From Chryseobacterium gambrini (lineage in GTDB: Bacteria; Bacteroidota; Bacteroidia; Flavobacteriales; Weeksellaceae), in NCBI RefSeq assembly GCF_900156825.1, contig NZ_FTOV01000017.1:1-64000 (forward strand): a DNA stretch of 64,000 nt, read 5' to 3'. The notes under the pieces were generated by a model. That model saw nothing but the letters and a program-made list of their open reading frames with translations, was not told the DNA's origin and did not search any database. Both the position numbers and the translations under genes were made by a program. Each line of letters begins with the position of its first letter. Position 1 is the first letter of the stretch. This document shows positions 1-64,000 of this stretch, one piece after another.

Positions 1-21
1 CGCTTCCCCGTTTAGGGACTG

Positions 22-51
22 CAAAGATACAAATCTTTTTATTCTGAGCAA
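22..51 (-). promoter_or_regulatory. Bacteroidota-type promoter reading out of the left edge
   Basis: On the minus strand, TATCTTTG (29 to 22) is an exact TAnnTTTG -7 box, and a TTG lies 19 nt upstream (51 to 49). It would drive a minus-strand gene outside the window. The downstream gene is not visible. Confidence 0.6.
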
Positions 52-213
52 GTTTTATTTTAAGTTTTTTCTAAATTAATTTAAAATAAAATATCCCCGA
101 TCCGTATCCTTTTAATACCTCCTAAAAAGTATTATCCAGGCGTTTTATTAAAGTATATCGCTTATCTAAAAGCTCGTCTCCGCTTACTGAGTCTCTTTCG
201 TTTTTCAGTGCCG

Positions 214-245
214 CAAAGATAGAAACTTTAAACATTACAAAACAA
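214..245 (-). promoter_or_regulatory. Second minus-strand promoter upstream of the left-edge gene
   Basis: TATCTTTG on the minus strand (221 to 214) with TTG at 245 to 243 (21-nt spacer). It lies about 190 nt upstream of the promoter at 22-51, so the off-window gene may have tandem promoters, or the 190-nt stretch may be a leader RNA. Apart from this and the terminator at 485-514 I see no gene in 1-546. Confidence 0.5.
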
Positions 246-484
246 GTTTTGTTAACTTTAATTTCATCTTGCATTCATATTTGGACATAAAACGCTGAGC
301 TGATGAGAGAATAATTTTATACTTTTTAAACTAATGTTTAAAATTTTAACCTAAGGCATTCTCATAAAGTGTAAAATAGAGAAAAATACGTATTATATAG
401 ATACATCTTACATCAGACTGCGTTTAGCTATGCTTAAAATTTATAGATGATAGTGACTCGATCCTTTTATATATAATAGTAATA

Positions 485-514
485 ATAAAAAATCCCGAGA
501 AAGTTTCCCGGGAT
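485..514 (-). terminator. Terminator of the MacAB-like operon
   Basis: ATCCCG (492-497) pairs with CGGGAT (509-514). On the minus strand the hairpin is followed by a T-run. It lies 33 nt beyond the stop of the adaptor gene, closing the minus-strand exporter operon. Confidence 0.8.
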
Positions 515-546
515 GTACAGTTTAAAAAATTTATAGTGTCAGTTTA

Positions 547-1743
547 CTATTTTTTTGCTTTTTCTTTTAGTTCTTCTTTGTCTTTATCGGAAGGATTCCA
601 AACTTTTACGTCTGCATTTTTATCAATTCCGGATAATATCTGAACATTGATTCCATCACTTGCTCCCAACTTCACATACGCTTTCTTGAATTTACCGTCT
701 TTCTGCTTCACTTCCACGAAAGGAAGATCTTTTCCATTTTTCTTTTCGTACTGTACTAAAGATTCATCCAAAAGCAAAGCGTTTTTCTGAGAGTTCAGAA
801 CAATTTCTCCGTTGGCAGAAAACCCAGCTCGGATGTATTCGTTATTGGGATTAAAAACATCTCCTTCAACAGGAAATTTAATTGTACCACTGTTATCTTT
901 TCCTTTAGGTGCAATCATGGTTAATCTTCCCGGAAATGTTTTGTTCTGAAGTGCACCGATCACGATATTCATATCCATCCCCTGCTTTAATTTTCCAGCC
1001 TGAGCTTCATCGATTTCTCCCTGAAAGATCAAAGAGTTCAGATCTGCAATGGAACAGATGGTTGTTCCGGCGTTGAATGAGTTGGCTTCGATAACCTGGC
1101 TTCCCATTTTCACGGGTACTTCAAGAACGGTTCCTGAAGCTTTTGAACGGATCTGGGTTGTTGCCAAACCTTGTAATTCTGGGGTAGATCCTGTTTTTGC
1201 GATCTGCAAAGCTTTCTGAGCGGTCACTAATTGCTGTTGTGCGTTTCTCAAAGCCTGTTGTGTAGAATACAACTGCTGCTGTGCATTCAGAAATTCCTGT
1301 TTGGAAGCAACTCCCTGCTTGTAAAGTCTTTCCTGCATTTCGAACTGTTTGCGCATATTATCTACATTCAGTTTTGCATTGCTGATCTGAAGCTGCTGAT
1401 TATTAACATTTTGCTGCGCATTATTTACCTCAGAAAGATTCGGAACGATTCTTACGGTTGCAATTAACTGCCCCACTTCCACTTTATCTCCTTCGTCTAC
1501 CAAAATTTTATCTATAATTCCGGCAATATTCGGCTTGATTTCGATTTCTTCTTTGGGAACGATTTTTCCTGTTGCCATCACTTTATCCTCCATATTCTGA
1601 ACAGACGGTTTTCTGGTAAGGAAAGCCTCACTCTCTTTAGAATTGGACTTTACAAGATACCCGATCCCCGAGAACAGCGCCACTGCAAACAAAAGCCCCA
1701 AAATGATATAAATGGCTTTTTTCCAAGTGAATTTCTTTTTCAT
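547..1743 (-). CDS. Periplasmic adaptor (HlyD/MacA-like) of an ABC exporter
   Basis: 398 aa membrane-fusion protein. It links an inner-membrane ABC transporter to an outer-membrane factor. An N-terminal membrane anchor (about residues 10-30) is followed by the first half of a lipoyl/barrel-sandwich domain (IIDKILVDEGDKVEVGQ, about 74-90), a long Gln-rich coiled coil (about 105-190), the second lipoyl half (SGTVLEVPVKMGSQV, about 203-217) and beta-barrel regions. Last gene of a four-gene minus-strand operon (ATPase, permease, permease, adaptor), 28 nt after the second permease. This composition matches MacAB-type exporters of macrolides, peptides or lipoproteins. Substrate cannot be read from the sequence. 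Annotators often use macA, but the family is broad so I leave the symbol empty. Confidence 0.9.
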   Translation of the reverse strand: MKKKFTWKKAIYIILGLLFAVALFSGIGYLVKSNSKESEAFLTRKPSVQNMEDKVMATGKIVPKEEIEIKPNIAGIIDKILVDEGDKVEVGQLIATVRIVPNLSEVNNAQQNVNNQQLQISNAKLNVDNMRKQFEMQERLYKQGVASKQEFLNAQQQLYSTQQALRNAQQQLVTAQKALQIAKTGSTPELQGLATTQIRSKASGTVLEVPVKMGSQVIEANSFNAGTTICSIADLNSLIFQGEIDEAQAGKLKQGMDMNIVIGALQNKTFPGRLTMIAPKGKDNSGTIKFPVEGDVFNPNNEYIRAGFSANGEIVLNSQKNALLLDESLVQYEKKNGKDLPFVEVKQKDGKFKKAYVKLGASDGINVQILSGIDKNADVKVWNPSDKDKEELKEKAKK

Positions 1744-1771
1744 ATATAGTTTATTTTTTATTTAAATTATT

Positions 1772-3043
1772 TTATTCAGTTCTTAAAGCTTCAATTGGTC
1801 TGATTTTAACGGCTCTCTGCGCGGGAATCATTCCGATAATTAATCCTAAAACCACCATCACTGCCATCGCAGCAAATACGTTTCCGTAGTTAACTGTAGG
1901 ATTGTAGAACGGGAAGGAATCCTGTCCTTTTGTGGCAATATCGAGAATCATCAGAACAAAAATCCCGAAAATAAAGCCGAGCAATCCGGAAGAGAGTGTA
2001 ATGACCACGCTTTCCAGAAGAATCTGGTTTCTTACTTCTGAAGGTTTTGCTCCTAAAGCTCTTCGGATCCCGATTTCTTTGGTTCTTTCTTTTACCGTAA
2101 TTAAAAGAATGTTGGAAATTGCAATAACTCCGGCAAGAATGGTTAAAGTTCCCACAATAATGGTTAACAACTGCATTCCGGATAAGAAACCTGTCAGTTT
2201 TTTAAATTCTTTGCCTAAATTAAAACTTCCGAAGGCATTGGTGTCGTCCGGCGAAACTTTATTTTTGGCTTTCAGCTCTAATTTTACTTTTTCTTCTACA
2301 GAGTTTACATCTACATTCGGTTTGCTTACAATCGCGAACATATCGATGTTATCTGCTGCATTGTACATTTTTGTGTAGGTGGATAACGGTATGAAAACCG
2401 AACGGTCATTTTCAAAACCTCCGTTTTTCTTGATTCTGAATACTCCGATCACATTGAAGAAAATACCTTTTATATTAATGGATTTTCCTAAAGGATTTTC
2501 GTTCTTTTTGGAATCGAAAAAGTTCTTGTAAATTTCTTCTCCGATAACGGCCACATTTTTATTTCCGGAAACATCGGCGTCGTTGAGATACCTTCCGAAA
2601 ATCAGTTTCTTTTCTGAAATTTTATTTCCTACCGGATAATCTCCCGTTAAAGAATAGGTTCCGCTTTTTCCGTTTCTGGACATTAATTCTCCGGGTGTTC
2701 CGGTAAAGCTTCCTCTTGAGTTCTGGGGCGATATATAATCAATATCAGTGATTTTTCTTTTTAAAATATCGATATCCGAAAGTTTAAGATGCATCTGTCT
2801 TCCTTTCGGGAAACCGTCATAAGGAATGGAGGTATTCTGCGCCCAAAGGAAAATAGAATTGGTGGCAAAACCTGAAAACAGCTTATCGAAACCATTTTCC
2901 ATCCCTTTTGCAGCACCCAGCAAACTTACATACAAAAACATACCCCAACCTACTCCAATCATGGTAAGGAAGGTACGAAGCTTATTATTTCTCAAGGAAT
3001 AATAAATTTCCTGCCAAGTATCTTTTTTAAATATAATGTTCAT
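1772..3043 (-). CDS. MacB/FtsX-type ABC transporter permease
   Basis: 423 aa. N-terminal cytoplasmic helix and first membrane span (about 18-45), a large extracytoplasmic MacB periplasmic-core domain (about 50-285), then three membrane spans of the FtsX domain with the typical coupling segment VKERTKEIGIRRALGAKP between them. The end IRPIEALRTE is characteristic of the family. This type of permease has four membrane spans and moves substrates by periplasmic mechanotransmission rather than a classical channel. It is a paralogue of the neighbouring permease at 3130-4359, so the complex may be a heterodimer. Start chosen at the first Met before the amphipathic N-terminus. Confidence 0.92.
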   Translation of the reverse strand: MNIIFKKDTWQEIYYSLRNNKLRTFLTMIGVGWGMFLYVSLLGAAKGMENGFDKLFSGFATNSIFLWAQNTSIPYDGFPKGRQMHLKLSDIDILKRKITDIDYISPQNSRGSFTGTPGELMSRNGKSGTYSLTGDYPVGNKISEKKLIFGRYLNDADVSGNKNVAVIGEEIYKNFFDSKKNENPLGKSINIKGIFFNVIGVFRIKKNGGFENDRSVFIPLSTYTKMYNAADNIDMFAIVSKPNVDVNSVEEKVKLELKAKNKVSPDDTNAFGSFNLGKEFKKLTGFLSGMQLLTIIVGTLTILAGVIAISNILLITVKERTKEIGIRRALGAKPSEVRNQILLESVVITLSSGLLGFIFGIFVLMILDIATKGQDSFPFYNPTVNYGNVFAAMAVMVVLGLIIGMIPAQRAVKIRPIEALRTE

Positions 3044-3129
3044 TTCTTAATGTCAATTTCTTTTAATAATGTCAATAGCTAAATTCACTTGCTAAACAAA
3101 ATTCACCATTCACCATTCACTTTTTTTCA
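3044..3129. repeat. Intergenic gap with ATTCACC heptamers
   Basis: ATTCACC is repeated at 3101-3107 and 3108-3114 and continues as ATTCAC to 3120, inside the gap between two genes of the same operon. It is closely related in unit length and sequence to the ATTCATC array at 42073-42163. No gene seen here. Confidence 0.6.
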
Positions 3130-4359
3130 TCATTCCGTTCTCAATGCTTCAATAGGCTTAATTTTTGAGGCTCTGTACGCGGGAACAAATCCTGCAATCA
3201 GTCCTGAAAACACCAGTGCAATGAATGCGGCTATGATGTGTCCCCACCCTACACTTGGATTTTTGATGAAGTACGCTTCCAGATTATCTCCTATTAAATA
3301 TAAAGCCAGAACGCCGAGTCCCACTCCTATCAATCCTGAAATTACGGTAATCACCACACTTTCCTGAACGATAAGCGCAACAATACTTTTTGGTTTCGCA
3401 CCAATTGCTTTACGGACTCCGATCTCTTTGGTTCTTTCTTTTACGATGTACACCATGATGTTACTAATCCCGATAATTCCTGCCGCCAAAGTTCCCAATC
3501 CGATGAAACCGACAATTCCTGTAAGTACAGCCATGAAAGCGAAAGTGTCGTTCATATTCTGAGCGTTGTTCCAGACTCTGATTCCGTTTTCGTCATCGGG
3601 AGCTACATTTTTTCGAGCTTTTAATCGTGATTTTAATTCATCACCATATTTAATTGCCTGTTCCGGTGTTAATTTGTCGTTATATGCAATATAATTGATG
3701 CTTACAGTATCCGAACCTTTCTTCATTTGCTGCAAAGTGGTGATCGGTACGGTAATATGTCTTTCGTCCCAGTCTCCGCCGTCGTCCGAGAATACTCCGA
3801 CTACTTTAAATATGGTTCCGTTGATGTCCAATTCTTTTCCTACCGGATTTCCGTTTTTTATAAGGTCGCGCTGAACCATTCTTCCGATTACGGCAACATT
3901 CTGTTTTCTTTCGAGATCTGTCGGAGTGAGATAGCGACCTTCCAGCATTTTTCTGTTCTCGATGATCTGCTCTTCGGGTTTTGCCCCGTTAATCTGATAA
4001 TTTCCGCTTTCCTTGCCATATTTCACCAGTAAATTTGAGGTGTATCTCGGCGTAGAGCTTCCTACCTTTTCTTTATCAATATTCACCAGAAAATCATAAT
4101 CATCATTATTCATCGTAACGGTACGGTCGGATTGCAGACCGTTGTAAGCAATCGTCGTTTTTCCTGTTACAATAGAAATAAGGTTTTGGGCGTCTCTTGC
4201 AAAACCCTGCGTAAAAGCATTTTGAAGCCCTGTTCCGATTCCGAAAAGGACAATGAAAATAAATAATCCCAAAGCCACAGTAAAACCGGAAAGTACCGTT
4301 CGCAATACATTACTGCGAATAGAACTGAATATTTCCTGCCAACGATCTAGATCGAACAT
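3130..4359 (-). CDS. MacB/FtsX-type ABC transporter permease
   Basis: 409 aa, the second permease of the exporter. Same architecture as its neighbour: membrane span at about 20-45, periplasmic core domain to about 275, then FtsX spans around VKERTKEIGVRKAIGAKP, ending SKIKPIEALRTE. Downstream of the ATPase gene and upstream of the other permease, all on the minus strand. The two permeases share the fold and coupling motif but are clearly diverged, suggesting an old duplication and a heterodimeric transporter. Substrate unknown. Confidence 0.92.
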   Translation of the reverse strand: MFDLDRWQEIFSSIRSNVLRTVLSGFTVALGLFIFIVLFGIGTGLQNAFTQGFARDAQNLISIVTGKTTIAYNGLQSDRTVTMNNDDYDFLVNIDKEKVGSSTPRYTSNLLVKYGKESGNYQINGAKPEEQIIENRKMLEGRYLTPTDLERKQNVAVIGRMVQRDLIKNGNPVGKELDINGTIFKVVGVFSDDGGDWDERHITVPITTLQQMKKGSDTVSINYIAYNDKLTPEQAIKYGDELKSRLKARKNVAPDDENGIRVWNNAQNMNDTFAFMAVLTGIVGFIGLGTLAAGIIGISNIMVYIVKERTKEIGVRKAIGAKPKSIVALIVQESVVITVISGLIGVGLGVLALYLIGDNLEAYFIKNPSVGWGHIIAAFIALVFSGLIAGFVPAYRASKIKPIEALRTE

Positions 4360-4457
4360 ATTCTTAGGTTTGAAGCGGGAAGCGGGATGATTGAGATTCT
4401 CCTGCTTTTCCGCTGATTTATTCTATTAATTAAACTTCTTTCTTCCAGCCTCCTGCC
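4360..4457. repeat. Intergenic gap with degenerate AAGCGGG-type repeat
   Basis: GAAGCGGGAAGCGGGATG near 4373-4390 contains a direct duplication of AAGCGGG. It is followed by a pyrimidine-rich TCTTCCAGCCTCCTGCC stretch. Words of the same type recur at 23583-23660 and, in coding DNA, at 45101-45125. No gene. Confidence 0.45.
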
Positions 4458-5147
4458 TCACAGCACCAACTGTTTAATAAACTCATCACTTTCAATAATT
4501 CCGTCCCGGAGAACAACATTTCTTTTTGTCTGTGCCGCTACATCGGGTTCGTGGGTAACAACAATGATGGTTTTTCCTTCGCTGTTGATATCCTGAAGCA
4601 GCTTCATGATGTCATGCGTAGTTTTGGAATCCAGTGCTCCGGTCGGTTCATCGGCAAGAACCACTTTCGGATCGGTAATTAAAGCTCTTGCGATGGCAAC
4701 TCTCTGTTTCTGTCCTCCGGAAAGCTCGTTCGGTAAATGATTTGCCCACTGAGCAAGTCCTACTTTTTCCAGATATTCCATGGCTTTCTGATTTCGCTCT
4801 TTTCGCGGAACATTCTGATAATACAACGGAAGCGCGACATTATCCAAAGCGGTTTTGTAGCCGATAAGATTGAAAGACTGAAAAATAAATCCCAGAAACT
4901 TACTTCTGTACTCGGCAGCTTTTACTTCAGACAGATGTTCAATAGGAACTCCGTCCAGCTCATACGTTCCGGAATCTTTTTCATCGAGAATACCAATAAT
5001 ATTAAGAAGTGTGGATTTCCCTGAACCCGAACTTCCCATGATGGATACAAATTCGCCTTCGGAAATCGTAAGATTAATTCCCTTGAGAACGTGCAGCTTA
5101 CTTTTTCCGGTATCGTATGATTTATGTAAATCCTGAATTACTAACAT
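4458..5147 (-). CDS. MacB/LolD-type ABC transporter ATP-binding protein
   Basis: 229 aa soluble ATPase that powers the exporter. Walker A GSSGSGKS at residues 38-45, Q-loop FQSFNL, signature LSGGQKQRV, Walker B VVLADEPTGAL with catalytic Glu, and the switch His in VVTHEP. I prefer the ATG at 5147 (MLVIQDLHKSY); an in-frame ATG at 5174 would add nine residues not usual in the family. First gene of the four-gene exporter operon. The separate ATPase means the system resembles LolCDE/YknYZ-type transporters more than fused E. coli MacB. Confidence 0.93.
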   Translation of the reverse strand: MLVIQDLHKSYDTGKSKLHVLKGINLTISEGEFVSIMGSSGSGKSTLLNIIGILDEKDSGTYELDGVPIEHLSEVKAAEYRSKFLGFIFQSFNLIGYKTALDNVALPLYYQNVPRKERNQKAMEYLEKVGLAQWANHLPNELSGGQKQRVAIARALITDPKVVLADEPTGALDSKTTHDIMKLLQDINSEGKTIIVVTHEPDVAAQTKRNVVLRDGIIESDEFIKQLVL

Positions 5148-5576
5148 TAAGCGGTGTATGTTTTTTATACCCAATAAGTAGACAGAATTTTTAATTTGTT
5201 ACGAATATTGAAAAAATCTTTATTTAATTAATTGTTTAACAGATAAACTCTTTATTCAAAGCACTTTTTATTTTTTTGTTTAATTAAATTCTGCCTATAA
5301 TCACGTTTTTGTTAACATAATACTTTGTAAGTCAATATTTAAGGGGCTTTCATGTAAATGTGGAAAACTTTTAAGGCTAAAACTCAACGAATTAGTGTTT
5401 CGCCCTTTTTATTACAGTTCTTTTTTTCGAACTTTGTACTTGCACAGATCAAAAAATAAATCGCTTCCATGGTTAATAACTTTCACACATAAGTTACACC
5501 AAATCAGAATATTGATTATTTTTTGAACGTTATCCACATTGATCTATTTATTTTAATTTTTTAAGACATTTTTAAT
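5148..5576. promoter_or_regulatory. Divergent control region exporter / nrdB, with a DnaA box
   Basis: About 430 nt without a gene. TTATCCACA at 5532-5540 is a perfect DnaA 9-mer, 37 nt before nrdB. TGTGGAAAA at 5359-5367 is one base from the complementary form. No exact TAnnTTTG box was found for nrdB. The AT-rich rest has no convincing structure. DnaA control of nrd genes is established in E. coli; here it is only a suggestion. Confidence 0.45.
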
Positions 5577-6551
5577 ATGGGAATTTTTGATAAAAGAGTA
5601 AGTTACAAGCCATTTGAATACCCTGAGGTTCTTCAATTTGTAGAGGCAATCAACAAATCGTTCTGGGTACATTCCGAAGTGGACTTTACTGCAGATGTTC
5701 AGGATTTTCATTCGCAGTTGGAGCCGCACGAAAAACACGCTGTAAAAAATGCACTTTTAGCCATTGCACAGATTGAGGTGTCTGTAAAGACATTCTGGGG
5801 AAATCTGTACACTCATCTTCCAAAGCCTGAGCTGAATGGTTTGGGAGCGACTTTTGCAGAATGCGAATTCCGTCACTCGGAAGCATATTCCCGATTATTG
5901 GAAGTTTTGGGATATAACGATGAGTTCCTTAACGTAGTTGAAATTCCTGCCGTAAAGAGCAGAATTGAATTTTTAGGAAATGCCTTAAGACACGCGAATT
6001 CTGCAACACCGAAAGAATATGTTTCTGCATTATTACTTTTCAGTATTCTGGTAGAAAACGTTTCTCTTTTCTCACAATTTGCCATTATTCTTTCTTTCAC
6101 AAGATTTAAAGGGTTTATGAAAAATGTTTCCAACATCATCGCATGGACTTCCGTAGATGAGCAGATTCACGCCAACGCAGGAATTTTCCTAATCAACAAA
6201 ATCAGAGAAGAACAGCCAGATCTTTTAACAGACAGCGATATCGAAGATATTTATACTTTGGTTGATGAATCTATCGAAAGAGAAGGAGATATTTTAAGCT
6301 GGATCTTTGAACTGGGTGAAATCGACAACGTTTCTAAAGAAGATCTTTTAAACTTCATGAAATACCGCGTAGACGACAGTTTAAAGAAGATCAACATGAA
6401 AACAAGATACAACGTAACTCCGGAACAGTACAGACCGATGGTTTGGTTCGAAGAGGAAGTTTTCGCCAATTCTATGGATGATTTCTTTGCGAAAAGACCG
6501 GTAGATTATACAAAGCATGATAAGAGTATTACTGCGAACGATTTGTTTTAA
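5577..6551 (+). CDS. nrdB: Ribonucleotide reductase small (beta) subunit, class Id type
   Basis: 324 aa radical-generating subunit, partner of NrdA. It makes the radical cofactor needed to reduce ribonucleoside diphosphates to deoxyribonucleotides. Di-metal ligands are visible as E67, E97, H100, E160, E195 and H198; Y104 sits next to the site, and K71 is the lysine I remember from the F. johnsoniae class Id enzyme. That enzyme uses a dimanganese cofactor activated by superoxide. No N-terminal ATP-cone is present, unlike the Leeuwenhoekiella type. nrdA follows 275 nt downstream on the same strand. Assignment to class Id rests on these residues and on the short NrdA, and should be confirmed phylogenetically. 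Confidence 0.95.
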   Translation: MGIFDKRVSYKPFEYPEVLQFVEAINKSFWVHSEVDFTADVQDFHSQLEPHEKHAVKNALLAIAQIEVSVKTFWGNLYTHLPKPELNGLGATFAECEFRHSEAYSRLLEVLGYNDEFLNVVEIPAVKSRIEFLGNALRHANSATPKEYVSALLLFSILVENVSLFSQFAIILSFTRFKGFMKNVSNIIAWTSVDEQIHANAGIFLINKIREEQPDLLTDSDIEDIYTLVDESIEREGDILSWIFELGEIDNVSKEDLLNFMKYRVDDSLKKINMKTRYNVTPEQYRPMVWFEEEVFANSMDDFFAKRPVDYTKHDKSITANDLF

Positions 6552-6569
6552 ATTTTAAGTTGATTAAAA

Positions 6570-6740
6570 GCGCGAGCGAAGCGAGCGTCGAAACAGATAG
6601 TATTAGCGGTGTCATGCTGAGCCTGTCGAAGCATCTAAAAATAATGATTCACTTAATAGTCTTAAATTCTAAACCAAAATCTTAATGGTTAAAATTTAAA
6701 ATAATTAAGAATAGAAGACGAAAATTCATGAAGAGATTGC
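6570..6740. repeat. Cluster of dispersed intergenic repeats between nrdB and nrdA
   Basis: Three repeat-like words lie together: GCGCGAGCGAAGCGAGCG near 6570, CATGCTGAGCCTGTCGAAGC at 6613-6632, and GAGATTGCTTCGTTCCTCGC near 6734. The 15-mer CTGAGCCTGTCGAAG (6617-6631) recurs exactly at 21305-21319 inside valS. I recognise the latter two words from intergenic DNA of many bacterial genomes (memory, not searched). No coding potential. Confidence 0.6.
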
Positions 6741-6777
6741 TTCGTTCCTCGCAATGACAAATAATTAAATAAAACAA

Positions 6778-6808
6778 AATTCCTGAGCCTTCAAACCGCT
6801 CGGGAATT
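6778..6808 (+). promoter_or_regulatory. Strong hairpin just before nrdA
   Basis: An 11-bp stem with one G-U pair (6778-6788 with 6798-6808) and a 9-nt loop ends 18 nt before the nrdA ATG. No T-run follows, so it is not a normal terminator. It could tune nrdA translation or mark an RNA processing site between nrdB and nrdA. Confidence 0.5.
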
Positions 6809-6826
6809 CGAAAATATACAACAACA

Positions 6827-8485
6827 ATGGAAGAACAAAACAACAACATATGGTGGCTCAATGAAGAGTCTGAGCAAATGCTGAACAGAGGCTATTTGCT
6901 GAAGGGTGAAACTGTAGACGGAGCCATCGACAGGATCACCACTGCTGCTGCCAAAAGATTATATAAGCCGGAACTTCAGCCTGCTTTCAAGGAAATGATC
7001 ACGAAAGGATGGATCAGTTTCTCATCGCCGGTTTGGGCAAACATGGGAACACAGAGAGGTCTTCCTATTTCGTGTTTCAATGTTCACATTCCGGACAGCA
7101 TTGAAGGAATTACCCATAAAATGGGCGAAGTCATCATGCAGACCAAAATCGGAGGCGGAACTTCGGGATACTTTGGTGAACTTCGTAACAGAGGAACTGC
7201 GGTTACCGACAACGGAAAATCTTCGGGAGCGGTTTCTTTCATGAAACTGTTTGATACGGCAATGGACGTTGTTTCTCAGGGTGGCGTAAGAAGAGGGGCT
7301 TTTGCAGCTTACTTAGACATCGACCACGGAGATATTGAAGAATTTTTATCCATCAAAGACATCGGAAGTCCGATCCAGAATTTATTCACGGGAGTTTGTG
7401 TTCCGGATTACTGGATGCAGGATATGATCGATGGCGATATGGAAAAGCGTAAAGTCTGGGCAAGAGTATTGGAAAGCCGCCAACAAAAAGGGCTTCCTTA
7501 CATTTTCTTTACGGATAACGTTAACAGAAATAAACCACAGGTTTACAAAGACTTAGGACTTACTGTAAATGCAAGTAACCTTTGTTCTGAAATCATGCTT
7601 CCTTCAACAAGAGAAGAGTCTTTCATCTGCTGTTTATCTTCCATGAACTTAGAATTGTATGATGAATGGAAAGATACAGATGCTGTGAAATTAGCAATCT
7701 ACTTCCTGGATGCTGTTTTATCTGAATTTATCGACAAAACGGAAGGAAACTATTATCTTCAGGGAGCAAGAAACTTCGCAATGCGTCACAGAGCGCTTGG
7801 TTTAGGAGTTTTAGGATATCATTCTTACCTTCAGAAAAACATGATTCCTTTTGAAAGTTTTGAGGCTACACAATTCAATGCAAGAGCGTTCAGAAGAATC
7901 AAAGAACAGGCGGAACAGGCTTCAAGAGAGCTTGCCAATATCTATGGAGAACCGGAATTGCTGAAAGGTTACGGATTGAGAAATACGACAACCATGGCTA
8001 TTGCTCCTACAACGTCAAGTTCAGCGATTTTAGGACAGACTTCTCCGGGAATCGAACCGTTTGCTTCGAATTATTATAAAGCAGGTCTTGCGAAAGGAAA
8101 CTTCATGCGTAAGAATAAATATCTTGCAAAATTACTGGAGGAAAAAGGGCTTGATAACGAAGAAACGTGGAGAACGATCATGTTGAATCACGGTTCGGTA
8201 CAACATTTGAAGGAGTTAACGGATGAAGAGAAAGCAGTGTTTAAAACATTCAAGGAAATCTCTCCGATGGAGATTATTTCTCAGGCAGCCCAAAGACAAC
8301 AATACATTGATCAGGCGCAGTCTCTGAATCTGCAGATCCCTTCTACAATGCCGGTAAAAGATGTGAACTATCTTTATATCGAAGCATGGAAAAAAGGCGT
8401 AAAAACCCTTTATTATCAAAGAAGTTCTTCTGTTTCTAAAGAAATGATGGTAAACTTTGTTACCTGCACGGCTTGTGAAGCATAA
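6827..8485 (+). CDS. nrdA: Ribonucleotide reductase large (alpha) subunit without ATP-cone
   Basis: 552 aa catalytic subunit, about 200 aa shorter than E. coli NrdA because it starts directly at the alpha/beta barrel and lacks the N-terminal ATP-cone. Visible active-site parts: the redox Cys in LPISCFN, the Asn-Cys-Glu triad in NASNLCSEI, the second redox Cys in FICCLSSMN, radical-transfer tyrosines in TLYYQRSSS, and the C-terminal thioredoxin-reactive pair CTACEA. Short NrdA plus the nrdB residues fit class Id (NrdAi/NrdBi). Without an ATP-cone the usual dATP overall-activity switch must be absent or different (inference). The terminator directly after the gene ends the unit. Confidence 0.95.
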   Translation: MEEQNNNIWWLNEESEQMLNRGYLLKGETVDGAIDRITTAAAKRLYKPELQPAFKEMITKGWISFSSPVWANMGTQRGLPISCFNVHIPDSIEGITHKMGEVIMQTKIGGGTSGYFGELRNRGTAVTDNGKSSGAVSFMKLFDTAMDVVSQGGVRRGAFAAYLDIDHGDIEEFLSIKDIGSPIQNLFTGVCVPDYWMQDMIDGDMEKRKVWARVLESRQQKGLPYIFFTDNVNRNKPQVYKDLGLTVNASNLCSEIMLPSTREESFICCLSSMNLELYDEWKDTDAVKLAIYFLDAVLSEFIDKTEGNYYLQGARNFAMRHRALGLGVLGYHSYLQKNMIPFESFEATQFNARAFRRIKEQAEQASRELANIYGEPELLKGYGLRNTTTMAIAPTTSSSAILGQTSPGIEPFASNYYKAGLAKGNFMRKNKYLAKLLEEKGLDNEETWRTIMLNHGSVQHLKELTDEEKAVFKTFKEISPMEIISQAAQRQQYIDQAQSLNLQIPSTMPVKDVNYLYIEAWKKGVKTLYYQRSSSVSKEMMVNFVTCTACEA

Positions 8486-8518
8486 GATTCTCAAATAATA
8501 AACATTACATATTCACCC

Positions 8519-8544
8519 GCACGCTTTTTTAAGCGTGCTTTTTT
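8519..8544 (+). terminator. Terminator of nrdA
   Basis: GCACGCTT (8519-8526) pairs with AAGCGTGC (8531-8538), followed by six T. Confidence 0.9.
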
Positions 8545-8682
8545 ATGTTAAGAAAAAATTAATATTGTATTAATTTCATAATCTGTTATAAAATATGCTG
8601 TATAATCTGCCATGAATAAAGGAAATATGTAAAGACTATTCTTTATTAGATAAATATTCCTGATTACAGCGTTGATTTTCAA

Positions 8683-8715
8683 TTGACAGTAAAATATATT
8701 TTTTTCATACATTTG
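8683..8715 (+). promoter_or_regulatory. Promoter of the tail-collar gene cluster
   Basis: TACATTTG (8708-8715) is an exact -7 box with TTG at 8683-8685 (22-nt spacer), 37 nt before the first gene. The three following paralogues are separated by 1 and 18 nt and probably share this promoter. Confidence 0.6.
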
Positions 8716-8752
8716 CAAAAAAATAACACAAAAATTATTTCAAACGAATGCT

Positions 8753-9574
8753 ATGAGGAAATATTTTAAAGCGAATGGGATTATTGCATTAATTCTATTC
8801 ACTTCTTTTCAGTCTAATGCTCAGGTAAAAATTTCAAATTCCTCCGGAACAGTTAATTCTGAAAGTATTTTACAACTTGAAAATTCATCCAACAACAAAG
8901 GTTTCCTGCTTACCAGAATTGCTCTTCAGTCCACCACATTAGCGGCTCCGATGAGTGCTCATGTTTCGGGAATGATTGTGTACAACACCGCGACGGCAGG
9001 AACTTCTCCTAACAACGTTACTCCCGGATTATATTACAATACAGGAACAGGCTGGGTAAAATTATCCACAAAAACACCCAAAGTAGGAGACATTAAAAAC
9101 GGATTTCAAACCGCTGATCATAAGGGATGGTATCTTCTTAACGGCAGAGCGATAAGTACTTTATCTGCCAATCCCAGAGCAAGAGCAACTGCTTTAGGCT
9201 TTACTGTCAATCTGCCTGATGCTACGGACCGTTTTCTTAAAAACACAAGCGGAACAGACAATCTTGCAGCGGCATCGGGAAGCGATACTTTTACTTTAAC
9301 GCAGGCTAATTTACCCAATGTGAATTTCACAGGAGTAACCAATACTACAGGAAATCATACGCATACGTATACAGACAATCCTTTAAATTCTACAACAAAC
9401 GGTGTCGTATCAGGAACCAACAATCCGATTTCTGATAATTCCAGTGTAAATGATACCACGACCACAGATGGCAATCATACCCACACATTAAGTTTTACAC
9501 TGGGAAGCAGCCAGCCTGTAGCTTTACAGCCAAACAACATCGTTACTAATGTATTTATTTATCTAGGAAGTTAA
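8753..9574 (+). CDS. Secreted protein with phage tail-collar/fibre-tip-like domain (copy 1)
   Basis: 273 aa. Sec signal peptide (about 1-23, ending SNAQ), then a short N-terminal domain with the Bacteroidota surface-protein motif ending NNKGFLLTRIAL, and from about residue 112 a domain starting VGDIKNGF and continuing GWYLLNGRAIS, as in phage tail-collar domains. Two G-x-H-x-H motifs (GNHTHTYTD about 200, GNHTHTLSF about 240) resemble the metal-binding HxH motifs of phage long-tail-fibre tips such as T4 gp37. First of three tandem paralogues. No phage genes are nearby, so a cell-surface or secreted trimeric fibre is more likely than a virion part. Function is inferred only. Confidence 0.75.
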   Translation: MRKYFKANGIIALILFTSFQSNAQVKISNSSGTVNSESILQLENSSNNKGFLLTRIALQSTTLAAPMSAHVSGMIVYNTATAGTSPNNVTPGLYYNTGTGWVKLSTKTPKVGDIKNGFQTADHKGWYLLNGRAISTLSANPRARATALGFTVNLPDATDRFLKNTSGTDNLAAASGSDTFTLTQANLPNVNFTGVTNTTGNHTHTYTDNPLNSTTNGVVSGTNNPISDNSSVNDTTTTDGNHTHTLSFTLGSSQPVALQPNNIVTNVFIYLGS

Positions 9575-9575
9575 T

Positions 9576-10379
9576 ATGAAAGCTAAATTTTTATCCCCTT
9601 ATATCGCATTATTTTTTTTCACCGCTCATAAAGCACAAGTTGGAATAGGAATAAATAATCCTTCCAGCTCTGCTGTTTTAGAGCTGAGCAGTACCAATAA
9701 AGGTCTTCTTATGAATAGCGTAGCCTTAACATCAACAACCTCTGCTACTCCTTTTGGAAGCAATGTAGAAGGAATGTGGGTTTACAATACAGCAACTGCC
9801 GGAACAGCTCCCAATAATGTAATTCCCGGATTATATTACAACGACGGAACAAAGTGGGTACTGATGTCTATCAACAATGATCTTCCTAAAGTAGGAGATA
9901 TAAAATCCAGCATGGCAACTGCAGATCATGACGGATGGTATCTGCTGAACGGACGTACTGTTTCTACTTTACCGGCAGTAAGCCAGACCAATGCGGTCGC
10001 TTTAGGCTTCAGCACTACCCTTCCGAGTTCAAATGACCGAATTTTAAAGGGCAAAAATGCATCCGAAGCCATCGCTGCAACGGGAGGAAGCAATTCTTAT
10101 TCCATTGCACAGGCTAATCTTCCCAATGTAAATATTACAGGAACTACGGCATCTTCAGGAGCACATACTCACAGCTATACCAATCGAGGAGTCAACTACT
10201 GGAATTACAATGCGGGAAGCATCAATACTACAAGAACAATTGATACGGAAACAAGGACTACCGCAGCCGCAGGAGATCACAGTCATACTATTTCTGTTGC
10301 GAGTGGTGGAACGAATACGGCGATCACGCAATATCCAAAACATTTGGTTGTACAGTATTTTATTTATCTCGGAAAATAA
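9576..10379 (+). CDS. Secreted protein with phage tail-collar/fibre-tip-like domain (copy 2)
   Basis: 267 aa paralogue of the preceding gene, starting 1 nt after its stop, so very probably co-transcribed. Signal peptide (about 1-20, ending KAQ), the motif VGIGINNPSSSAVLELSS, then VGDIKSSM and GWYLLNGRTVS, followed by an LPNVNITG segment and two HxH motifs (GAHTHSYTN about 195, GDHSHTISV about 233). The loop between the HxH motifs differs most from the other copies, as expected if it is the exposed binding region. The C-terminus VVQYFIYLGK matches copies 1 and 3. Confidence 0.75.
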   Translation: MKAKFLSPYIALFFFTAHKAQVGIGINNPSSSAVLELSSTNKGLLMNSVALTSTTSATPFGSNVEGMWVYNTATAGTAPNNVIPGLYYNDGTKWVLMSINNDLPKVGDIKSSMATADHDGWYLLNGRTVSTLPAVSQTNAVALGFSTTLPSSNDRILKGKNASEAIAATGGSNSYSIAQANLPNVNITGTTASSGAHTHSYTNRGVNYWNYNAGSINTTRTIDTETRTTAAAGDHSHTISVASGGTNTAITQYPKHLVVQYFIYLGK

Positions 10380-10397
10380 CACAAATAATTTTAAATA

Positions 10398-11219
10398 ATG
10401 AAAAAATTAATTTTCGCTGTCATACTGACTTCTGTCGCTTCTTCTTCTGATGCCCAGGTTTTAATCACCAACGGAACCTCCAGCAATCCAATCCCGAATC
10501 CCAATGCACAGCTTGAACTTTATTCTCAAAATAACAATAAAGGTCTTTTGATGCCGAAAGTCTCACTGGTAACAACAGACAATCCGAGTCCGTTACCGGG
10601 TCATATTGCAGGAATGACTATTTATAACACCAATACTTCCACAGCAACCACTCTTACAAGTGTAACCCCGGGAATTTATTACAATGACGGAACGTCATGG
10701 AATAAAATGGAAGTACAGACTCCTACTGTAGGAGATATAAAATACAGCAGTGTGGCAACCGATCATGACGGATGGTATCTTCTGGACGGAAGAGCAATTT
10801 CTACTTTATCTGTTTCTGCGCAATCTGCTGCATCCTCATTAGGTTTTTCATCATCACTTCCCAACAGTGCAGACAGATATCTGAAAGCAAAATCAGCTTC
10901 TGAGACCTTAGGAGCCGCGGGTGGAAACACTTCAGTTGTACTTACACAGGCAAACCTTCCGAATGTTACTTATAATGCAACAACTTCAAGCACCGGAGCT
11001 CATAACCACACTTATAACGACAGAGCCAGCGGAACGGTAAACAGTGTTGAGGCAGGAAGTACCAAAACGGTTGTGGATAATGATTCTACTACTTCTACCA
11101 CCTCATCGGCAGGAGCACATACCCATACATTCTCGGTTTTTACAGGAGGATCCGGCACACCGCTTAATCTTCAGCCAAAATATTTATCTGCCTATATTTT
11201 TGTTTATTTAGGACAGTAG
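10398..11219 (+). CDS. Secreted protein with phage tail-collar/fibre-tip-like domain (copy 3)
   Basis: 273 aa, third tandem paralogue, 18 nt after copy 2. Signal peptide (about 1-20, ending SDAQ), KGLLMPKVSL motif, VGDIKYSS and GWYLLDGRAIS collar motifs, LPNVTYNA, and two HxH motifs (GAHNHTYND about 200, GAHTHTFSV about 239). Ends YIFVYLGQ. Three copies in a row with conserved ends and variable middles suggest local duplication followed by diversification. Confidence 0.75.
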   Translation: MKKLIFAVILTSVASSSDAQVLITNGTSSNPIPNPNAQLELYSQNNNKGLLMPKVSLVTTDNPSPLPGHIAGMTIYNTNTSTATTLTSVTPGIYYNDGTSWNKMEVQTPTVGDIKYSSVATDHDGWYLLDGRAISTLSVSAQSAASSLGFSSSLPNSADRYLKAKSASETLGAAGGNTSVVLTQANLPNVTYNATTSSTGAHNHTYNDRASGTVNSVEAGSTKTVVDNDSTTSTTSSAGAHTHTFSVFTGGSGTPLNLQPKYLSAYIFVYLGQ

Positions 11220-11751
11220 ATTACGCAACATTTTAGCTTAGAAAATAATAAGGCTAAAGAAGAAATAAATCCATTTTTGCATAAGCTGTAAAATGAACTT
11301 TTTAAACCTGTAAAAATTTTAATATAATTTTAACATTCGAGTGTAAAAATATGTATCCCATCGTAATCATCTGTAAATATTGAAAATCATTCACTTTCAA
11401 TCCCCGATTAGTGAATCAAATTACTGTATCTCTATACTTTGATTATTTTTTAAAATAAAATTTTAGTATCTTTGCGAATATTTTTAATGATCCGTCATAA
11501 AGTTTCTATCATTAAAAAATATAATATGGGAGAGTAAACTTCTATTTTAAATCATAAGATAAATATTATTTTATAAATAAAAAACACAACACTCTATTCA
11601 TAATTTTAACACCAAAATGAAAAATTATAACTGTAAATAAGTACAAATGAATTTGTTTACAAAATAAAAAAACACACAGAAACCTTAATCAAATAATAGC
11701 TATTGGTAAAAAGCTTATCAATGGTATGAACACAAAAAAATTATTTCTAAA
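11220..11751. other. Long gene-free interval before the fourth secreted gene
   Basis: About 530 nt, AT-rich. A -7 box TATCTTTG lies at 11467-11474 with TTTG at 11438-11441 (25-nt spacer, slightly long). This would give a leader of about 270 nt for the gene at 11752. The only short ORFs are 7-16 codons and unconvincing. No terminator was found directly after 11219. Confidence 0.4.
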
Positions 11752-12324
11752 ATGCACAAAATTATCACTCTAATTTTGGTAATTCTTTCTTACAGTATTA
11801 CCGCACAAGTTGGCATCAATACATCTTTACCGGATCCAAGTTCTTCTTTAGACATTTCGAGTAATTCAAAAGGACTTTTACTTCCGAGAATCAGTAATCT
11901 TTCATTGGTTACTAATCCTGCAACAGGATTGGTTATTTTTGATACCAATAAAAAATGTATCAGCCAGAATGTCGGAACTCCGGCAGCTCCCGACTGGGTG
12001 TGCCTTTCTCCGTATTCGGCAAGATTTTTCTACATGCCAAGTGTTGTTTTTGATACGACTACCATTGCAGCAGGACAAACGAAAGATTTATACACATTGT
12101 ATAAAAATCAGTTTTCGAATATTCCTTCCAATGCGAGAAGTGCTTCCGCTCCGGCAACGATTCCTTTCTTTCCTAACGCAACAGATCTTCACTATTATGT
12201 AACAGGATACGATTCTACTGTGTTCAGGATTAACAGCATCAGCAATACAGGGGTTTTAAACTATGATGTACTGGCAAACGCCACACCTGCTTCTTTTATT
12301 AACATTGTTTTTGTCGTAAAATAA
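11752..12324 (+). CDS. Secreted protein of unknown function, related N-terminus to the tail-collar group
   Basis: 190 aa. Signal peptide (about 1-18, ending TAQ), then VGINTSLPDPSSSLDISS and KGLLLPRIS, the same N-terminal motif as the three upstream proteins. The rest (about 60-190) has no collar or HxH motifs; it contains a single Cys pair (C62, C75 region) and is rich in Asn, Thr and aromatic residues, as in beta-sandwich surface domains. 9 nt before the lectin-like gene, so the two are probably co-expressed and may act together. I do not recognise a named family. Confidence 0.7.
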   Translation: MHKIITLILVILSYSITAQVGINTSLPDPSSSLDISSNSKGLLLPRISNLSLVTNPATGLVIFDTNKKCISQNVGTPAAPDWVCLSPYSARFFYMPSVVFDTTTIAAGQTKDLYTLYKNQFSNIPSNARSASAPATIPFFPNATDLHYYVTGYDSTVFRINSISNTGVLNYDVLANATPASFINIVFVVK

Positions 12325-12333
12325 GTAAACATC

Positions 12334-13902
12334 ATGAAAAAGAATTTCAGAGGGCTATCGGTGATGAGCCTTATATTTACTTTGCTTACAACTTTCCTGT
12401 ACGCACAGACAGACAGTACTGAAGTTGCCAGTATTTACGGATTTTATTCCTATTCAAGCTCTTTAATGAATGCTTCTTCGGCATCCGAGCTTACCATACA
12501 GGGAAATGCTTCCCATACTGCAACAGGAGTACAGCTTACCCCTGCAAGCTCAGGTCAGTTCGGAGGATTATTTATCAACGGCAGAACTTTTACTTCGGTA
12601 AACGGTTTACACGTCGAATTTGAATACGATATGAAATCCGGCGCCCCATTCAGTGGTTCGTATGGTGACGGTTTATCTTTTTTCCTGTACGACGGTTCTG
12701 TAACCAATCCTACAATCGGATCTTCCGGTGCAGGTTTGGGATATGCTTATAACAGAGCAAAAAATGATTTTGCATCATTCAGAAAACCAGGTTTATCAGG
12801 AGCGTATCTTGGGATTGCGCTGGATGAGTTCGGAAATTTTAAATCAAAACGTTTTCAGGGCGAATCCAGAGTTAACGGTATTACAGGAGTAACATGGAGC
12901 CAGGGATCAAGCCACGTAACATTGAGAGGAGCCAAAGGAGCCGCCATCAATACCAATGGCTTAGGAGATGGCTACACAGGATATCCGGTTCTGGTAAGCC
13001 GATCTACATTAAGCAATACAGGAACCGTAGGAAGAATATTACAGGCGGACAGATCGTATGCTTCCACTACCAATACATTGGCTTCTACTTTTGATCTGAG
13101 AAACGGAAGCGGAGAATTCAGAAAAGTGTACCTGGATCTGATTCCTCACTTTGTAACGGCAACTACCACAGACGGATTTGATATAAAAGTGGATATTCAG
13201 ACCATACAAAACGGAACCCCGATTAATATTATTGATTATTATCATTACAAAACCTCTGTTCCGTACAGCGAAAATGCAAATCCTTCCGTAACAGATTTTA
13301 ACAGCTCGGATGCTGAAGGCGCGGCTACAAACCAGACTTTAAATGCTGCAGTACCTGCGGTTTTAAAACTTGGCTTTGCGGCATCCACCGGAGCAGCGTA
13401 TCAACAGCATATTATCCGAAATGTGAAGTTAACATTGCCTTATTCTGCTGTTACGAATGATGATGTGGCAACAACCTGTAAGCTTCAGCCGGTTTCGATC
13501 CCGGTTTTAGATAACGATATTGCCTACAAAGGTCCCATCAGTATTATAACTCCGCCTACAGGGAATAAAAACAATATCGATAAAACTACATTCAGTTTTA
13601 CGAAAACGGGAGATACCGATCTTACTTTATACCGCAGAAAAGTAACCCCACAGGGAACATGGAGCTATAATAAGAATACAGGAATTGTAACATTCTATCC
13701 TTCAAGCGGATTTACCGGAACGGCAACAATGACGTATACCGTAAAAGGCAGAACTTTAAAAGATTCTAACGGTAATATTGTTGAGCCGTATGGTGACACG
13801 GCATATAGATCGGTTCCTGCAACCATTACGGTTACATTAAAGTCAACCGGCTGTGTTTATTCGGTAGTTTCTAATAAAATGGTAACACAGGGCATAAAGT
13901 AA
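12334..13902 (+). CDS. Secreted lectin-like protein with C-terminal CshA-type repeat
   Basis: 522 aa. Signal peptide (about 1-25). Residues about 30-365 look like an L-type-lectin/concanavalin-like beta-sandwich (GDGLSFFLYDGS, GYAYNRAKNDFAS, LGIALDEFGNF), the pattern of carbohydrate-binding domains. Residues about 375-510 begin with NDDVATTCKLQPVSIPVLDND and continue GTWSYNKNTGIVTFYPSSGF and TYTVKG, as in CshA-type fibril repeats of adhesins. No type IX secretion C-terminal domain is visible, which is odd for a Bacteroidota adhesin of this size. Likely exported to the periplasm or surface for adhesion. Terminator follows at 13929. Confidence 0.7.
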   Translation: MKKNFRGLSVMSLIFTLLTTFLYAQTDSTEVASIYGFYSYSSSLMNASSASELTIQGNASHTATGVQLTPASSGQFGGLFINGRTFTSVNGLHVEFEYDMKSGAPFSGSYGDGLSFFLYDGSVTNPTIGSSGAGLGYAYNRAKNDFASFRKPGLSGAYLGIALDEFGNFKSKRFQGESRVNGITGVTWSQGSSHVTLRGAKGAAINTNGLGDGYTGYPVLVSRSTLSNTGTVGRILQADRSYASTTNTLASTFDLRNGSGEFRKVYLDLIPHFVTATTTDGFDIKVDIQTIQNGTPINIIDYYHYKTSVPYSENANPSVTDFNSSDAEGAATNQTLNAAVPAVLKLGFAASTGAAYQQHIIRNVKLTLPYSAVTNDDVATTCKLQPVSIPVLDNDIAYKGPISIITPPTGNKNNIDKTTFSFTKTGDTDLTLYRRKVTPQGTWSYNKNTGIVTFYPSSGFTGTATMTYTVKGRTLKDSNGNIVEPYGDTAYRSVPATITVTLKSTGCVYSVVSNKMVTQGIK

Positions 13903-13928
13903 ACCTTAACTAAATTATATAACCGGAC

Positions 13929-13956
13929 AAACCACAGAAAATTTCTGTGGTTTTGT
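13929..13956 (+). terminator. Terminator of the secreted-protein island
   Basis: AACCACAGAAA pairs with TTTCTGTGGTT around 13930-13953, followed by a T-rich tract. Confidence 0.85.
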
Positions 13957-13958
13957 TT

Positions 13959-13966
13959 TATATTTG
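13959..13966 (+). promoter_or_regulatory. -7 box of the DUF72 gene
   Basis: TATATTTG, an exact TAnnTTTG match, 31 nt before the ATG at 13998. Confidence 0.55.
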
Positions 13967-13997
13967 TTATACATTTTAATTCTAAAAATATTCAGAT

Positions 13998-14888
13998 ATG
14001 AAATTCGGACAAGTTGAAGATCCTTCAAAGATAGATTTTACATTACCCAAAGATCATCCCAGAACCAAGGAAATATTAAACCAGAATAAAAAAGGACTGG
14101 AAAATATCTCCATCGGATGCGCAAAATGGAACAAGACAGACCTGAAAGGCTTTTATCCAAAAGGTACAAAAGATGAGCTCACGTATTATGCAACGCAGTT
14201 TAATTCTATTGAGCTGAATGCAACCTTTTACGGTATGCCGACTCCGGAACAGGTACAGACGTGGAAAGAAAAAACTCCCGCTGATTTTAAATTTTTCCCA
14301 AAAATAACAAATACAGTTTCCCATTTCAGAAGACTGCTAAATATAGACGATGTGGTAACCCAGTTCGCAACTGCGGTTTTAAATTTTGATGAAAAACTGG
14401 GAATGGTGTTCCTTCAGCTTCATGATAATTTCAAGCCGAAAGATTATGAAAGACTGGAAAAATTCGTAAAAAACTGGCCAAAAGAAGTTCCTCTTGCGAT
14501 AGAGCTGAGAAATACAGACTGGTTTACCGATGAAGAGATTCTTAATAAGACCTGCGATCTGTTTGAAGAAAACAACATCACCAACATTATTGTAGATACT
14601 GCAGGAAGAAGAGATATGCTTCATATGCGTCTTACCACACCGAATGCATTTATCCGCTATGTTGGAGCCAACGCAGAAAGTGATTATGACAGACTGGATG
14701 ACTGGATGAAACATCTTACCCAATGGAAAAACGAAGGATTGCAGAATCTGTATTTTTTTGTGCATCAGAATATTGAAAAGGCTTCTCCCCTGCTTTCCTC
14801 TTATTTCATCAAAAAAGTGAATGAAGAGTGGAAAAAAGACATTCACATCCCCGAAATGGCAAAAGAAAGTACAGGAAGTTTATTTTAA
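13998..14888 (+). CDS. DUF72 (YecE-like) protein
   Basis: 296 aa. DUF72 proteins have a TIM-barrel-like fold of unknown activity. Typical features: SIGCAKWNKTDLKGFYPKG near the start, the FNSIELNATFYGMP strand, the FKFFPKITNTVSH segment and AIELRNTDWF. The protein is of full family length and monocistronic, with its own promoter. Nothing in the context suggests a substrate. Confidence 0.85.
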   Translation: MKFGQVEDPSKIDFTLPKDHPRTKEILNQNKKGLENISIGCAKWNKTDLKGFYPKGTKDELTYYATQFNSIELNATFYGMPTPEQVQTWKEKTPADFKFFPKITNTVSHFRRLLNIDDVVTQFATAVLNFDEKLGMVFLQLHDNFKPKDYERLEKFVKNWPKEVPLAIELRNTDWFTDEEILNKTCDLFEENNITNIIVDTAGRRDMLHMRLTTPNAFIRYVGANAESDYDRLDDWMKHLTQWKNEGLQNLYFFVHQNIEKASPLLSSYFIKKVNEEWKKDIHIPEMAKESTGSLF

Positions 14889-15082
14889 GATTTAACAGAT
14901 TTTAATTTTATTCACCAATAAGTGGGATAATTAATAACAAAAAGTGCATTTTTAATATAAATAATTCACTTTTTTGTCTGTAAAAAAAATTACTGTAAAA
15001 CCTTTATTCATATTGTTATAATTAGTAAATTAGAAAGAAGAGATTTTATATTAATCAAAGCACAATAAAAACCAATAACAGT

Positions 15083-15313
15083 ATGGAAAAGGAAATTTGT
15101 ACAATAAGTATTACCAGCAACTGGCTCGGTGACGAGTATACTTTTTATGAGAACGAAAAAATAAAAAGAACATACGACAACAACAGCTTAAGTTCTGATG
15201 TTACGGAATGGCTGGAACCGAAACAAATCAGTAAACACAATAAAGATAAGCTGATTAAGAACTGTCCGGAAGAGCATAAAGAACGAATCATGATTATTCT
15301 TGATTATCCTTAA
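15083..15313 (+). CDS. Small hypothetical protein
   Basis: 76 aa, acidic/charged, no signal peptide and no membrane span. It starts MEKEICTISITSNWLGDEYTF and ends ILDYP. It is likely real because it sits alone in an otherwise open plus-strand region and is followed by a good terminator 15 nt beyond its stop. I do not recognise the family. Confidence 0.6.
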   Translation: MEKEICTISITSNWLGDEYTFYENEKIKRTYDNNSLSSDVTEWLEPKQISKHNKDKLIKNCPEEHKERIMIILDYP

Positions 15314-15327
15314 TCTTTTACCCCAAT

Positions 15328-15363
15328 AAAAAATCCCAACCTTCAGCAAAGATTGGGATTTCT
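15328..15363. terminator. Bidirectional terminator
   Basis: AAATCCCAA (15331-15339) pairs with TTGGGATTT (15353-15361), flanked by A- and T-runs. It serves the convergent genes 15083 (+) and 15364 (-). Confidence 0.8.
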
Positions 15364-15957
15364 TTATTTTCTTTTTCTCAGAAGCAACATAATGTTGAGA
15401 AACAGAAGCAGAAAATCTAAAGTAATCCAGATTCCCAGTTTTACGTTCTCATGATTATAAGCATCAATCTGTTTTTTCGCCAGATCCGAGAGTTTTGAAC
15501 TCTGAATAATATAATTCTGAACTTCAATAATCTGATCTATATTTTTATTCGGGACCGAATTCTGAGAGAAGTATACAAGATTTTTTTTGCCTAAATATCC
15601 TACCACCCAATATTCATCAGACTTATCCATTTTCAGATATTCTATTCTGTAATATTCCGGACGGATGGTTCCAAGATGTTTCGTATCCACTACTTTACCA
15701 GTTTCAGCATCATTCAGCGTAAGTACATAAAAATCCAGAGGCTGCGGAAGTTTATTGATAACCTGAAGCGCAACCGAATTTTCTACAATGCCTATCGTAC
15801 TTTTCTTGATAAACCAATACGTGAAGATAGAAAATGAAAAAATAATCGTAACAATGCGGAATAATTTTGCCCATTCTGCGCCCTTTCCTTTCTTCAGCTT
15901 GGAAAGCAGGAGAGAAAAAACAGAAGCCCAGAAGATGACCAGAACAATAAATACCAT
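15364..15957 (-). CDS. Membrane protein of unknown function
   Basis: 197 aa. Three hydrophobic segments: MVFIVLVIFWASVFSLLLS (about 1-19), VTIIFSFSIFTYWFI (about 32-50) and a C-terminal span (about 172-192). Between them is a soluble domain with strands (LDFYVLTLNDAETGKV, YYRIEYLKM). The minus-strand -7 box TATCTTTG ends 4 nt before the ATG, so the mRNA is probably leaderless; that also fixes this start. No family recognised. Confidence 0.7.
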   Translation of the reverse strand: MVFIVLVIFWASVFSLLLSKLKKGKGAEWAKLFRIVTIIFSFSIFTYWFIKKSTIGIVENSVALQVINKLPQPLDFYVLTLNDAETGKVVDTKHLGTIRPEYYRIEYLKMDKSDEYWVVGYLGKKNLVYFSQNSVPNKNIDQIIEVQNYIIQSSKLSDLAKKQIDAYNHENVKLGIWITLDFLLLFLNIMLLLRKRK

Positions 15958-15961
15958 ACTG

Positions 15962-15969
15962 CAAAGATA
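15962..15969 (-). promoter_or_regulatory. -7 box for the 15957 membrane-protein gene
   Basis: TATCTTTG on the minus strand; the ATG follows after only CAGT, predicting a leaderless mRNA. Confidence 0.6.
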
Positions 15970-15995
15970 CTTATTTAAAGGGTTTCAAAAGAGTA

Positions 15996-16640
15996 CTATT
16001 CAACATTCCATTCTTTGTAGAACTCATCGAGGAATTTCAGCATAAAATCGTGTCTTTCCCCAGCAATTTCCTTTCCTTTTTCCGTATTCATCAGATCTTT
16101 CAGCAGCAAAAGTTTTTCGTAGAAATGGTTGATGGTGGTTCCGTTGGATTTTTTATATTCTTCCTTAGACATATTGAGTTTAGGCTCTACATTGGGATCA
16201 TACATCGGATTATTTTTAAAGCCTCCGAAGTTGAACGTTCTTCCGATTCCGATGGCTCCGATGGCATCAATCCGGTCTGCATCCTGAACAATTTTCAGTT
16301 CAACAGGAAGATTTTGAGGAACTTCTCCCCTGTTTTTAAAGGAAATATTTTTAATAATGAACAAAACCTGCTCAATTAATTCTTCCGCGGCATTCTGGCT
16401 TTCGAGAAACTCACGGGAAACTTTCAAAGCAAGAGTTTCATCTCCGTTATGAAATTTGGGATCGGCAATATCGTGAAGCAAAGCCGCCAGTTCTACAACT
16501 TCCTGATTACAATTTTCTGTTTCTGCTATTTTTTTGGATAATTTCCATACTCTTTCGATGTGAAACCAGTCGTGTCCCGCTTCTGCACCTTCCAGTTTTT
16601 CTTTTACAAATTCTACCGTGTTTTGGATCAGATTCTTCAT
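15996..16640 (-). CDS. HD-domain phosphohydrolase
   Basis: 214 aa. Metal-dependent phosphohydrolase of the YedJ/YpgQ type. Metal ligands are visible as H23 (GHDWFH), H56-D57 (LLHDIAD) and a later Asp in DADRIDAIG. The following segment GIGRTFNFGG is typical of the group, whose members hydrolyse nucleotide triphosphates or pyrophosphate bonds. I prefer the ATG at 16640 (MKNLIQNTVEF); an upstream ATG at 16673 adds 11 residues. Followed closely by other minus-strand hydrolase genes, but spacing (58 nt) gives only weak operon evidence. Confidence 0.85.
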   Translation of the reverse strand: MKNLIQNTVEFVKEKLEGAEAGHDWFHIERVWKLSKKIAETENCNQEVVELAALLHDIADPKFHNGDETLALKVSREFLESQNAAEELIEQVLFIIKNISFKNRGEVPQNLPVELKIVQDADRIDAIGAIGIGRTFNFGGFKNNPMYDPNVEPKLNMSKEEYKKSNGTTINHFYEKLLLLKDLMNTEKGKEIAGERHDFMLKFLDEFYKEWNVE

Positions 16641-16698
16641 TACTATCAATTCATTTAAATGTTTGGCGACCAACTTGTCAAAAAGAAAAAATGATTTA

Positions 16699-17538
16699 TC
16701 AGGGAATTTCGTTTAAAATAATATTCCACAGTTTCTTATTGTAACTTCTGAAAAAATTAATGTGTCCGATCTTTCCTTTTTCCGATTCTGAAATTTTCAC
16801 CACTCTGTAAGTTGGCTTAAGATTCGGATAGGTATCGTTCATCAGACTTTTTACCCCTTTTTCAGTGAGCCATGCATCATCTTCAGCATATATTACAAAT
16901 ACTTTCTGTGCTAAATTTTTAGAATAATCCTCAATTTTCTCCAGCAATCTGTTGGTCGATTTTCTGTTTAAAATTAAGGTTCTCCAGTCATATGCGCAAT
17001 TTTTCGGAAGACTTTCTCCGAGTCCGAACCAATTTCCCGGAAAATAGCCCAGTAATGCGGTGGTTAAAGGCTGGGCAATTCCAAAACCTAAATACGCTTC
17101 TATTTTTGTTTTGAATTTCAAATGTCCTACAAAAGCATTCTGCGTTCCTACAAAGAAAAATTCTTCAAACATTTCAGCATCTTTATTCATTCCTAAAATT
17201 AAAGCTCCCACGGAATGTCCTAAACAGTACTTTCGATAATCTGTAAAATTTTTCTGAATGTAATCTGTAACAGCTTTAAAATCTTCGGAACCCCAGATTC
17301 TCATCGAAGCATAAAATCCTCTCATATTTTCAGGTTTCGAAAGCCCGATTCCCCGATAATCGTAGGTAATGACGGTAAATCCTTTTTCGGAAAAAAACTT
17401 TGCAAATGAAAAGTAAATCTGCTGTTTTACTCCGGTTGCAGAATTGATAAGCAATAGTTTATGATTGCTTTTTTCAGGAGAAAATAAATGGGCAACTATT
17501 GAAACGTCATCAGATGCTGTAAGCTTTAGCTCTTTCAT
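16699..17538 (-). CDS. Alpha/beta hydrolase
   Basis: 279 aa cytoplasmic serine hydrolase. Nucleophile elbow CLGHSVGAL with Ser109, an oxyanion segment NSATGVKQQ, and DYRGIGLS after the third strand. Candidate catalytic Asp in YAEDDAWL and a candidate His near GKIGHINFF. Resembles the COG4757 group of predicted hydrolases with unknown substrate. Lies between the HD hydrolase and the ribokinase-like gene, same strand. Confidence 0.85.
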   Translation of the reverse strand: MKELKLTASDDVSIVAHLFSPEKSNHKLLLINSATGVKQQIYFSFAKFFSEKGFTVITYDYRGIGLSKPENMRGFYASMRIWGSEDFKAVTDYIQKNFTDYRKYCLGHSVGALILGMNKDAEMFEEFFFVGTQNAFVGHLKFKTKIEAYLGFGIAQPLTTALLGYFPGNWFGLGESLPKNCAYDWRTLILNRKSTNRLLEKIEDYSKNLAQKVFVIYAEDDAWLTEKGVKSLMNDTYPNLKPTYRVVKISESEKGKIGHINFFRSYNKKLWNIILNEIP

Positions 17539-17548
17539 GGGTAAAAAA

Positions 17549-17576
17549 GAAAAAATCCACTATAAAAGTGGAAATT
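17549..17576 (-). terminator. Terminator of the ribokinase-like gene
   Basis: TCCACT (17556-17561) pairs with AGTGGA (17567-17572). On the minus strand it is followed by a T-run. Confidence 0.75.
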
Positions 17577-17627
17577 TTACTTTATATTTTATGTTAAGTT
17601 TAAAACTTTCGATATGTAACAAATAGC

Positions 17628-18518
17628 TTATGAAATAAAATCTGAAAGTCTGGGAAGGCAACATTGGGAACCTTTTGATTCAGAAACTCTTGCCGAAACT
17701 TCATTCCCGAATTTCACACACTCTTCTATAGAATTTCTGTGACAAAGAGCAATAGAAAATCCTACCGTAAAAGCATCGCCCATTCCCATTTTATACGCAG
17801 TTTTATCCTTATCGTTCCTGCAGTATTTCATTTCTGTACCATCAAAATAGATGGTAGAATTAATGTCATCTCTTACAAAAACTTTGTTAAAGTATTTTTT
17901 AAGAATGTCTTCTCTCTGATCTTCTCCGAAAACAATATGAAGTTCATTGCTTTTTACCACAATGAAATCTACATGATTTAAAATTTCATCGCTCAGACGC
18001 TGTGCAGGTGAAGCATACAATCCTACTTTTTTACCATATTTCTTGGCTTTTTTTATGGTATACTCAATTACCTTCATGGAGACTTCAAGCTGAAGAAGTA
18101 CGAGATCTGCTGTATGAAAGTATTTATCTGCCGCCTCAACGTGTTCTACCCTAAGATAATTATTGGCTGCAGGAACTACCACAATTGCGGTATTTCCGCC
18201 TGAAGTGGTTACATAAGCTGTTCCGGTGGCTTCACGATCCGTCTCAAAAACGAAGCCTACGTTCACGTTCTCATTCACCATGTTCCTCATAATCTGCTGA
18301 CCAAGCGGATCCATTCCAACACAGCCTACAAAGTAGACACTGGCTCCCAAACGTGCTGCACCAACTGCCTGATTGGCTCCTTTTCCACCAAAGTAACTTT
18401 CGGATTTTCGGGCAATAACCGTCTCGTTCTCACAGGGAACTTTTTCGGTTTCTAAAACAAGATCTATCGAAGAGCTTCCTACAACGATAATTCTTGGCTG
18501 TTCTGAGGAAAAATTCAT
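17628..18518 (-). CDS. PfkB-family sugar kinase, ribokinase-like
   Basis: 296 aa. PfkB kinases phosphorylate sugars or nucleosides using ATP. Signature 1 is GGKGANQAVGAARLG (about 43-57, after SYF), and signature 2 around GMGDAFTVGF (about 247) contains the catalytic Asp, with Met in place of the usual Ala of GAGD. Length and motif order match ribokinase (RbsK). No ribose transporter or deaminase gene is nearby, so the substrate is not certain and I leave the symbol empty. Confidence 0.82.
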   Translation of the reverse strand: MNFSSEQPRIIVVGSSSIDLVLETEKVPCENETVIARKSESYFGGKGANQAVGAARLGASVYFVGCVGMDPLGQQIMRNMVNENVNVGFVFETDREATGTAYVTTSGGNTAIVVVPAANNYLRVEHVEAADKYFHTADLVLLQLEVSMKVIEYTIKKAKKYGKKVGLYASPAQRLSDEILNHVDFIVVKSNELHIVFGEDQREDILKKYFNKVFVRDDINSTIYFDGTEMKYCRNDKDKTAYKMGMGDAFTVGFSIALCHRNSIEECVKFGNEVSARVSESKGSQCCLPRLSDFIS

Positions 18519-18602
18519 TAGTGTTTCTTATAGAATTAATATTTCGTGATTCTAACAAATTTATGACTTGAAATTTGAATTTCAAAAATAATTAACGAAA
18601 AA

Positions 18603-19238
18603 TCAACTAATTTCAATAAATTCTGTTACGATTTTTACAGGATTATTATTTTTATCAAATCCAATATAGCTTGCATAAAAACCTTCACCATATCCTGTTT
18701 CAAATGCAAAAATAGTTCCCGGATGATTTTCTGAAGGTTTTAGGAATGCAAACTGATCGATTGCTCCTTTTTCATCAAAGAAATATTCATGAAAAAATTC
18801 TTCATAGATCCCCATAAAATCAACACCTTTATTACGATACAATCTCTGTTCCAAATCGTTAAGACTATTCTGCGTATCCACATCCATAAAGCAGCCCATC
18901 CCGCTTTCCACAGGATATCCGAAAACTTCTCCTTCTGCAAGATCTTTTATGTTCTGCCCTTCTGTTGTCGCCAGTTTCCAGTCTGTAATTTCAGACTGGC
19001 TGAAAATAATTTCAGCATACGCCACACAATTGCTTTCTCTTTCCTTGTGCAGAAGAACTGCAAAATCTCCTTTCGGAAATGGTATTGAGAAAGGCTTCAT
19101 ATCATTTGTAATCAGAGGATCACAGGCAACAAGTTTTCCGCTGGAAAGATAAATTTTCCCAACTTCAAAGCTTTCCAGTAAAGGACTTTCTACGAAGTTT
19201 TTGGAGAACAGTTTTTTGATGTTTTCTATGTGTGTCAT
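18603..19238 (-). CDS. DUF4241 protein
   Basis: 211 aa. Family hallmarks: YLSSGKLVACDPL near residue 30, FPKGDFAVLLH, AYAEIIFS, and GYPVESGMGCFMD about 108-120, with Asp/Glu-rich middle. DUF4241 is a soluble family of unknown function, often encoded near toxin-immunity loci, but nothing of that kind is next to it here. Separate transcription unit between valS and the kinase gene. The gap to valS (19239-19304) holds a degenerate repeat-like stretch. Confidence 0.8.
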   Translation of the reverse strand: MTHIENIKKLFSKNFVESPLLESFEVGKIYLSSGKLVACDPLITNDMKPFSIPFPKGDFAVLLHKERESNCVAYAEIIFSQSEITDWKLATTEGQNIKDLAEGEVFGYPVESGMGCFMDVDTQNSLNDLEQRLYRNKGVDFMGIYEEFFHEYFFDEKGAIDQFAFLKPSENHPGTIFAFETGYGEGFYASYIGFDKNNNPVKIVTEFIEIS

Positions 19239-19304
19239 GTTATATTTAGACTAAGATGAAGGTTCAGGCTAAGCTCCAGGCTCAACCTTAACCTAAACCT
19301 TTTA

Positions 19305-21935
19305 TTATAAACTTTTTAATTTCTCTTCAAGAATGGCTATTTTATCTAGCGCATCTTTTTGTTTTTTCCTTTCAACCTCAACAATTTCCGGTTTTGCGTT
19401 GGCAACAAATTTTTCGTTGGAAAGCTTTTTATCTACAGAGATCAAAAATCCTTTCAGGTATTTTAATTCTTCTTCTGTTTTCGTTTTCTCTTCTCCCAAA
19501 TCCAAATTTTCACTTAGAGGAATTGAAATTTCTGTTGCGCCTACCAAAAATGTAAAGCTCGGCTTATCTGTTTTTGTTCCGAAATGAATTTCTGAAACAT
19601 TGCCTAATTTCTTAATCACGGATTCGTTAGGAAATTCTGAGGCATTGGTATAAATTTCAGCACCTTCTCTTGGAGAAATTCCTTTTGTCTGACGGTAATT
19701 TCTAACGCCGGAAATAATTTCTGCAGCAAATTCAAAATTTCGAATTATTTCTTCATCAAATTCACCTGCTTTTTTCTGCTGCGCGATAACCAACGCTTCC
19801 TCTGCTGTTCTTACAGAAATTAATTGCCAGATTTCTTCTGACTGGAAAGGTAAAAACGGATGTACCTGCTTCATTAGTTCTTCAAAAAGTTCAACAGTCT
19901 TGTTATAAACTTCTTTTGAAATACCTTCACCGTAATTTGGTTTGATTGATTCAAGATAATAACCACAGAAATCATCCCAAATCAATTTATAAATCAAATG
20001 CAAAGCATCAGAAATTCTGAATTTCTCAAACTGATTGTTGATCTCAGCAATTGTTTTATTTAATTTATTTTCAAACCATTCAATTGCCTGAAGTTCTGTT
20101 GAATTGGCAGGCTTATCTTCATGATTCCACAAATTGATCAATCGGAAAGCACTCCAGATCTTTGACATGAAGTTTCTTCCCTGAAGCATCAAATCTTCAT
20201 CAAAAAGAAGATCGTTTCCGGCTGCAGAACTTAATAAAATTCCTACACGAACTCCATCTGCTCCATACTTATCCATTAATTCCAATGGATCCGGTGAATT
20301 TCCTAAAGATTTTGACATCTTTCTTCTCTGCTTATCTCTTACAATTCCTGTGAAATAAACATTTTTAAACGGAACTTCTTTTCTGTATTCCAGTCCTGCC
20401 ATAATCATTCTTGCTACCCAGAAGAAAATAATATCCGGACCTGTAACCAAATCTGAAGTCGGGTAATAATAATTGATGTCTTTATTTTCAGGATCAAGCA
20501 ACCCATCGAAAACCGACATTGGCCACAACCATGAAGAGAACCATGTATCTAAAGCATCTTCGTCCTGTTTTAAGTTGTCAGTTGTCAGTTGATCGTTGTT
20601 GGTTTTTTGCTTTGCAAGTTCTAATGCTTCTTCGATATTTTCGGCTACAACGAAATCATTTTCTCCGTCACCATAATAGAAGGCAGGAATTTGCTGTCCC
20701 CACCAAAGCTGTCGGGAAATATTCCAGTCGCGGATGTTTTCCATCCAGTGCTTGTAGGTATTTTTAAACTTTTCAGGATAAAATTTAACCTCATCATCCA
20801 TTACAACATCCAAAGCTGGTTTTGCAATTTCAGACATTTTCAGGAACCACTGTACAGAAACTTTAGGTTCAATAACTGCGCCTGTTCTTTCTGAAGTTCC
20901 TACTTTATTTACGTAATCTTCTGCTTTCAGCAAAAGATCTTTTTCTTCCAGTTCTTTCGCAATCTGCTTTCTTACCTCGAATCTATTTTTTCCGGCGTAA
21001 TGCAACCCTTGATCGTTCAGATTTCCGTCATCATCCAAAGCATCAATCATCTGAAGATTGTGTTTTTGTCCGATTTCGTAATCATTGATGTCGTGAGCAG
21101 GCGTAATTTTCAAAGCCCCTGTTCCGAATTCGATATCCACATATTCGTCCTCGATAATAGGAATTACCCTATTAACGATTGGTACGATTACTTTTTTACC
21201 TTTTAAATGTGCGTATCTCTCATCATTAGGATTGATACACACTGCAGTATCCCCGAAAATAGTTTCCGGACGCGTTGTCGCCACTGACAAATATTCATCG
21301 GTATCTGAGCCTGTCGAAGATTCAATAGCATATTTCAGGAAATATAATTTCCCATTCTGTTCCTTAAAGATTACTTCTTCATCGGAAATATTGGTTTTTG
21401 CTTCGGGATCCCAGTTTACCATTCTGTACCCACGGTAAATGAGTCCTTTGTTGTAAAGATCAACAAAAGATTTAATCACCTGCTGAGAAAGTTTTGGCTC
21501 CATGGTGAAACGGGTTCTGTCCCAATCGCATGAACATCCTAATTTTTTAAGCTGCTCAAGAATTGTTCCTCCGTATTTATCAGTCCATTCCCACGCGTGC
21601 TTTAAAAACTCTTCTCTTGTAATATCAGATTTATTGACTCCTTCAGACTTCAGTTTAGCAACCACTTTCGCTTCTGTAGCAATGGAAGCGTGATCTGTTC
21701 CCGGAACCCAGCAAGCATTAAAGCCCTGCATTCTTGCACGACGGACCAGCACATCCTGAATGGTATTGTTAAGCATATGCCCCATATGCAAAATCCCCGT
21801 AACGTTTGGCGGAGGAATTACAACAGTGTAAGGCGGCTTGTCATTGGGTTCTGAATGGAAGTATTTATTTTCCAACCAGTAATTGTACCACTTTTGTTCT
21901 GTTTCCTGTGGATTGTACTTTTCTGAAATCTGCAT
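19305..21935 (-). CDS. valS: Valine--tRNA ligase
   Basis: 876 aa class Ia aminoacyl-tRNA synthetase that charges tRNA-Val. HIGH motif as HMGH in PPNVTGILHMGHM (about 39-51), editing CP1 domain with TTRPETIFGDTAV, KMSKS in RRKMSKSLGN, anticodon-binding helices, and a C-terminal coiled coil ending ILEEKLKSL. Two stretches look inserted: about residues 206-211 (SSTGS), whose DNA is an exact copy of a 15-mer found in an intergenic repeat, and about 443-455 (NNDQLTTDNLK), whose DNA is a GTTGTCA tandem repeat. Both keep the frame and lie in surface-type linkers, so the enzyme should work. Monocistronic, divergent from the DUF1573 gene. Confidence 0.97.
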   Translation of the reverse strand: MQISEKYNPQETEQKWYNYWLENKYFHSEPNDKPPYTVVIPPPNVTGILHMGHMLNNTIQDVLVRRARMQGFNACWVPGTDHASIATEAKVVAKLKSEGVNKSDITREEFLKHAWEWTDKYGGTILEQLKKLGCSCDWDRTRFTMEPKLSQQVIKSFVDLYNKGLIYRGYRMVNWDPEAKTNISDEEVIFKEQNGKLYFLKYAIESSTGSDTDEYLSVATTRPETIFGDTAVCINPNDERYAHLKGKKVIVPIVNRVIPIIEDEYVDIEFGTGALKITPAHDINDYEIGQKHNLQMIDALDDDGNLNDQGLHYAGKNRFEVRKQIAKELEEKDLLLKAEDYVNKVGTSERTGAVIEPKVSVQWFLKMSEIAKPALDVVMDDEVKFYPEKFKNTYKHWMENIRDWNISRQLWWGQQIPAFYYGDGENDFVVAENIEEALELAKQKTNNDQLTTDNLKQDEDALDTWFSSWLWPMSVFDGLLDPENKDINYYYPTSDLVTGPDIIFFWVARMIMAGLEYRKEVPFKNVYFTGIVRDKQRRKMSKSLGNSPDPLELMDKYGADGVRVGILLSSAAGNDLLFDEDLMLQGRNFMSKIWSAFRLINLWNHEDKPANSTELQAIEWFENKLNKTIAEINNQFEKFRISDALHLIYKLIWDDFCGYYLESIKPNYGEGISKEVYNKTVELFEELMKQVHPFLPFQSEEIWQLISVRTAEEALVIAQQKKAGEFDEEIIRNFEFAAEIISGVRNYRQTKGISPREGAEIYTNASEFPNESVIKKLGNVSEIHFGTKTDKPSFTFLVGATEISIPLSENLDLGEEKTKTEEELKYLKGFLISVDKKLSNEKFVANAKPEIVEVERKKQKDALDKIAILEEKLKSL
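20574..20598. repeat. GTTGTCA tandem repeat inside valS
   Basis: GTTGTCAGTTGTCAGTTG on the plus strand, in frame within valS, encoding part of QLTTDN on the minus strand. Unit length 7, like the other tandem repeats of this window. The encoded stretch interrupts the usually short linker before DALDTWFSSWLWP. Confidence 0.55.
21305..21319. repeat. Intergenic repeat word inside valS
   Basis: CTGAGCCTGTCGAAG, identical to 6617-6631 in the nrdB-nrdA gap. In valS it encodes SSTGS within the editing-domain entry, just before SVATTRPET. Confidence 0.7.
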
Positions 21936-21963
21936 AAATTCTTTTACTTTAATTTACAATTTG

Positions 21964-21971
21964 CAAAAATA
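21964..21971 (-). promoter_or_regulatory. -7 box for valS
   Basis: TATTTTTG on the minus strand, 28 nt before the valS ATG. Confidence 0.45.
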
Positions 21972-22012
21972 GTCTAAAGAAAAATATTTTAAGTATGAAT
22001 TAAAATAATTTT

Positions 22013-22020
22013 TAACTTTG
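22013..22020 (+). promoter_or_regulatory. -7 box for the DUF1573 gene
   Basis: TAACTTTG, exact TAnnTTTG match. It overlaps a TTG upstream in-frame start, which supports the ATG at 22063 as the true start. Confidence 0.55.
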
Positions 22021-22062
22021 TTTTTCAAAATTTATCTAACAACATATTTAATATTCAAGAAT

Positions 22063-22557
22063 ATGAAAAAATTAATCGCAGGAATTGCATTATTCGGAAC
22101 CTTCGCTCTTGCATCTGCACAAACGATTACGTTTGACAAAACTACTTTCGATTACGGAAATGTAAAGCCAAGTTCAGACGGTATCAGATTCTTTACGGTA
22201 ACCAATACAGGAGATAAGCCTCTTATTTTATCGAATGTAAAAGCATCTTGCGGATGTACAACTCCGGAATTCAGCCAGGATCCTATTCTACCCGGAAAAT
22301 CAGCTAAAATCAAGGTAGGATACAATACTGCAATCAACGGTGGTTTTAACAAAATGATCGAAGTATTTTCTAACGACCCTGTAAACAGCAGAAGCGTAAT
22401 CTACATCAAAGGAAACGTAGATCCTAATGCTCCGGATCCAAAGCCATTGACTCCAGAGGAATTGAAGGCTAAAGCTAAAGAAGAGAAAGCGGCTGCGAAA
22501 GCTGCGAAAAAGGAAGCAAAAAAAGCGGCTAAAGCGGCTGCTAAAACTGCTGCATAA
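22063..22557 (+). CDS. Secreted DUF1573 protein with Lys/Ala tail
   Basis: 164 aa. Signal peptide (about 1-20, ending ASA), then one DUF1573 domain, an immunoglobulin-like (ASPM/Hydin-type) fold: FDYGNVKPSSDG, FTVTNTGDKPL, and SCGCTTPEF with the conserved Cys pair. The last 40 residues are almost only Lys, Ala and Glu. Periplasmic or surface role unknown. I chose the ATG at 22063 because the upstream part overlaps the -7 box. Confidence 0.88.
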   Translation: MKKLIAGIALFGTFALASAQTITFDKTTFDYGNVKPSSDGIRFFTVTNTGDKPLILSNVKASCGCTTPEFSQDPILPGKSAKIKVGYNTAINGGFNKMIEVFSNDPVNSRSVIYIKGNVDPNAPDPKPLTPEELKAKAKEEKAAAKAAKKEAKKAAKAAAKTAA

Positions 22558-22583
22558 TGGTAAAATCTCTACTAAAATAAACG

Positions 22584-22610
22584 AAACCGTCTCATGGAGG
22601 CGGTTTTTTT
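22584..22610 (+). terminator. Terminator of the DUF1573 gene
   Basis: AAACCGTC pairs with GGCGGTTT (one G-U) followed by seven T. Confidence 0.85.
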
Positions 22611-22707
22611 ATTACATTTATATTAGGTTAGTTGATGGTTAACGGTTTTTAGCTGATAGATTGTGACCAAAATTAATCTTTAATCTTTTTAATAATTTAA
22701 AATAAAC

Positions 22708-23577
22708 ATGGACACTAACTTTTCAGACGATTTTTTGGTAAAAGGTAAATTTTCCATTAAAAAAGCTTCAACAGAATACAAAGGAAAACTTACTAAAGAA
22801 GAAGGGGAACAATTATTATTAAACGAAAAAGAAAAGCTTCGTGAGCTTCAGGAGAAATTGTATTCGGATGGAAGCCAGTCTCTCTTGGTGGTACTTCAGG
22901 CGATGGATGCCGCGGGAAAAGACAGCATGATCGAGCACGTTTTCGGGGGAGTAAATCCGCAAGGCTGTAATGTAACGAGCTTCAAAACTCCCACTTCGAA
23001 AGAATACACCCATGATTTTTTATGGAGACATTATTTGGCACTACCCCAAAAAGGAATGATCGGAATTTTTAACCGATCTCATTACGAAAGTGTACTGGTC
23101 TGCAAAGTTCATCCTGAATATAATTTAAGCGAAAAAACATGGAAATCCGTTAAAGATTTTGACGATAAATTCTGGGAAAACCGCTATGAAAGCATCAGAA
23201 ATTTTGAAAAGCATCTTGCCCAAAACGGAACGACCGTTGTAAAAATATTCCTGAATGTTTCTAAAGACGAACAAAAGAAAAGACTTCTCGACAGAATTAA
23301 CGAACAGGAGAAAAACTGGAAATTTTCCGCCGCCGATCTTCCGGAGAGAGCTTTATTCGAAAAATATATGGAATGCTACGAAACGGCAATCAATGAGACT
23401 TCAAAAGATTACGCGCCTTGGTATGTTCTTCCGGCTGATAACAAATGGTTTGCAAGAGTTGCCGCGATACAGATTATTATTGATGCTTTAGAAAAAATGA
23501 ATCTGCAGTACCCTAAATTATCGGAAGAGGATCGCGAAGATTTAGCGAAAGCAAAAAAACAACTGGAAAGCGAATAA
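22708..23577 (+). CDS. Polyphosphate kinase 2 family protein
   Basis: 289 aa. PPK2 enzymes transfer phosphate between polyphosphate and nucleotides. Walker A-like loop QAMDAAGKDS (about 65-73), Walker B-like region with DFLWRHYLALP, and the lid arginine segment FNRSHYESVLV. One PPK2 domain; the sequence resembles class III enzymes that can phosphorylate both AMP and ADP, but class cannot be fixed by eye. Single gene; 22620-22665 before it holds a degenerate TTAGTTGATGGTTAACGG repeat-like stretch. Confidence 0.9.
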   Translation: MDTNFSDDFLVKGKFSIKKASTEYKGKLTKEEGEQLLLNEKEKLRELQEKLYSDGSQSLLVVLQAMDAAGKDSMIEHVFGGVNPQGCNVTSFKTPTSKEYTHDFLWRHYLALPQKGMIGIFNRSHYESVLVCKVHPEYNLSEKTWKSVKDFDDKFWENRYESIRNFEKHLAQNGTTVVKIFLNVSKDEQKKRLLDRINEQEKNWKFSAADLPERALFEKYMECYETAINETSKDYAPWYVLPADNKWFARVAAIQIIIDALEKMNLQYPKLSEEDREDLAKAKKQLESE

Positions 23578-23670
23578 TTTGAAATGGGGAAGGAAGCTTG
23601 AAGAGGGAGGTTTAAATGATTGCGTTGAAGACTTCCTTCTTTCAGCCTCTAACTTCCAGCATAAAAAAAC
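23578..23670. repeat. Degenerate AAGGAAGCTTGAAGAGGGAGG-type repeat region
   Basis: Purine-rich direct repeat around 23583-23612 and a partly complementary pyrimidine-rich stretch (CTTCCTTCTTTCAGCCTCTAAC) at 23631-23653. Similar words occur at 4373-4455. No gene. Confidence 0.4.
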
Positions 23671-23995
23671 CACGAGAAAATCTATAAGCCGGATTTTGTT
23701 CTTCCGAAGAAGTGCCTGTTATTTATCTGCGTCTTACATTGCTGCAAAACTTTAGCTGATTACCCCTCGGCTTTCAGAGCGAGCAACTCCTATTTTCACT
23801 GCTGAAAAGAACCGATATACTTATCATTGCACCACAAAGAGTTTACCTGGTTTCACTACAGCCGAACTGTACATCCTTTCTGTTGCACTTGTCCTACCCT
23901 CTCGGGTGACGGATGTTATCCGCTTTGCTGCTCTACGGTGTCCGGACTTTCCTACCTCCCGTGAAACGGGAAATCAACAAGCCGATTTTCTCGTG
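23663..23995 (-). ncRNA. rnpB: RNase P RNA (bacterial type A-like)
   Basis: About 325 nt, 5' end near 23995 and 3' end near 23671, ending in a T-run (23669 to 23663). This is the catalytic RNA that trims tRNA 5' ends. Conserved pieces read on the minus strand: GGAAAGTCCGGACACC near the 5' end (CR I), AGAGGGTAGGACAAGTGC followed by AACAGAAAG (CR II/III), GTGAAACCAGGTAAACTC and, near the 3' end, CAAAATCCGGCTTATAGAT (CR V). The ends CACGAGAAAATC and GATTTTCTCGTG close helix P1, which with the T-run also works as the terminator. Promoter at 24000-24028. Confidence 0.96.
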
Positions 23996-23999
23996 GCTG

Positions 24000-24028
24000 C
24001 AAAGATAGATAATTTGAAAATTTGACAA
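24000..24028 (-). promoter_or_regulatory. Promoter of rnpB
   Basis: On the minus strand TTG (24028 to 24026), 18-nt spacer, TATCTTTG (24007 to 24000); the RNA 5' end follows 4-5 nt later. The spacer and upstream region consist of a repeat-like AATTTGAAAATTTGAC stretch. Confidence 0.7.
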
Positions 24029-24133
24029 TGTGATAATTTGAAAATTTTCAATTTAAAAGCAGAATTATTATATTGGGTTTGCCCTATCCATTCATTTTCA
24101 AATTACTTAATTTTCAAATTCTCAAATTATATC
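24008..24133. repeat. Inverted AATTTGAAAATT-type repeats
   Basis: GATAATTTGAAAATTTGAC and GATAATTTGAAAATTTTC (24008-24050) face TTTTCAAATTACTTAATTTTC and CAAATTCTCAAATTAT (24096-24130) in opposite orientation. This could fold into a long imperfect stem. It separates rnpB from the divergent sigma-factor gene. Confidence 0.5.
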
Positions 24134-24165
24134 ATATCTTCGTGCTACAAAATTAAACATCCCAA

Positions 24166-24657
24166 TTGGCTTCAAAGGAAAAGGAATTTGCGCAGCTTAT
24201 TAAGGATAATCAGGGATTGATTATCAAGGTTTCGCGTCTTTATACCAATTCTTTGGAGGATGAGGAAGATCTTTTTCAGGAAATTGTGTTACAATTGTGG
24301 AGAAGTTATGACTCATTTAAAGGAAATTCCAAGATTTCTACGTGGATGTACCGTGTTGCCTTAAATACAGCCATTACTCTTTTCAGAAAAAAAAGCAAAA
24401 GCCTGCAGACGAATGAATTAGACATCAATCATGCAGATTTTGTGGAAGATGATGATGAAAAACAGCAACAGGTATCACTTTTGTATACAGTAATCAAGAC
24501 GCTTCCCAATGTGGAAAGAGCAATCGTGATGATGTATCTGGATGATTTGCCTTATAAGGATATTGCAGAAAACCTAGGAATCACCGAAGTAAATGCGCGT
24601 GTGAAAATGAACAGATTAAAGAAAACCCTTAAAGAACAGATGGAAAAATATGCCTGA
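24166..24657 (+). CDS. ECF-type RNA polymerase sigma factor
   Basis: 163 aa, group 4 sigma factor. Region 2: LIKDNQGLIIKVSRLYTNS, DEEDLFQEIVLQLWRSYDSF, STWMYRVALNTAI; region 4: LDDLPYKDIAENLGITEVNARVKMNRLKKTL (HTH). The start is TTG at 24166; no ATG or GTG fits better. The downstream gene overlaps by 8 nt, a strong sign of translational coupling, and is likely its membrane partner. Target genes unknown. Confidence 0.9.
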   Translation: MASKEKEFAQLIKDNQGLIIKVSRLYTNSLEDEEDLFQEIVLQLWRSYDSFKGNSKISTWMYRVALNTAITLFRKKSKSLQTNELDINHADFVEDDDEKQQQVSLLYTVIKTLPNVERAIVMMYLDDLPYKDIAENLGITEVNARVKMNRLKKTLKEQMEKYA

Positions 24658-25324
24658 ATTTGATTTGGACAGTTTTAAGAAAACATGGCAGGAACAGCCT
24701 GTTCAGGAAAAATATGATTACAATGAGATCCTTCAGATGCTCAACAAAAAATCGCGCAATTACGTAAAGTATATTTTCTGGATCAGTGTTATCGAATTTT
24801 TATTCTTTACATTAATAGGATTATTCTACATCATTCAGGGAAAGGAATCCAACTCTTTCATTAACATTCTTACAAAACTCGGTGTACAGAGAACTTCGGA
24901 ATTAGAAAATACATTCGACAATATTTATCTGGTCTTAAAAGTTCTAAGTTTAGCCATTACTGCTTATTTTGTATTTAAATTTTATCAAAATTATAAGGTT
25001 ATAAAAATTGAGGAAGATCTTAAAAGATTTATCCTTAAGATCATTAAATTTAAGAAGACAGTGAATGCTTTTATTTTAATTAATATTGCGTTACTGATTA
25101 CTTTTACATCTATTTTTACAATCTTTGTTTTTTATATCCTAAATACTCAGAACGTAGAAATTACCAATTCTACGCTTATAGGATTTATAGCAGGTATCAT
25201 TATAAGCACTGCTTTTACAGTAATAATGGTATGGCTGTATTACAGAGTTGTTTATGGGATTATCATCAAAAAGCTTGATAAGAATTTAACTCAGCTGAAA
25301 GAAATCGATTCACAGGAAATTTAA
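24650..25324 (+). CDS. Membrane protein coupled to the ECF sigma factor (putative anti-sigma factor)
   Basis: 224 aa. Soluble N-terminal segment (about 1-38, LDSFKKTWQEQPVQEKYDYNEILQML), then membrane spans at about 40-62, 98-115, 140-165 and 178-200, and a charged C-terminal tail. Starts 8 nt before the sigma stop. An N-terminal cytoplasmic segment plus membrane spans after an ECF sigma gene is the usual layout of membrane anti-sigma factors, but no known anti-sigma domain is recognisable, so the role is inferred from context. Confidence 0.75.
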   Translation: MPEFDLDSFKKTWQEQPVQEKYDYNEILQMLNKKSRNYVKYIFWISVIEFLFFTLIGLFYIIQGKESNSFINILTKLGVQRTSELENTFDNIYLVLKVLSLAITAYFVFKFYQNYKVIKIEEDLKRFILKIIKFKKTVNAFILINIALLITFTSIFTIFVFYILNTQNVEITNSTLIGFIAGIIISTAFTVIMVWLYYRVVYGIIIKKLDKNLTQLKEIDSQEI

Positions 25325-25386
25325 ACTGAAAAAAGCAGGAATTTAAGATATTATTGTTAATTTTATTTAACCAAATCTTTCATTCT

Positions 25387-27009
25387 ATGCCAATATCTTA
25401 TATTCACGGTGCTTCCGACATTCCATTATTAGGAGAAACCATCGGAAGCAATCTTAAACATACCGTTGAAAAATTTCCCAATCAGGAAGCTTTAATCTGC
25501 GTACATCAAAATTACCGCGCCACTTATCAGGAATTTTATAATCAGACAACAGCCGTTGCAAAAGCACTGATCTTTCTGGGAGCAAAATCCGGAGACCGCA
25601 TCGGAATATGGTCTACTAACCGTTACGAATGGGTTCTTTTACAATATGCAACCGCAAGAATCGGGGTTATTTTGGTGAACATAAATCCCGCATACAGAAC
25701 CAGTGAGCTGATCTTTGTGATTAACCAGTCTGAAATGTCCCACATTTTTTCGTCTCTGGCTTTTAAATCCAGTGATTATAAACAGATGATTGCCGATGCA
25801 AGAGAGTTCTGCTCGACTTTAAAATCTGAAATTTTCTTTGATGACAATTGGGAAGAGTTTTTAAATAACGGACAGGAAATTTCGGATGATACATTGCATA
25901 GTTTTGAAGAACATGTACAGTTTGACGATCCGGTCAACATTCAGTACACTTCAGGAACGACCGGTTTTCCTAAAGGCGTTACTCTTTCTCATCATAATAT
26001 TTTAAACAACGGATATTTTATCGGAATTCGATTAAAGTATACCGAAAAAGACAGAGTCTGTATTCCTGTTCCCTTTTATCACTGTTTCGGAATGGTGATC
26101 GGAAATATTTGCTGTACCGCTCACGGAGCCTGTATGGTGATTCCGAATGACAGTTTTGATCCTGAAATTACTTTAAAAGTTGTTTCCGATGAAAAATGTA
26201 CTTCGCTTTACGGAGTTCCCACCATGTTTATTGCCGAATTAGCGGTAAAAAATTTCGAAACTTTTGATTTTTCAAGTTTAAGAACGGGGGTCATGGCTGG
26301 TTCCGTTTGTCCGCCAGAAATTATGAAAAAAGTAGAAAGCCTCATGAATATCAAGGAAATGAGCATCTGCTACGGAATGACGGAAACCTCTCCTGTCTCT
26401 ACCCAGACTTTAATCGGAACTCCATTTGAAAAGCAGGTGAATACGGTAGGAACTGTTCAGGATCATCTGGAAATAAAAATCATTGGCGAAAACGGAAAAG
26501 TTGTCGCGCGTGGCGAACATGGGGAACTGTGTACAAGAGGTTATTCCGTAATGCTGAAATACTGGAACGATCCTGAAAACACCAGAAAAGTTCTGGATGA
26601 AGGAAGATGGATGCATACCGGAGATATGGCAGTAATGGATGATGAAGGCTACATTACGATTTCGGGCAGGATTAAAGACCTGATTATCCGTGGCGGTGAA
26701 AATATTTCGCCTAAAGAAATTGAAGACTTTTTATACACTTATCCCAACATTCTTGATGTTCAGATTATCGGAGTTCCAAGCGAAAAATTTGGCGAAGAAG
26801 TGATGGCGTGGGTGAAAGTAAGAAAAGGTTTTCAGGTAACGGAAGAAGAACTTTTAGAGTATTGTAAAGGCAGAATCGCCCATTATAAAGTTCCGAAATA
26901 CTGGAAGTTTGTGGATGAATTCCCGATGACGATTTCCGGAAAGATCCGAAAAGTGGAAATGCGTGAAGTTTCTGTAAAAGAATTGGGACTGGAAAAAATA
27001 AACAATTAA
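25387..27009 (+). CDS. AMP-binding acyl-CoA synthetase
   Basis: 540 aa. Activates a fatty acid to acyl-AMP and then acyl-CoA. P-loop YTSGTTGFPKGVTLSHHN, A5-like motif CYGMTETSP, A7 WMHTGDMAVMDDEGY, A8 GRIKDLIIRGGENISPKEIE and C-terminal lysine in ISGKIRK. The length and motif set match medium/long-chain fatty-acyl-CoA synthetases of the FadD/AcsF2-like group. The preferred start is ATG 25387 (MPISYIHGASD); the TTG at 25354 would add an unlikely hydrophobic extension. Confidence 0.9.
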   Translation: MPISYIHGASDIPLLGETIGSNLKHTVEKFPNQEALICVHQNYRATYQEFYNQTTAVAKALIFLGAKSGDRIGIWSTNRYEWVLLQYATARIGVILVNINPAYRTSELIFVINQSEMSHIFSSLAFKSSDYKQMIADAREFCSTLKSEIFFDDNWEEFLNNGQEISDDTLHSFEEHVQFDDPVNIQYTSGTTGFPKGVTLSHHNILNNGYFIGIRLKYTEKDRVCIPVPFYHCFGMVIGNICCTAHGACMVIPNDSFDPEITLKVVSDEKCTSLYGVPTMFIAELAVKNFETFDFSSLRTGVMAGSVCPPEIMKKVESLMNIKEMSICYGMTETSPVSTQTLIGTPFEKQVNTVGTVQDHLEIKIIGENGKVVARGEHGELCTRGYSVMLKYWNDPENTRKVLDEGRWMHTGDMAVMDDEGYITISGRIKDLIIRGGENISPKEIEDFLYTYPNILDVQIIGVPSEKFGEEVMAWVKVRKGFQVTEEELLEYCKGRIAHYKVPKYWKFVDEFPMTISGKIRKVEMREVSVKELGLEKINN

Positions 27010-27065
27010 ATACAGCGTAATCCGAAAAGCTTATAGAGTAGGAAAATCAAATAAATTAAATTACT

Positions 27066-27239
27066 ATGAAAAATTTAAAAAAATTAAACAGAAAAGAGTT
27101 GAAAAGTGTGAAAGGCAGCGGAAGATGCTTTTGTCTTGTAAGTCCGGATCCTTGTTATGATTTAAATGTGAATAACCAGGGAGTTCCTTATGTTTTCAAC
27201 TGCTGCACTTCAACATGTGTACAACAGCCCCCTTTTTAA
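27066..27239 (+). CDS. Bacteriocin-like micropeptide with Lys-rich leader
   Basis: 57 aa: MKNLKKLNRKELKSVKGSGR followed by a Cys-rich core with RCFCLVSP, YVFNCCTSTC, six Cys in all. The N-terminus is the double-glycine-type leader found in 'bacteriocin-like' peptides common in Chryseobacterium, but with GSG instead of GG before the core. Such leaders are normally cut by a peptidase-containing ABC transporter; none is in this window. 56 nt after the acyl-CoA synthetase gene and followed by a strong terminator. Activity is unknown; it could be a secreted peptide, signal or toxin. Confidence 0.72.
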   Translation: MKNLKKLNRKELKSVKGSGRCFCLVSPDPCYDLNVNNQGVPYVFNCCTSTCVQQPPF

Positions 27240-27250
27240 TCAGATAAAAA

Positions 27251-27283
27251 GAAAAGCATTTCAGTTTGAAATGCTTTTCTGTT
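27251..27283. terminator. Bidirectional terminator
   Basis: GAAAAGCATTTC (27251-27262) pairs perfectly with GAAATGCTTTTC (27268-27279). A-rich and T-rich flanks serve the micropeptide gene (+) and rpoN (-). Confidence 0.9.
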
Positions 27284-27287
27284 ATTT

Positions 27288-28751
27288 TTAAAGTTCTTTT
27301 CTTAATCTTGCTACCGGAATATTAAGCTGTTCACGATACTTTGCAATCGTTCTTCTGGCAATATTGTATCCCTGTTCTTTTAAGATCACCACCAAAGCAT
27401 CATCCGTTAATGGTTTTCTCTTATTTTCTTTGCTGATAACTTCCTGAAGGTGCATCTTGATCTCTTTTGTAGAAACCTCTTCCCCATCATCATTTGTTAA
27501 GCTATCCGAGAACAGATCCTTCAGATAAATAATTCCGTTCGGAGTATCGGCATATTTGCTTTTTACCACTCTTGAAATCGTTGAAATATCGAAGCCTGTA
27601 ATATCGGCAATATCTTTAAGAATCATGGGTCTCAAAGATTTTTCATCTCCGGTAAGGAAATAGTCTTTCTGAAATTTCACAATCGCAGTAATGGTTTGCA
27701 ATAATGTATTCTGACGCTGATTAATTGCATCAATATACCATTTTGCAGCATCTAATTTCTGCTTGATGAACAATGCAGCCTGTTTGTGTTCTGCAGAATT
27801 CTTATCATGCGAATAAGTGGATAAAATATCTTTGTATTCTTCTGAAACTCTTAAAGTAGGTGCATTTTTGCTGTTCAGCATCGGGATAACCTGTCCGTCT
27901 TTCACCTGAATCACAAAATCCGGAATAATTTCCTGATTGATTGTAATCGTCTGAGTATCGAAATTTCCGCCAACTTTTGGAGATAATTTTGAAATTTCGT
28001 CCAACGCATCCTTCAGATCTTCTTCTTCAATATCGTATTTCTGAATGATTTTGTTGTAATGCTTGTTCGTTAAAGCATCAAACTGATGTCTCAGAATATT
28101 GGCAGCCAGAGAAACGGCTTTATCTGAACTTACTTTTTTCTCAATCTGCAGCAACAGGCATTCCTGAAGACCTCTCGCTCCTACTCCGGGAGGATCCAGT
28201 TTCTGCACATAATTTTCAAGGATATCTTCTACATTTTCTTTGGTGGTATAAATTCCCTGAGAAAAGGCAAGATCATCCACAATAGATTTGATCTCTCTTC
28301 TTAAATATCCGTCTGTATCGAGATTCCCGATAAGATATTCCGCAATCTTCAAATCTTCTTTATTGATGTTGGCAAGATGAATCTGCTCCAAAAGATAATC
28401 GTATAATGACTGTCCTTCCGTTAAAAGACTTTCATTATCAAATTCTTCATCATCGGAAGAATAGTTACTGGAAGACGTTTTATAGCTCGGTTCATCATCG
28501 TAAAGATACTGGTCTACATCAAAATCTGTTTCAATGCTTTCTGTACCTTCTGTTTCATATGAATCTTCCAGAGAAGAATAATCGTCCTCTTTAGATTCTT
28601 CTTTTGCGATCTCTAATGCCGGGTTTTCTTCTAACTCCCTCTCAAGTTCCTCTTCAAACTCCAATGTGTGAAGCTGGATCAACTTCATCAATTGGATTTG
28701 CTGGGGAGCCAGCTTTTGTCCTAATTTGAGTTGTAAGTGTTGTTTTAGCAT
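27288..28751 (-). CDS. rpoN: RNA polymerase sigma-54 factor
   Basis: 487 aa. Region I is Gln/Leu-rich (LQLKLGQKLAPQQIQLMKL), followed by an acidic region II (about 45-110), core-binding region and the C-terminal DNA-binding part with HTH (FDISTISRVVKSKY) and the RpoN box ARRTIAKYREQL. Sigma-54 needs bacterial enhancer-binding ATPases to start transcription; none is encoded in this window. A minus-strand -7 box TAGTTTTG lies at 28815-28808. Confidence 0.97.
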   Translation of the reverse strand: MLKQHLQLKLGQKLAPQQIQLMKLIQLHTLEFEEELERELEENPALEIAKEESKEDDYSSLEDSYETEGTESIETDFDVDQYLYDDEPSYKTSSSNYSSDDEEFDNESLLTEGQSLYDYLLEQIHLANINKEDLKIAEYLIGNLDTDGYLRREIKSIVDDLAFSQGIYTTKENVEDILENYVQKLDPPGVGARGLQECLLLQIEKKVSSDKAVSLAANILRHQFDALTNKHYNKIIQKYDIEEEDLKDALDEISKLSPKVGGNFDTQTITINQEIIPDFVIQVKDGQVIPMLNSKNAPTLRVSEEYKDILSTYSHDKNSAEHKQAALFIKQKLDAAKWYIDAINQRQNTLLQTITAIVKFQKDYFLTGDEKSLRPMILKDIADITGFDISTISRVVKSKYADTPNGIIYLKDLFSDSLTNDDGEEVSTKEIKMHLQEVISKENKRKPLTDDALVVILKEQGYNIARRTIAKYREQLNIPVARLRKEL

Positions 28752-28873
28752 ATTACTAGTTGGTGTTTTAACATAACATATTCTACGAATTTAGTACTTT
28801 TTTTTGACAAAACTAAATTTTAGCACGATTTTTGTATTCAACAGTGTATAATAAGCTATTTAAAATAAACAAC

Positions 28874-28907
28874 AAAAGCCCTGAAGCATGATTTTCAGGG
28901 CTTTTTT
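28874..28907 (-). terminator. Terminator of the toxin-antitoxin pair
   Basis: AGCCCTGAA (28877-28885) pairs with TTCAGGGCT (28894-28902), with A-run and T-run flanks. It separates the TA genes from rpoN. Confidence 0.85.
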
Positions 28908-28911
28908 ATTT

Positions 28912-29205
28912 TTATATATCCAGATTTTCCGGATCTCTTCTGTTATCCCAAAACGCAAGAATTTCAATAACCTCTTTATTGATTCTATAATACAGTGAAA
29001 AATTTTTATCAATTAAAACATATTTCACACGATCAATTTCAGAAGGAGAACCTATATTCGGATTTTCTGCAATAAGTTTTTCCTTTTTTTCAACTTCTGC
29101 CATTAATTTTGAAGAATATTTTATCGATTTATTATGTCTGATCCAATATTGAAGCGTATCCAGATAATCTGATTCTGCCTGATGAGACCAGATTACCCTA
29201 AACAT
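28912..29205 (-). CDS. RelE/ParE-type toxin
   Basis: 97 aa. RelE/ParE fold: FRVIWSHQAESDYLDTLQYW at the start, ENPNIGSP in the middle and YVLIDKNFSLYYRINKEVIEILAFWDNRRDP at the C-terminal strands. Such toxins cut ribosome-bound mRNA or poison gyrase; which one cannot be read here. The upstream gene overlaps it by 13 nt and should encode the antitoxin. Confidence 0.85.
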   Translation of the reverse strand: MFRVIWSHQAESDYLDTLQYWIRHNKSIKYSSKLMAEVEKKEKLIAENPNIGSPSEIDRVKYVLIDKNFSLYYRINKEVIEILAFWDNRRDPENLDI

Positions 29206-29414
29206 TTTCTTGCTTTTTCAGCTACAGATTTGCTTGATGAGAATTTTCCTTCAGAAATATCTGAAATTCCTTTTAAAATTTTCTCTTTCTGCCAATCCGT
29301 AAGATTTTCTTCTTTATTAATCTCAAAATTAATTTTCAGCTCTTTCAAAAGAGCTTTCAGAAGATTGATCTGATTTTCGTTTTCTGTATGTATGGTAATT
29401 GTACTCATCATCAT
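29193..29414 (-). CDS. Antitoxin partner of the RelE/ParE-type toxin
   Basis: 73 aa. N-terminal strand MSTITIHTENENQINLLKALLKEL suggests a small N-terminal dimer domain, then a Lys/Glu-rich helical C-terminus (KILKGISDISEGKFSS) that would wrap the toxin. Three consecutive ATG codons (29414, 29411, 29408) are possible starts. Overlap of 13 nt with the toxin gene supports a TA operon. Confidence 0.75.
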   Translation of the reverse strand: MMMSTITIHTENENQINLLKALLKELKINFEINKEENLTDWQKEKILKGISDISEGKFSSSKSVAEKARKCLG

Positions 29415-29434
29415 TATTTTAGGTAAAGTTAATA

Positions 29435-29467
29435 AAAAAATCCTTCCGATAAGATCAGAAGGATTTT
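29435..29467 (-). terminator. Terminator of asnS
   Basis: AAAATCCTTC pairs with GAAGGATTTT around 29437-29467, 22 nt beyond the asnS stop. Confidence 0.8.
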
Positions 29468-29488
29468 TCTATATGTTTTTATTAAAAA

Positions 29489-30937
29489 TTAAAACTCAGC
29501 GTTTTTCGGCGTTCTCGGGAAAGGAATTACATCTCTGATGTTCGTCATTCCTGTAACGAAAAGAACTAATCTTTCCAATCCCAAACCAAATCCTGCATGC
29601 GGTACAGAACCGAATTTTCTGGTATCTAAATACCACCACAGTTCGTGCTCATCCACATGCATTTCTGCCATTTTCTGTTTTAAAACATCCAATCTTGCTT
29701 CTCTTTCAGAACCTCCGATAATTTCTCCGATTCCAGGGAAAAGTACATCCATTGCAGCAACGGTTTTACCGTCTTCATTCAGTTTCATGTAGAACGCTTT
29801 GATCTCTTTTGGATAATCAAACAGAACTACCGGACTTTCGAAATGTTTTTCTACCAGATATCTCTCGTGTTCAGACTGAAGATCGGTTCCCCAGTTTTCC
29901 ACAGGATACTGGAATTTACCTTTTTTATTTTCTTTTGAGTTCATTAAGATCTCAATAGCTTCCGTATAAGAAACTCTCTTGAAACGTTTAGCAATCACAT
30001 TCTCAAGCTTTTCGATAAGACCTTCTTTGGCTCTGTCTTTTTCAGGTTTCGATTTTTGTTCTTCCTCAAAACGTTTATCTAAGAATTCCAGATCGTCTTT
30101 GCAGTGATCCAATACATATTTAATTACATATTTTAAGAAATCTTCCGCCAGATCAATGTTGTCTTCCAGATTATTGAAAGCTACTTCCGGCTCAATCATC
30201 CAGAACTCAGCCAAGTGACGGGTTGTGTTAGAATTTTCTGCACGGAAAGTAGGTCCGAAAGTATAAATCCTTCCTAATCCCATTGCTGCAGTTTCTCCTT
30301 CAAGCTGTCCGGAAACCGTTAAATTCGTTTTTCTTCCGAAGAAATCCTGAGCAAAATCGATGTCTCCCTGCTCGTCTCTCGGAATATTGTTCAGATCAAA
30401 ATTCGTTACTCCGAACATTTCTCCGGCTCCTTCTGCATCAGCTCCTGTAATAACCGGTGTGTTGATGTAGAAAAACTGGTTTTGGTTAAAGAAAGAATGT
30501 ACCGCAAAACTTACCGCATGACGCACTCTGAAAACGGCTCCGAATAAATTGGTTCTGAATCTCAAATGTGCCTGATCTCTCAAAGTTTCCAATGAGTGTT
30601 TTTTAGGCTGAAGAATGGTTTTGTCTCTTTCTTCAGTAAAATTGTCTCCTAAAATAGTAATTTTTTTCGCTAAAATCTCAACAGCCTGTCCTGCTCCCTG
30701 ACTTTCTACTACTTCTCCTACAATCTTAAGGGAAGAAGCTGTACTGATCTTGCTGATAATCTCTTCGTCGAAATTTTCAAAATCAACAACAATCTGCAAA
30801 TTATTAATCGTAGAACCATCATTAAGCGCAATGAAGCGATTTGCACGGAACGTTCTTACCCAACCGTAAACCGTAATGTCATGATGTAATACTTTCTTGT
30901 AATCCTGTAGGATTTCCTTAATTGTCTGCTTTTTCAT
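29489..30937 (-). CDS. asnS: Asparagine--tRNA ligase
   Basis: 482 aa class IIb synthetase that charges tRNA-Asn. N-terminal OB-fold anticodon-binding domain (about 15-115, [20 protein letters not shown]), then the class II core: motif 2 [21 protein letters not shown] and motif 3 [16 protein letters not shown]. No leader peptide or attenuator is visible upstream, in contrast to tyrS. Promoter TAACTTTG (minus, 30982-30975) 38 nt upstream. Confidence 0.97.
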
Positions 30938-30974
30938 TTGTTGATTAAAATTTTTCTGTAAAAATTAATGTCTG

Positions 30975-31021
30975 CAAAGTTACAAAAAAACAGCACAATT
31001 TGAAGATTACGCTGTTTTTTT
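30975..31021. promoter_or_regulatory. asnS promoter with an adjoining terminator-like hairpin
   Basis: Minus-strand TAACTTTG at 30982-30975. Immediately upstream, AAAAAAACAGC (30984-30994) pairs with GCTGTTTTTTT (31011-31021). The hairpin sits over the -33 region, between divergent genes that have no need for a terminator. It may insulate the two genes or end an unseen small transcript. Confidence 0.5.
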
Positions 31022-31125
31022 AAAAATGAACTTATTTCAGAGCGCTTTTTTGAGCTGACATTCTATTTTTTCATTTTGAAGATCCCCCTTCATTCAAACG
31101 CATCAATATTTAAGATAATAATATT

Positions 31126-31133
31126 TATATTTG
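31126..31133 (+). promoter_or_regulatory. -7 box of the Crp-family regulator gene
   Basis: TATATTTG, 8 nt before the ATG at 31142. It excludes the upstream in-frame TTG at 31076 as start. Confidence 0.55.
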
Positions 31134-31141
31134 AAATAAAT

Positions 31142-31711
31142 ATGGATACTTCCCTTCGGCAAATAATAAAAAAAACGATTTCAATTTCGGACAGTGATCT
31201 TGATTTTATGGTTTCTCTTTTCAATCCTTTATCATTGAAAAAGGGCGACTATTTTCTGGAAATTGGTAAACGTTGTGACCAAGTGGCTTTCATAAAAACA
31301 GGAATGCTACGAATATTTTACCCTAACGCCAAAGGTGAAGAAACAACCTGCTATTTTTCTTTACCTGATGAATTTGTAACCTCTTTTTCAAGTTTTACAA
31401 CACAAAATTTGTCTACAGAAAACATACAGGCTATTCTGCCTACTGAGTTGTTTACGATCAGGAAGCAGGACTTGGAAACACTCTATCAAAAAATTCCGGC
31501 TGCTCAGGAATTTGGAAGATTGGCTGCAGAAAATCTGGCTATAATTATGGAAAAGCGAATTTCTCTTTTCCTGAATAATTCTGCGGATGAACGGTACCAG
31601 TTTTTACTGAAAAATAATTCTATTTTAATTCAGACTGTTCCTTTGCAATACCTTGCTTCTTATCTCGGGATGTCTCCACAACATTTGAGCAGACTGCGAA
31701 GAGGTGTTTAA
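31142..31711 (+). CDS. Crp/Fnr-family transcriptional regulator
   Basis: 189 aa. N-terminal cyclic-nucleotide-binding-like beta-barrel (about 25-115, KKGDYFLEIGKRCDQVAFIKTGMLRIF) and a C-terminal helix-turn-helix in YLASYLGMSPQHLSRLRR. The phosphate-binding Arg of true cAMP receptors is not evident, as usual for this Bacteroidota group. The C-terminus is short, ending a few residues after the recognition helix. It precedes a broken outer-membrane gene and a DUF2306 gene that it may regulate. Confidence 0.85.
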   Translation: MDTSLRQIIKKTISISDSDLDFMVSLFNPLSLKKGDYFLEIGKRCDQVAFIKTGMLRIFYPNAKGEETTCYFSLPDEFVTSFSSFTTQNLSTENIQAILPTELFTIRKQDLETLYQKIPAAQEFGRLAAENLAIIMEKRISLFLNNSADERYQFLLKNNSILIQTVPLQYLASYLGMSPQHLSRLRRGV

Positions 31712-31797
31712 TGTACCTCATTTCTTAGCAAATGTTCAGTAGAATACAAATAGCATGAACGAGCTTTGTACTGTCTAACAACCTAAACAACAGTACA

Positions 31798-32474
31798 ATG
31801 CAGATTTCAATAAAAAAAATTTTCGCAGGAGCAGCAATTTTCCTGCTCACTCAGATTTCCTTTGCGCAATAAAAAAAAGACCTTTTATACTCAAACCGGG
31901 TTAGTATTTTGGCAGGTCTGATTCAGCCCATCTTGCTGAAAGGCGGCAATATTGAAATAACCTACTTTTCAAAAAGAATGAGTTTTGATTATTCCCACGG
32001 GTTTTTATTAAATATGTCGGGAGGAACCATTACAGGCGATGCTAAAACTCAACATTTAGCTTATCATTTGCCGTATTCAACAGGTTTTGGAATCGGATAT
32101 CGTTTCAGTTCATATTTCGATGTAAGAATTGAATCAAAAATCCATAGCTGGGAAGTATATTATGATGGAGAAACCCAAAACAAGTCTAATTTGATAAAAG
32201 CCTATAAAACGTATTCTTTGGGGCTTGGTGCCTATTACCGCTATATGCCGTTTCATAAAAAGGATAACTGGCTGCAAGGCATTACAGTCTGCGTTGGTGG
32301 CCTAATATTGCGAGTAGCCTTACAGATAATAAATTCACCTATTACAATAAGTTCACAAACAAAGAGGAAACATTAAAAGCCTCAAATATTGGAATAGCAG
32401 GTTCGCAATTTCTGATGAATGTAAGTGTAGGCTATACATTTGGAGGAAAAAAAGAATCTGTAAAAGAGGAGTAA
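31798..32474 (+). pseudogene. Broken outer-membrane beta-barrel gene
   Basis: Starts MQISIKKIFAGAAIF with a signal peptide ending SFAQ, then an in-frame TAA (31870-31872) directly at the cleavage site. The same frame continues KKDLLYSNRVSILAGLIQP through beta-barrel-like strands (GFGIGYRFSSYFDVRI, YSLGLGAYYRYMPF) to about 32280. There the frame shifts, and the other frame continues SLRWWPNIASSLTDNKF to a typical outer-membrane end VSVGYTFGGKK before the stop at 32474. So there is one nonsense change (GAA to TAA would explain it) and one net frameshift. Homology is readable over the full length, so the decay is recent. Confidence 0.8.
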
Positions 32475-32504
32475 TTATACGATTGATATTGTAATTATAA
32501 AAAA

Positions 32505-33125
32505 ATGAAAAAGATAGTTAACCTGTTTATCATTATAACAGTTATTGCAATGACTTTATATACATTTTACTCGTATATTTATTTGTCTCCCGGTACAACT
32601 GTTTCGCCGCAACAAAAGATTGAGTATGCCCAACATAGTTTTTCGATTGCTGTTCATGCAGGATTTGGAGCTGTAGCGTTATTCGCAGGTATGTTCCAAC
32701 TAATGAAAAGGGTTCGGGAGAAATTTCCGGCTTCAAATATCATTTTACGAAAAGTATATTATTTTTCAGTATTAATGAGCGCCGTAACTGGTCTCTATGT
32801 AGCAACTTATGCTCAAGGTGGCTTGGTAAATAAAATAGGTTTTTTCACCCTTGATGTTATCTGGATTTTATCCATAATTCAGTCGTTTATTGCTGATAAG
32901 AAAGATGATATGTCTGCCTTTAGGATATGGATAGTCCGCAATTATGCGTTGACATTTGCTTCGGTAACGTTGCGTTTATGGCTTGTATTTATCTGGAACA
33001 TATATGGTTTTGAGCTTTCTCATTTTTCTGAAGTATATCAGACATTAGGTTTTCTTTGCTGGGTTCCAAATCTGGTTTTTATTGAGTGGTTCTATCTGAA
33101 CAAGGCAAAGCTCCTGCAAAGGTAA
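32505..33125 (+). CDS. DUF2306 membrane protein
   Basis: 206 aa with about six membrane spans. Family marks: HSFSIAVHAGFGAVALFAGMFQ (span 2 with His), ILRKVYYFSVLMSAVTGLYVA, and RNYALTFASVTLRLWL near the C-terminal half. DUF2306 proteins are related to haem-binding four-helix membrane proteins (NnrU/DUF2231-like) but have no proven function. 30 nt after the pseudogene, same strand. Confidence 0.82.
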   Translation: MKKIVNLFIIITVIAMTLYTFYSYIYLSPGTTVSPQQKIEYAQHSFSIAVHAGFGAVALFAGMFQLMKRVREKFPASNIILRKVYYFSVLMSAVTGLYVATYAQGGLVNKIGFFTLDVIWILSIIQSFIADKKDDMSAFRIWIVRNYALTFASVTLRLWLVFIWNIYGFELSHFSEVYQTLGFLCWVPNLVFIEWFYLNKAKLLQR

Positions 33126-33240
33126 AATCCCACTTTATAAATCTGGCAGTCTATCTCAGGTCTCTTTTACGAAGAATTCTACTCGACTGTCCCTTCATTT
33201 ACTGATAATACATCTTGTGAAAATTTATTTCCGAGAAACT

Positions 33241-33278
33241 AAAAAGACAGCGGAACTTGGTGATTCCGCTGTCTTTTT
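33241..33278. terminator. Bidirectional terminator
   Basis: AAAAAGACAGCGGA pairs with TCCGCTGTCTTTTT (14 bp) between convergent genes. Confidence 0.93.
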
Positions 33279-33320
33279 ACAAAATCATTTATCAATTATA
33301 TAACGAAAACTTTAAGATAA

Positions 33321-33920
33321 TTAATTGAAAAATATCGTTTTTTTCCTCTGCTTTCCTTTTCTTATTTTCCATGCATGATAAGAACTCGGAACATCATACT
33401 GCCATTTCGGAAGAATTAAAATGATTAAAATAACATCAATATGAGCAATAAATCCCAATACAACGGTTAGATAAAAAGTCCATCCTGCCTGTTGAAAACC
33501 AATAAGATACGTAAAAGCAATCAGCAGACTTAAGCCCCACATTTTTGATAAAAAAGCGTGAGTACAGGTTTCTTTCCCGAATTTTAGCCAGCTTATTACA
33601 TAGCAAAGTGCTTCCATTACGAAAATTAAAGCAACTCCTTTCCATTCGTTTTTTATTAATTCTGGATTCAGAAAATAAGCTGCAAATCCTAAGGAAAGCC
33701 AGAATATCAAATCGGTCTGACTGTCTAATCTCCTCAGTTTTTCTGAGGAAACTCCTGCTTTCCGGGCAATAATTCCGTCGAAAATATCGGTTAATAAACC
33801 GAAATACATTAAGCTTAAAATTAAAAACCGGGATTCTTCTCCTTTAAAATAAGCTGATAAAAGAATGATCGGAGCCAAACAAAATCTTGTGGCGATTAAT
33901 AGATATGGTATTGTTTTCAT
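33321..33920 (-). CDS. CDP-alcohol phosphatidyltransferase
   Basis: 199 aa membrane enzyme with about five spans that joins an alcohol headgroup to a CDP-lipid. Signature DGIIARKAGVSSEKL then RRLDSQTD (about 47-69) keeps the four Asp, the Gly after the first Asp and AR, but has Leu where the family consensus DGxxARxxxxxxxxGxxxDxxxD has Gly. Ends in a Lys/Arg-rich tail. Product lipid unknown. Last gene of a three-gene minus-strand group. Confidence 0.82.
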   Translation of the reverse strand: MKTIPYLLIATRFCLAPIILLSAYFKGEESRFLILSLMYFGLLTDIFDGIIARKAGVSSEKLRRLDSQTDLIFWLSLGFAAYFLNPELIKNEWKGVALIFVMEALCYVISWLKFGKETCTHAFLSKMWGLSLLIAFTYLIGFQQAGWTFYLTVVLGFIAHIDVILIILILPKWQYDVPSSYHAWKIRKGKQRKKTIFFN

Positions 33921-33933
33921 GACGGCACTGTTT

Positions 33934-34386
33934 TTAAAATCCTATTTTTAGCCTTCCGTAGACATTCTCTTTGTTAGTCAATCTAAAGGTAATTCCCGCT
34001 GTGAATCCTTGTATTTGCACATTGCTGTTATTAAAAGACTTAGAATATCCTATTCCGATATCGCAGGTATTAAGCATTGAAATTCCTGCTAAAGAATAGG
34101 CATGATAAAGAGAAGATCCTGCTTTAATAAACAAAACCGTTCCCAAATTATAACTTAAATGCAGATCTGGAATTCCATGCAACTTTCCATTATAATTCAC
34201 GATTCCATAACCTGTTCCTAAAAAAAGTTTGTTTTGATGGTTGTCATTCATCACAATAAATTCAAAACCTCCACGCAAAAGATGCCTGTCTGCATAAGAA
34301 TAGTCTATATAATAAATCGGCTGCCATTTTTGTGCATTGCAAAAACTACAAAAGAACAATACTATACACAGTGTAATATTTTTCAT
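33934..34386 (-). CDS. Secreted protein, outer-membrane-like, unknown
   Basis: 150 aa. Signal peptide (about 1-18, ending CNAQ), then alternating strands with Gly and aromatic residues (YGIVNYNGKLHGIPDLHLSY, AGITFRLTNKENVYGRLKIGF) as in small outer-membrane barrels. The final Phe is typical of outer-membrane proteins. Between a lipoprotein gene (3 nt) and the phosphatidyltransferase gene (13 nt), so co-transcribed. Confidence 0.65.
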   Translation of the reverse strand: MKNITLCIVLFFCSFCNAQKWQPIYYIDYSYADRHLLRGGFEFIVMNDNHQNKLFLGTGYGIVNYNGKLHGIPDLHLSYNLGTVLFIKAGSSLYHAYSLAGISMLNTCDIGIGYSKSFNNSNVQIQGFTAGITFRLTNKENVYGRLKIGF

Positions 34387-34389
34387 GAT

Positions 34390-34938
34390 TTATTGTTTTT
34401 CAAATGTTAAATTATAATGAAGTGTTTTCCAATCGCTCATCAAAACGGCAAACCCGTTACAATAAAAGTAATTGCTTTGAATCCTCAAATTATTGTTTTC
34501 ATCAACTCCCAGTCTGGATTTTTGGATATTCCATCCTCCCAATAACAAAGGAATTCCGTCAAGCATAAATCTTTTTTTCTTTAAGTATAAATACCCGTCT
34601 TCCTTCAATTCTACACGCAAATTTTTATTGAAAACAATCTTTTCATTCTTTAAAAAAATAACATTTAACTTATTTTTTTCAATCATTTGTAGTTTAACTT
34701 TTGTGTGTTTTGGATCGTATTTATCTTTCCAGTTAAACATATTCGTATTCCGGTCAAAAACATCTGTAAGCATTCTAACATAAAAACCATTCCCTGAAGA
34801 AGCAAAATTTTCGTAGGTGCCATTAATATTTTCAATATTATTCTTTTCGATAACAGATTCCGGCAATTCTATGTTTTTGAAACCCTCACAATTTAATGTG
34901 AAAAGCAATAGGCATAAATAAGAGATTATTTTTTTCAT
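34390..34938 (-). CDS. Putative lipoprotein, unknown
   Basis: 182 aa. Signal peptide with lipobox-like LLLFTLNC, placing the lipidated Cys at about residue 17, followed by a beta-rich globular domain. First gene of the cluster; promoter TAGCTTTG on the minus strand at 34972-34965, 26 nt before the ATG. Divergent from the HTH protein gene at 35046. No family recognised. Confidence 0.65.
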   Translation of the reverse strand: MKKIISYLCLLLFTLNCEGFKNIELPESVIEKNNIENINGTYENFASSGNGFYVRMLTDVFDRNTNMFNWKDKYDPKHTKVKLQMIEKNKLNVIFLKNEKIVFNKNLRVELKEDGYLYLKKKRFMLDGIPLLLGGWNIQKSRLGVDENNNLRIQSNYFYCNGFAVLMSDWKTLHYNLTFEKQ

Positions 34939-35021
34939 TATTCTTTATTTTAAAAATTATACCTCAAAGCTAATTTTGAAATTCATTTTCATGAATGTGA
35001 AAAAAAATTAAAATAAAAATC

Positions 35022-35029
35022 TAAATTTG
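35022..35029 (+). promoter_or_regulatory. -7 box of the HTH/AraC gene pair
   Basis: TAAATTTG, 16 nt before the ATG at 35046. Confidence 0.55.
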
Positions 35030-35045
35030 TGAAAATCGCAAAACA

Positions 35046-35972
35046 ATGTATCAGGAACGTTTGCTTAAAGAAATCCGAAAGAAAATTGGTGACAGATCGT
35101 TAAATGACGAAATTGCCAATATTCTTAACATCAGCTACGATGCGGCTCACCGAAGAACTTCCCTGAAAGCAAAATTCAGTTTTGAGGAAGCTTTGGAACT
35201 CGCAAAGTATTTTCAGATTTCCCTGGATCAGTTCCAGACTTCTGACCGCCAGATTTTAGTAAGAAAAACAAGTGCCGTTACGGAAACTGAAGATTTAAAA
35301 TCATTTTTTCAGAACAACCTCAATGTGTTTGAAAGTCTTCCGCTTTCAAAAGGAATGACTATTTATTATTCGGCGAAAGATATTCCGTTCTTCTATACGC
35401 TTTCGGATTCGATGCTTTCCCGTTTTAAAGTATATGTGTGGATGAATCTGCTTAATTCCAAACAGGTTTTCATTCCTTTTCTGGAGTTTTCTCCTCCTGA
35501 TTTCAAGCTCGACACAAAAGAACTCAGAAAGAAATATGAGGAACAGAATGTTATTGAATTATGGAATAACAGTACCATTTCGAGTATCTTACAGCAAATT
35601 TTGTTTTATTTTGAAACGGGACATCTGAAACAGAAGGAAGCACAGATCATTCTTCAGGAGTTAACGGAACTTATCCGGTACATAGAAGAAAAAATAGAAA
35701 ACAATCCGAAATTCCAGCTTTACGAAAATGAACTGATGCATCTTTCCAATGACATCTTTTTTCATCATCCGAAACAGTCACTTTTTGCCATTCCTACCAA
35801 TATGTTTGGTTATATTCTGATTAATGATGAAAAAACGTGTAACGAAACACTGAATTATTTTGACCATCAGATTAAAAATTCAAAATCGCTGAACACTTCG
35901 GGAAACCGTGACAGAAAAATATTTTTCAATAAAATGTATCAACAGATTGAAAATTTAACCCAAAAACTATAA
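35046..35972 (+). CDS. Putative HTH regulatory protein
   Basis: 308 aa. Residues about 1-60 form a helix-turn-helix-like segment (LNDEIANILNISYDAAHRRTSLKAKFSFEEALELAKYF). The remaining 240 residues are helical and mixed, with no recognisable effector domain. One nucleotide before the AraC-type gene, so the two regulators are co-expressed. Divergent from the lipoprotein cluster, which they may control (inference). Confidence 0.65.
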   Translation: MYQERLLKEIRKKIGDRSLNDEIANILNISYDAAHRRTSLKAKFSFEEALELAKYFQISLDQFQTSDRQILVRKTSAVTETEDLKSFFQNNLNVFESLPLSKGMTIYYSAKDIPFFYTLSDSMLSRFKVYVWMNLLNSKQVFIPFLEFSPPDFKLDTKELRKKYEEQNVIELWNNSTISSILQQILFYFETGHLKQKEAQIILQELTELIRYIEEKIENNPKFQLYENELMHLSNDIFFHHPKQSLFAIPTNMFGYILINDEKTCNETLNYFDHQIKNSKSLNTSGNRDRKIFFNKMYQQIENLTQKL

Positions 35973-35973
35973 T

Positions 35974-36774
35974 ATGAAAAACCTTCGTCATGGTGAATTT
36001 TTCGGACAAACCCATAAAACCTTACATTTTGATGGGTTAACGATTACAGATACGGAATATACGCATCCTTTTGTCGATTGGCATTATCATGAGAATCCCT
36101 ATTTCACCTTTCTGCTTCAGGGAAATATGACGGAGGGAAATAAGAAAGAAATTTACGATTGTTCTGCCGGAACACTGCTGTATCATCATTGGGAAGATGC
36201 GCATTACAACATAAAACCGGATATTTTCACCAGAGGATTTCATATAGAAATTACAGAAAAGTGGTTTGAAAAATTTCAGCTTTCGAAGGATAATGTTGAA
36301 GGAAGTTTTAATATCAGAATTCCGGATTTGAAGTTACTGACTTACCAGATTTTCAAAGAAACCAAACTGAATGATATTTCTGTGGAACTCACCATCAACC
36401 AATTGTTATTAAATATTTTCAGCCAGTTGTCTCATCAAAAAGATCATTCTCAGAAGAAGCCGATCTGGGTAAAACATATTGATGAAATTCTGCATGAACG
36501 TTTTACCGAAAAACTGAGTTTAACCGAGCTTTCAAAAGTTTTAAATATTCACCCGATGCATTTAAGCCGGGATTTTCAGAAATATTTTCAATGCAATTTG
36601 GGAGAATATGTAAGAAAATTAAAGGTTGAGAAATCCTTAAAAATTTTGAATGATTTTGAATCGTTATCGGAAGTTGCACTGGAATGCGGATTTTCAGATC
36701 AGAGTCATTTTATTCGCTGTTTTAAAGAGAATATCGGCATTACACCTTTGAAATACCGGAAGATTTTGAAATGA
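35974..36774 (+). CDS. AraC-family transcriptional regulator
   Basis: 266 aa. N-terminal cupin-like sensing domain (about 20-110, DWHYHENPYFTFLLQGNM, AGTLLYHHWEDAHYN) and a C-terminal double HTH (about 165-262) with LTELSKVLNIHPMHLSRDFQ and ALECGFSDQSHFIRCFKENIGITPLKYRK. Full family length. Ligand unknown. After its stop, 36780-36860 contains a degenerate CACAGAT-type repeat. Confidence 0.9.
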   Translation: MKNLRHGEFFGQTHKTLHFDGLTITDTEYTHPFVDWHYHENPYFTFLLQGNMTEGNKKEIYDCSAGTLLYHHWEDAHYNIKPDIFTRGFHIEITEKWFEKFQLSKDNVEGSFNIRIPDLKLLTYQIFKETKLNDISVELTINQLLLNIFSQLSHQKDHSQKKPIWVKHIDEILHERFTEKLSLTELSKVLNIHPMHLSRDFQKYFQCNLGEYVRKLKVEKSLKILNDFESLSEVALECGFSDQSHFIRCFKENIGITPLKYRKILK

Positions 36775-36931
36775 AATTTCCTCACAGATCGTACGGATTC
36801 TCACAGATGATTGTGTGTAATTCTTCTGTTTATCCTGGTCAAGGTTTAAAAACTTGATAAGGATAATGATATAATCTTCAGGAAAGCGGGAAAACGTTAA
36901 TTCCGTTCTATTTTTTCAGAGAAACGATGTC

Positions 36932-36939
36932 TACTTTTG
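36932..36939 (+). promoter_or_regulatory. -7 box of the serine hydrolase gene
   Basis: TACTTTTG, 17 nt before the ATG at 36957. Confidence 0.5.
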
Positions 36940-36956
36940 TGTAGATAAAATTTAAA

Positions 36957-38594
36957 ATGAAAACAAGCCTTTTATTCGTTCTTATATTAATTAACAGCTT
37001 TTTCTTCGCCCAAAATATTGTTGAACCCGAAAAAATCGAAAATTCTGTTCAGAAAAATCATTTAAATAAAATTGTCTTTTTGGATAAAGTCATTCCTCTG
37101 GAAAATATAAAGGAAAGTGATTTCTTGAAAACGATGATATTTCAGGAAGACAAAAATTTCGACATCAGGATTTTTTTAGATAATTCTTTGGTTAATTATT
37201 TACATCAGCTAGATTCTTCTTTAACCGTTGATGAATTGCTTAAAAAAGGAAATTATCAATTCAGTTTCACTGTTGACGGAAAATTAATCTATACCGAAAA
37301 TCTGAATACCGGAGCCGGAACTGCGGAAAGCAAAAAGACAAAAACAAGTTTCAGAATTCCATTTTTCAGTACAACAAATGAAGATTCGTGGGGAAGGTAT
37401 TTGTGGATGAGATTTTATCTTGCCAATGGCGGAATTGATGCACTGGAGAAAGGAAATCATGTATTGAAAATTGAAATTAAAACTTATCTGAAAACCTCAA
37501 CTCTCAAAGTAGGAAATGTGATTGCAGCAGGAGAAATTCAATTAACTGTTCCTCTAAAAAATGTTTCTGAAGATCAGATTGCCATCCAAAAAATAATGCC
37601 GAAAAGTGGCTGGAAAGTTTCTGAGGAGAAATTTAATCATGAAAAAATAAGAGCTTTAAATCAAAAAATCGCAGAAAACAGATTCCGAGATATTACAGGA
37701 ATTGTTGTGATTAAAAATGAGAAACTGTTGTTGGAAGAATATTTTAACGGCTACAAAAGAGACAGCCTGAATGACACGCGTTCTGTAGGAAAATCATTTT
37801 CATCTGCATTGATGGGAATTGCAATAAAAGACGGCTACATAAAAAATGAAAATCAGAGTCTGAAAGAATTTTATGATTTGAAAGAATTCAACAATTATTC
37901 TCCCAAGAAAGACAGCATTACGATTAAAAGCTTACTGACGATGAGTTCGGGTTTTGACGGAAATGATCAGGATGAAGAATCTCCCGGAAATGAAGAAAAT
38001 ATGTATCCGACAGATAATTGGGTGAAATTCGTGCTCAATTTACCTATGCGTGAAAATGAAATCGGAAAAACATGGAATTATTTTACAGCCGGAGTTGTTC
38101 TTACGGGTGATATTTTAGACAGATCTGTTCCGAAAGGATTGGAACATTATGCCCAGAAAAAGCTTTTTCAACCTTTGGGAATTACAAAATACAAATGGCA
38201 ATTTACGCCGCAGCAAAAACCTTCTTTAGCCGGCGGACTGAAAATGAATGCGCTGGATTTTGCAAAATTCGGACAGCTTTACAAAAATAACGGAATTTGG
38301 AATGGCAAATCGATTGTAGATAAAAACTGGATTAAAAAATCCTTTACCAATTACTTTACTGATAATAAAGATTTTGAAGGATATGGATATCTGTTCTGGA
38401 AAAAAGTATATAAAGTAGGAGGTAAAAATTTTGAGACCTACCAGTCCAACGGAAATGGGGGAAACAAAATTATCATTTTCACAGCGCTTCCTGTTGTTAT
38501 AGTCATTACGGCTAAAGCTTACAATAAGCCTTATGCTCATTTACAGGCTGACAGAATGGTACAGGAATATTTATTACCCGCAGTTTGTGAGTAA
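36957..38594 (+). CDS. Secreted serine hydrolase (beta-lactamase class C/PBP-like)
   Basis: 545 aa. Signal peptide (about 1-18, ending FFAQ), an extra N-terminal domain (about 20-215) of unknown fold, then a class C beta-lactamase-like domain. Active-site SxxK as SVGK (about 276-279, RSVGKSFSSALMG), the second motif region at WNYFTAG (Tyr present, Asn of YxN replaced), and a C-terminal GNGGNKII strand in the KTG position. Such proteins are usually peptidases or esterases rather than antibiotic-degrading enzymes. Substrate unknown. Confidence 0.82.
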   Translation: MKTSLLFVLILINSFFFAQNIVEPEKIENSVQKNHLNKIVFLDKVIPLENIKESDFLKTMIFQEDKNFDIRIFLDNSLVNYLHQLDSSLTVDELLKKGNYQFSFTVDGKLIYTENLNTGAGTAESKKTKTSFRIPFFSTTNEDSWGRYLWMRFYLANGGIDALEKGNHVLKIEIKTYLKTSTLKVGNVIAAGEIQLTVPLKNVSEDQIAIQKIMPKSGWKVSEEKFNHEKIRALNQKIAENRFRDITGIVVIKNEKLLLEEYFNGYKRDSLNDTRSVGKSFSSALMGIAIKDGYIKNENQSLKEFYDLKEFNNYSPKKDSITIKSLLTMSSGFDGNDQDEESPGNEENMYPTDNWVKFVLNLPMRENEIGKTWNYFTAGVVLTGDILDRSVPKGLEHYAQKKLFQPLGITKYKWQFTPQQKPSLAGGLKMNALDFAKFGQLYKNNGIWNGKSIVDKNWIKKSFTNYFTDNKDFEGYGYLFWKKVYKVGGKNFETYQSNGNGGNKIIIFTALPVVIVITAKAYNKPYAHLQADRMVQEYLLPAVCE

Positions 38595-38676
38595 TGAGCA
38601 ATAAAAATCTGGAGAAAATTTTGAAAATAACAGGCGAATTTGCTTCATCAGCTTATTTGCCTTTTTGCAATAACAG

Positions 38677-39219
38677 TTATTCGTCTTTCTTGGAAGGAAC
38701 CAGAAAAACATCGATAAGACCTTCGGGAAGCTGCATTTTGATGAATCTTTCATCTCTGTTTACTTCTATGATCCAGTCTTTAATAATAGGGATTACCACT
38801 TCTTTTCCGTCGAGATTGGTAATAAAGTAAACCTGCGCTGTCTGATCGTTTACAGAGCGGATCACACCACAGTCATTATCATTTTCATCATGGATATTGT
38901 ATCCGATGATTTCGTGATAATAAAATTGTTTTCCGGTAAGTTTCGGCAATGTAGACAACGGTAAATACACATCTTTTCCCAAAGACTGGTCTACCAAGGC
39001 TTCCGAAGAGTTTTTAAAAGCAATGTTAAGAGCATCATTTTTGCTCCATGCTGACTTTGCAATAAAAAAAGGAACCAATAATCCGTTGATTTCAACGAAT
39101 ATTGATTCCAGTTTATTGTAAAGCTCGGGCTGATCGGTATCCAGTTTAAGGATAACGTTTCCCGCAAGTCCGTGTCTGCGTGTGATTTTTCCTAGTAAAT
39201 AGCAATCTTCTTTACGCAT
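38677..39219 (-). CDS. rimM: Ribosome maturation factor RimM
   Basis: 180 aa. Helps 30S assembly near S19. N-terminal barrel starts YLLGKITRRHGLAGNVILKLDTD, C-terminal PRC-barrel has VYLPLSTLPKL and GVIRSVNDQTAQVYFI then VVIPIIKDWI. Twelve nucleotides after rpsP on the same strand, the conserved rpsP-rimM order (trmD is not next to it here). Confidence 0.95.
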   Translation of the reverse strand: MRKEDCYLLGKITRRHGLAGNVILKLDTDQPELYNKLESIFVEINGLLVPFFIAKSAWSKNDALNIAFKNSSEALVDQSLGKDVYLPLSTLPKLTGKQFYYHEIIGYNIHDENDNDCGVIRSVNDQTAQVYFITNLDGKEVVIPIIKDWIIEVNRDERFIKMQLPEGLIDVFLVPSKKDE

Positions 39220-39231
39220 ACCGGATTTTTC

Positions 39232-39786
39232 TTAAGCTTCAGTATTTTCTTCTGTAGATTCAGCAGCAGCTTCTCCTTCTGTAGTTTCTTCAGCAGGTGC
39301 GTTTGCAGCTTCTTCAGCAGCTTTAGCATCCGCTTCAGCCTGTGCAGCAGCAGCGATTCTAGCTTCGTTTACTTTAGCTTCAGCTTCTAAAGCAGCTTTT
39401 TTAGCATCCACTTTAGATTGAGTTAAACCGTCTACTTTACCTTGTACTTTTGCTTCTTTAGCATCTACCCAAGCATTGAATCTTTTTTCAGCTTCAGCTT
39501 CATCAAAAGCTCCTTTAGCAACACCACCTTGTAAGTGTTTTTTGTAAAGTGCCCCTTTGTAAGAAAGAATAGCTCTTGCAGTATCAGTTGGCTGAGCACC
39601 GTTGTTTAACCACTTCACAGCAGAATCAACGTTCAAATCGATAGTTGCAGGGTTTGTAATTGGGTTGTATGTTCCTAGTTTTTCGATGAATTTACCATCT
39701 CTTCTTGCTCTAGAATCTGCAACCACGATGTGGAAAAAAGGTCTTCCTTTAGATCCGTGTCTTTGTAATCTGATTTTTACTGACAT
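39232..39786 (-). CDS. rpsP: 30S ribosomal protein S16 with long C-terminal extension
   Basis: 184 aa. Residues 1-80 are canonical S16 ([37 protein letters not shown]). The rest is an Ala/Glu/Lys-rich helical tail ending in an acidic [10 protein letters not shown]16 is about 80-90 aa in most bacteria; such tails are known from Bacteroidota. Promoter TATCTTTG on the minus strand (39842-39835). The leader carries a small hairpin (GGGA-CGAG-TCCC, 39802-39815). Confidence 0.95.
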
Positions 39787-39834
39787 AATGTTTGAATTTT
39801 ACGGGAACTCGTCCCAGTTAAATATTTAAGAGTG

Positions 39835-39842
39835 CAAAGATA
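39835..39842 (-). promoter_or_regulatory. -7 box of rpsP-rimM
   Basis: TATCTTTG on the minus strand, 48 nt before the rpsP ATG; the leader contains the short hairpin at 39802-39815. Confidence 0.6.
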
Positions 39843-39895
39843 ATATTTTTTTTCAAATATTCCACCTAATAATTTTCAATTCTTAAAACTGTTTA

Positions 39896-39903
39896 TATAT
39901 TTG
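39896..39903 (+). promoter_or_regulatory. -7 box of the GT-C-like gene
   Basis: TATATTTG, 17 nt before the ATG at 39921. It overlaps the in-frame GTG at 39903, ruling that codon out as start. Confidence 0.55.
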
Positions 39904-39920
39904 TGATTAAAGTCTTCGAA

Positions 39921-41405
39921 ATGAATGTCTGTAAAAACATTTATATTTATTTTTTCATCGCCTTTCTTTTCTTTTTCCAGGTTTTTTGTTCCCCATTAAA
40001 CGTTTATGATGAAGGAATTGTTTTGGTTAATGCCAAAAGATTACTTCAGGGAGAAACGTATCTAAAAGATTTCTGGACTATTTATCCGAAAGGTCAATTC
40101 TGGATTTTCGAATCCTGGATGAAAATTTTTGGCGGAAATCTGCTTTCGGTAAGGTGTCTGGAATTTTTAATCGGAATATCATTTGGAAGTTTCTTCTATT
40201 TTATTGTCAGAAACCTTATTAAATCTTCGAAAACAGCAGCTTTTTCTTCTCTGATATTTTGCTATTATCTTAATTCCAAATCTGATTTCCTTTTTTTCCC
40301 TCCTATTTATACCGCATTAATCTGTATCAGTATATCATACTTGCTATTTTTCAGCTACTTAGACAAAAGAAAATCGTACATCCTGTTTTTGTCTTTTTTA
40401 GCTCTTCAGGTTACGGCACTATTCAGAATAGATTTTTTCGTATATTCCTTTATTTCTTATATTCTAATTCTTGCTGTATCCATATTTTTTGATAAAGAAT
40501 TATTCCGGAAAATTTTATTATTCGCCGGAGTTAGCTTATTATTAGCGGCTTGTACATATTATGCAATATTTACTTCCCAGGAAATCAGTTTATATTTTCA
40601 GACTCTCATTGCTGAGCCCGGCTCTCTGATTAAACAATACAGGGTAATCCCAATAAAATCAACATATTACTTATATCCTTTATTATTCGTATTTGCTTTA
40701 TTTACTGAATATAGAAAGATAACGGGATCCGAGAAGCAAAAGCCCAATTACAAACTGCTTGTCGTAATTTTTAGTGGATTTTTATTTTTAAATCAGCTGT
40801 TTAACAGAGCCGATACGATACATTCTTTGCCTGTATTATTTTTTGCATGCATCATAGGAATTTACTATATCCGTTCATTCTTTAAAAATTTACGTTTTAC
40901 TCTACCAGAATGGATAAAATATACAACAGCTGTAATCCTTCTTTTTGTTTCTGTTAAAAAAATATATCGGCATAATACAAGGGATTATAATACCGTAAAT
41001 CTTTTTACAATGCCTTATTTAAAAAGTGATAAAGATTTAACGGATGCTATCTTTTTTATTCAGAACAATGTAAAAAAGCAAGATTACCTTTATATTGGTG
41101 TTGACAATCATGATCAGTTTTTGATTAATCAACTGATTTTATACTATTTTTCTCCAGGAAAAATTGCAACAAAATACAGTGAGCTGCACCCCGGAATTGC
41201 CAATACTAAAACAGGGCAGCAGACAATAGTTGACGAATTTACTAAGAATAAACCTAAGTTCATCATTACAAGTGACGAAAAATCTACGGAGCCAAACAAA
41301 AGCAGTAAAGATATGGGACTTAATATTATAGACCGTTATATCGGGGAAAATTACCGCTCATATCCTTATCATAAATCTCATTATAAGATTTTCATTATCA
41401 AATAA
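39921..41405 (+). CDS. Polytopic membrane protein, GT-C glycosyltransferase-like
   Basis: 494 aa with about 10-11 membrane spans. After the first span the loop FCSPLNVYDEGIVLVNAKRLLQG carries an Asp-Glu pair, as in GT-C-fold transferases that use lipid-linked sugars, followed by DFWTIYPKGQFWI. The C-terminal 130 residues form a soluble domain (NVKKQDYLYIGVDNHDQF). Likely transfers a sugar to a cell-surface acceptor, but the family assignment rests on topology and that loop only. Confidence 0.65.
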   Translation: MNVCKNIYIYFFIAFLFFFQVFCSPLNVYDEGIVLVNAKRLLQGETYLKDFWTIYPKGQFWIFESWMKIFGGNLLSVRCLEFLIGISFGSFFYFIVRNLIKSSKTAAFSSLIFCYYLNSKSDFLFFPPIYTALICISISYLLFFSYLDKRKSYILFLSFLALQVTALFRIDFFVYSFISYILILAVSIFFDKELFRKILLFAGVSLLLAACTYYAIFTSQEISLYFQTLIAEPGSLIKQYRVIPIKSTYYLYPLLFVFALFTEYRKITGSEKQKPNYKLLVVIFSGFLFLNQLFNRADTIHSLPVLFFACIIGIYYIRSFFKNLRFTLPEWIKYTTAVILLFVSVKKIYRHNTRDYNTVNLFTMPYLKSDKDLTDAIFFIQNNVKKQDYLYIGVDNHDQFLINQLILYYFSPGKIATKYSELHPGIANTKTGQQTIVDEFTKNKPKFIITSDEKSTEPNKSSKDMGLNIIDRYIGENYRSYPYHKSHYKIFIIK

Positions 41406-41407
41406 AA

Positions 41408-41917
41408 TTAGATCACTCCCATATACAGAAACCCTAAACACTTCTGGTTTTCTTCAATGGTTAAAGATTCTTTCAGATGGTCTACAATTTTCGGAGAACT
41501 CCAGTAACATCCGATATTATTTGCAGTACAGGTAAGATACATATTCTGAACCGCCATGGAAACCGCTGCGATTTCTTCCCATTCCGGAACCATTCCGCTG
41601 AAATTGACAACAATGGAGACTACGGTATCTGCTTTATTGATTTTAAAACCGATATCGTTGTATTTTTTTTCTAAAAAAAGTGTTTCGGGTTGGGTAGATT
41701 TGTAAATCGACTGCATTTCTAAAGCCAGTTTTGCTTTTTCTTCCCCTCTGAATATTTTGAACCGCCAAGGTTTTGTACGTTTATGATTGGGAGCCAAAGT
41801 TGCCGAATGTAAAATTTCGTCAAGAATTTCCTGTGAAATTTCTGTATCCGAATAATCTTTTGGAAATATACTTCTTCTTTGCTCTATGATTTCTTTTAAA
41901 ACTTCTGCTTTATTCAT
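41408..41917 (-). CDS. Nitroreductase-family flavoprotein
   Basis: 169 aa FMN-dependent oxidoreductase. FMN-binding Arg-Arg in EQRRSIFPKDYSD, LAPNHKRTKPWRFKIF, AAVSMAVQNMYLTC, and GCYWSSP. Closest to small YdjA/YfkO-like nitroreductases; physiological substrate unknown. The minus-strand -7 box TAATTTTG at 41930-41923 lies 5 nt before the ATG, predicting a leaderless mRNA. Convergent with the GT-C-like gene (2-nt gap, no terminator seen). Confidence 0.85.
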   Translation of the reverse strand: MNKAEVLKEIIEQRRSIFPKDYSDTEISQEILDEILHSATLAPNHKRTKPWRFKIFRGEEKAKLALEMQSIYKSTQPETLFLEKKYNDIGFKINKADTVVSIVVNFSGMVPEWEEIAAVSMAVQNMYLTCTANNIGCYWSSPKIVDHLKESLTIEENQKCLGFLYMGVI

Positions 41918-41922
41918 GAGGG

Positions 41923-41930
41923 CAAAATTA
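41923..41930 (-). promoter_or_regulatory. -7 box of the nitroreductase gene
   Basis: TAATTTTG on the minus strand, 5 nt before the ATG. Confidence 0.5.
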
Positions 41931-42072
41931 CGAAAAAGTTGATGGCTGATTATTGATGGCTGATAGTTTTTCCCTCTTTACATCAATAGATTTCCTGAAC
42001 TCAGTTTTACTATTTTGCTAAAATTCTTCACACTTGGCTCCATTAAGAAAGAAAACGTAGTTTAACTGAAAA

Positions 42073-42163
<91 letters not shown>

Positions 42164-42167
42164 ATTA

Positions 42168-42617
42168 TTAAATGACCTCAATAATTTTCTGATGAATTTT
42201 ATTCAGTGTAAATTCATCGCCGGGTTTCATGCCCATCATTTTCTTTGCCATCGGACTTTCGGAAGAAATGGCATAGAACCGGTCGCCTTCAAAAAAGAAT
42301 TCTCCCAAGGAAACCGAAATATAAAACCTTGCTTTATTCGTAATGACCAAAGATCCCAACTGAACTTTTTCGGTGGAATTATTCAGGACTTTAGCCATAT
42401 TTCTTTTTAAATCGTTTAACGCTCCCAACTGACGCTGCATCTGGTAGATTTCTTCCTGCATCTCTTCTCTCATGCTGTCATATTTCGGAGTCTTTTTGAT
42501 GTCGCGACTTGCTTCTAATGTAAATTCTATGAAGTTTTTTAATTTTTCGATCTTTTCGGCAATCACGTTTTTTACATAATTTCTTATGTTGTTTTTCTCA
42601 AATACGGTCTTCTCCAT
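42168..42617 (-). CDS. GreA/GreB-like protein
   Basis: 149 aa. N-terminal antiparallel coiled coil (about 10-75, EKIEKLKNFIEFTLEASRD, MREEMQEEIYQMQRQL) and a C-terminal FKBP-like domain (about 88-149) with VQLGSLVITNKARFYISVS, ISSESPMAKKMMGMKPGDEFTL. This is the Gre architecture, used to rescue stalled RNA polymerase by transcript cleavage. The coiled-coil tip lacks an obvious pair of acidic residues in the usual place, so it could be an anti-Gre or a Rnk-like factor instead. Confidence 0.72.
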   Translation of the reverse strand: MEKTVFEKNNIRNYVKNVIAEKIEKLKNFIEFTLEASRDIKKTPKYDSMREEMQEEIYQMQRQLGALNDLKRNMAKVLNNSTEKVQLGSLVITNKARFYISVSLGEFFFEGDRFYAISSESPMAKKMMGMKPGDEFTLNKIHQKIIEVI

Positions 42618-42720
42618 ACATCAAATCTTTATATAAAGATAATATTTTTTCAATAATTCTTATTCGGCTTAACATAAAATAACAATTCCAAATATGGTGC
42701 TGAAATTTTAAAATAATTTC

Positions 42721-42728
42721 TACATTTG
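42721..42728 (+). promoter_or_regulatory. -7 box of the DUF805 gene
   Basis: TACATTTG, 29 nt before the ATG at 42758. Confidence 0.5.
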
Positions 42729-42757
42729 CTTTTAAACGAATAAAAACTAAAAATACC

Positions 42758-43126
42758 ATGTTTAAAGCACCATTTTCTTTCGAGGGAAGAATCAGAAGAA
42801 CAGAGTATGGACTATCCTATCTTATCTATTTAGTATTTTCTGTTCCCTTCAACCTTTATTTTAATATTAATAATAATGAAGAACCTTCAGGAGTTGTTCT
42901 TATTATCTTTTTACTATTGCTTATTCCTCTAGTGTGGTTTATGTTAGCACAAGGAGCAAAAAGATGTCACGACAGAGGAAATTCAGGATGGTTCCAAATC
43001 ATTCCCTTTTATTCCCTTTGGATGTTATTTGCAGATAGCGACCATGGTCCGAATGAATACGGTCCCAACCCGAAAGGTGAAGGAAATTACAATTCAATTA
43101 ATGAAATAGGTCAAAAAGAATATTAA
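42758..43126 (+). CDS. DUF805 membrane protein
   Basis: 122 aa with three membrane spans. Family marks: FSFEGRIRRTEYGLSYLIY at the start, LAQGAKRCHDRGNSGWFQIIP in the second half, and DSDHGPNEYGPNPKG at the end. Function of DUF805 is unknown. Monocistronic, with terminator at 43133. Confidence 0.87.
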   Translation: MFKAPFSFEGRIRRTEYGLSYLIYLVFSVPFNLYFNINNNEEPSGVVLIIFLLLLIPLVWFMLAQGAKRCHDRGNSGWFQIIPFYSLWMLFADSDHGPNEYGPNPKGEGNYNSINEIGQKEY

Positions 43127-43132
43127 ATAAAT

Positions 43133-43167
43133 AAGCCTTGCGAGTAATTTCACAAGGCTTTCTTTTT
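43133..43167. terminator. Bidirectional terminator
   Basis: AAGCCTTG (43133-43140) pairs with CAAGGCTT (43153-43160), T-rich on the plus side; convergent genes 42758 (+) and 43166 (-). Confidence 0.8.
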
Positions 43168-43699
43168 ATTTTTCTACTAATCTCTTCAGATTATTCAGTC
43201 CTTCTTCGTAGGATTTTCCCATTTGGTAATCCATCATCGGCCGCATTATTTTCATCATCGGATCCTGCTCTGTATCCATCGTCCAGGTTACTTTTGTTCC
43301 ATTTCCTTCTGGAGACAACGTGATTTCTGAGGTTGCCTGTCCTGCAAACGGTCTTTCAAAAATCATTTCTGTTTTCTGCTTTTGGTCTGTAACCAACTCT
43401 TTTATTTCCTGACATCCTGCTCCTGCATCATCATTTTTGCTGTCCCAGCAATACTTATCTCCAACCTGACCTTCGTTTCCGGAATACACAATTTTCATAT
43501 TCGGATCCAGCTTCATCCACGGATTCCACTGATTAAAGGCTTTCATGGAACTGATCTGTTTCCAGACTTTCTCTTTCGGAGCATTCATCACCATCGATTT
43601 TTCGTAATGATAGTTTTTGCCGAATGCCACCATTGCGATTAAAGCATAAACAACAATTAATAGTAAAATGATACCAAGAATTTTTAAAAATTTTTTCAT
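43166..43699 (-). CDS. SRPBCC (polyketide-cyclase-like) protein with membrane anchor
   Basis: 177 aa. N-terminal membrane span (about 5-25), then a START/Bet v1-like domain: YHYEKSMVMNAPKEKVWKQ, FNQWNPWMKLDPNMK, TKVTWTMDTEQDPMMK. Binds an unknown hydrophobic ligand in this fold family. Family proteins of this layout face the periplasm. Confidence 0.82.
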   Translation of the reverse strand: MKKFLKILGIILLLIVVYALIAMVAFGKNYHYEKSMVMNAPKEKVWKQISSMKAFNQWNPWMKLDPNMKIVYSGNEGQVGDKYCWDSKNDDAGAGCQEIKELVTDQKQKTEMIFERPFAGQATSEITLSPEGNGTKVTWTMDTEQDPMMKIMRPMMDYQMGKSYEEGLNNLKRLVEK

Positions 43700-43910
43700 C
43701 GTTATTAAAATTTAGGGTTATAATTTTTATGATAAGGACACTTCAATTTGCTGTCAAAATTAATCAATCCGGCTTCATCTTAACTTTCCATATGACAAGA
43801 TTATACAATAATATCAATTTTGTCACAACTTCCTTTCAGGCATCATTTTTGAGCTTTTTCGCTGTCGGTTCCGGAGAATCATTAAATTTACAACAATTAA
43901 AAATCAGAAT

Positions 43911-45968
43911 ATGAATATTTTAACAGAAAAATTTACCACACCATATCATTCAGCTCCATTTAATAAGATCAGAAACGAAGATTACCTTCCAGCTTTTAAA
44001 GATTTAATTCAGAAATCTGAAGAAGAAATTAACGCTATCGTTGATAATCAGGATGCCCCGACTTTCGAAAATGTAATTGAAGCATTGGCTTATTCCGGCG
44101 AACAGCTAGATGTGGTTTCCAATATATTTTTCAATTTAAATTCGGCAGAAACCAGCGATGAAATCCAAAAGATCGCACAGGAAGTTTCTCCGATTTTAAC
44201 AGAATATTCTTCAAAAATTTCTCAAAACGAAGCCCTTTTCAGTAAAATTAAAAAAGTGTACGATGAAAAAGAGAAATATAACCTCAACGAAGAGCAGGAA
44301 ATGCTTCTGAATGAAACGTACAAAGGTTTTGTGAGAAGCGGTGCTTTATTAAATGAAGAAGACAAAGAGAAATTAAAGAAAATCAGCATGGATTTGTCTT
44401 TAAAATCACTTCAGTTCGGGCAGAATGTGTTGGCTTCGACGAATAATTATTTTAAACATATCACCAATAAAGAAGATCTTGCGGGAATTCCGGAAGCTAT
44501 TCTGGAGCAATATGCAGAAGAAGCCAAAGAAAGAAATCTGGAAGGATGGGTGGTTACGCTGCAACATCCAAGTTATATTCCGTTTATGACATATGCTGAA
44601 AACCGCGAATTGAGAAAGGAAATTGCTTTGGCAAATGGTAAAAAGTCTTTCGACGGCGGAGAATTTGATAATCAGAATTTAATTAAAGAACTCCTTTCTT
44701 TAAAACAGCAAAAAGCTGAATTATTAGGCTATAAAAACTACGCAGATTATGTTCTGGAGGAAAGAATGGCAAAATCTCCGACAAAAGTTATCGATTTTCT
44801 GAACGAACTTTTAACCAAAGCAAAACCTTATGCCGATAAAGAAATTGAAGAGTTGAAATCTTTGGCAAAAGCAGACGGAATTGAAGAAATGCAAGGTTAT
44901 GACCACGCTTTTTATGCTGAAAAACTCCGTAAAGCAAAATATGATCTTAATGATGAAGAATTAAAGCCTTATTTCCCTTTAAATCAGGTTCAGGATGCGG
45001 TTTTCGGATTGGCAGAACAACTTTTCGGATTAACTTTTGAGGAAAGAAACGACATCCCGAAATATCATGAAGAGGTAAAGGTTTATGAGGTATTTGAAAC
45101 AGGGAGCGGGAAGATGGAAGATGGAAGCAACCATTCTGAAAAAACTTTCAAAGCGCTGCTTTATGTAGATTATTTCCCTCGAAAAGGCAAAAGAGCGGGA
45201 GCCTGGATGACGAGCTATAAAAATCAATACAAAAAAGACGGCGAAAATTCCCGTCCGCATATTTCTATCGTTTGCAATTTCAGCAAACCGACGAAGGATA
45301 CTCCAAGTTTACTCACGTTTCAGGAAGTAACAACTTTGTTCCATGAATTTGGTCACGCCCTTCACGGAATGCTTGCCGATACGCAATACCCTACTCTTTC
45401 GGGAACTTCCGTAAAATGGGATTTCGTGGAGCTGCCTTCTCAATTCCTTGAAAATTTCTGCTACGAACCGGAATTCTTAAAAACGTTCGCAAAACATTAC
45501 AAAACAGGAGAAGTTTTGCCGGATGAAAAAATTGAGAAAATAGCACAGTCAAAAAACTTTATGGAGGGTTACCAGACTTTGAGACAGCTTGGTTTCGGAT
45601 TATTGGATATGAATTACCATACTAAAGTCGGAGAGTTGGAGAATAAGAGTGTGAAGGAATTTGAGGATGAATATACAAAAGCAACACAGTTATATCCTGC
45701 GAATCCTGAAACGGCGATGAGTCCGAGTTTTTCACATATTTTTCAGGGTGGATATTCTGCGGGATATTATTCTTATAAATGGGCGGAAGTTCTGGATGCA
45801 GATGCGTTTCAATATTTCAAGGAAAACGAAATTTTCAATGCTGAAATTGCTGCAAAATATAAAGTTCTTCTTTCTTCCGGCGGTACAAAAGATCCAATGG
45901 AACTGTACAAGAATTTCAGAGGAAGCGAACCGAAAGTGGAAAGTTTGCTGAAGAGGGCGTTTGGATAA
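43911..45968 (+). CDS. M3-family zinc metallopeptidase (oligopeptidase A/Dcp-like)
   Basis: 685 aa cytoplasmic peptidase that degrades short peptides. Zinc motif HEFGHALH at about residues 478-485 with the third ligand Glu in FVELPSQFLENFC. N-terminal helical lid starts FTTPYHSAPFNKIRNEDYLPAF. Around residues 396-410 a Gly/Ser/Glu stretch (TGSGKMEDGS) interrupts a strand pair usually joined by a short turn (before LLYVDYFPRKGKR). Its DNA (45101-45125) reads like the AAGCGGGAAG/GATGGAAG repeats seen between genes. The enzyme should still fold. Confidence 0.93.
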   Translation: MNILTEKFTTPYHSAPFNKIRNEDYLPAFKDLIQKSEEEINAIVDNQDAPTFENVIEALAYSGEQLDVVSNIFFNLNSAETSDEIQKIAQEVSPILTEYSSKISQNEALFSKIKKVYDEKEKYNLNEEQEMLLNETYKGFVRSGALLNEEDKEKLKKISMDLSLKSLQFGQNVLASTNNYFKHITNKEDLAGIPEAILEQYAEEAKERNLEGWVVTLQHPSYIPFMTYAENRELRKEIALANGKKSFDGGEFDNQNLIKELLSLKQQKAELLGYKNYADYVLEERMAKSPTKVIDFLNELLTKAKPYADKEIEELKSLAKADGIEEMQGYDHAFYAEKLRKAKYDLNDEELKPYFPLNQVQDAVFGLAEQLFGLTFEERNDIPKYHEEVKVYEVFETGSGKMEDGSNHSEKTFKALLYVDYFPRKGKRAGAWMTSYKNQYKKDGENSRPHISIVCNFSKPTKDTPSLLTFQEVTTLFHEFGHALHGMLADTQYPTLSGTSVKWDFVELPSQFLENFCYEPEFLKTFAKHYKTGEVLPDEKIEKIAQSKNFMEGYQTLRQLGFGLLDMNYHTKVGELENKSVKEFEDEYTKATQLYPANPETAMSPSFSHIFQGGYSAGYYSYKWAEVLDADAFQYFKENEIFNAEIAAKYKVLLSSGGTKDPMELYKNFRGSEPKVESLLKRAFG
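45101..45125. repeat. Repeat-like insert inside the M3 peptidase gene
   Basis: AGGGAGCGGGAAGATGGAAG then ATGG; contains a direct GATGGAAG duplication and the AGCGGGAAG word found at about 4374. In frame, encoding TGSGKMEDGS. Confidence 0.5.
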
Positions 45969-45978
45969 AAACATTTAT

Positions 45979-46012
45979 AAAACCATTAAGTTATTGAGCT
46001 TAATGGTTTTAT
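45979..46012 (+). terminator. Terminator of the M3 peptidase gene
   Basis: AACCATTAAG (45981-45990) pairs with CTTAATGGTT (45999-46008), followed by T-rich DNA. The rest of the gap to 46262 holds a degenerate GCAAAGC-type stretch and the promoter at 46221. Confidence 0.85.
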
Positions 46013-46220
46013 TTTAAAAATCCGTGATGAAATTTTCAGCTATTCTTTAATTATAATCTGAAACGCAAAGCTTTATATTCAGAGCTAAATATTTAAGTAA
46101 AGCAAAGTGAGGCAGATTTCATCTGCTATGAAGCACACGTTTCATCATCTGCACATAACGAAAATATGCTTGTTATCTTTCATCTTAAAAATTGTTTTTA
46201 CTTTGCATAGAATTAAAATT

Positions 46221-46228
46221 TATATTTG
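46221..46228 (+). promoter_or_regulatory. -7 box of the tRNA-pair unit
   Basis: TATATTTG, exact match, 34 nt before the ATG at 46263. A TTTG 15 nt upstream (46202-46205) is at a short spacing. Confidence 0.55.
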
Positions 46229-46262
46229 AGAATCCGCTTTAAACCAATTCGAAATTAAAACC

Positions 46263-46694
46263 ATGGAATTAATTAAAGACATTGTCTGTCAGGTTTATTT
46301 TGACGGAAAATCAACCGAAAAAATTTTTGAACTGTTAAATCTTTATCTACCTAAATACGAACCGTTGAATTTAGATTATACTTCCAGAATGGATAGCGAA
46401 GAAGGCTTCAGCAGCAATAAAGAAATGATTGATTATTTTGTAAATACAGATCATGTTGCCCAAACATTTTACTGGAATCAATACATTGACAATCCTGATA
46501 GAATTTTGTTTGGCGTTAATATAACTGATGATAATAAAACTGTCTTCAGTTTAACTATTGACGGAACCATTAAATTAGCTGAAATTTATTTAAATGATTT
46601 AAAACAAAGGCTGAATTCTGATATCGGAGTTATTACTTTTTTTAATCCTGCAGAGTATGAGAATGGGCTTGATTTTAAAATGAAGTATGAATAA
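46263..46694 (+). CDS. Hypothetical protein upstream of the tRNA-pair unit
   Basis: 143 aa, soluble, acidic, no signal peptide. Segments LIKDIVCQVYFDGKSTEKIF, YWNQYIDNPDRILFGVNITD and VFSLTIDGTIKLAEIYLNDL suggest an alpha/beta fold of two halves. I do not recognise a family; it has the look of small immunity-type or ligand-binding proteins, but that is only an impression. It has its own -7 box. The next gene has a possible second -7 box, so it may or may not belong to the same unit. Confidence 0.7.
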   Translation: MELIKDIVCQVYFDGKSTEKIFELLNLYLPKYEPLNLDYTSRMDSEEGFSSNKEMIDYFVNTDHVAQTFYWNQYIDNPDRILFGVNITDDNKTVFSLTIDGTIKLAEIYLNDLKQRLNSDIGVITFFNPAEYENGLDFKMKYE

Positions 46695-46711
46695 TTTTCA
46701 CAGTTTATTAT

Positions 46712-46719
46712 TAGATTTG
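46712..46719 (+). promoter_or_regulatory. Possible internal -7 box for the 438-aa gene and the tRNA pair
   Basis: TAGATTTG, 15 nt before the ATG at 46735. No TTG at the right distance upstream, so weaker than 46221. Confidence 0.4.
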
Positions 46720-46734
46720 AAATAAAAAGTGACA

Positions 46735-48051
46735 ATGTATAATATCAAAGATCTTTACAAAACCTTAGAAGAACGACGACGTCCGGAAGATGTTGCGGAA
46801 ATGATTGTTGAACTTATGAAAGATCAACTTTCAACTCATGAAAATCAAATTCTGGAAAAAGCAGCAAAAGGATCTCTGAATAGAAATCTGTATGGCTATA
46901 CTTCAATGTTGGAAAGTTTTGGAACTACAGTTGGTGCAGAAGTCCAAATTAATAAAGCCATAGAAGTCTTTAAGATTGAAACTCAAGAAACTGACAAATT
47001 TGGTAGTAAGACAGAAGATATTGAAGATTTTTTAAATAAGACTTCTCCGCTCATTTTTAAATCTGTTGGTCAGAATAATTTTAAGACAGACAGACTGAAC
47101 AAGATTCAAAGAAAAGAAATAGGTCTGGATATTTCTAAACGAAATTACAATAAAAAATGGCGTCTCCTAAAAAGAATCGAAAAGAAATTAAAAACATTAA
47201 TTCAGGAAACTAAAAAGCTTGAATTTCAAAAAATTTCAAAACACGGACTAGGTCACACGATAAATTTTGAGGATTTTCAATCTGATCTAAATACTGCCTG
47301 TTTTATCGCCTATTATAATGCACGCTGCAATATGAGAAGTGTATTTACCAATCAAAGTCAGGAAAGACCATTTGATGAAATTTGCGAAGTTTTATTCGGG
47401 AGATGTAAAGAAAATCCTGAAAATACAAATTGGTGGGCAATTTCTCATATTTACACAGGCGATATAACTTTAAATTATTTAAATGACGAACAAAAGGGAA
47501 AACTTTTTGGAAAATGGACATCTATTATTCAGGAAATCTCCGGTTTTTTAGAAGTTCTATGGAATAATAACGATATCAATCGCCAGACAATGGCTGTAAA
47601 ATGCGGCAATGATTCTACAACCTGGAACAATACCGCCGGAGCATGGAATAAAGCGAGAGACAATTGGATGAATATTATTTATGCAATGGGAATGGATTTT
47701 ATCCTTGAAGACATTTGCTTTGGAAAAGTCATGAGATTAATGGCTGCAGATGTTGTTGCGTGGCATTATGCAACAGGCAGTAAGATTGATCCTAATACAG
47801 AGGTTTGGATTAAGATCCCTCTACCTTGGGAAGTTTTTCAGGAAAAAGCATTTTGCAATAAAAAATTAATTACAGATATTTGCAGAGAAGCAGGAATAGA
47901 TCCGGAAAAATCAGGATGGATCGCACCAAGAGAACATTCTGTTGCGAAATTTAAACCGACACCCGAACTTGTACACGGTGTAACGGTTTCAAATCCATTT
48001 ATGGCAACGATTCTAAGAAAGAACAAATTTTTCTCAGGAAAAAATAAATAA
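46735..48051 (+). CDS. Large protein of unknown family, directly followed by two tRNA genes
   Basis: 438 aa from the ATG at 46735 (a GTG at 46729 would add two residues). No signal peptide or membrane span. Residues about 1-165 are helical and charged; about 170-438 look like a compact, conserved-type domain rich in Trp, His, Asn and Asp: NTACFIAYYNARCNMRSVFT, ENTNWWAISHIYTGD, CGNDSTTWNNTAGAWNKARD, LMAADVVAWHYATG and TPELVHGVTVSNPF. Not RtcB, TROVE/Ro60, an aminoacyl-tRNA synthetase or a known tRNA ligase: none of their motifs are present. Its stop codon is 1 nt before tRNA 1, so protein and tRNAs must share a transcript. Most likely it acts on, or with, these tRNAs (inference). Confidence 0.8.
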   Translation: MYNIKDLYKTLEERRRPEDVAEMIVELMKDQLSTHENQILEKAAKGSLNRNLYGYTSMLESFGTTVGAEVQINKAIEVFKIETQETDKFGSKTEDIEDFLNKTSPLIFKSVGQNNFKTDRLNKIQRKEIGLDISKRNYNKKWRLLKRIEKKLKTLIQETKKLEFQKISKHGLGHTINFEDFQSDLNTACFIAYYNARCNMRSVFTNQSQERPFDEICEVLFGRCKENPENTNWWAISHIYTGDITLNYLNDEQKGKLFGKWTSIIQEISGFLEVLWNNNDINRQTMAVKCGNDSTTWNNTAGAWNKARDNWMNIIYAMGMDFILEDICFGKVMRLMAADVVAWHYATGSKIDPNTEVWIKIPLPWEVFQEKAFCNKKLITDICREAGIDPEKSGWIAPREHSVAKFKPTPELVHGVTVSNPFMATILRKNKFFSGKNK

Positions 48052-48052
48052 A

Positions 48053-48125
48053 GACAGGTTAATTCAGTGGTAGAATATCCGGCTCTTCTTCCGGATTGAC
48101 GTAGGTTCGAGCCCTACATCTGTCT
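48053..48125 (+). tRNA. tRNA 1 with 8-nt anticodon loop (CTCTTCTT), identity unclear
   Basis: Complete cloverleaf: acceptor GACAGGT/ATCTGTC (7 bp, one G-U), T8 A9, D arm ATTC-AGTGGTA-GAAT, A26, anticodon stem TCCGG/CCGGA (5 perfect bp) around the 8-nt loop 48083-48090, variable TTGAC, T arm GTAGG-TTCGAGC-CCTAC. All tertiary-contact bases (T8, A14, G18G19, T54T55C56, A58) are present. No 7-nt loop can be drawn without breaking the stem. If T33 is in place, the loop offers CTTC as a four-base anticodon (pairing GAAG) or CTT as a triplet. Discriminator T; CCA not encoded. Confidence 0.85.
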
Positions 48126-48130
48126 TGGTA

Positions 48131-48203
48131 TCTGATATAGCTCAGCGGCAGAGTACCCGGCTCTTCACCCGGGAGGACACAGGTTCGAGCCCTGTTATCA
48201 GAA
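48131..48203 (+). tRNA. tRNA 2 with 8-nt anticodon loop (CTCTTCAC), identity unclear
   Basis: Complete cloverleaf, 5 nt after tRNA 1: acceptor TCTGATA/TATCAGA (7 perfect bp), T8 A9, D arm GCTC-AGCGGCA-GAGT, A26, anticodon stem CCCGG/CCGGG (5 bp) around the 8-nt loop 48161-48168, variable AGGAC, T arm ACAGG-TTCGAGC-CCTGT. The first six loop bases CTCTTC and the T loop are identical to tRNA 1, while acceptor stems differ. Read with an inserted C it resembles a tRNA-Glu loop (TTC), but then position 33 would be C, and the T1-A72 end pair does not fit tRNA-Glu. Discriminator A; CCA not encoded. Confidence 0.85.
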
Positions 48204-48222
48204 CAAAAATTATATTCAATGA

Positions 48223-48255
48223 ATCCTTTACTTTGTTTAAAGGGTCTATTTTTTT
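48223..48255 (+). terminator. Terminator after the tRNA pair
   Basis: ATCCTTT (48223-48229) pairs with AAAGGGT (48239-48245, one G-U), followed by a T-run to 48255. It bounds the tRNA-pair unit on the right. Confidence 0.7.
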
Positions 48256-48290
48256 AAAGAACACATTTTAATCGCCTTAGTGTATTCTTA

Positions 48291-48710
48291 ATGAAAATAA
48301 AATTTACACTTTTCGTCGCCCTGTTATTTTCTTTCGCTTTACAATCCCAAAGAAGAAATGATTTTCCGTATTCTGATAAAATCCCGAATTGTGACATGAT
48401 TAAAAATGGAACTTTTTCCAGATATAGCCAAGATAATCGGTTTAAAGTGAAATTTTCTGACAATAAAATGACAGAAATCTATGGGAAAAATACCGTTACG
48501 ATAGAAAGTAATATAAAAATGCTGAGTAAATGTAAACTTCAAGCGGAAATAAAAAATATAAAAACAAAATATAAAATGCCGGACAGCTTATTTTATGTTG
48601 GTAAGAAAACGGAATATGAAGTGGTAGAAACAGGAAAAAACTATATTATTTATGATTATCGGTGCAATGAAGGCAAAAACATTTGTTCGGAAATTTTAGA
48701 AAAAAAATAA
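48291..48710 (+). CDS. Small secreted protein, unknown
   Basis: 139 aa. Signal peptide (about 1-19, FVALLFSFALQSQ), then a basic beta-rich domain (FPYSDKIPNCDMIKNGTFSRY, DNKMTEIYGKNTV) with Cys at about 34, 82, 123 and 131 that could form disulfides. Co-directional with the TPR gene 5 nt downstream. No family recognised. Confidence 0.65.
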   Translation: MKIKFTLFVALLFSFALQSQRRNDFPYSDKIPNCDMIKNGTFSRYSQDNRFKVKFSDNKMTEIYGKNTVTIESNIKMLSKCKLQAEIKNIKTKYKMPDSLFYVGKKTEYEVVETGKNYIIYDYRCNEGKNICSEILEKK

Positions 48711-48715
48711 AAATC

Positions 48716-49099
48716 ATGAATAACACAACCCACAGACTCCAAAACGTAAAAAAACTCCAGGCAAAAAGATGGGAAAATGAAGATCATTGGGATGCAATTA
48801 ACGATCTTTTAATCAAAGAGCTGGATGAAATTTTAGCACTTGAACCGGAAAATACTTCCGCTTTAATTAATACCGGTGCGATCTATTCTGATATGGGAGA
48901 AGACGAGCAGGCTTTAAAATATCTTCATAAAGCGTTGAATTTGGGTTCGGCGGATAAAAATCTGTTCGTCAATCTTGCAATTGTGATGACTTATATGGGA
49001 AAGCATCCTGAAGAATATCATGAATTTTTGGAAATTGCGGAAGACAAAACAGAAGATCCGCTTACTTTTAAAGCTCATTTTGATCCTCAGTCCCGTTGA
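48716..49099 (+). CDS. TPR-repeat protein
   Basis: 127 aa. Two tetratricopeptide repeats: about 30-63 (LLIKELDEILALEPENTSALI) and 64-97 (AIYSDMGEDEQALKYLHKALNLG). TPRs bind partner proteins. I prefer the ATG at 48716, 5 nt after the upstream stop, over an earlier in-frame ATG at 48683 that overlaps the upstream gene. Confidence 0.78.
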   Translation: MNNTTHRLQNVKKLQAKRWENEDHWDAINDLLIKELDEILALEPENTSALINTGAIYSDMGEDEQALKYLHKALNLGSADKNLFVNLAIVMTYMGKHPEEYHEFLEIAEDKTEDPLTFKAHFDPQSR

Positions 49100-49195
49100 T
49101 AATTTTATCTAAAATAATGATTCGGTTTACTAATCAATTCCCAATTTTTCTGTAATTTCAGCATTTTTAAAAAACATAAATAATAACCATCTCCT

Positions 49196-49750
49196 ATGAA
49201 GAAAACAATTATTTCAGCATTCTTTATTATCATTTTTTCAGCCCTTAAAGCACAGATTCCTACTGTAAAACCTTCGACTGTAGGTCTGGAGAAAAATTAT
49301 CAAAACTTCAGCTCAAAAAAAGAAACGGTTGTTCAAAAAGAAATTATAAAGCTGGGTGATTTTAAAGACCTTCATTTTCAGAAAATTGTTCTTAAAGATT
49401 TGTCGGATGATTCTTCTCTGAGCGTTTTGGGCATCATGACACTTTCCGAAACTTTCGACAACATTTCCAGAAAGACTATTACTCTGGAAAAAGATGAAGT
49501 CGAAAAACTCATTAATGCGCTTGAAAAAATTCAGCAGAACTCATCTTCCAAACCTGAAAACGACACCAAATACAAATACACCACCAAAAGCAATATCGAA
49601 ACAGGAAGCAACTACCATGCAGATGTAAAAACATGGGAATATTATCTGAAATTGCCTGCTACATTCTACAGCCAGAATGAAATACAGTTTTCCCAAAACG
49701 GACTTGCCGAACTGATAAAATTCCTTAAAACGGCACATCAGAAACTTTAA
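49196..49750 (+). CDS. Secreted protein, unknown
   Basis: 184 aa. Signal peptide (about 1-19, ending LKAQ), then a beta-rich domain with DEVEKLINALEKIQQNSS and TWEYYLKLPATFYSQNEIQFSQNGLAELIKFL. The last part looks like a four-strand repeat with a helix. No family recognised. 19 nt before the next gene. Confidence 0.65.
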   Translation: MKKTIISAFFIIIFSALKAQIPTVKPSTVGLEKNYQNFSSKKETVVQKEIIKLGDFKDLHFQKIVLKDLSDDSSLSVLGIMTLSETFDNISRKTITLEKDEVEKLINALEKIQQNSSSKPENDTKYKYTTKSNIETGSNYHADVKTWEYYLKLPATFYSQNEIQFSQNGLAELIKFLKTAHQKL

Positions 49751-49769
49751 AAACAAAAACAAGATAACT

Positions 49770-50435
49770 ATGTTTACTTTCCTTAAAAGAAAAAAGCCTG
49801 AAGTTACCATCAATTCTATTTCTATCCCAACTTTCGGCTGGGAAATCGTTGAACAAAATGACGCTCAGATCGTCTGGGTAAATCCTGAACAAAGCGCCTT
49901 GATTTCTCTGTACTTTTTCAACATTCCGCCAGATTTACCGACTGTTAAGAATATTGATGAATTAAGAAATTTTCACAGGCACTCAGTTTCTGCTTCCGGT
50001 GGAGGCATTGTTGAGGTATCAACATTTAACCTTCATAATATTCCGAGTGTAAAGACTATTTTTAAAATCCCTCAACCTGAACAAGGGATGAGCTATCTTG
50101 CATCCGTTACTATTCCTTTTGAAAACTGCAGTTTTGTAATTAAAACCCAAGCTGTTGAAGTCGGAACAACAGGGATGAGAGATAATCTGGTACTAAATAG
50201 ATTTCTCCAAAACGGCGAAGTTACATTCGATGATAATGGACTGAAAAACTGGTTTGAAGATCCCTACGATCCTTTCTTTAAAGAGGGCGCTCTTATGAAT
50301 AAATCCGAAACAGAGGAGTATGACAATGATTTTCCCCATCATCCGCTTTCCATAGTTCGCAGCATGATTAAAAAAGCCATCGAAGAAGTGATTTTAAAGG
50401 ATGAACTAAAACGGCTGACTGCTTTCAGTAAATAA
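49770..50435 (+). CDS. Cytoplasmic protein of unknown function
   Basis: 221 aa, no signal peptide. Beta-rich N-terminal half (INSISIPTFGWEIVEQNDAQIVWVNPEQ, SLYFFNIPPDLP) and a conserved-looking C-terminal part NWFEDPYDPFFKEGALMNKSE ending in a helical tail with HHPLSIVRSMIKKAIEEV. Probably co-transcribed with the secreted protein 19 nt upstream; a terminator follows at 50447. Confidence 0.65.
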   Translation: MFTFLKRKKPEVTINSISIPTFGWEIVEQNDAQIVWVNPEQSALISLYFFNIPPDLPTVKNIDELRNFHRHSVSASGGGIVEVSTFNLHNIPSVKTIFKIPQPEQGMSYLASVTIPFENCSFVIKTQAVEVGTTGMRDNLVLNRFLQNGEVTFDDNGLKNWFEDPYDPFFKEGALMNKSETEEYDNDFPHHPLSIVRSMIKKAIEEVILKDELKRLTAFSK

Positions 50436-50446
50436 TAAATCATCGG

Positions 50447-50481
50447 CAGAGTGTATGAAATAATACCACTCTGCTTTTTTT
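50447..50481 (+). terminator. Terminator
   Basis: GCAGAGTG (50447-50454) pairs perfectly with CACTCTGC (50467-50474), followed by seven T. Confidence 0.88.
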
Positions 50482-50544
50482 ATGTAAAATTTTTCACTAC
50501 CTTAGTTATGAAATTTGCTGAAAAATAAAGCAATACATCAGATT

Positions 50545-51150
50545 ATGGCAGAAAAACTTTATTTCATCAAAACAAATCCTGTTGCCGCAAAGATCAATCT
50601 GTACAACAAACTCTGCCGCGAAGAAGAAACTGCGCTTCAGTTTTTAAAAAAAGATCAGAAAACAAGTTTTGAGCTTATTAAAAAGAAAGTTCAGGAGAAT
50701 GCAGAAAGTCTCGGTAAAGAAGAAGTGGAAGATATTTTCAATTGGTTTGCATCAAAATACAGCTCCGATCCGGAAGAGATGAAGACTCAGCTTTTCGTTC
50801 ATGGCTTAGATATTTTTTATGAAATAACAGATTCTTTACATGTTGAAAAGTTTAACCAAATTCTTTCAGATTATGAAAAATATTCAATGCAACATTTAGG
50901 GTATAAATGCAAAGCGGAAGATTTCAACCGTTTTCTGATCTATGGAATATTTTTTACAGGATTAGTACATCAGAAAAATGAAAATTACCTGTCGGATTAT
51001 TTACAATTAAATCATAAAGATCTGTATTCTTTTGCTGAACAGAAATTTCAGATAAAAAATAAAGATTTTTCCCACGAAAACAGCTTTCCTGACTTTGAAA
51101 AGCTATATGACTGCACCAAGTTTTATAAAGGTTTAATTTTCAGACTTTAA
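50545..51150 (+). CDS. Helical protein of unknown function
   Basis: 201 aa from ATG 50545 (the earlier TTG at 50515 is not preferred). Predicted mostly helical with charged and aromatic residues; LQFLKKDQKTSFELIKKKVQEN and YGIFFTGLVHQKNENYLSDYL. No signal peptide and no family recognised. Convergent with the SDR gene. Confidence 0.62.
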   Translation: MAEKLYFIKTNPVAAKINLYNKLCREEETALQFLKKDQKTSFELIKKKVQENAESLGKEEVEDIFNWFASKYSSDPEEMKTQLFVHGLDIFYEITDSLHVEKFNQILSDYEKYSMQHLGYKCKAEDFNRFLIYGIFFTGLVHQKNENYLSDYLQLNHKDLYSFAEQKFQIKNKDFSHENSFPDFEKLYDCTKFYKGLIFRL

Positions 51151-51157
51151 AATAGAA

Positions 51158-51180
51158 AGAGGCTTTTTCAGGCCTCTCTT
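51158..51180. terminator. Weak convergent hairpin
   Basis: AGAGGC (51158-51163) pairs with GCCTCT (51172-51177). It overlaps the last codons of the SDR gene; T-run only on the minus side. Confidence 0.45.
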
Positions 51181-52190
51181 ATTATGAACTCCATGTTTTT
51201 CATTAGATAATCCAGTGCTTCTTTTACTGCTGTCTCAGGATTTTTCGGTACAAAGCCCAATTCATTTCTTGCCTTTGAAATATCAAAATTCTGCTGTAAT
51301 CCGGAAAACATAGAAATATCCTTTCGCGTCAGAACCGGAGCTTTTCCTTTCAGTATTGCCGAAAATTCCATGATTCCCGCAATCAGCTTAAGGACAAATT
51401 TCGGGACCGACTGAGGAATTTTCAGGCTCAGTTCCGGATACAGTCTTTTTGCCAGAGCTGTTGTATCTGTGATCGTCATACATTCTTCATTTGCCAGAAT
51501 ATATCTTTCACCTGAACGTCCTTTATGTGCAGCAAGATAACATCCTTCCGCCACATCTTTCACATCAATCCAATTAAGCGTAATTTTTGTATCAACAGGA
51601 ATTTCTTTATTCAGGATTAATTTTAAGATACCGTAAGAAACATTCAGCGGGAGAAAAGCTTCCCCTCCGATCATCGCGGAAGGCATTACGGAAACCAGTT
51701 CTATTCCAAACTTTGCAGCCAGTTCAAAAGCCAGCTTTTCACCGTCATTTTTAGAATTATAATACATATCCCGACGATCCGGATTATAACCATAGCTTTC
51801 TTTTGTCGGAAGTCTGGTATAATTCAGAGCAGCAATTGAACTTACGTAGACAATTTTTTTCACTCCCGCTTCAGCCGCTGCTTCAATCGTATTTCTTGTA
51901 CCCTTCAGATTGACGTCATAAATTTCTTTTTTCGGATCTTTTGCCCAAAGTTTAAATGCGGCTCCAACGGCATAAAAAGTTTCCACTCCCTGTAAAGCCT
52001 TTACGAAAGATGCTTTATCTGTAATATCTGCCTGAACAACTTCGCAGTTTAATCCTTCAAAGCACTTTTTTTGAGATGTATTTCTTACCGTCGCCCGTAC
52101 AGGAATTTCTTTTTGCAGTAACAATCTAACCAGATTATTCCCCAAATGTCCATTGGCTCCGGAAACCAGACTTCGTTTTTCTTGTATCAT
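51168..52190 (-). CDS. NAD(P)-dependent epimerase/dehydratase (extended SDR)
   Basis: 340 aa. Rossmann nucleotide motif GANGHLG near the N-terminus, VYVSSIAAL strand, and the YxxxK catalytic pair in YYNSKNDGEKLAFELA. Resembles dihydroflavonol-reductase-like SDRs (DFR/HpnA group) acting on sugars or carbonyls. The Crp-family gene lies 62 nt upstream on the same strand and probably controls it. Confidence 0.87.
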   Translation of the reverse strand: MIQEKRSLVSGANGHLGNNLVRLLLQKEIPVRATVRNTSQKKCFEGLNCEVVQADITDKASFVKALQGVETFYAVGAAFKLWAKDPKKEIYDVNLKGTRNTIEAAAEAGVKKIVYVSSIAALNYTRLPTKESYGYNPDRRDMYYNSKNDGEKLAFELAAKFGIELVSVMPSAMIGGEAFLPLNVSYGILKLILNKEIPVDTKITLNWIDVKDVAEGCYLAAHKGRSGERYILANEECMTITDTTALAKRLYPELSLKIPQSVPKFVLKLIAGIMEFSAILKGKAPVLTRKDISMFSGLQQNFDISKARNELGFVPKNPETAVKEALDYLMKNMEFIIREA

Positions 52191-52252
52191 TTTTCATTAT
52201 ATTTTGATGATACAAAGTTCCCTGTCCTGATTCCAAAAGCACTTGACTTTTG

Positions 52253-52828
52253 TTAGTTAATCAGTTTTCTGCGGATTCTGCTGAGACTTTCGGGCTTCAT
52301 TCCGAGAAAAGAAGCAATATACTGAACAGGAACAAACTGAATTATTTCCGGATAATTTTTCAGCAATTGAAGATACCGCTGTTCTGCATTTAATGTTGAA
52401 AGTTCTTTTGAACGGTTTTCGTTGTAAGTAATCGACTGATGGAAAACAGAAATACTGAAATCTTTCATTGCAGAACTTTTCAGCGTAAGCCTTTCCAGAT
52501 TTTCCTTTGTAATTCTTAATAATTTACAATCTGTAATACATTCTACATTTTCATCCGATTTTGTCTGATTGATAAAGTGAAAGTATGAGGTAAAAAATCC
52601 GGGAGGACAATTGATATGGGTGGTTATTTCGTTTCCTTTTTCATCAGTATGAAACAATCTCAGATATCCGGAAACAATATAATACAGATGCTCCGGAACA
52701 CTACCCTTTTCTTCAATAATCGCATTTTTCGGATATTCTACAGGCTCGAAACAGTCTTTAATCAGCGCGATTTCGTCAGTGTTGAAATGATGAAAAGACT
52801 GAAGATGCTGTATAAGTTTGCCGTGCAT
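52253..52828 (-). CDS. Crp/Fnr-family transcriptional regulator
   Basis: 191 aa. Beta-barrel sensor domain (about 20-110, YPKNAIIEEKGSVPEHLYYIVSGYLRLF) and C-terminal HTH in YIASFLGMKPESLSRIRRKL. Start at 52828: the -7 box TAAATTTG (minus, 52857-52850) overlaps the alternative ATG at 52852. Upstream of and co-oriented with the SDR gene. Confidence 0.87.
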   Translation of the reverse strand: MHGKLIQHLQSFHHFNTDEIALIKDCFEPVEYPKNAIIEEKGSVPEHLYYIVSGYLRLFHTDEKGNEITTHINCPPGFFTSYFHFINQTKSDENVECITDCKLLRITKENLERLTLKSSAMKDFSISVFHQSITYNENRSKELSTLNAEQRYLQLLKNYPEIIQFVPVQYIASFLGMKPESLSRIRRKLIN

Positions 52829-52918
52829 GATAAAAATGAATGAGAAACACAAATTTAATGAAAATCAAAAGATATTTTGTTTCAAACTATTCTCTAAATT
52901 TACAAATTGCAAAGTACC

Positions 52919-53434
52919 ATGAGAAATAACCAAAAAATAATCCAATCGGATGAATTGGATATGCTTTTAATCCTTCTTCCTGCCGGATGGAGTGAATTTC
53001 TGCTTTATATTGATGGAAGAAAATTTAATTATTTAATCACCCATGCTTTTAATAATCCCTTTTCTGAAATCATGTATGCTGTTCTGGATTTGATACAAGA
53101 CAAACAGGAAACTGAATTTATCTGGTACAACGAACCGGGAGGATGTAAATTTGAAATAAAACGAATAAAGGATAAACAGCATAAAGCCATTATTTCTATA
53201 TATTATTTTGAAGAATCTTACGGAGGACAGTTGAATTTTAAACTGGAAACTCAGTTCGAAGTTAAAATAAAACAATTTGTTTTGCTTTGTTACCTTCAAC
53301 TGAAAAAGACTTATTTACTGCTTAATGATAAAGAGTTTTCAGAGAAAAGAAGCGGTTCCTTTCTTGTACAGAATTTCCATGACTTTGAAAGAAAAGTTGA
53401 AGATTTTCTGAAGAAAAAACAAATGATCTTTTAA
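52919..53434 (+). CDS. Hypothetical protein
   Basis: 171 aa from ATG 52919. Two halves: an alpha/beta part (LDMLLILLPAGWSEFLLYIDG, EFIWYNEPGGCKFEIKRIK) and a helical C-terminus ending DFLKKKQMIF. No signal peptide. Co-directional with tyrS but separated from it by the leader region and its own promoter. No family recognised. Confidence 0.62.
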   Translation: MRNNQKIIQSDELDMLLILLPAGWSEFLLYIDGRKFNYLITHAFNNPFSEIMYAVLDLIQDKQETEFIWYNEPGGCKFEIKRIKDKQHKAIISIYYFEESYGGQLNFKLETQFEVKIKQFVLLCYLQLKKTYLLLNDKEFSEKRSGSFLVQNFHDFERKVEDFLKKKQMIF

Positions 53435-53442
53435 TAAAATTC

Positions 53443-53450
53443 TATATTTG
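53443..53450 (+). promoter_or_regulatory. -7 box of the tyrS leader transcript
   Basis: TATATTTG, exact match. The leader-peptide ATG begins 5 nt after it, so the transcript should start at or next to that ATG (leaderless). Confidence 0.6.
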
Positions 53451-53455
53451 CATTC

Positions 53456-53539
53456 ATGAAGCACTTAAATAACCTATTGCGTCTTCCTTTTTTCAGTAAT
53501 TATTATTACCCGGATAACCGTTCGGGAAGACTTCTATAA
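53456..53539 (+). CDS. tyrS leader peptide (three consecutive Tyr codons)
   Basis: 27 aa, MKHLNNLLRLPFFSNYYYPD and seven more residues. Tyr codons TAT TAT TAC at 53501-53509 lie exactly before the first stem segment. Its function would be to measure tyrosyl-tRNA supply: a ribosome stalled on the Tyr codons frees the antiterminator. Starts 5 nt after a -7 box; stops 86 nt before tyrS. Three Tyr in a row in a 27-residue ORF directly before tyrS, at the right position relative to the hairpins, is very unlikely by chance. Confidence 0.85.
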   Translation: MKHLNNLLRLPFFSNYYYPDNRSGRLL

Positions 53540-53606
53540 CCATATTCAGTAGAAATTTAATCTAAAAATATCATAGAACCCGGACAGTTTTTGTTCGGGT
53601 TTTTTC
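53509..53606 (+). promoter_or_regulatory. tyrS transcription attenuator (four segments)
   Basis: Segment 1 CCCGGA (53509-53514), segment 2 GTTCGGG (53520-53526), segment 3 CCCGGAC (53579-53585), segment 4 GTTCGGG (53593-53599). 1:2 pairs next to the Tyr codons. 3:4, extended to AACCCGGAC/GTTCGGGTT (9 bp), is followed by a T-run to 53605 and is the terminator. 2:3 can form a 7-bp antiterminator. The 1:2 and 2:3 pairings exclude each other, as do 2:3 and 3:4: the classical ribosome-mediated attenuator. Confidence 0.85.
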
Positions 53607-53625
53607 ATGCTTAAAAATTAAAAAT

Positions 53626-54825
53626 ATGATCAGAAAATTAAAAGAAAATGTAGAAATCATTCTGCCGGAAAACGGACTGGAAGAGAAAATTCAGCAAGCC
53701 GAAAAAGAAAACAGAAAGTTAATCATCAAACTTGGGTTTGATCCCACTGCTCCGGATCTGCATCTGGGACATGCAGTTGTTTTGAAAAAACTGAGACAGT
53801 TTCAGGATCTGGGACACCAGATTGTAATCATTGTCGGAAGTTTTACCGCAAGAATTGGCGATCCTACAGGAAAAAACAAGGCGAGAAAACCTTTAACTGC
53901 TGAAGAAGTTCATCATAATGCGGAAACGTACATCAGTCAGCTCTCCAAAGTGATTGATGTGGAAAAAACAAAAATTGTCTTTAATTCGGAATGGCTGGAT
54001 GCGCTGAATTTTTCGAAAGTGATCCAACTGATGTCGAAAGTGACGGTTGCGCAACTGATGCACAGAAATGATTTCAGTAAAAGATTTTCAGAAAATACTC
54101 CGATTGCAATACATGAACTAATGTATCCTGTTTTGCAGGGATTTGATTCTGTACAGATTAATTGTGACATTGAAATGGGCGGAACCGACCAGCTTTTTAA
54201 CTGTACGATGGGACGACAATTACAGGAAAGTCACGGAAAATCTCCGCAGATTGTGATGTGTATGCCTTTGCTAAAAGGTTTGGATGGAAAAGAAAAAATG
54301 AGCAAATCCCTGAATAACATCATCGGATTAACCGACGAGCCGAATGAAATGTTCGGGAAAACGATGTCGATTCCGGATTCTTTAATTGATGAATTTATTG
54401 AGCTTACCACTGATTTTTCTCCCGAAGAGAAGAAAAGTTTAATGCAAAATATCTTAAACGGTGAAAATCCAATGAATATTAAAAAGCTGATCGCTAAAAA
54501 TATCATCACACAATATCATGATGCAGAATCGGCTGAAAGTGCAGAGTTGTTTTTTATGAATCAGTTCCAGAGTAAAAATTTTGAAGAAAAAGTTTTTGAA
54601 CCGGTTTTGATGGATTCGCTCCATCATGTTCAGCATAAAATGACTTTAACAGAATTATGCCATCAACTGAAAAGTAACGAAAGTAAATCTTTCATCCGAA
54701 GAATGATTGAAAATGGCGGAATTCAGATCAACAATATAAAAATAACAGATCCGAATGCAGAAATTAAATTAGAGAAAGGAATAAAAATTAAGATCGGCAA
54801 AAGAAGTTTTTTTGAACTTTTGTAA
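53626..54825 (+). CDS. tyrS: Tyrosine--tRNA ligase
   Basis: 399 aa class Ic synthetase. HIGH motif HLGH in PTAPDLHLGHAVVL, tyrosine-pocket segment GSFTARIGDPTGKNKARKPL, KMSKS in KEKMSKSLNN, and a C-terminal S4-type RNA-binding domain (about 330-399, LCHQLKSNESKSFIRRMIENGGIQINN). The HLGH form and length match the TyrZ/long-tail subgroup. Controlled by the attenuator immediately upstream. Confidence 0.97.
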   Translation: MIRKLKENVEIILPENGLEEKIQQAEKENRKLIIKLGFDPTAPDLHLGHAVVLKKLRQFQDLGHQIVIIVGSFTARIGDPTGKNKARKPLTAEEVHHNAETYISQLSKVIDVEKTKIVFNSEWLDALNFSKVIQLMSKVTVAQLMHRNDFSKRFSENTPIAIHELMYPVLQGFDSVQINCDIEMGGTDQLFNCTMGRQLQESHGKSPQIVMCMPLLKGLDGKEKMSKSLNNIIGLTDEPNEMFGKTMSIPDSLIDEFIELTTDFSPEEKKSLMQNILNGENPMNIKKLIAKNIITQYHDAESAESAELFFMNQFQSKNFEEKVFEPVLMDSLHHVQHKMTLTELCHQLKSNESKSFIRRMIENGGIQINNIKITDPNAEIKLEKGIKIKIGKRSFFELL

Positions 54826-54888
54826 ATATTTAATTTCCGAAGGCAATTTTCTATATATTCGTTTCTTTAAAATTTAAAATACAATTGC

Positions 54889-55410
54889 ATGAGTTATATT
54901 ATGGTCGATATAGAATCAGACGGACCGATTCCCGGAGATTTTTCAATGATCTGTTTCGGAGCCGTTTTAGTGGATGAAAATCTGGAAACCATCTTTTACG
55001 GAAAACTGAAACCTGTTTCAGAGAAATTCAATCCGGATGCATTGGCAGTTTCCGGTTTCACGCGGGAAGAAACAACGAATTTTGATGATCCCGAAGAAGT
55101 GATGCTGAAATTTGAAGAATGGATTAAAGAAAATTCTAAAGGAAGACCTGTTTTCATTAGTGATAACAACGGCTTCGACTGGATGTTTATCTGTTGGTAT
55201 TTTCATCATTTCATCGGGAGAAATCCATTCGGTTTTTCCTCCAGAAGACTTGCGGATCTGTATTGTGGACTAGAAAAAGACACTTTTGCCCAGTGGAAAC
55301 ATTTACGAAAAACAGAACACACCCATCATCCGGTTGATGATGCACGAGGAAATGCAGAAGTTTTGCTGTATATGAAAAAGGAAATGGGACTGAAAATCGG
55401 ATTGAAATAG
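54889..55410 (+). CDS. 3'-5' exonuclease (DEDDh-like)
   Basis: 173 aa. Metal ligands: D7 and E9 in MVDIESDGP, an Asp in SDNNGFDWMF (about 83-91), and the HHPVDDARGNAE segment (about 143-154) with the general-base His and last Asp. A stand-alone exonuclease of the DnaQ-like superfamily. 63 nt after tyrS and probably in the same transcript. Substrate (DNA or RNA) unknown. Confidence 0.85.
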   Translation: MSYIMVDIESDGPIPGDFSMICFGAVLVDENLETIFYGKLKPVSEKFNPDALAVSGFTREETTNFDDPEEVMLKFEEWIKENSKGRPVFISDNNGFDWMFICWYFHHFIGRNPFGFSSRRLADLYCGLEKDTFAQWKHLRKTEHTHHPVDDARGNAEVLLYMKKEMGLKIGLK

Positions 55411-55417
55411 AAAGTTT

Positions 55418-56080
55418 ATGAAATCGGAATTAACACAAATAATTAAAAGTAAAGACTTTAACGATTTAATATCAGATGTAAATGAAACAATTTTAGACTC
55501 AATTCTTGATGATAGTCTACTTAAAGATATTCCAATTTTCGGTTTACTTTTTAAGGGTAAAAATTTAATCTCTACTATTCAAGACAAATTTTTCATAAAG
55601 AAACTTTTTACATTTCTAAAGCAGTTAGAACAAACATCAGCTGAAGACAGAAAAAGAGAAACAGAGAAAATTGATAACGATCCAAATTACAGAACAAAAG
55701 TCGGTGAGAAGTTACTGTTTATAATTAATGAAGCTGATGATTCTGAAAAAGCAGAATATATTGGAAAATTGTATAAAGAATTTATAAATAAGAATCTATA
55801 TTATGATGATTTTATAAGAGCTGTAAATTGTATTAATAAAACTAACATTATAGATTTAAATCATTTTATTAATGAAAGATCCTTAAAACATATTTTAGAA
55901 AATCTTTATGAAAATTATATTTTTACAGGATTGATAACTCAAAAATATTATGATGCTCTAGAAAGAGCTTACAAAAATAGTTTAATTCCGTATGAAAAAA
56001 GTGGAATTAAGTATCAGGAATCTCACATTGGCAAGAAAATAAGAAATTTATTAAATGAGAGTTTAAATAAAATTCTTTAA
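55418..56080 (+). CDS. Hypothetical protein with central hydrophobic stretch
   Basis: 220 aa, 7 nt after the exonuclease gene. Acidic N-terminal segment with a hydrophobic stretch (IPIFGLLFKGKNLISTIQDKFF), then a charged helical region (LEQTSAEDRKRETEKIDND) and a helical C-terminus. The gene is noticeably more AT-rich than its neighbours, with poly-Lys/Asn codons, which may mean recent acquisition. Function unknown; coupling to an exonuclease gene is suggestive but unproven. Confidence 0.65.
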   Translation: MKSELTQIIKSKDFNDLISDVNETILDSILDDSLLKDIPIFGLLFKGKNLISTIQDKFFIKKLFTFLKQLEQTSAEDRKRETEKIDNDPNYRTKVGEKLLFIINEADDSEKAEYIGKLYKEFINKNLYYDDFIRAVNCINKTNIIDLNHFINERSLKHILENLYENYIFTGLITQKYYDALERAYKNSLIPYEKSGIKYQESHIGKKIRNLLNESLNKIL

Positions 56081-56081
56081 G

Positions 56082-56113
56082 AAAAAAGTATGCATTTTCA
56101 GCATACTTTTTTA
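56082..56113. terminator. Bidirectional terminator
   Basis: AAAAAAGTATGC (56082-56093) pairs with GCATACTTTTTT (56101-56112), 12 bp; convergent genes 55418 (+) and 56111 (-). Confidence 0.9.
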
Positions 56114-56785
56114 CTTATAGGTGTAAGGAACAAGAACCTCAATAAAATTATCCGTCCGGTGCGGTTCTCCGATAGCGCGGAATTTCCAGTCGCCGTTGTG
56201 TCGGTAAACTTCTGCAAAAACCATAGAACACATTCCGTTCATACCTGCATCGCCGGAAAGACTGAATTTTGTAATTTCTCTTCCTCTTGCATCTACCGCG
56301 CGGATAAATGCATTTTCTATCATTCCGAAATGCTGCCTGTTAAACAATCCCTGATAAATTGAAACCACGAAAACGATTTTCTGATAACGTTCATCCAACT
56401 GATCCAGCAACACAATAATCTGTTCGTCGTCGCCATCTCCGGCTCCGGTTCTGTTATCTCCGGTGAGCCATATTTTTCCGCTCGGATGCCGCATCGCATT
56501 AAAGTAGATAACATCACTTTTATACAAAGCGATCTCTCTTCCGTTTCTTCCGGGAACCGTCATTCCGAGATCCGCCACTTTTCCGTTTTTATCTAAAAGA
56601 AAAGCGATGGCATCAAGATCATATTCCGGACCGTCGCTGATCCCGAACAGACGGTTGAAAAAATTTCCGGATCTTCGAACATCCCAACCCAGACCTATGG
56701 TTACAGAGGAAAGATCATACGCATCTTCTCCATGTTCATTTTTGCGGAGGTTAATCGTCTGACCTTTTTGTAAGTTGATTGCCAT
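56111..56785 (-). CDS. TerD-family protein
   Basis: 224 aa. TerD fold with calcium-binding loops: MAINLQKGQTINL at the start, YDLDAIAFLLDKNG, ALYKSDVIYFN, GAGDGDDEQIIVLLDQLDE, and a C-terminal strand. Ca2+-binding proteins of this family are linked to tellurite, phage and stress resistance. Pairs with the TerD gene 2 nt upstream. No terB, terC or terZ lies nearby. Confidence 0.9.
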   Translation of the reverse strand: MAINLQKGQTINLRKNEHGEDAYDLSSVTIGLGWDVRRSGNFFNRLFGISDGPEYDLDAIAFLLDKNGKVADLGMTVPGRNGREIALYKSDVIYFNAMRHPSGKIWLTGDNRTGAGDGDDEQIIVLLDQLDERYQKIVFVVSIYQGLFNRQHFGMIENAFIRAVDARGREITKFSLSGDAGMNGMCSMVFAEVYRHNGDWKFRAIGEPHRTDNFIEVLVPYTYK

Positions 56786-56787
56786 AT

Positions 56788-57363
56788 CTATTTAATGATT
56801 TGTCCTTTGTAATATTTTTCAAGGAAAAAGCCCAGATCTGCTCTGTAGCCGATTCCTGAAGCTTCAAACTTCCAGCTTCCGCCACGTTTGTACAGTCTCC
56901 CGAATTCTATTCCGGTTTCGATGGAGAAGTCTTCGTCCAGTTCATATTTGGCAATTTCCATATTCGTGTTATTGTCTACAATTCTGATGTACGAATTTCT
57001 CACCTGTCCGAAATTCTGCTTTCTCCTTTCAAAATCTTCGATGGTAACGACAAAGAGAATTTCCTGCACTCTTTCATCTACTTTTTCAAGATCAATAATG
57101 ATGGATTCATCATCATCTCCGTCGCTGTTTTTTCCGCTCGGATCATCACCTGTATGCGTGAGTGCGCCATCGGGCGAACTCAGGTTATTATAAAAAACAA
57201 AATATTCTTCACTCACCAGTTTTCGTTCCGCATCGATCATAATTGCGGAGGCATCAAGGTCAAAATCATATCCCATTCCTTCATTCGGATCCCATCCGAG
57301 ACCGATGGTCATTTTTGTAAATCCAAGATCAATTCTTTGCCCTTTCTGTAAATTAATTGCCAT
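56788..57363 (-). CDS. TerD-family protein
   Basis: 191 aa, typical TerD: MAINLQKGQRIDLGFTKMTIGLGWDPN, GYDFDLDASAIMID, HTGDDPSGKNSDGDDDESIIIDLEKV (paired Asp-rich Ca2+ sites). First gene of the TerD pair, on its own unit (upstream is the terminator of the panD operon). Both start with the same MAINLQKGQ motif, so they are paralogues. Role unknown. Confidence 0.92.
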   Translation of the reverse strand: MAINLQKGQRIDLGFTKMTIGLGWDPNEGMGYDFDLDASAIMIDAERKLVSEEYFVFYNNLSSPDGALTHTGDDPSGKNSDGDDDESIIIDLEKVDERVQEILFVVTIEDFERRKQNFGQVRNSYIRIVDNNTNMEIAKYELDEDFSIETGIEFGRLYKRGGSWKFEASGIGYRADLGFFLEKYYKGQIIK

Positions 57364-57498
57364 AATAATGCTATGTGTTTTATGTATTGTTTATCGAAGT
57401 TATGGCGGTTTTAGGAAATTTCCAAAATATTTTGTGACAAAAAATTATGTAAATTGCAAAACATAAAATTTTGAAATTCAGTAAAATTAAGAGCTGAA

Positions 57499-57527
57499 AA
57501 AATCCGATCGCTATGACCGGATTTTAT
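57499..57527 (-). terminator. Terminator of the panD-YbhN unit
   Basis: AAAATCCG (57499-57506) pairs with CGGATTTT (57518-57525); T-run on the minus strand. Confidence 0.75.
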
Positions 57528-57556
57528 ATTTTCAAAAGATTTAATTAAAAGATAAA

Positions 57557-58585
57557 TTATTCTGTAAATTCTTTTTCTGCAACAATATTATTTCTTGCTT
57601 TTGCCAGCATCGGAATTGAGATTAATCCCATGACCAACATGATGCAGATCTGCAAAGGCAATGAAATGAAAGAATACGTTAAACCAACCTCTGCTCCAAG
57701 CTCACCGCTTTTCCCCATGGATATAAATAAAGCCATAAAACCATATTTCATTGCGAGATTAAAAGCTCCGATTCCTCCACTTGCGGGGATAATCATTCCG
57801 AATGTTCCCACTACAAGAATTAGAAATCCGTCATCAAAAGTGAAGTCGGAAGTTTCCGGCAACGCAAAACAGACCAAATAGGCGGCAAAATAATAGGAAA
57901 CCCAGATTCCTAAAGTATAAAGAATGAATTTTCCTTTTTGCTTTAATTTGAATACAGATGTTAAACCGTCGAGTATTCCGTCTATAAATTTGATAATCTT
58001 ATCTAAAACAGGAACATTGGCGAGTCTTTTTTTGAACATAAAAAATAAAACCGCACCCAGCAATAAAATTCCTATGATGAAAAAGATTTTATTCGGATTG
58101 AAATCGGCTCCCGAACTTTCATAAACCGATGAGACTACATCTCCTTTAAAGATCAAAGTCAATCCTAAAAAGCAAAGCATACAGACTAAGTCTACTACTC
58201 TTTCCAGAATAATTGTCCCGAAAGACTGGTCTACCGGAATTCTTTCCACTCCGTACAAAGCAGTTGCTCTTGCTACTTCTCCACTTCTTGGAATTGTTAG
58301 GTTCATAAGATATCCAAAAGAAATCGACCAGAGAGAATTGGAGTTTGAAATATGGTGTCCCATCGGTTCCAGCATCAGATTCCAGCGGATTGCTCTGAAC
58401 CAGTATGCTGCAATCCCAAAACAGGCAGCAAATAAAACCCACCAGTAATTTGCTTTTGCTAAAGATTTCTGGATCACTTTAAAATCTAGTCCCTTTAAAG
58501 CAAACCATAAAAAAAAGCCTGCAAAAGCAAGCGAGATCACTATTGTAAGAATGGATTTCAGAGGATTTTTTGATTTTTTCTCCAT
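57557..58585 (-). CDS. YbhN/UPF0104-family membrane protein (flippase-like)
   Basis: 342 aa with eight or nine membrane spans. Matches the lysylphosphatidylglycerol-synthase transmembrane / UPF0104 family: WVLFAACFGIAAYWFRAIRWNLML, then LMNLTIPRSGEVARATALYGVERI (family signature) and ASGGIGAFNLAMKYGFMAL near the C-terminus. Members are proposed lipid or sugar-lipid flippases or synthase domains. 4 nt after panD, so co-transcribed. Confidence 0.85.
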   Translation of the reverse strand: MEKKSKNPLKSILTIVISLAFAGFFLWFALKGLDFKVIQKSLAKANYWWVLFAACFGIAAYWFRAIRWNLMLEPMGHHISNSNSLWSISFGYLMNLTIPRSGEVARATALYGVERIPVDQSFGTIILERVVDLVCMLCFLGLTLIFKGDVVSSVYESSGADFNPNKIFFIIGILLLGAVLFFMFKKRLANVPVLDKIIKFIDGILDGLTSVFKLKQKGKFILYTLGIWVSYYFAAYLVCFALPETSDFTFDDGFLILVVGTFGMIIPASGGIGAFNLAMKYGFMALFISMGKSGELGAEVGLTYSFISLPLQICIMLVMGLISIPMLAKARNNIVAEKEFTE

Positions 58586-58589
58586 CCGG

Positions 58590-58940
58590 TTACGTCAAAA
58601 GGTTTGTTTTTTCGTCGGGGAAAACAATTTTCGGCTGGAAAGTCTGCGCTTCTTCCGGAGTCATCTGTGCATAAGCAATGATAATAATGATATCATCTCT
58701 CTGTACTTTTCTTGCAGCAGGACCATTAAGGCAAACCTCTCCTGATTTTCTTTTTCCTTTGATCACGTAAGTGTCGAAACGCTCTCCGTTATTCACATTC
58801 ACGATATAAACCCTTTCTCCCACTACCAAACCAGCCGCTTCAATAAGGTCTTCATCTATCGTAATACTTCCAATATAATTAAGGTCAGAAGCCGTAACTC
58901 TCACCCTGTGAATCTTAGACTTAAAAACTTCTATTAACAT
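58590..58940 (-). CDS. panD: Aspartate 1-decarboxylase
   Basis: 116 aa pyruvoyl-dependent enzyme that makes beta-alanine for pantothenate/CoA. Self-cleavage between G24 and S25 (YIGSI) creates the pyruvoyl group; K9, Y22, R54, T57 and Y58 are present at the positions known for the family. The minus-strand -7 box TAAATTTG (58952-58945) is 4 nt from the ATG, predicting a leaderless mRNA. No other pan gene lies near. Confidence 0.95.
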
Positions 58941-58944
58941 GGTG

Positions 58945-58952
58945 CAAATTTA
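58945..58952 (-). promoter_or_regulatory. -7 box of panD
   Basis: TAAATTTG on the minus strand, CACC then ATG. Confidence 0.6.
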
Positions 58953-59275
58953 TTAATAATAATTTACAAAACCGCCTTTTAAAATGAATTTAAAACTCGC
59001 AGAAACCCAGAGCTTTAATTTTATTAAACATAATTTTTGAAGATTTTATTTACAGAATCTACAAACATATCATGAAAACTATCAATAGTTACTATAAAAT
59101 TTAGGATTTAATAAATGTAAAAAATAATATTACAATTTCACTAAAGTCAATACACATAAGCATTTGGCATGATTTTAGTAACGTACAACGTAGATTTTTC
59201 GTGAAAAGCTGAATTATGATATTTTAACCATTTTCACTTAAAATCAAAAATATTAATTATTTTTTTGCAAAAAAA
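58953..59275. other. Gene-free interval before the HU gene
   Basis: About 320 nt between panD and the HU promoter. AT-rich; no ORF, hairpin or repeat that I can support. Confidence 0.5.
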
Positions 59276-59305
59276 TTGCACATTTAGAAAATAGTATTAT
59301 ATTTG
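59276..59305 (+). promoter_or_regulatory. Promoter of the HU gene
   Basis: TTG (59276-59278), 19-nt spacer, TATATTTG (59298-59305): the clearest Bacteroidota-type promoter in the window, 34 nt before the ATG. Confidence 0.75.
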
Positions 59306-59339
59306 CTATTATTACGAACTAACTTTAATATTAAAAATT

Positions 59340-59651
59340 ATGAACAAGTCTGAATTAATCGACGCAATCGCAAAAGATGCCGGCATCACTAAAGTTGCAG
59401 CTAAAGCTGCTTTAGAATCATTTATCTCTAACGTTACTACTACTTTAAAGAAGAAAGACGGGAAAGTTTCTTTAGTAGGGTTTGGAACATTTTCAGTAGC
59501 TGAAAGAGCTGCAAGACAAGGTATCAACCCTGCGACTAAAAAGCCAATCAACATCGAAGCTAAAACTGTTGCTAAATTCAAAGCTGGTGCAGATCTTTCT
59601 GCTGCTGTTGCTTCAGCTAACGCTCCTGCTCCAAGTAAAAAGAAAAAATAA
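59340..59651 (+). CDS. HU-family nucleoid protein
   Basis: 103 aa histone-like DNA-bending protein. N-terminal helices MNKSELIDAIAKDAGITKVAAKAAL, the beta-arm core FGTFSVAERAARQGINPATKKPINIEAK, and a short Ala/Lys tail ending PAPSKKKK beyond the usual 90-aa length. Strong own promoter and terminator fit high expression. A 157-aa antisense ORF over it is a shadow. Confidence 0.95.
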   Translation: MNKSELIDAIAKDAGITKVAAKAALESFISNVTTTLKKKDGKVSLVGFGTFSVAERAARQGINPATKKPINIEAKTVAKFKAGADLSAAVASANAPAPSKKKK

Positions 59652-59676
59652 TCATTCAGATTAAAGAAAAAATAAG

Positions 59677-59703
59677 ACCTCATCGTTTGATGAGGTTTTT
59701 TTA
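59677..59703 (+). terminator. Terminator of the HU gene
   Basis: ACCTCATC (59677-59684), GTTT loop, GATGAGGT (59689-59696), then a T-run. Confidence 0.93.
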
Positions 59704-59720
59704 TTGATCTGTTTTGAGAT

Positions 59721-60365
59721 TTAAGGAGCCAATCTTGCAATTTTCCAATCGAGACCATCAACCAATTCATATACAATTCTATCATGAAGCCGGTTGGGTC
59801 TTCCCTGCCAAAATTCTATCTCATAAGGTTTGGCGATATACCCACCCCAGTTTTCAGGTCTTGGAACTTCTGTATTTTCGTATTTTTCTTCCAGCTCTTT
59901 AAGTTTCTTTTCCAAAAATTCACGGTTCGGAATTTCGTGACTTTGCGGAGAAACCACAGCTCCCAACTGACTTCCCTTCGGTCTGGAATGAAAATATCCG
60001 TCACTCAGGTTTTCTGCAATACGTTCCAGATCTGCTTTAATAATGATCTGCTTTTCCAGATTTGGCCAAAAAAAATGGAGACAGGCTTTGTGCGTTCTTT
60101 CTATAGATTTTCCTTTTCTGCTGTCGTAATTGGTATAAAAAATAAATCCTTCATAGGTATATGCTTTTAAGAGTACCATTCTTGTACGCGGACAACCATC
60201 TTCTTCCACAGTAGAAACCGCCATAGCATTGGCTTCAGAGATGTTCGGATTTTCACTGGCTTCCAGAAACCAGTCGCGAAACTGCTCAATGGGATTTTGT
60301 TTTATCTCACTTTCAATAAGTTGGGATTTCTCGTACACTTTTCTTTTATCGTGCAGGTTTTCCAT
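59721..60365 (-). CDS. pdxH: Pyridoxamine 5'-phosphate oxidase
   Basis: 214 aa FMN enzyme that converts pyridoxine/pyridoxamine phosphate to PLP. FMN-binding segment RTRMVLLKAYTYEGFIFYTNYDSRKG, SHEIPNREFLEKKL, GGYIAKPYEIEFWQGRPNRLHDR (substrate and FMN contacts) and the conserved C-terminal ARLAP. Full family length. Divergent from the YqgE gene, 24-nt apart. Confidence 0.95.
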   Translation of the reverse strand: MENLHDKRKVYEKSQLIESEIKQNPIEQFRDWFLEASENPNISEANAMAVSTVEEDGCPRTRMVLLKAYTYEGFIFYTNYDSRKGKSIERTHKACLHFFWPNLEKQIIIKADLERIAENLSDGYFHSRPKGSQLGAVVSPQSHEIPNREFLEKKLKELEEKYENTEVPRPENWGGYIAKPYEIEFWQGRPNRLHDRIVYELVDGLDWKIARLAP

Positions 60366-60378
60366 AAATATTTTTTAT

Positions 60379-60386
60379 TAAATTTG
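60379..60386 (+). promoter_or_regulatory. -7 box of the YqgE gene
   Basis: TAAATTTG, 3 nt before the ATG at 60390, predicting a leaderless mRNA and excluding the upstream in-frame start inside pdxH. Confidence 0.5.
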
Positions 60387-60389
60387 AGT

Positions 60390-60938
60390 ATGAATTACTC
60401 TTACAAAGGTAAAATATTAATTTCCACACCGGACATTTCCGGCGATATTTTTTCCAGATCTGTTGTTTTGATTATTGAACATAATGAGAACGGTGCATTT
60501 GGTTTAATATTAAATAAAAAAAACAGCCAGATGAGTAGTAAATTCAAAGATATTTTTGATTTTAAAATCGAAGTTTATGATGGTGGTCCTGTGGAAAACG
60601 ACAAGGTTTTCTTCATCGTAAAAGGAAAAAAAGTAACCGAAATTTATTCCGAAATTACCCCCGAATTTTATCTTACCGAAGATATTGAAAACATCATCAG
60701 TTCTGTTCTGAATGGTGAGCTGGACATCAATAACGTGAAAATATTTTCCGGCTATTCCGGATGGACGGCTTTGCAGCTTGATGGCGAAATCCAGAGAAAA
60801 CTTTGGACGGTAGTAGATGTTTATAACCTTGATTATACTTTGCCCAACGATCAGACGCTTTGGAAATCGATCATGCAGAATCTGGGCGGAGAATATCTTT
60901 TATGGGCAAATTCCCCTGAAGACATTTCTTTGAATTAA
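60390..60938 (+). CDS. YqgE/AlgH family protein
   Basis: 182 aa. Family marks: KGKILISTPDISGDIFSRSVVLI, ENGAFGLILNKK, VYDGGPVENDKVFF, and FSGYSGWTALQLDGEI. UPF0301 (AlgH/YqgE) is widespread and has no settled biochemical role. Start at 60390 from the promoter and the family start. Confidence 0.92.
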   Translation: MNYSYKGKILISTPDISGDIFSRSVVLIIEHNENGAFGLILNKKNSQMSSKFKDIFDFKIEVYDGGPVENDKVFFIVKGKKVTEIYSEITPEFYLTEDIENIISSVLNGELDINNVKIFSGYSGWTALQLDGEIQRKLWTVVDVYNLDYTLPNDQTLWKSIMQNLGGEYLLWANSPEDISLN

Positions 60939-61048
60939 CGGAAAAGGATTTATTAACATTGCGTTAATATTTAACAAACTTTAAGAAAACGTTAAGCAAT
61001 TTTAAGCAAAGAAATTCCGTTATTTGTTAAACCAAAAACCTCTGTGAT

Positions 61049-61630
61049 ATGAAAGGAACAAAACTACTTGTAATATCCGTTTTTTCCACTGCATTTCTAT
61101 CTTTCACTCCCGTTGATAAAAAACTGATCATTGTTGATGCAGGACACGGCGGAAATGATATGGGAGCCAACAGATACGGAATTTATGAAAAGGATATTGT
61201 TCTGAACATCGGAAAAGAGATTCAAAAATTCAATAATTCTCAGGATGAATACGAGGTAATTTTAACGAGAGATAACGATACGTACAGTCAGTTATCAGAC
61301 AGAACAACTCTTATCAATAAGCTGAATCCTGAAATGGTTATCTCACTTCACGTAAACAGCAGTCCGAAGCCTCAATCTACTGAACAGGGAGCTGAACTCT
61401 ACACGCAGAATACCGAGGGTTCAAAAAAGCTTGCTGACCGGATTTCAAAGAAATTCAACACGTTAAAAATTGAAGAGAAAAATCTTCATATTTTAAGAGA
61501 ATCTAAAGCTCCGACCGTTTTAATGGAACTCGGATATATCAATAATACAAAAGACAGGGAATATCTGACCAGCGAGAAAGGTCAGAAAGAAATTGCTCAG
61601 AAATTTTCTGAAATTTTCAGAGAATACTAA
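61049..61630 (+). CDS. N-acetylmuramoyl-L-alanine amidase (Amidase_3)
   Basis: 193 aa exported cell-wall hydrolase that cuts between MurNAc and L-Ala. Signal peptide (about 1-22), zinc ligands His and Glu in VDAGHGGNDMGANRYGIYEKD, His in SLHVNSSPKP, and catalytic Glu in VLMELGYINN. Short catalytic-domain-only form (AmiC/CwlM-like). Separate unit with terminator at 61663. Confidence 0.92.
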   Translation: MKGTKLLVISVFSTAFLSFTPVDKKLIIVDAGHGGNDMGANRYGIYEKDIVLNIGKEIQKFNNSQDEYEVILTRDNDTYSQLSDRTTLINKLNPEMVISLHVNSSPKPQSTEQGAELYTQNTEGSKKLADRISKKFNTLKIEEKNLHILRESKAPTVLMELGYINNTKDREYLTSEKGQKEIAQKFSEIFREY

Positions 61631-61662
61631 ATAAAGATACAAATTCTGATTCATTCAGAATA

Positions 61663-61706
61663 AAACCCGGTAAAGGACTTTCGGAACTTTGTTGTTTACC
61701 GGGTTT
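61663..61706. terminator. Terminator between amidase and aminotransferase-IV-like genes
   Basis: AAACCCGGTAAA (61663-61674) pairs with TTTACCGGGTTT (61695-61706), 12 bp, loop about 20 nt. Confidence 0.75.
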
Positions 61707-61719
61707 GTCAATTTTCATA

Positions 61720-62529
61720 TTAAAAACTTTCTTTCCAGCTTTTAATCAGTTCAGAAAACTTGTGATTTCCGAAAGTTTTATTTCTTATTTTCCCCACAGA
61801 AAATATCCCTTTTTCATCTGAAATCAGTAAAATTTCTTCGGCTTTCTGAGACTCAAACGCGATGATCTCGTGTTCCTGTATGTCTGCAAGATTATTTTTA
61901 TGCAAAAACGTTACAAAATTTTCCATAAGCGGCGAAATGTAAGCTCCTTCCGTCTGTTTCGGGATTTTGATCACATCGCCTTCCAAAAACAAAAGATTCC
62001 CGAAAGTTGTACGCGCAATTCTTTTATTCGGGTTTAAAAGGATAACGTCATCAAGGTCATTTTCCTGTGCGTAAATCCCTCCGTAAATATTTTCCGGGCT
62101 GTGAACCCTTATGTTGCTTAAAAGGTTGTTATTAACGTTTATTTCCTTAATCAGATCCAGTTCAAGATTTCTTTTGTGCAACGATAGTACATCTTCAGTC
62201 TCGGTAATCTCATAAAAATAGGAAACTGAGGATTTAGACAAAGTAATTCCGTCTGAATTTCTGAAAACCTGAAAATTTATGATTGCATTCTGAATATTTT
62301 TCCCTTCAATAACTTCTTTCTGAAATAATGTCTGAAAAAATTCAAGTGTGTAGGTTAATGGAATATTCAGCCTCATTTTTCTCATGGAAGCCATCAGGAA
62401 GAAATAGCATTCTTCATCCATGATTAATTTTCCGTTTCTTATAAAAAAAGAAACCTTCACTGCATCGCCCAAAAGAAAGGCTCTGTTCTTCACGTTGATT
62501 TCGTCTGATGTAAAATATTGATTTTCCAA
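61720..62529 (-). CDS. Class IV aminotransferase-like protein, catalytic Lys not seen
   Basis: 269 aa, class IV PLP-dependent fold (branched-chain aminotransferase / aminodeoxychorismate lyase type). Recognisable: FLLGDAVKVSFFIRNGKL, MASMRKMRLNIP, and GGIYAQENDLDDVILLNPNKR, LLFLEGDVIKIPKQTEGAYIS. In the segment where the family has the PLP lysine (xxKTxN), it reads LLSNIRVHSPENIYGG with no Lys. Either the Lys is elsewhere or the protein is a pseudoenzyme. Starts near 62529 with MENQYFTSDEI. Confidence 0.75.
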   Translation of the reverse strand: MENQYFTSDEINVKNRAFLLGDAVKVSFFIRNGKLIMDEECYFFLMASMRKMRLNIPLTYTLEFFQTLFQKEVIEGKNIQNAIINFQVFRNSDGITLSKSSVSYFYEITETEDVLSLHKRNLELDLIKEINVNNNLLSNIRVHSPENIYGGIYAQENDLDDVILLNPNKRIARTTFGNLLFLEGDVIKIPKQTEGAYISPLMENFVTFLHKNNLADIQEHEIIAFESQKAEEILLISDEKGIFSVGKIRNKTFGNHKFSELIKSWKESF

Positions 62530-62609
62530 TGTAATCTGATTTGTTTATAAAAAAATAATGAACGATAAATCGTTCATCAGTTTTATTATTCGGCATTGCC
62601 TACATTTAT

Positions 62610-62996
62610 TTAGGCAGCTCCTAATTTAATTCTAAGATTTTCGATAAGATTTTCCCAATACATTGCATTTTCTTCCTCATCGCCTTCTTCGCAGAAATCT
62701 GTAATATTAAGAGACAGGTCTTCTGTAATATCATCAATGGTGATCGTCATTTCAAAGAAATTTTTGGTTCCTTCGTCTTCCTCCCATCTGAAACGCACAA
62801 AACCTTCAGGCTTATATCTGATTAAAGTAGCCTTCTCAGAAGGACCTCCACCCCAACTGAAAAAGAAATCATCACCTTTCTCTGTTACCTCATCTGCAAA
62901 CCATTCAGACAACCCCTCTGCAGTTGCCAGATATTCGTACAATATCTCTGATAAACAATGCATTGGAAATTCGTAATGGACTTTATGTTTAGCCAT
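62610..62996 (-). CDS. START-like (SRPBCC/AHSA1-type) domain protein
   Basis: 128 aa single-domain protein. Bet v1-like fold: KVHYEFPMHCLSEILYEYLATAEGLSEWFADEVTEK, WGGGPSEKATLIRYKPEGFVRFRWEEDE, acidic C-terminal helix. Conserved in Bacteroidota as a small cytoplasmic protein of unknown ligand. Separate from the upstream gene by about 80 nt. Confidence 0.82.
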   Translation of the reverse strand: MAKHKVHYEFPMHCLSEILYEYLATAEGLSEWFADEVTEKGDDFFFSWGGGPSEKATLIRYKPEGFVRFRWEEDEGTKNFFEMTITIDDITEDLSLNITDFCEEGDEEENAMYWENLIENLRIKLGAA

Positions 62997-63153
62997 ATAA
63001 TCTTTGTTTTAATCGTCCCGCAATATATAAATTAATTTTTTTATTACACAAAAATGTGTTTATTTTTTTACATAATCTTCATGATATTTGTCAGAGATTT
63101 TTAAATAGGTGTTTAATTATTCTTTTAACATAATACTTCTGTTTTGTGGTATC

Positions 63154-63177
63154 AAAAAAACTCTTCGGATGAAGAGC
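63154..63177 (-). terminator. Terminator of the 63187 gene
   Basis: CTCTTC (63161-63166) pairs with GAAGAG (63171-63176) and is followed on the minus strand by a T-run. Lies 10 nt beyond the stop. Confidence 0.8.
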
Positions 63178-63186
63178 TGTATTATT

Positions 63187-63750
63187 TTAAAAATGAAAAT
63201 TGAGTTCTACAAAACCTATCCTTCCGAATCCTGTTTCTGACCATGATGTTTTATTATCTTTCTGAAAACTTGAACGGTCTACTACATAAATATATTTGTA
63301 ATACAACATGGGCTCTGTAGAGATGGAGAAATGAGGGGAAAGAAAATACTGAACTCCTAAAAACACGCCTAAACCATTATCATACTGAGGTTTATTGATA
63401 TTTTTATAATTGGAGTATCTGAAGAAATAATCTGCTCCGTAATAAAAATTCCATCTTCTGTATCTTTTCAGATTTCTGTCGATCCCAAGTTTAAAAGCGA
63501 ATTGAGAATATCCGCCTTCACTGTCATCATTCTTAAAATCAAATCCTGTTCTGTAAGACCATTTGTTTTTCCCTGAATACCGATAGTTAATAATCATTGC
63601 GTTATCATCGGATGCAAATACAGATTTAATAAACTTATTGAGACTAATTCCGACCTGATTTCTCGGAATAGCAAATAAACTATCATTTTGAGCCTGTGCG
63701 AAAACTGAAGCAGAAAGCACCAGCAAAAAAATTGAAATAATTCGTTTCAT
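63187..63750 (-). CDS. Outer-membrane beta-barrel-like protein
   Basis: 187 aa. Signal peptide (about 1-20, MKRIISIFLLVLSASVFAQ), then repeated amphipathic strands (IINYRYSGKNKWSYRTGFDF, YSQFAFKLGI, RWNFYYGADYFFRYS, GLGVFLGVQYFLS) ending ELNFHF. The pattern and final aromatic residue fit an eight-strand outer-membrane barrel. I prefer ATG 63750 over the one at 63762. Substrate unknown. Confidence 0.72.
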   Translation of the reverse strand: MKRIISIFLLVLSASVFAQAQNDSLFAIPRNQVGISLNKFIKSVFASDDNAMIINYRYSGKNKWSYRTGFDFKNDDSEGGYSQFAFKLGIDRNLKRYRRWNFYYGADYFFRYSNYKNINKPQYDNGLGVFLGVQYFLSPHFSISTEPMLYYKYIYVVDRSSFQKDNKTSWSETGFGRIGFVELNFHF

Positions 63751-63753
63751 AAT

Positions 63754-63791
63754 AAAAAACATCTCAAAGATCTGATGAAACCTTTGAGATG
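63754..63791 (-). terminator. Terminator of the right-edge gene
   Basis: CATCTCAAAG (63760-63769) pairs with CTTTGAGATG (63782-63791), T-run on the minus strand. Confidence 0.85.
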
Positions 63792-63811
63792 TATGTTTTT
63801 TGTATTAAATA

Positions 63812-64000
63812 TTAAAGATAATTAGCAAAAATAGCTTTAACTTTTTGCTCGAAATCACCGATGTAAACATCTGCATTTTCCGTTGATCCATCGAAATATA
63901 CGATAAAGAACTCTCCTTCCCCATTTACCGTTTTGTAAACAAGATCTCCGATTTTTTGCCCTAAGTAAAATACTTCTCCTTTTGTATTATTATTAATCTG
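63812..64000 (-). CDS. C-terminal part of an unknown protein (cut by window edge)
   Basis: Last 62 codons of a minus-strand gene whose start lies beyond the window. Reads QINNNTKGEVFYLGQKIGDL, VYKTVNGEGEFFIVYFDGST and ends VKAIFANYL. It resembles a small beta-rich protein. Its terminator follows at 63791-63754. Confidence 0.7.
   Translation of the reverse strand, partial: QINNNTKGEVFYLGQKIGDLVYKTVNGEGEFFIVYFDGSTENADVYIGDFEQKVKAIFANYL

What the first reader, a model, noticed from the sequence alone, without database searches (positions are those of the whole stretch)
46735..48255. Two tandem tRNAs with 8-nt anticodon loops, fused transcriptionally to an unknown 438-aa protein
Both tRNA genes (48053-48125 and 48131-48203) fold into complete cloverleaves with canonical D and T arms and perfect 5-bp anticodon stems, but the anticodon loops have 8 nt (CTCTTCTT and CTCTTCAC), not 7. 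Two independent acceptor stems with the same CTCTTC loop start argue for selection rather than decay. tRNA 1 begins 1 nt after the stop codon of the 46735 gene, so RNase P must cut them from that mRNA, and a terminator closes the unit at 48255. 8-nt loops are known from +1 frameshift suppressors; CTTC as a four-base anticodon would pair with GAAG. Alternatives are non-decoding tRNAs used as amino-acid donors, decoys for anticodon nucleases, or substrates of the 438-aa protein, which shows no motif I know. The repeated, protein-linked arrangement may be an undescribed tRNA-dependent system.
Basis: partly seen in the sequence, partly recalled or inferred. Interest (0 to 1): 0.93.

Follow-up and report, generated by a model that had tools for sequence, protein, structure and literature searches.

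The report
Protein with its own odd tRNAs
A bacterial gene of unknown function travels with one or more tRNA-shaped RNAs whose decoding loop is usually the wrong size and varies from copy to copy, in bacteria, plasmids and probable phages alike, which points to an undescribed protein-plus-tRNA machine.

Summary
Two tRNA genes with 8-nt anticodon loops follow a 438-aa gene of a Chryseobacterium. Homologues (28-97% identity) occur in Bacteroidota, on Streptomyces and Miltoncostaea plasmids and in IMG/VR viral contigs. In 60 of 60 non-duplicate loci examined at least one tRNA of the same kind lies beside the gene (control windows: 58 of 2192). Their anticodon arm is GG-CUC-N-CC with loops of 6, 7, 8, 9 or 14 nt, mostly 8, whose 3' part varies widely. 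The cloverleaf is kept by compensatory changes and most members gain an eighth acceptor pair (-1:73) that covaries through all four Watson-Crick types. In 296 related genomes the tail of tRNA 2 was found only where the protein or a remnant is. The protein has no significant match in Pfam, NCBIfam, PADLOC, PHROGs or the PDB; a confident model (pLDDT 88.8) is all-helical. Quadruplet decoding is unlikely. Best reading: a mobile protein-RNA module whose tRNA mimics are bound by, and most likely hold or guard, the protein. Module: well supported; mechanism: inferred.

The parts
46712..46719 (+). TAGATTTG, resembles the Bacteroidota -7 promoter element TAnnTTTG (consensus recalled), 15 nt before the start codon
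   Evidence: sequence; regex scan; not a test of function
46735..48051 (+). 438-aa protein of unknown family, all-helical model; 440 codons if the GTG at 46729 is the start
   Evidence: ORF; no significant family hit; homologues; AF2 pLDDT 88.8, pTM 0.86
48052..48125 (+). tRNA-like RNA 1 from base -1 to base 73; A-1:U73 can form an eighth acceptor pair
   Evidence: ARAGORN, Rfam, structure counts on relatives
48083..48090 (+). 8-nt anticodon loop of RNA 1, CTCTTCTT
48130..48203 (+). tRNA-like RNA 2 from base -1 to base 73; -1:73 is A:A here (unpaired)
   Evidence: ARAGORN, Rfam
48161..48168 (+). 8-nt anticodon loop of RNA 2, CTCTTCAC
48221..48257 (+). terminator-like inverted repeat and T run closing the unit
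   Evidence: by eye; no terminator scan run

Best explanation
The unit is a self-contained, mobile protein-RNA module. Shown here by comparison: a protein family without a detected relative among solved structures is encoded, in every locus examined, next to one to four tRNA-shaped RNAs with a shared anticodon arm (GG-CUC ... CC), a loop usually of abnormal length and of variable sequence, and in most cases an eighth acceptor base pair that covers base 73. Inferred: the RNAs are cut out of the common transcript by RNase P and 3' trimming, are not normal translation adaptors (the discriminator base is mostly paired, the loop is mostly not 7 nt), and are bound by the neighbouring protein mainly through the shared anticodon arm. 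Most likely mechanism (inferred): the stable tRNA mimics hold the protein, an RNA-acting effector, inactive, and the displayed variable loop serves as bait or specificity segment; loss or cleavage of the bait by an invader's or rival's RNA-cutting activity would release the protein. This works like a type III (RNA-antitoxin) or guard system without being shown to be a member of a known one.
For: Linkage 60 of 60 loci against 58 of 2192 control windows with nearly the same parser. First tRNA downstream in 53 loci: 14 overlap the end of the gene (one of them, L055, an interrupted frame), 35 start within 30 nt, 4 farther; in 7 loci the tRNAs lie upstream instead, so the link survives a change of order. 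In 296 genomes the tRNA-2 tail is in 19 of the 22 genomes with the full protein and in 1 with a protein remnant; in the 3 exceptions tRNA 1 is intact; 0 of 271 without a protein match. In G221 the protein gene is interrupted by other genes, the tRNA pair remains and one acceptor pair is already broken. Helices on 48 sequences: 97.7% of cells paired against 72.9% shuffled, 288 compensatory cells against 86; -1:73 81% paired against 41% shuffled, AU 9, GC 9, UA 9, CG 6, UG 4, GU 2, other 9. GG-CUC and CC of the anticodon arm invariant in those 48 (the finder required GGCTC and CC). Where parts of the tRNA body are abnormal (L075 T loop, L033 acceptor) the arm is still there (same caveat). Of 46 loci with two or more tRNAs, 45 show different loops (my count). 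Loops resemble natural 34-37 tetramers more than shuffles, 12 of 25 against 4.5. Mobile settings: plasmids, viral contigs, a stretch between 127-nt direct repeats. Protein: 38 invariant columns in 35 sequences, among them R, D, K, H residues.
Against: No binding, toxicity, expression or processing datum exists. No nuclease or other catalytic family was recognised. L033 keeps an intact 436-codon gene with a single hybrid tRNA whose acceptor strands do not match, awkward for an antitoxin. Seven-nt loops (17 of 108 tRNAs) could decode normally, and 6 of the 7 distinct ones have a purine at position 37; one of them (L068, CTCATAA) may be an ordinary tRNA-Met, and ordinary tRNAs also lie beside the gene in tRNA-rich viral contigs such as L066, L073 and L078. 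The ordinary initiator tRNA shares the GG-CUC...CC arm. No neighbouring defence genes were shown. The -1:73 pair is missing in some members, including tRNA 2 of this window.
Confidence: 0.38

Rival explanations
1. Decoy or immunity module: the odd-loop tRNAs mimic the anticodon loops of essential tRNAs and soak up or withstand anticodon nucleases, with the protein as helper.
For: Frequent loops look like Glu/Lys/Gln/Pro/Leu loops with one or two extra bases after U33; 3' tetramer match 12 of 25 against 4.5 in shuffles, pentamer 5 of 25 against 1.4. Phage tRNAs are proposed to evade tRNA-targeting defences by loop mutations (PMC10264068, abstract and outline seen).
Against: Only 14 of 25 distinct 8-nt loops have a purine at position 37. 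The tRNA-2 tail was not found without the protein in 271 genomes, although a decoy could work alone. The function left to a conserved 438-aa protein is unclear.
Confidence: 0.17
2. The tRNAs are substrates of the protein, an RNA-processing or -modifying enzyme that edits the anticodon loop (for example at C34) to make functional tRNAs.
For: C32-U33-C34 and the closing GG/CC are invariant in the aligned set (partly by the way the tRNAs were found). The protein has many invariant polar residues.
Against: Loops of 6, 7, 8, 9 and 14 nt do not fit a single trimming step; base 73 is usually paired.
Confidence: 0.15
3. Dedicated amino-acid donors: the tRNAs are charged but kept away from the ribosome by their loops, and the protein uses the amino acid.
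For: Non-standard loops would exclude them from decoding; bodies are well kept.
Against: Base 73 is A, C, G or T and mostly paired with -1; acceptor stems vary widely; no biosynthetic gene is consistently next to the module (viral loci not included). A helical fold is not that of known aminoacyl-tRNA-using transferases (recalled).
Confidence: 0.1
4. Natural frameshift-suppressor or quadruplet-decoding tRNAs.
For: An extra anticodon-loop base is typical of +1 frameshifting tRNAs such as SufB2 (PMC7803779, title and start of abstract seen in search listings).
Against: Loop length and sequence differ between close relatives with about 70% identical proteins, and loops swap between tRNA 1 and tRNA 2; discriminator mostly paired.
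Confidence: 0.04
5. Accidental linkage: tRNAs merely caught beside a gene.
For: tRNA genes are common landing sites and spread with mobile DNA (recalled); some viral loci are rich in ordinary tRNAs.
Against: 60 of 60 loci, reciprocal genome test, order swapped yet linked.
Confidence: 0.02

Closest known systems
Type III toxin-antitoxin systems (ToxIN, CptIN, TenpIN)
   Same: Two-part mobile protein-RNA module; RNA units often in tandem next to the protein gene (recalled, and abstracts in the listing); RNA would hold the protein (inferred here).
   Different: RNA is a full tRNA cloverleaf, not a short pseudoknot repeat (recalled); the protein model is all-helical with no significant match to a solved structure; order variable.
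Ro60/Rsr (TROVE) proteins with Y RNAs / YrlA (recalled)
   Same: Helical RNA-binding protein encoded next to a tRNA-like small RNA.
   Different: No TROVE hit in Pfam at E up to 1; RNA is a complete tRNA with a variable anticodon loop.
allo-tRNAs and the irregular allo-tRNA-like genes and polycistrons (Mukai et al. 2017, not held; known here only through the review PMC7609411, passages and section 7 read)
   Same: tRNA-like; a G-1 base giving an extra acceptor pair is described for irregular forms; [quoted passage not shown]
   Different: Here an 8/5 acceptor branch with a short, mostly 5-nt variable loop and an abnormal anticodon loop; not the 8/4 or 9/3 branch.
Phage tRNAs that evade tRNA-targeting defences (PMC10264068, abstract and outline seen)
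   Same: Phage-borne tRNAs with altered anticodon loops.
   Different: Those are proposed as tRNAs insensitive to host nucleases, with no partner protein named in the abstract; here a partner protein is always adjacent.
Frameshift-suppressor tRNAs (SufB2 class)
   Same: 8-nt anticodon loop.
   Different: Loops of other lengths, extra acceptor pair, adjacent partner protein.

Membership tests
canonical tRNA (cloverleaf) | four-arm fold kept by pairing | tested here: met
   Rfam hits in the window and 4 of 5 plasmid loci; 97.7% of cells paired in 48 sequences, after leaving out two tRNAs with fewer than 6 acceptor pairs and four odd-sized ones
canonical tRNA (elongator) | 7-nt anticodon loop with purine 37 | tested here: not met
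   91 of 108 loops are not 7 nt (one 17-nt hit in L011 dropped as spurious); purine at 37 in 14 of 25 distinct 8-nt loops
canonical tRNA (elongator) | unpaired discriminator base 73 | tested here: not met
   -1:73 pairs in 81% of 48; Watson-Crick in 37 of 57 contexts against 19 of 58 and 18 of 54 in tRNAs taken as ordinary, His left out
tRNA-His | G-1:C73 with GUG anticodon | tested here: not met
   pair types AU, GC, UA, CG; loops differ
allo-tRNA (8/4 or 9/3) | acceptor branch split 8/4 or 9/3 | tested here: not met
   T stem of 5 bp pairs in 99% of cells, variable loop 5 nt in nearly all parsed tRNAs
Type III TA | RNA antitoxin next to a protein toxin | tested here: inconclusive
   adjacent RNA in 60 of 60; toxicity not testable here
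Type III TA | ToxN/CptN/TenpN-type toxin | tested here: inconclusive
   no Pfam or PADLOC hit; all-helical model, no significant PDB match by Foldseek, best E 0.2; absence from a fold list excludes nothing
TROVE/Ro60 | TROVE domain by sequence | tested here: not met
   not among Pfam hits at E up to 1 for the window protein or five homologues; no such PDB sequence hit at E up to 10
anticodon nuclease decoy | protects against tRNases | not testable with these tools
   needs an assay
+1 frameshift suppressor tRNA | 8-nt anticodon loop | tested here: met
   window tRNAs and 77 of 108 tRNAs
+1 frameshift suppressor tRNA | reads four-base codons | not testable with these tools
   needs a reporter

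The most novel reading that the evidence does not exclude
A new class of ribonucleoprotein in which a tRNA body is only a scaffold and the anticodon loop is a changeable specificity cassette (GG-CUC-N3-11-CC) read or guarded by a dedicated protein of unrecognised fold, spread by cassette-like elements, plasmids and probable large phages and perhaps shared with giant viruses.
Probability: 0.3. Interest if true: 0.97.

Novelty: categorically new. Interest (0 to 1): 0.9.

Why it matters
tRNAs are among the best-known RNAs. A protein family that keeps its own tRNA-shaped partners with a non-standard, variable anticodon loop and a capped acceptor stem would be a new use of the tRNA fold outside translation, and could open a new kind of toxin-antitoxin, defence or counter-defence system. 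It may also explain some odd 'undetermined' tRNAs in annotation. It is directly testable by co-purification and small-RNA sequencing.

Tried and rejected
Family searches of the protein gave only weak or sub-threshold hits, for example ATC_hydrolase E 0.037, Phage_TAC_3 E 0.0028 below its cut-off, and different weak hits for different homologues (Pfam: window and five homologues; PHROGs: four proteins, best E 0.031; NCBIfam and PADLOC: window protein only), so none was followed. PDB by sequence: best E 0.085 (A1) and 0.41 (A4), judged chance. PDB by fold: first model (pLDDT 72.9) best Foldseek E 0.64, VIA Z 5.9; second model (pLDDT 88.8) best E 0.2, VIA Z 6.0, at the level of chance for helical proteins; rows with Nop5, Prp31 and TasH among them were judged background; no domain was folded alone. 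BFVD, first model only: Edafosvirus and Yasminevirus proteins E 4e-10 and 2.6e-7, 17% identity; whether these giant-virus genes have tRNAs was not tested. INPHARED phages: no match with two queries. First viral-contig scan with the single protein: none.

Antisense (kissing) of loops to ordinary anticodon loops: 5-mers 9 of 25 against 6.6 shuffled, p 0.18; 6-mers none; not supported. 'Two tRNAs of a locus never share a loop' is false: L072 has two equal loops. Conserved neighbour genes: families next to the module are shared within Chryseobacterium; outside it two families recur in 6 and 4 loci at varying distances, none consistently adjacent; families in fewer than 4 loci were not listed and viral loci were not included. 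Literature: ten searches listed no paper on this protein with such tRNAs; Mukai et al. 2017 is not held; most subscription papers are outside the library.

Rows dropped before counts: I left out 13 loci that duplicate longer loci or the window, L003 (near-identical to L027), L063/L064 (the window and L050 again), L076 (overlaps L075 with the same sequence), L054 (contig ends inside the gene) and the remnants L023-L025. L052 and L055 have interrupted frames and were kept. In one search tRNAs with loops of 15 nt or more (one spurious hit) were dropped. Before, two of 108 tRNAs with fewer than 6 acceptor pairs (L033, first of L055) were left out, then near-copies, then the odd-sized ones of L062, L075 (two) and L080: 48 of 52 used; this favours high pairing. 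The control left out tRNA-His and, in the viral loci, still contains some tRNAs with the GG-CUC arm that ARAGORN gave an ordinary name. The control parser capped loops at 14 nt, that at 17. Two of the seven plasmid hits were not fetched. The reciprocal search used only the tail of tRNA 2; tRNA 1 and diverged forms were not sought.

Full report
What is in the window. A 438-codon ORF (46735-48051, +) is followed after one base by two tandem tRNA genes and a terminator-like repeat. ARAGORN calls both tRNAs as undetermined with a four-base anticodon cttc; Rfam scores them 53.7 and 58.4 bits. Loops are CTCTTCTT and CTCTTCAC, 8 nt. The window is part of contig C6 of a 4.84 Mb, 99.99% complete genome, whose nearest named relative here is Chryseobacterium mucoviscidosis, 97% identical in the protein.

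The protein family. No significant Pfam, NCBIfam, PADLOC or PHROGs match was found. Of 296 genomes of the same family, 25 have a match: 22 full-length (68-100% identity, the own genome included) and 3 short N-terminal pieces. Genome contigs gave 32 loci, also in Sphingobacterium, Kordia, Aquimarina, Tenacibaculum, Taibaiella, Paraflavitalea, Aureisphaera and binned genomes labelled Fluviicola, Bacteroidetes and Chitinophagales. A phylum-wide draw found it in 2 of 395 genomes, the window's own among them. Plasmids: 7 records, Hymenobacter 47%, Streptomyces 41-42%, Miltoncostaea 28%. IMG/VR: 12 loci, then 16 of which 4 were new, at 30-44% identity; four lie on contigs of 241-436 kb, and L066 has 19 ARAGORN tRNAs in 13 kb. 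That these contigs are phage is IMG/VR's classification, not tested here. Across 35 sequences 38 columns are invariant.

Structure. From 28 close sequences AF2 gave pLDDT 72.9; from 35 diverse ones 88.8 and pTM 0.86, essentially all-helical. Neither model has a significant match among solved structures; the tool's notes warn that this does not show a new fold. This is a lead only: it rests on the poorer model, and the better one was not run against that library.

The RNAs. ARAGORN alone finds tRNAs in 51 of 56 loci from genomes (duplicates included); the five without are three protein remnants, one contig end and L033. Among the plasmid loci it finds them in 4 of 5, among viral loci in 11 of 12 and 3 of 4. 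Reading the misses by eye and by a hairpin parser shows that each has the same arm: L033 a single recombinant tRNA, L062 upstream with a 14-nt loop, L070 two upstream with 9-nt loops, L080 a degenerate one with a 9-nt loop. In all, 60 of 60 non-duplicate loci have at least one tRNA with a GG-CUC-N-CC arm within about 420 nt; nearly the same parser fires in 58 of 2192 control windows. The parser requires GGCTC and CC, so invariance of those bases is partly built in; the ARAGORN calls do not depend on it. Loop lengths in 108 tRNAs: 8 nt 77, 7 nt 17, 9 nt 12, 6 nt 1, 14 nt 1. The ordinary initiator tRNA of this genome also has GG-CUC...CC, with a 7-nt loop.

Reciprocal test. The 28-base tail of tRNA 2, with up to two mismatches, occurs in 20 of the same 296 genomes: 19 of the 22 with the full protein plus G221, which has a remnant. 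The three exceptions (G151, G242, G192) keep tRNA 1 and at most a decayed second copy. None of the 271 genomes without a protein match has it; tRNA 1 and diverged tails were not sought. In G221 other genes sit between the first 38 codons and the tRNA pair, and tRNA 2 has one broken acceptor pair.

Arrangement. The first tRNA lies downstream in 53 loci, overlapping the gene end in 14 (L055 by an interrupted frame), within 30 nt in 35 and farther in 4. In L047, L065, L066 and L067 the stop codon TAG lies inside the tRNA, ending at its tenth base. In 7 loci the tRNAs are upstream. Where they overlap in this way, cutting out the tRNA must remove the stop codon from the message (inference).

Selection on RNA structure. 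On 48 sequences 97.7% of pair cells are standard against 72.9% in shuffles, with 288 compensatory cells against 86; two poorly paired and four odd-sized tRNAs had been left out. Base -1 pairs with base 73 in 81% against 41% shuffled, as AU 9, GC 9, UA 9, CG 6, UG 4, GU 2, other 9. In distinct contexts 37 of 57 are Watson-Crick against 14.5 shuffled; tRNAs taken as ordinary show 19 of 58 (own genome) and 18 of 54 (viral loci), mostly T:A. Shuffles do not correct for relatedness. tRNA 2 of this window lacks the pair. So most of these RNAs can form an 8-bp acceptor stem without a free discriminator; the consequence for aminoacylation is inferred.

The loop. 45 distinct loops were seen. Near relatives differ, and the same loops swap places: tRNA 1 CTCTTCTT with tRNA 2 CTCTTCAC in this genome, the reverse in L031 and L032. 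Of 46 loci with two or more tRNAs, 45 have different loops (count). The 3' tetramer matches natural positions 34-37 in 12 of 25 against 4.5 shuffled, as if natural loops had gained one base after U33; purine 37 in only 14 of 25 speaks against full mimicry. Complementarity to natural loops is not above chance.

Mobility. Plasmids and viral contigs are named above. In L038 the unit lies between two 127-nt, 97% identical direct repeats 1718 nt apart; they look like integron attC sites by eye, which was not tested. No other gene family is consistently adjacent in distant loci.

Interpretation. The facts require a functional partnership between protein and tRNA-shaped RNAs, and argue against decoding. 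Since tRNA body features are abnormal in some members (L075 T loop, L033 acceptor) while the anticodon arm persists, the arm is the likeliest contact. I judge a protein held or guarded by its RNA most likely (0.38), then decoy immunity, substrate, donor and frameshift suppressor in that order. [quoted passage not shown] these may be relatives, but their branch geometry differs.

Novelty. Ten literature searches in the open-access library found no description. I rate it categorically new with the reservation that most subscription papers and preprints were not searchable.

Noticed in passing
own genome contig C24:123,933-127,054 and 140,575-145,001 (loci L114, L115): Two dense clusters of divergent tRNAs, including odd ones such as Gly(acc) and Asp(atc); looks like an integrated element's tRNA array.
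   Followed up: no
own genome initiator tRNA-Met (three copies): Its anticodon arm GG-CTC-ATAA-CC shares the GG-CUC...CC pattern of the module tRNAs, with a normal 7-nt loop; a possible source or mimicry target.
   Followed up: no
upstream of the gene in L042, L043, L044, L046, L049, L050, L055, L056, L057: Conserved palindrome, typically ACGCA-N7-TGCGT or TGCGC (GCGCA in L057), 54-63 nt before the start codon, ahead of a TAnnYTTG-like element in eight of the nine; 9 of 77 loci scanned, duplicates and remnants included. Possibly an operator.
   Followed up: partly
L143 (G221:C1:609500-618500): The protein gene is interrupted by genes that look by eye like a RiPP (ATP-grasp and cysteine-rich partner) locus, while the tRNA pair remains.
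   Followed up: partly
L062 (Miltoncostaea oceani plasmid): Two annotated peptidyl-tRNA hydrolases and an RNA ligase family protein lie within 6 kb of the module.
   Followed up: no
window 23669-23993 (-): RNase P class A RNA gene, 192.6 bits.
   Followed up: no
window 27012-27044 (+): Rfam DUF805b RNA motif, 42 bits.
   Followed up: no
L046:4547-4702 and 7149-7304: 156-nt direct repeats, 98% identical, 2602 nt apart, flanking the module region in a Tenacibaculum.
   Followed up: no
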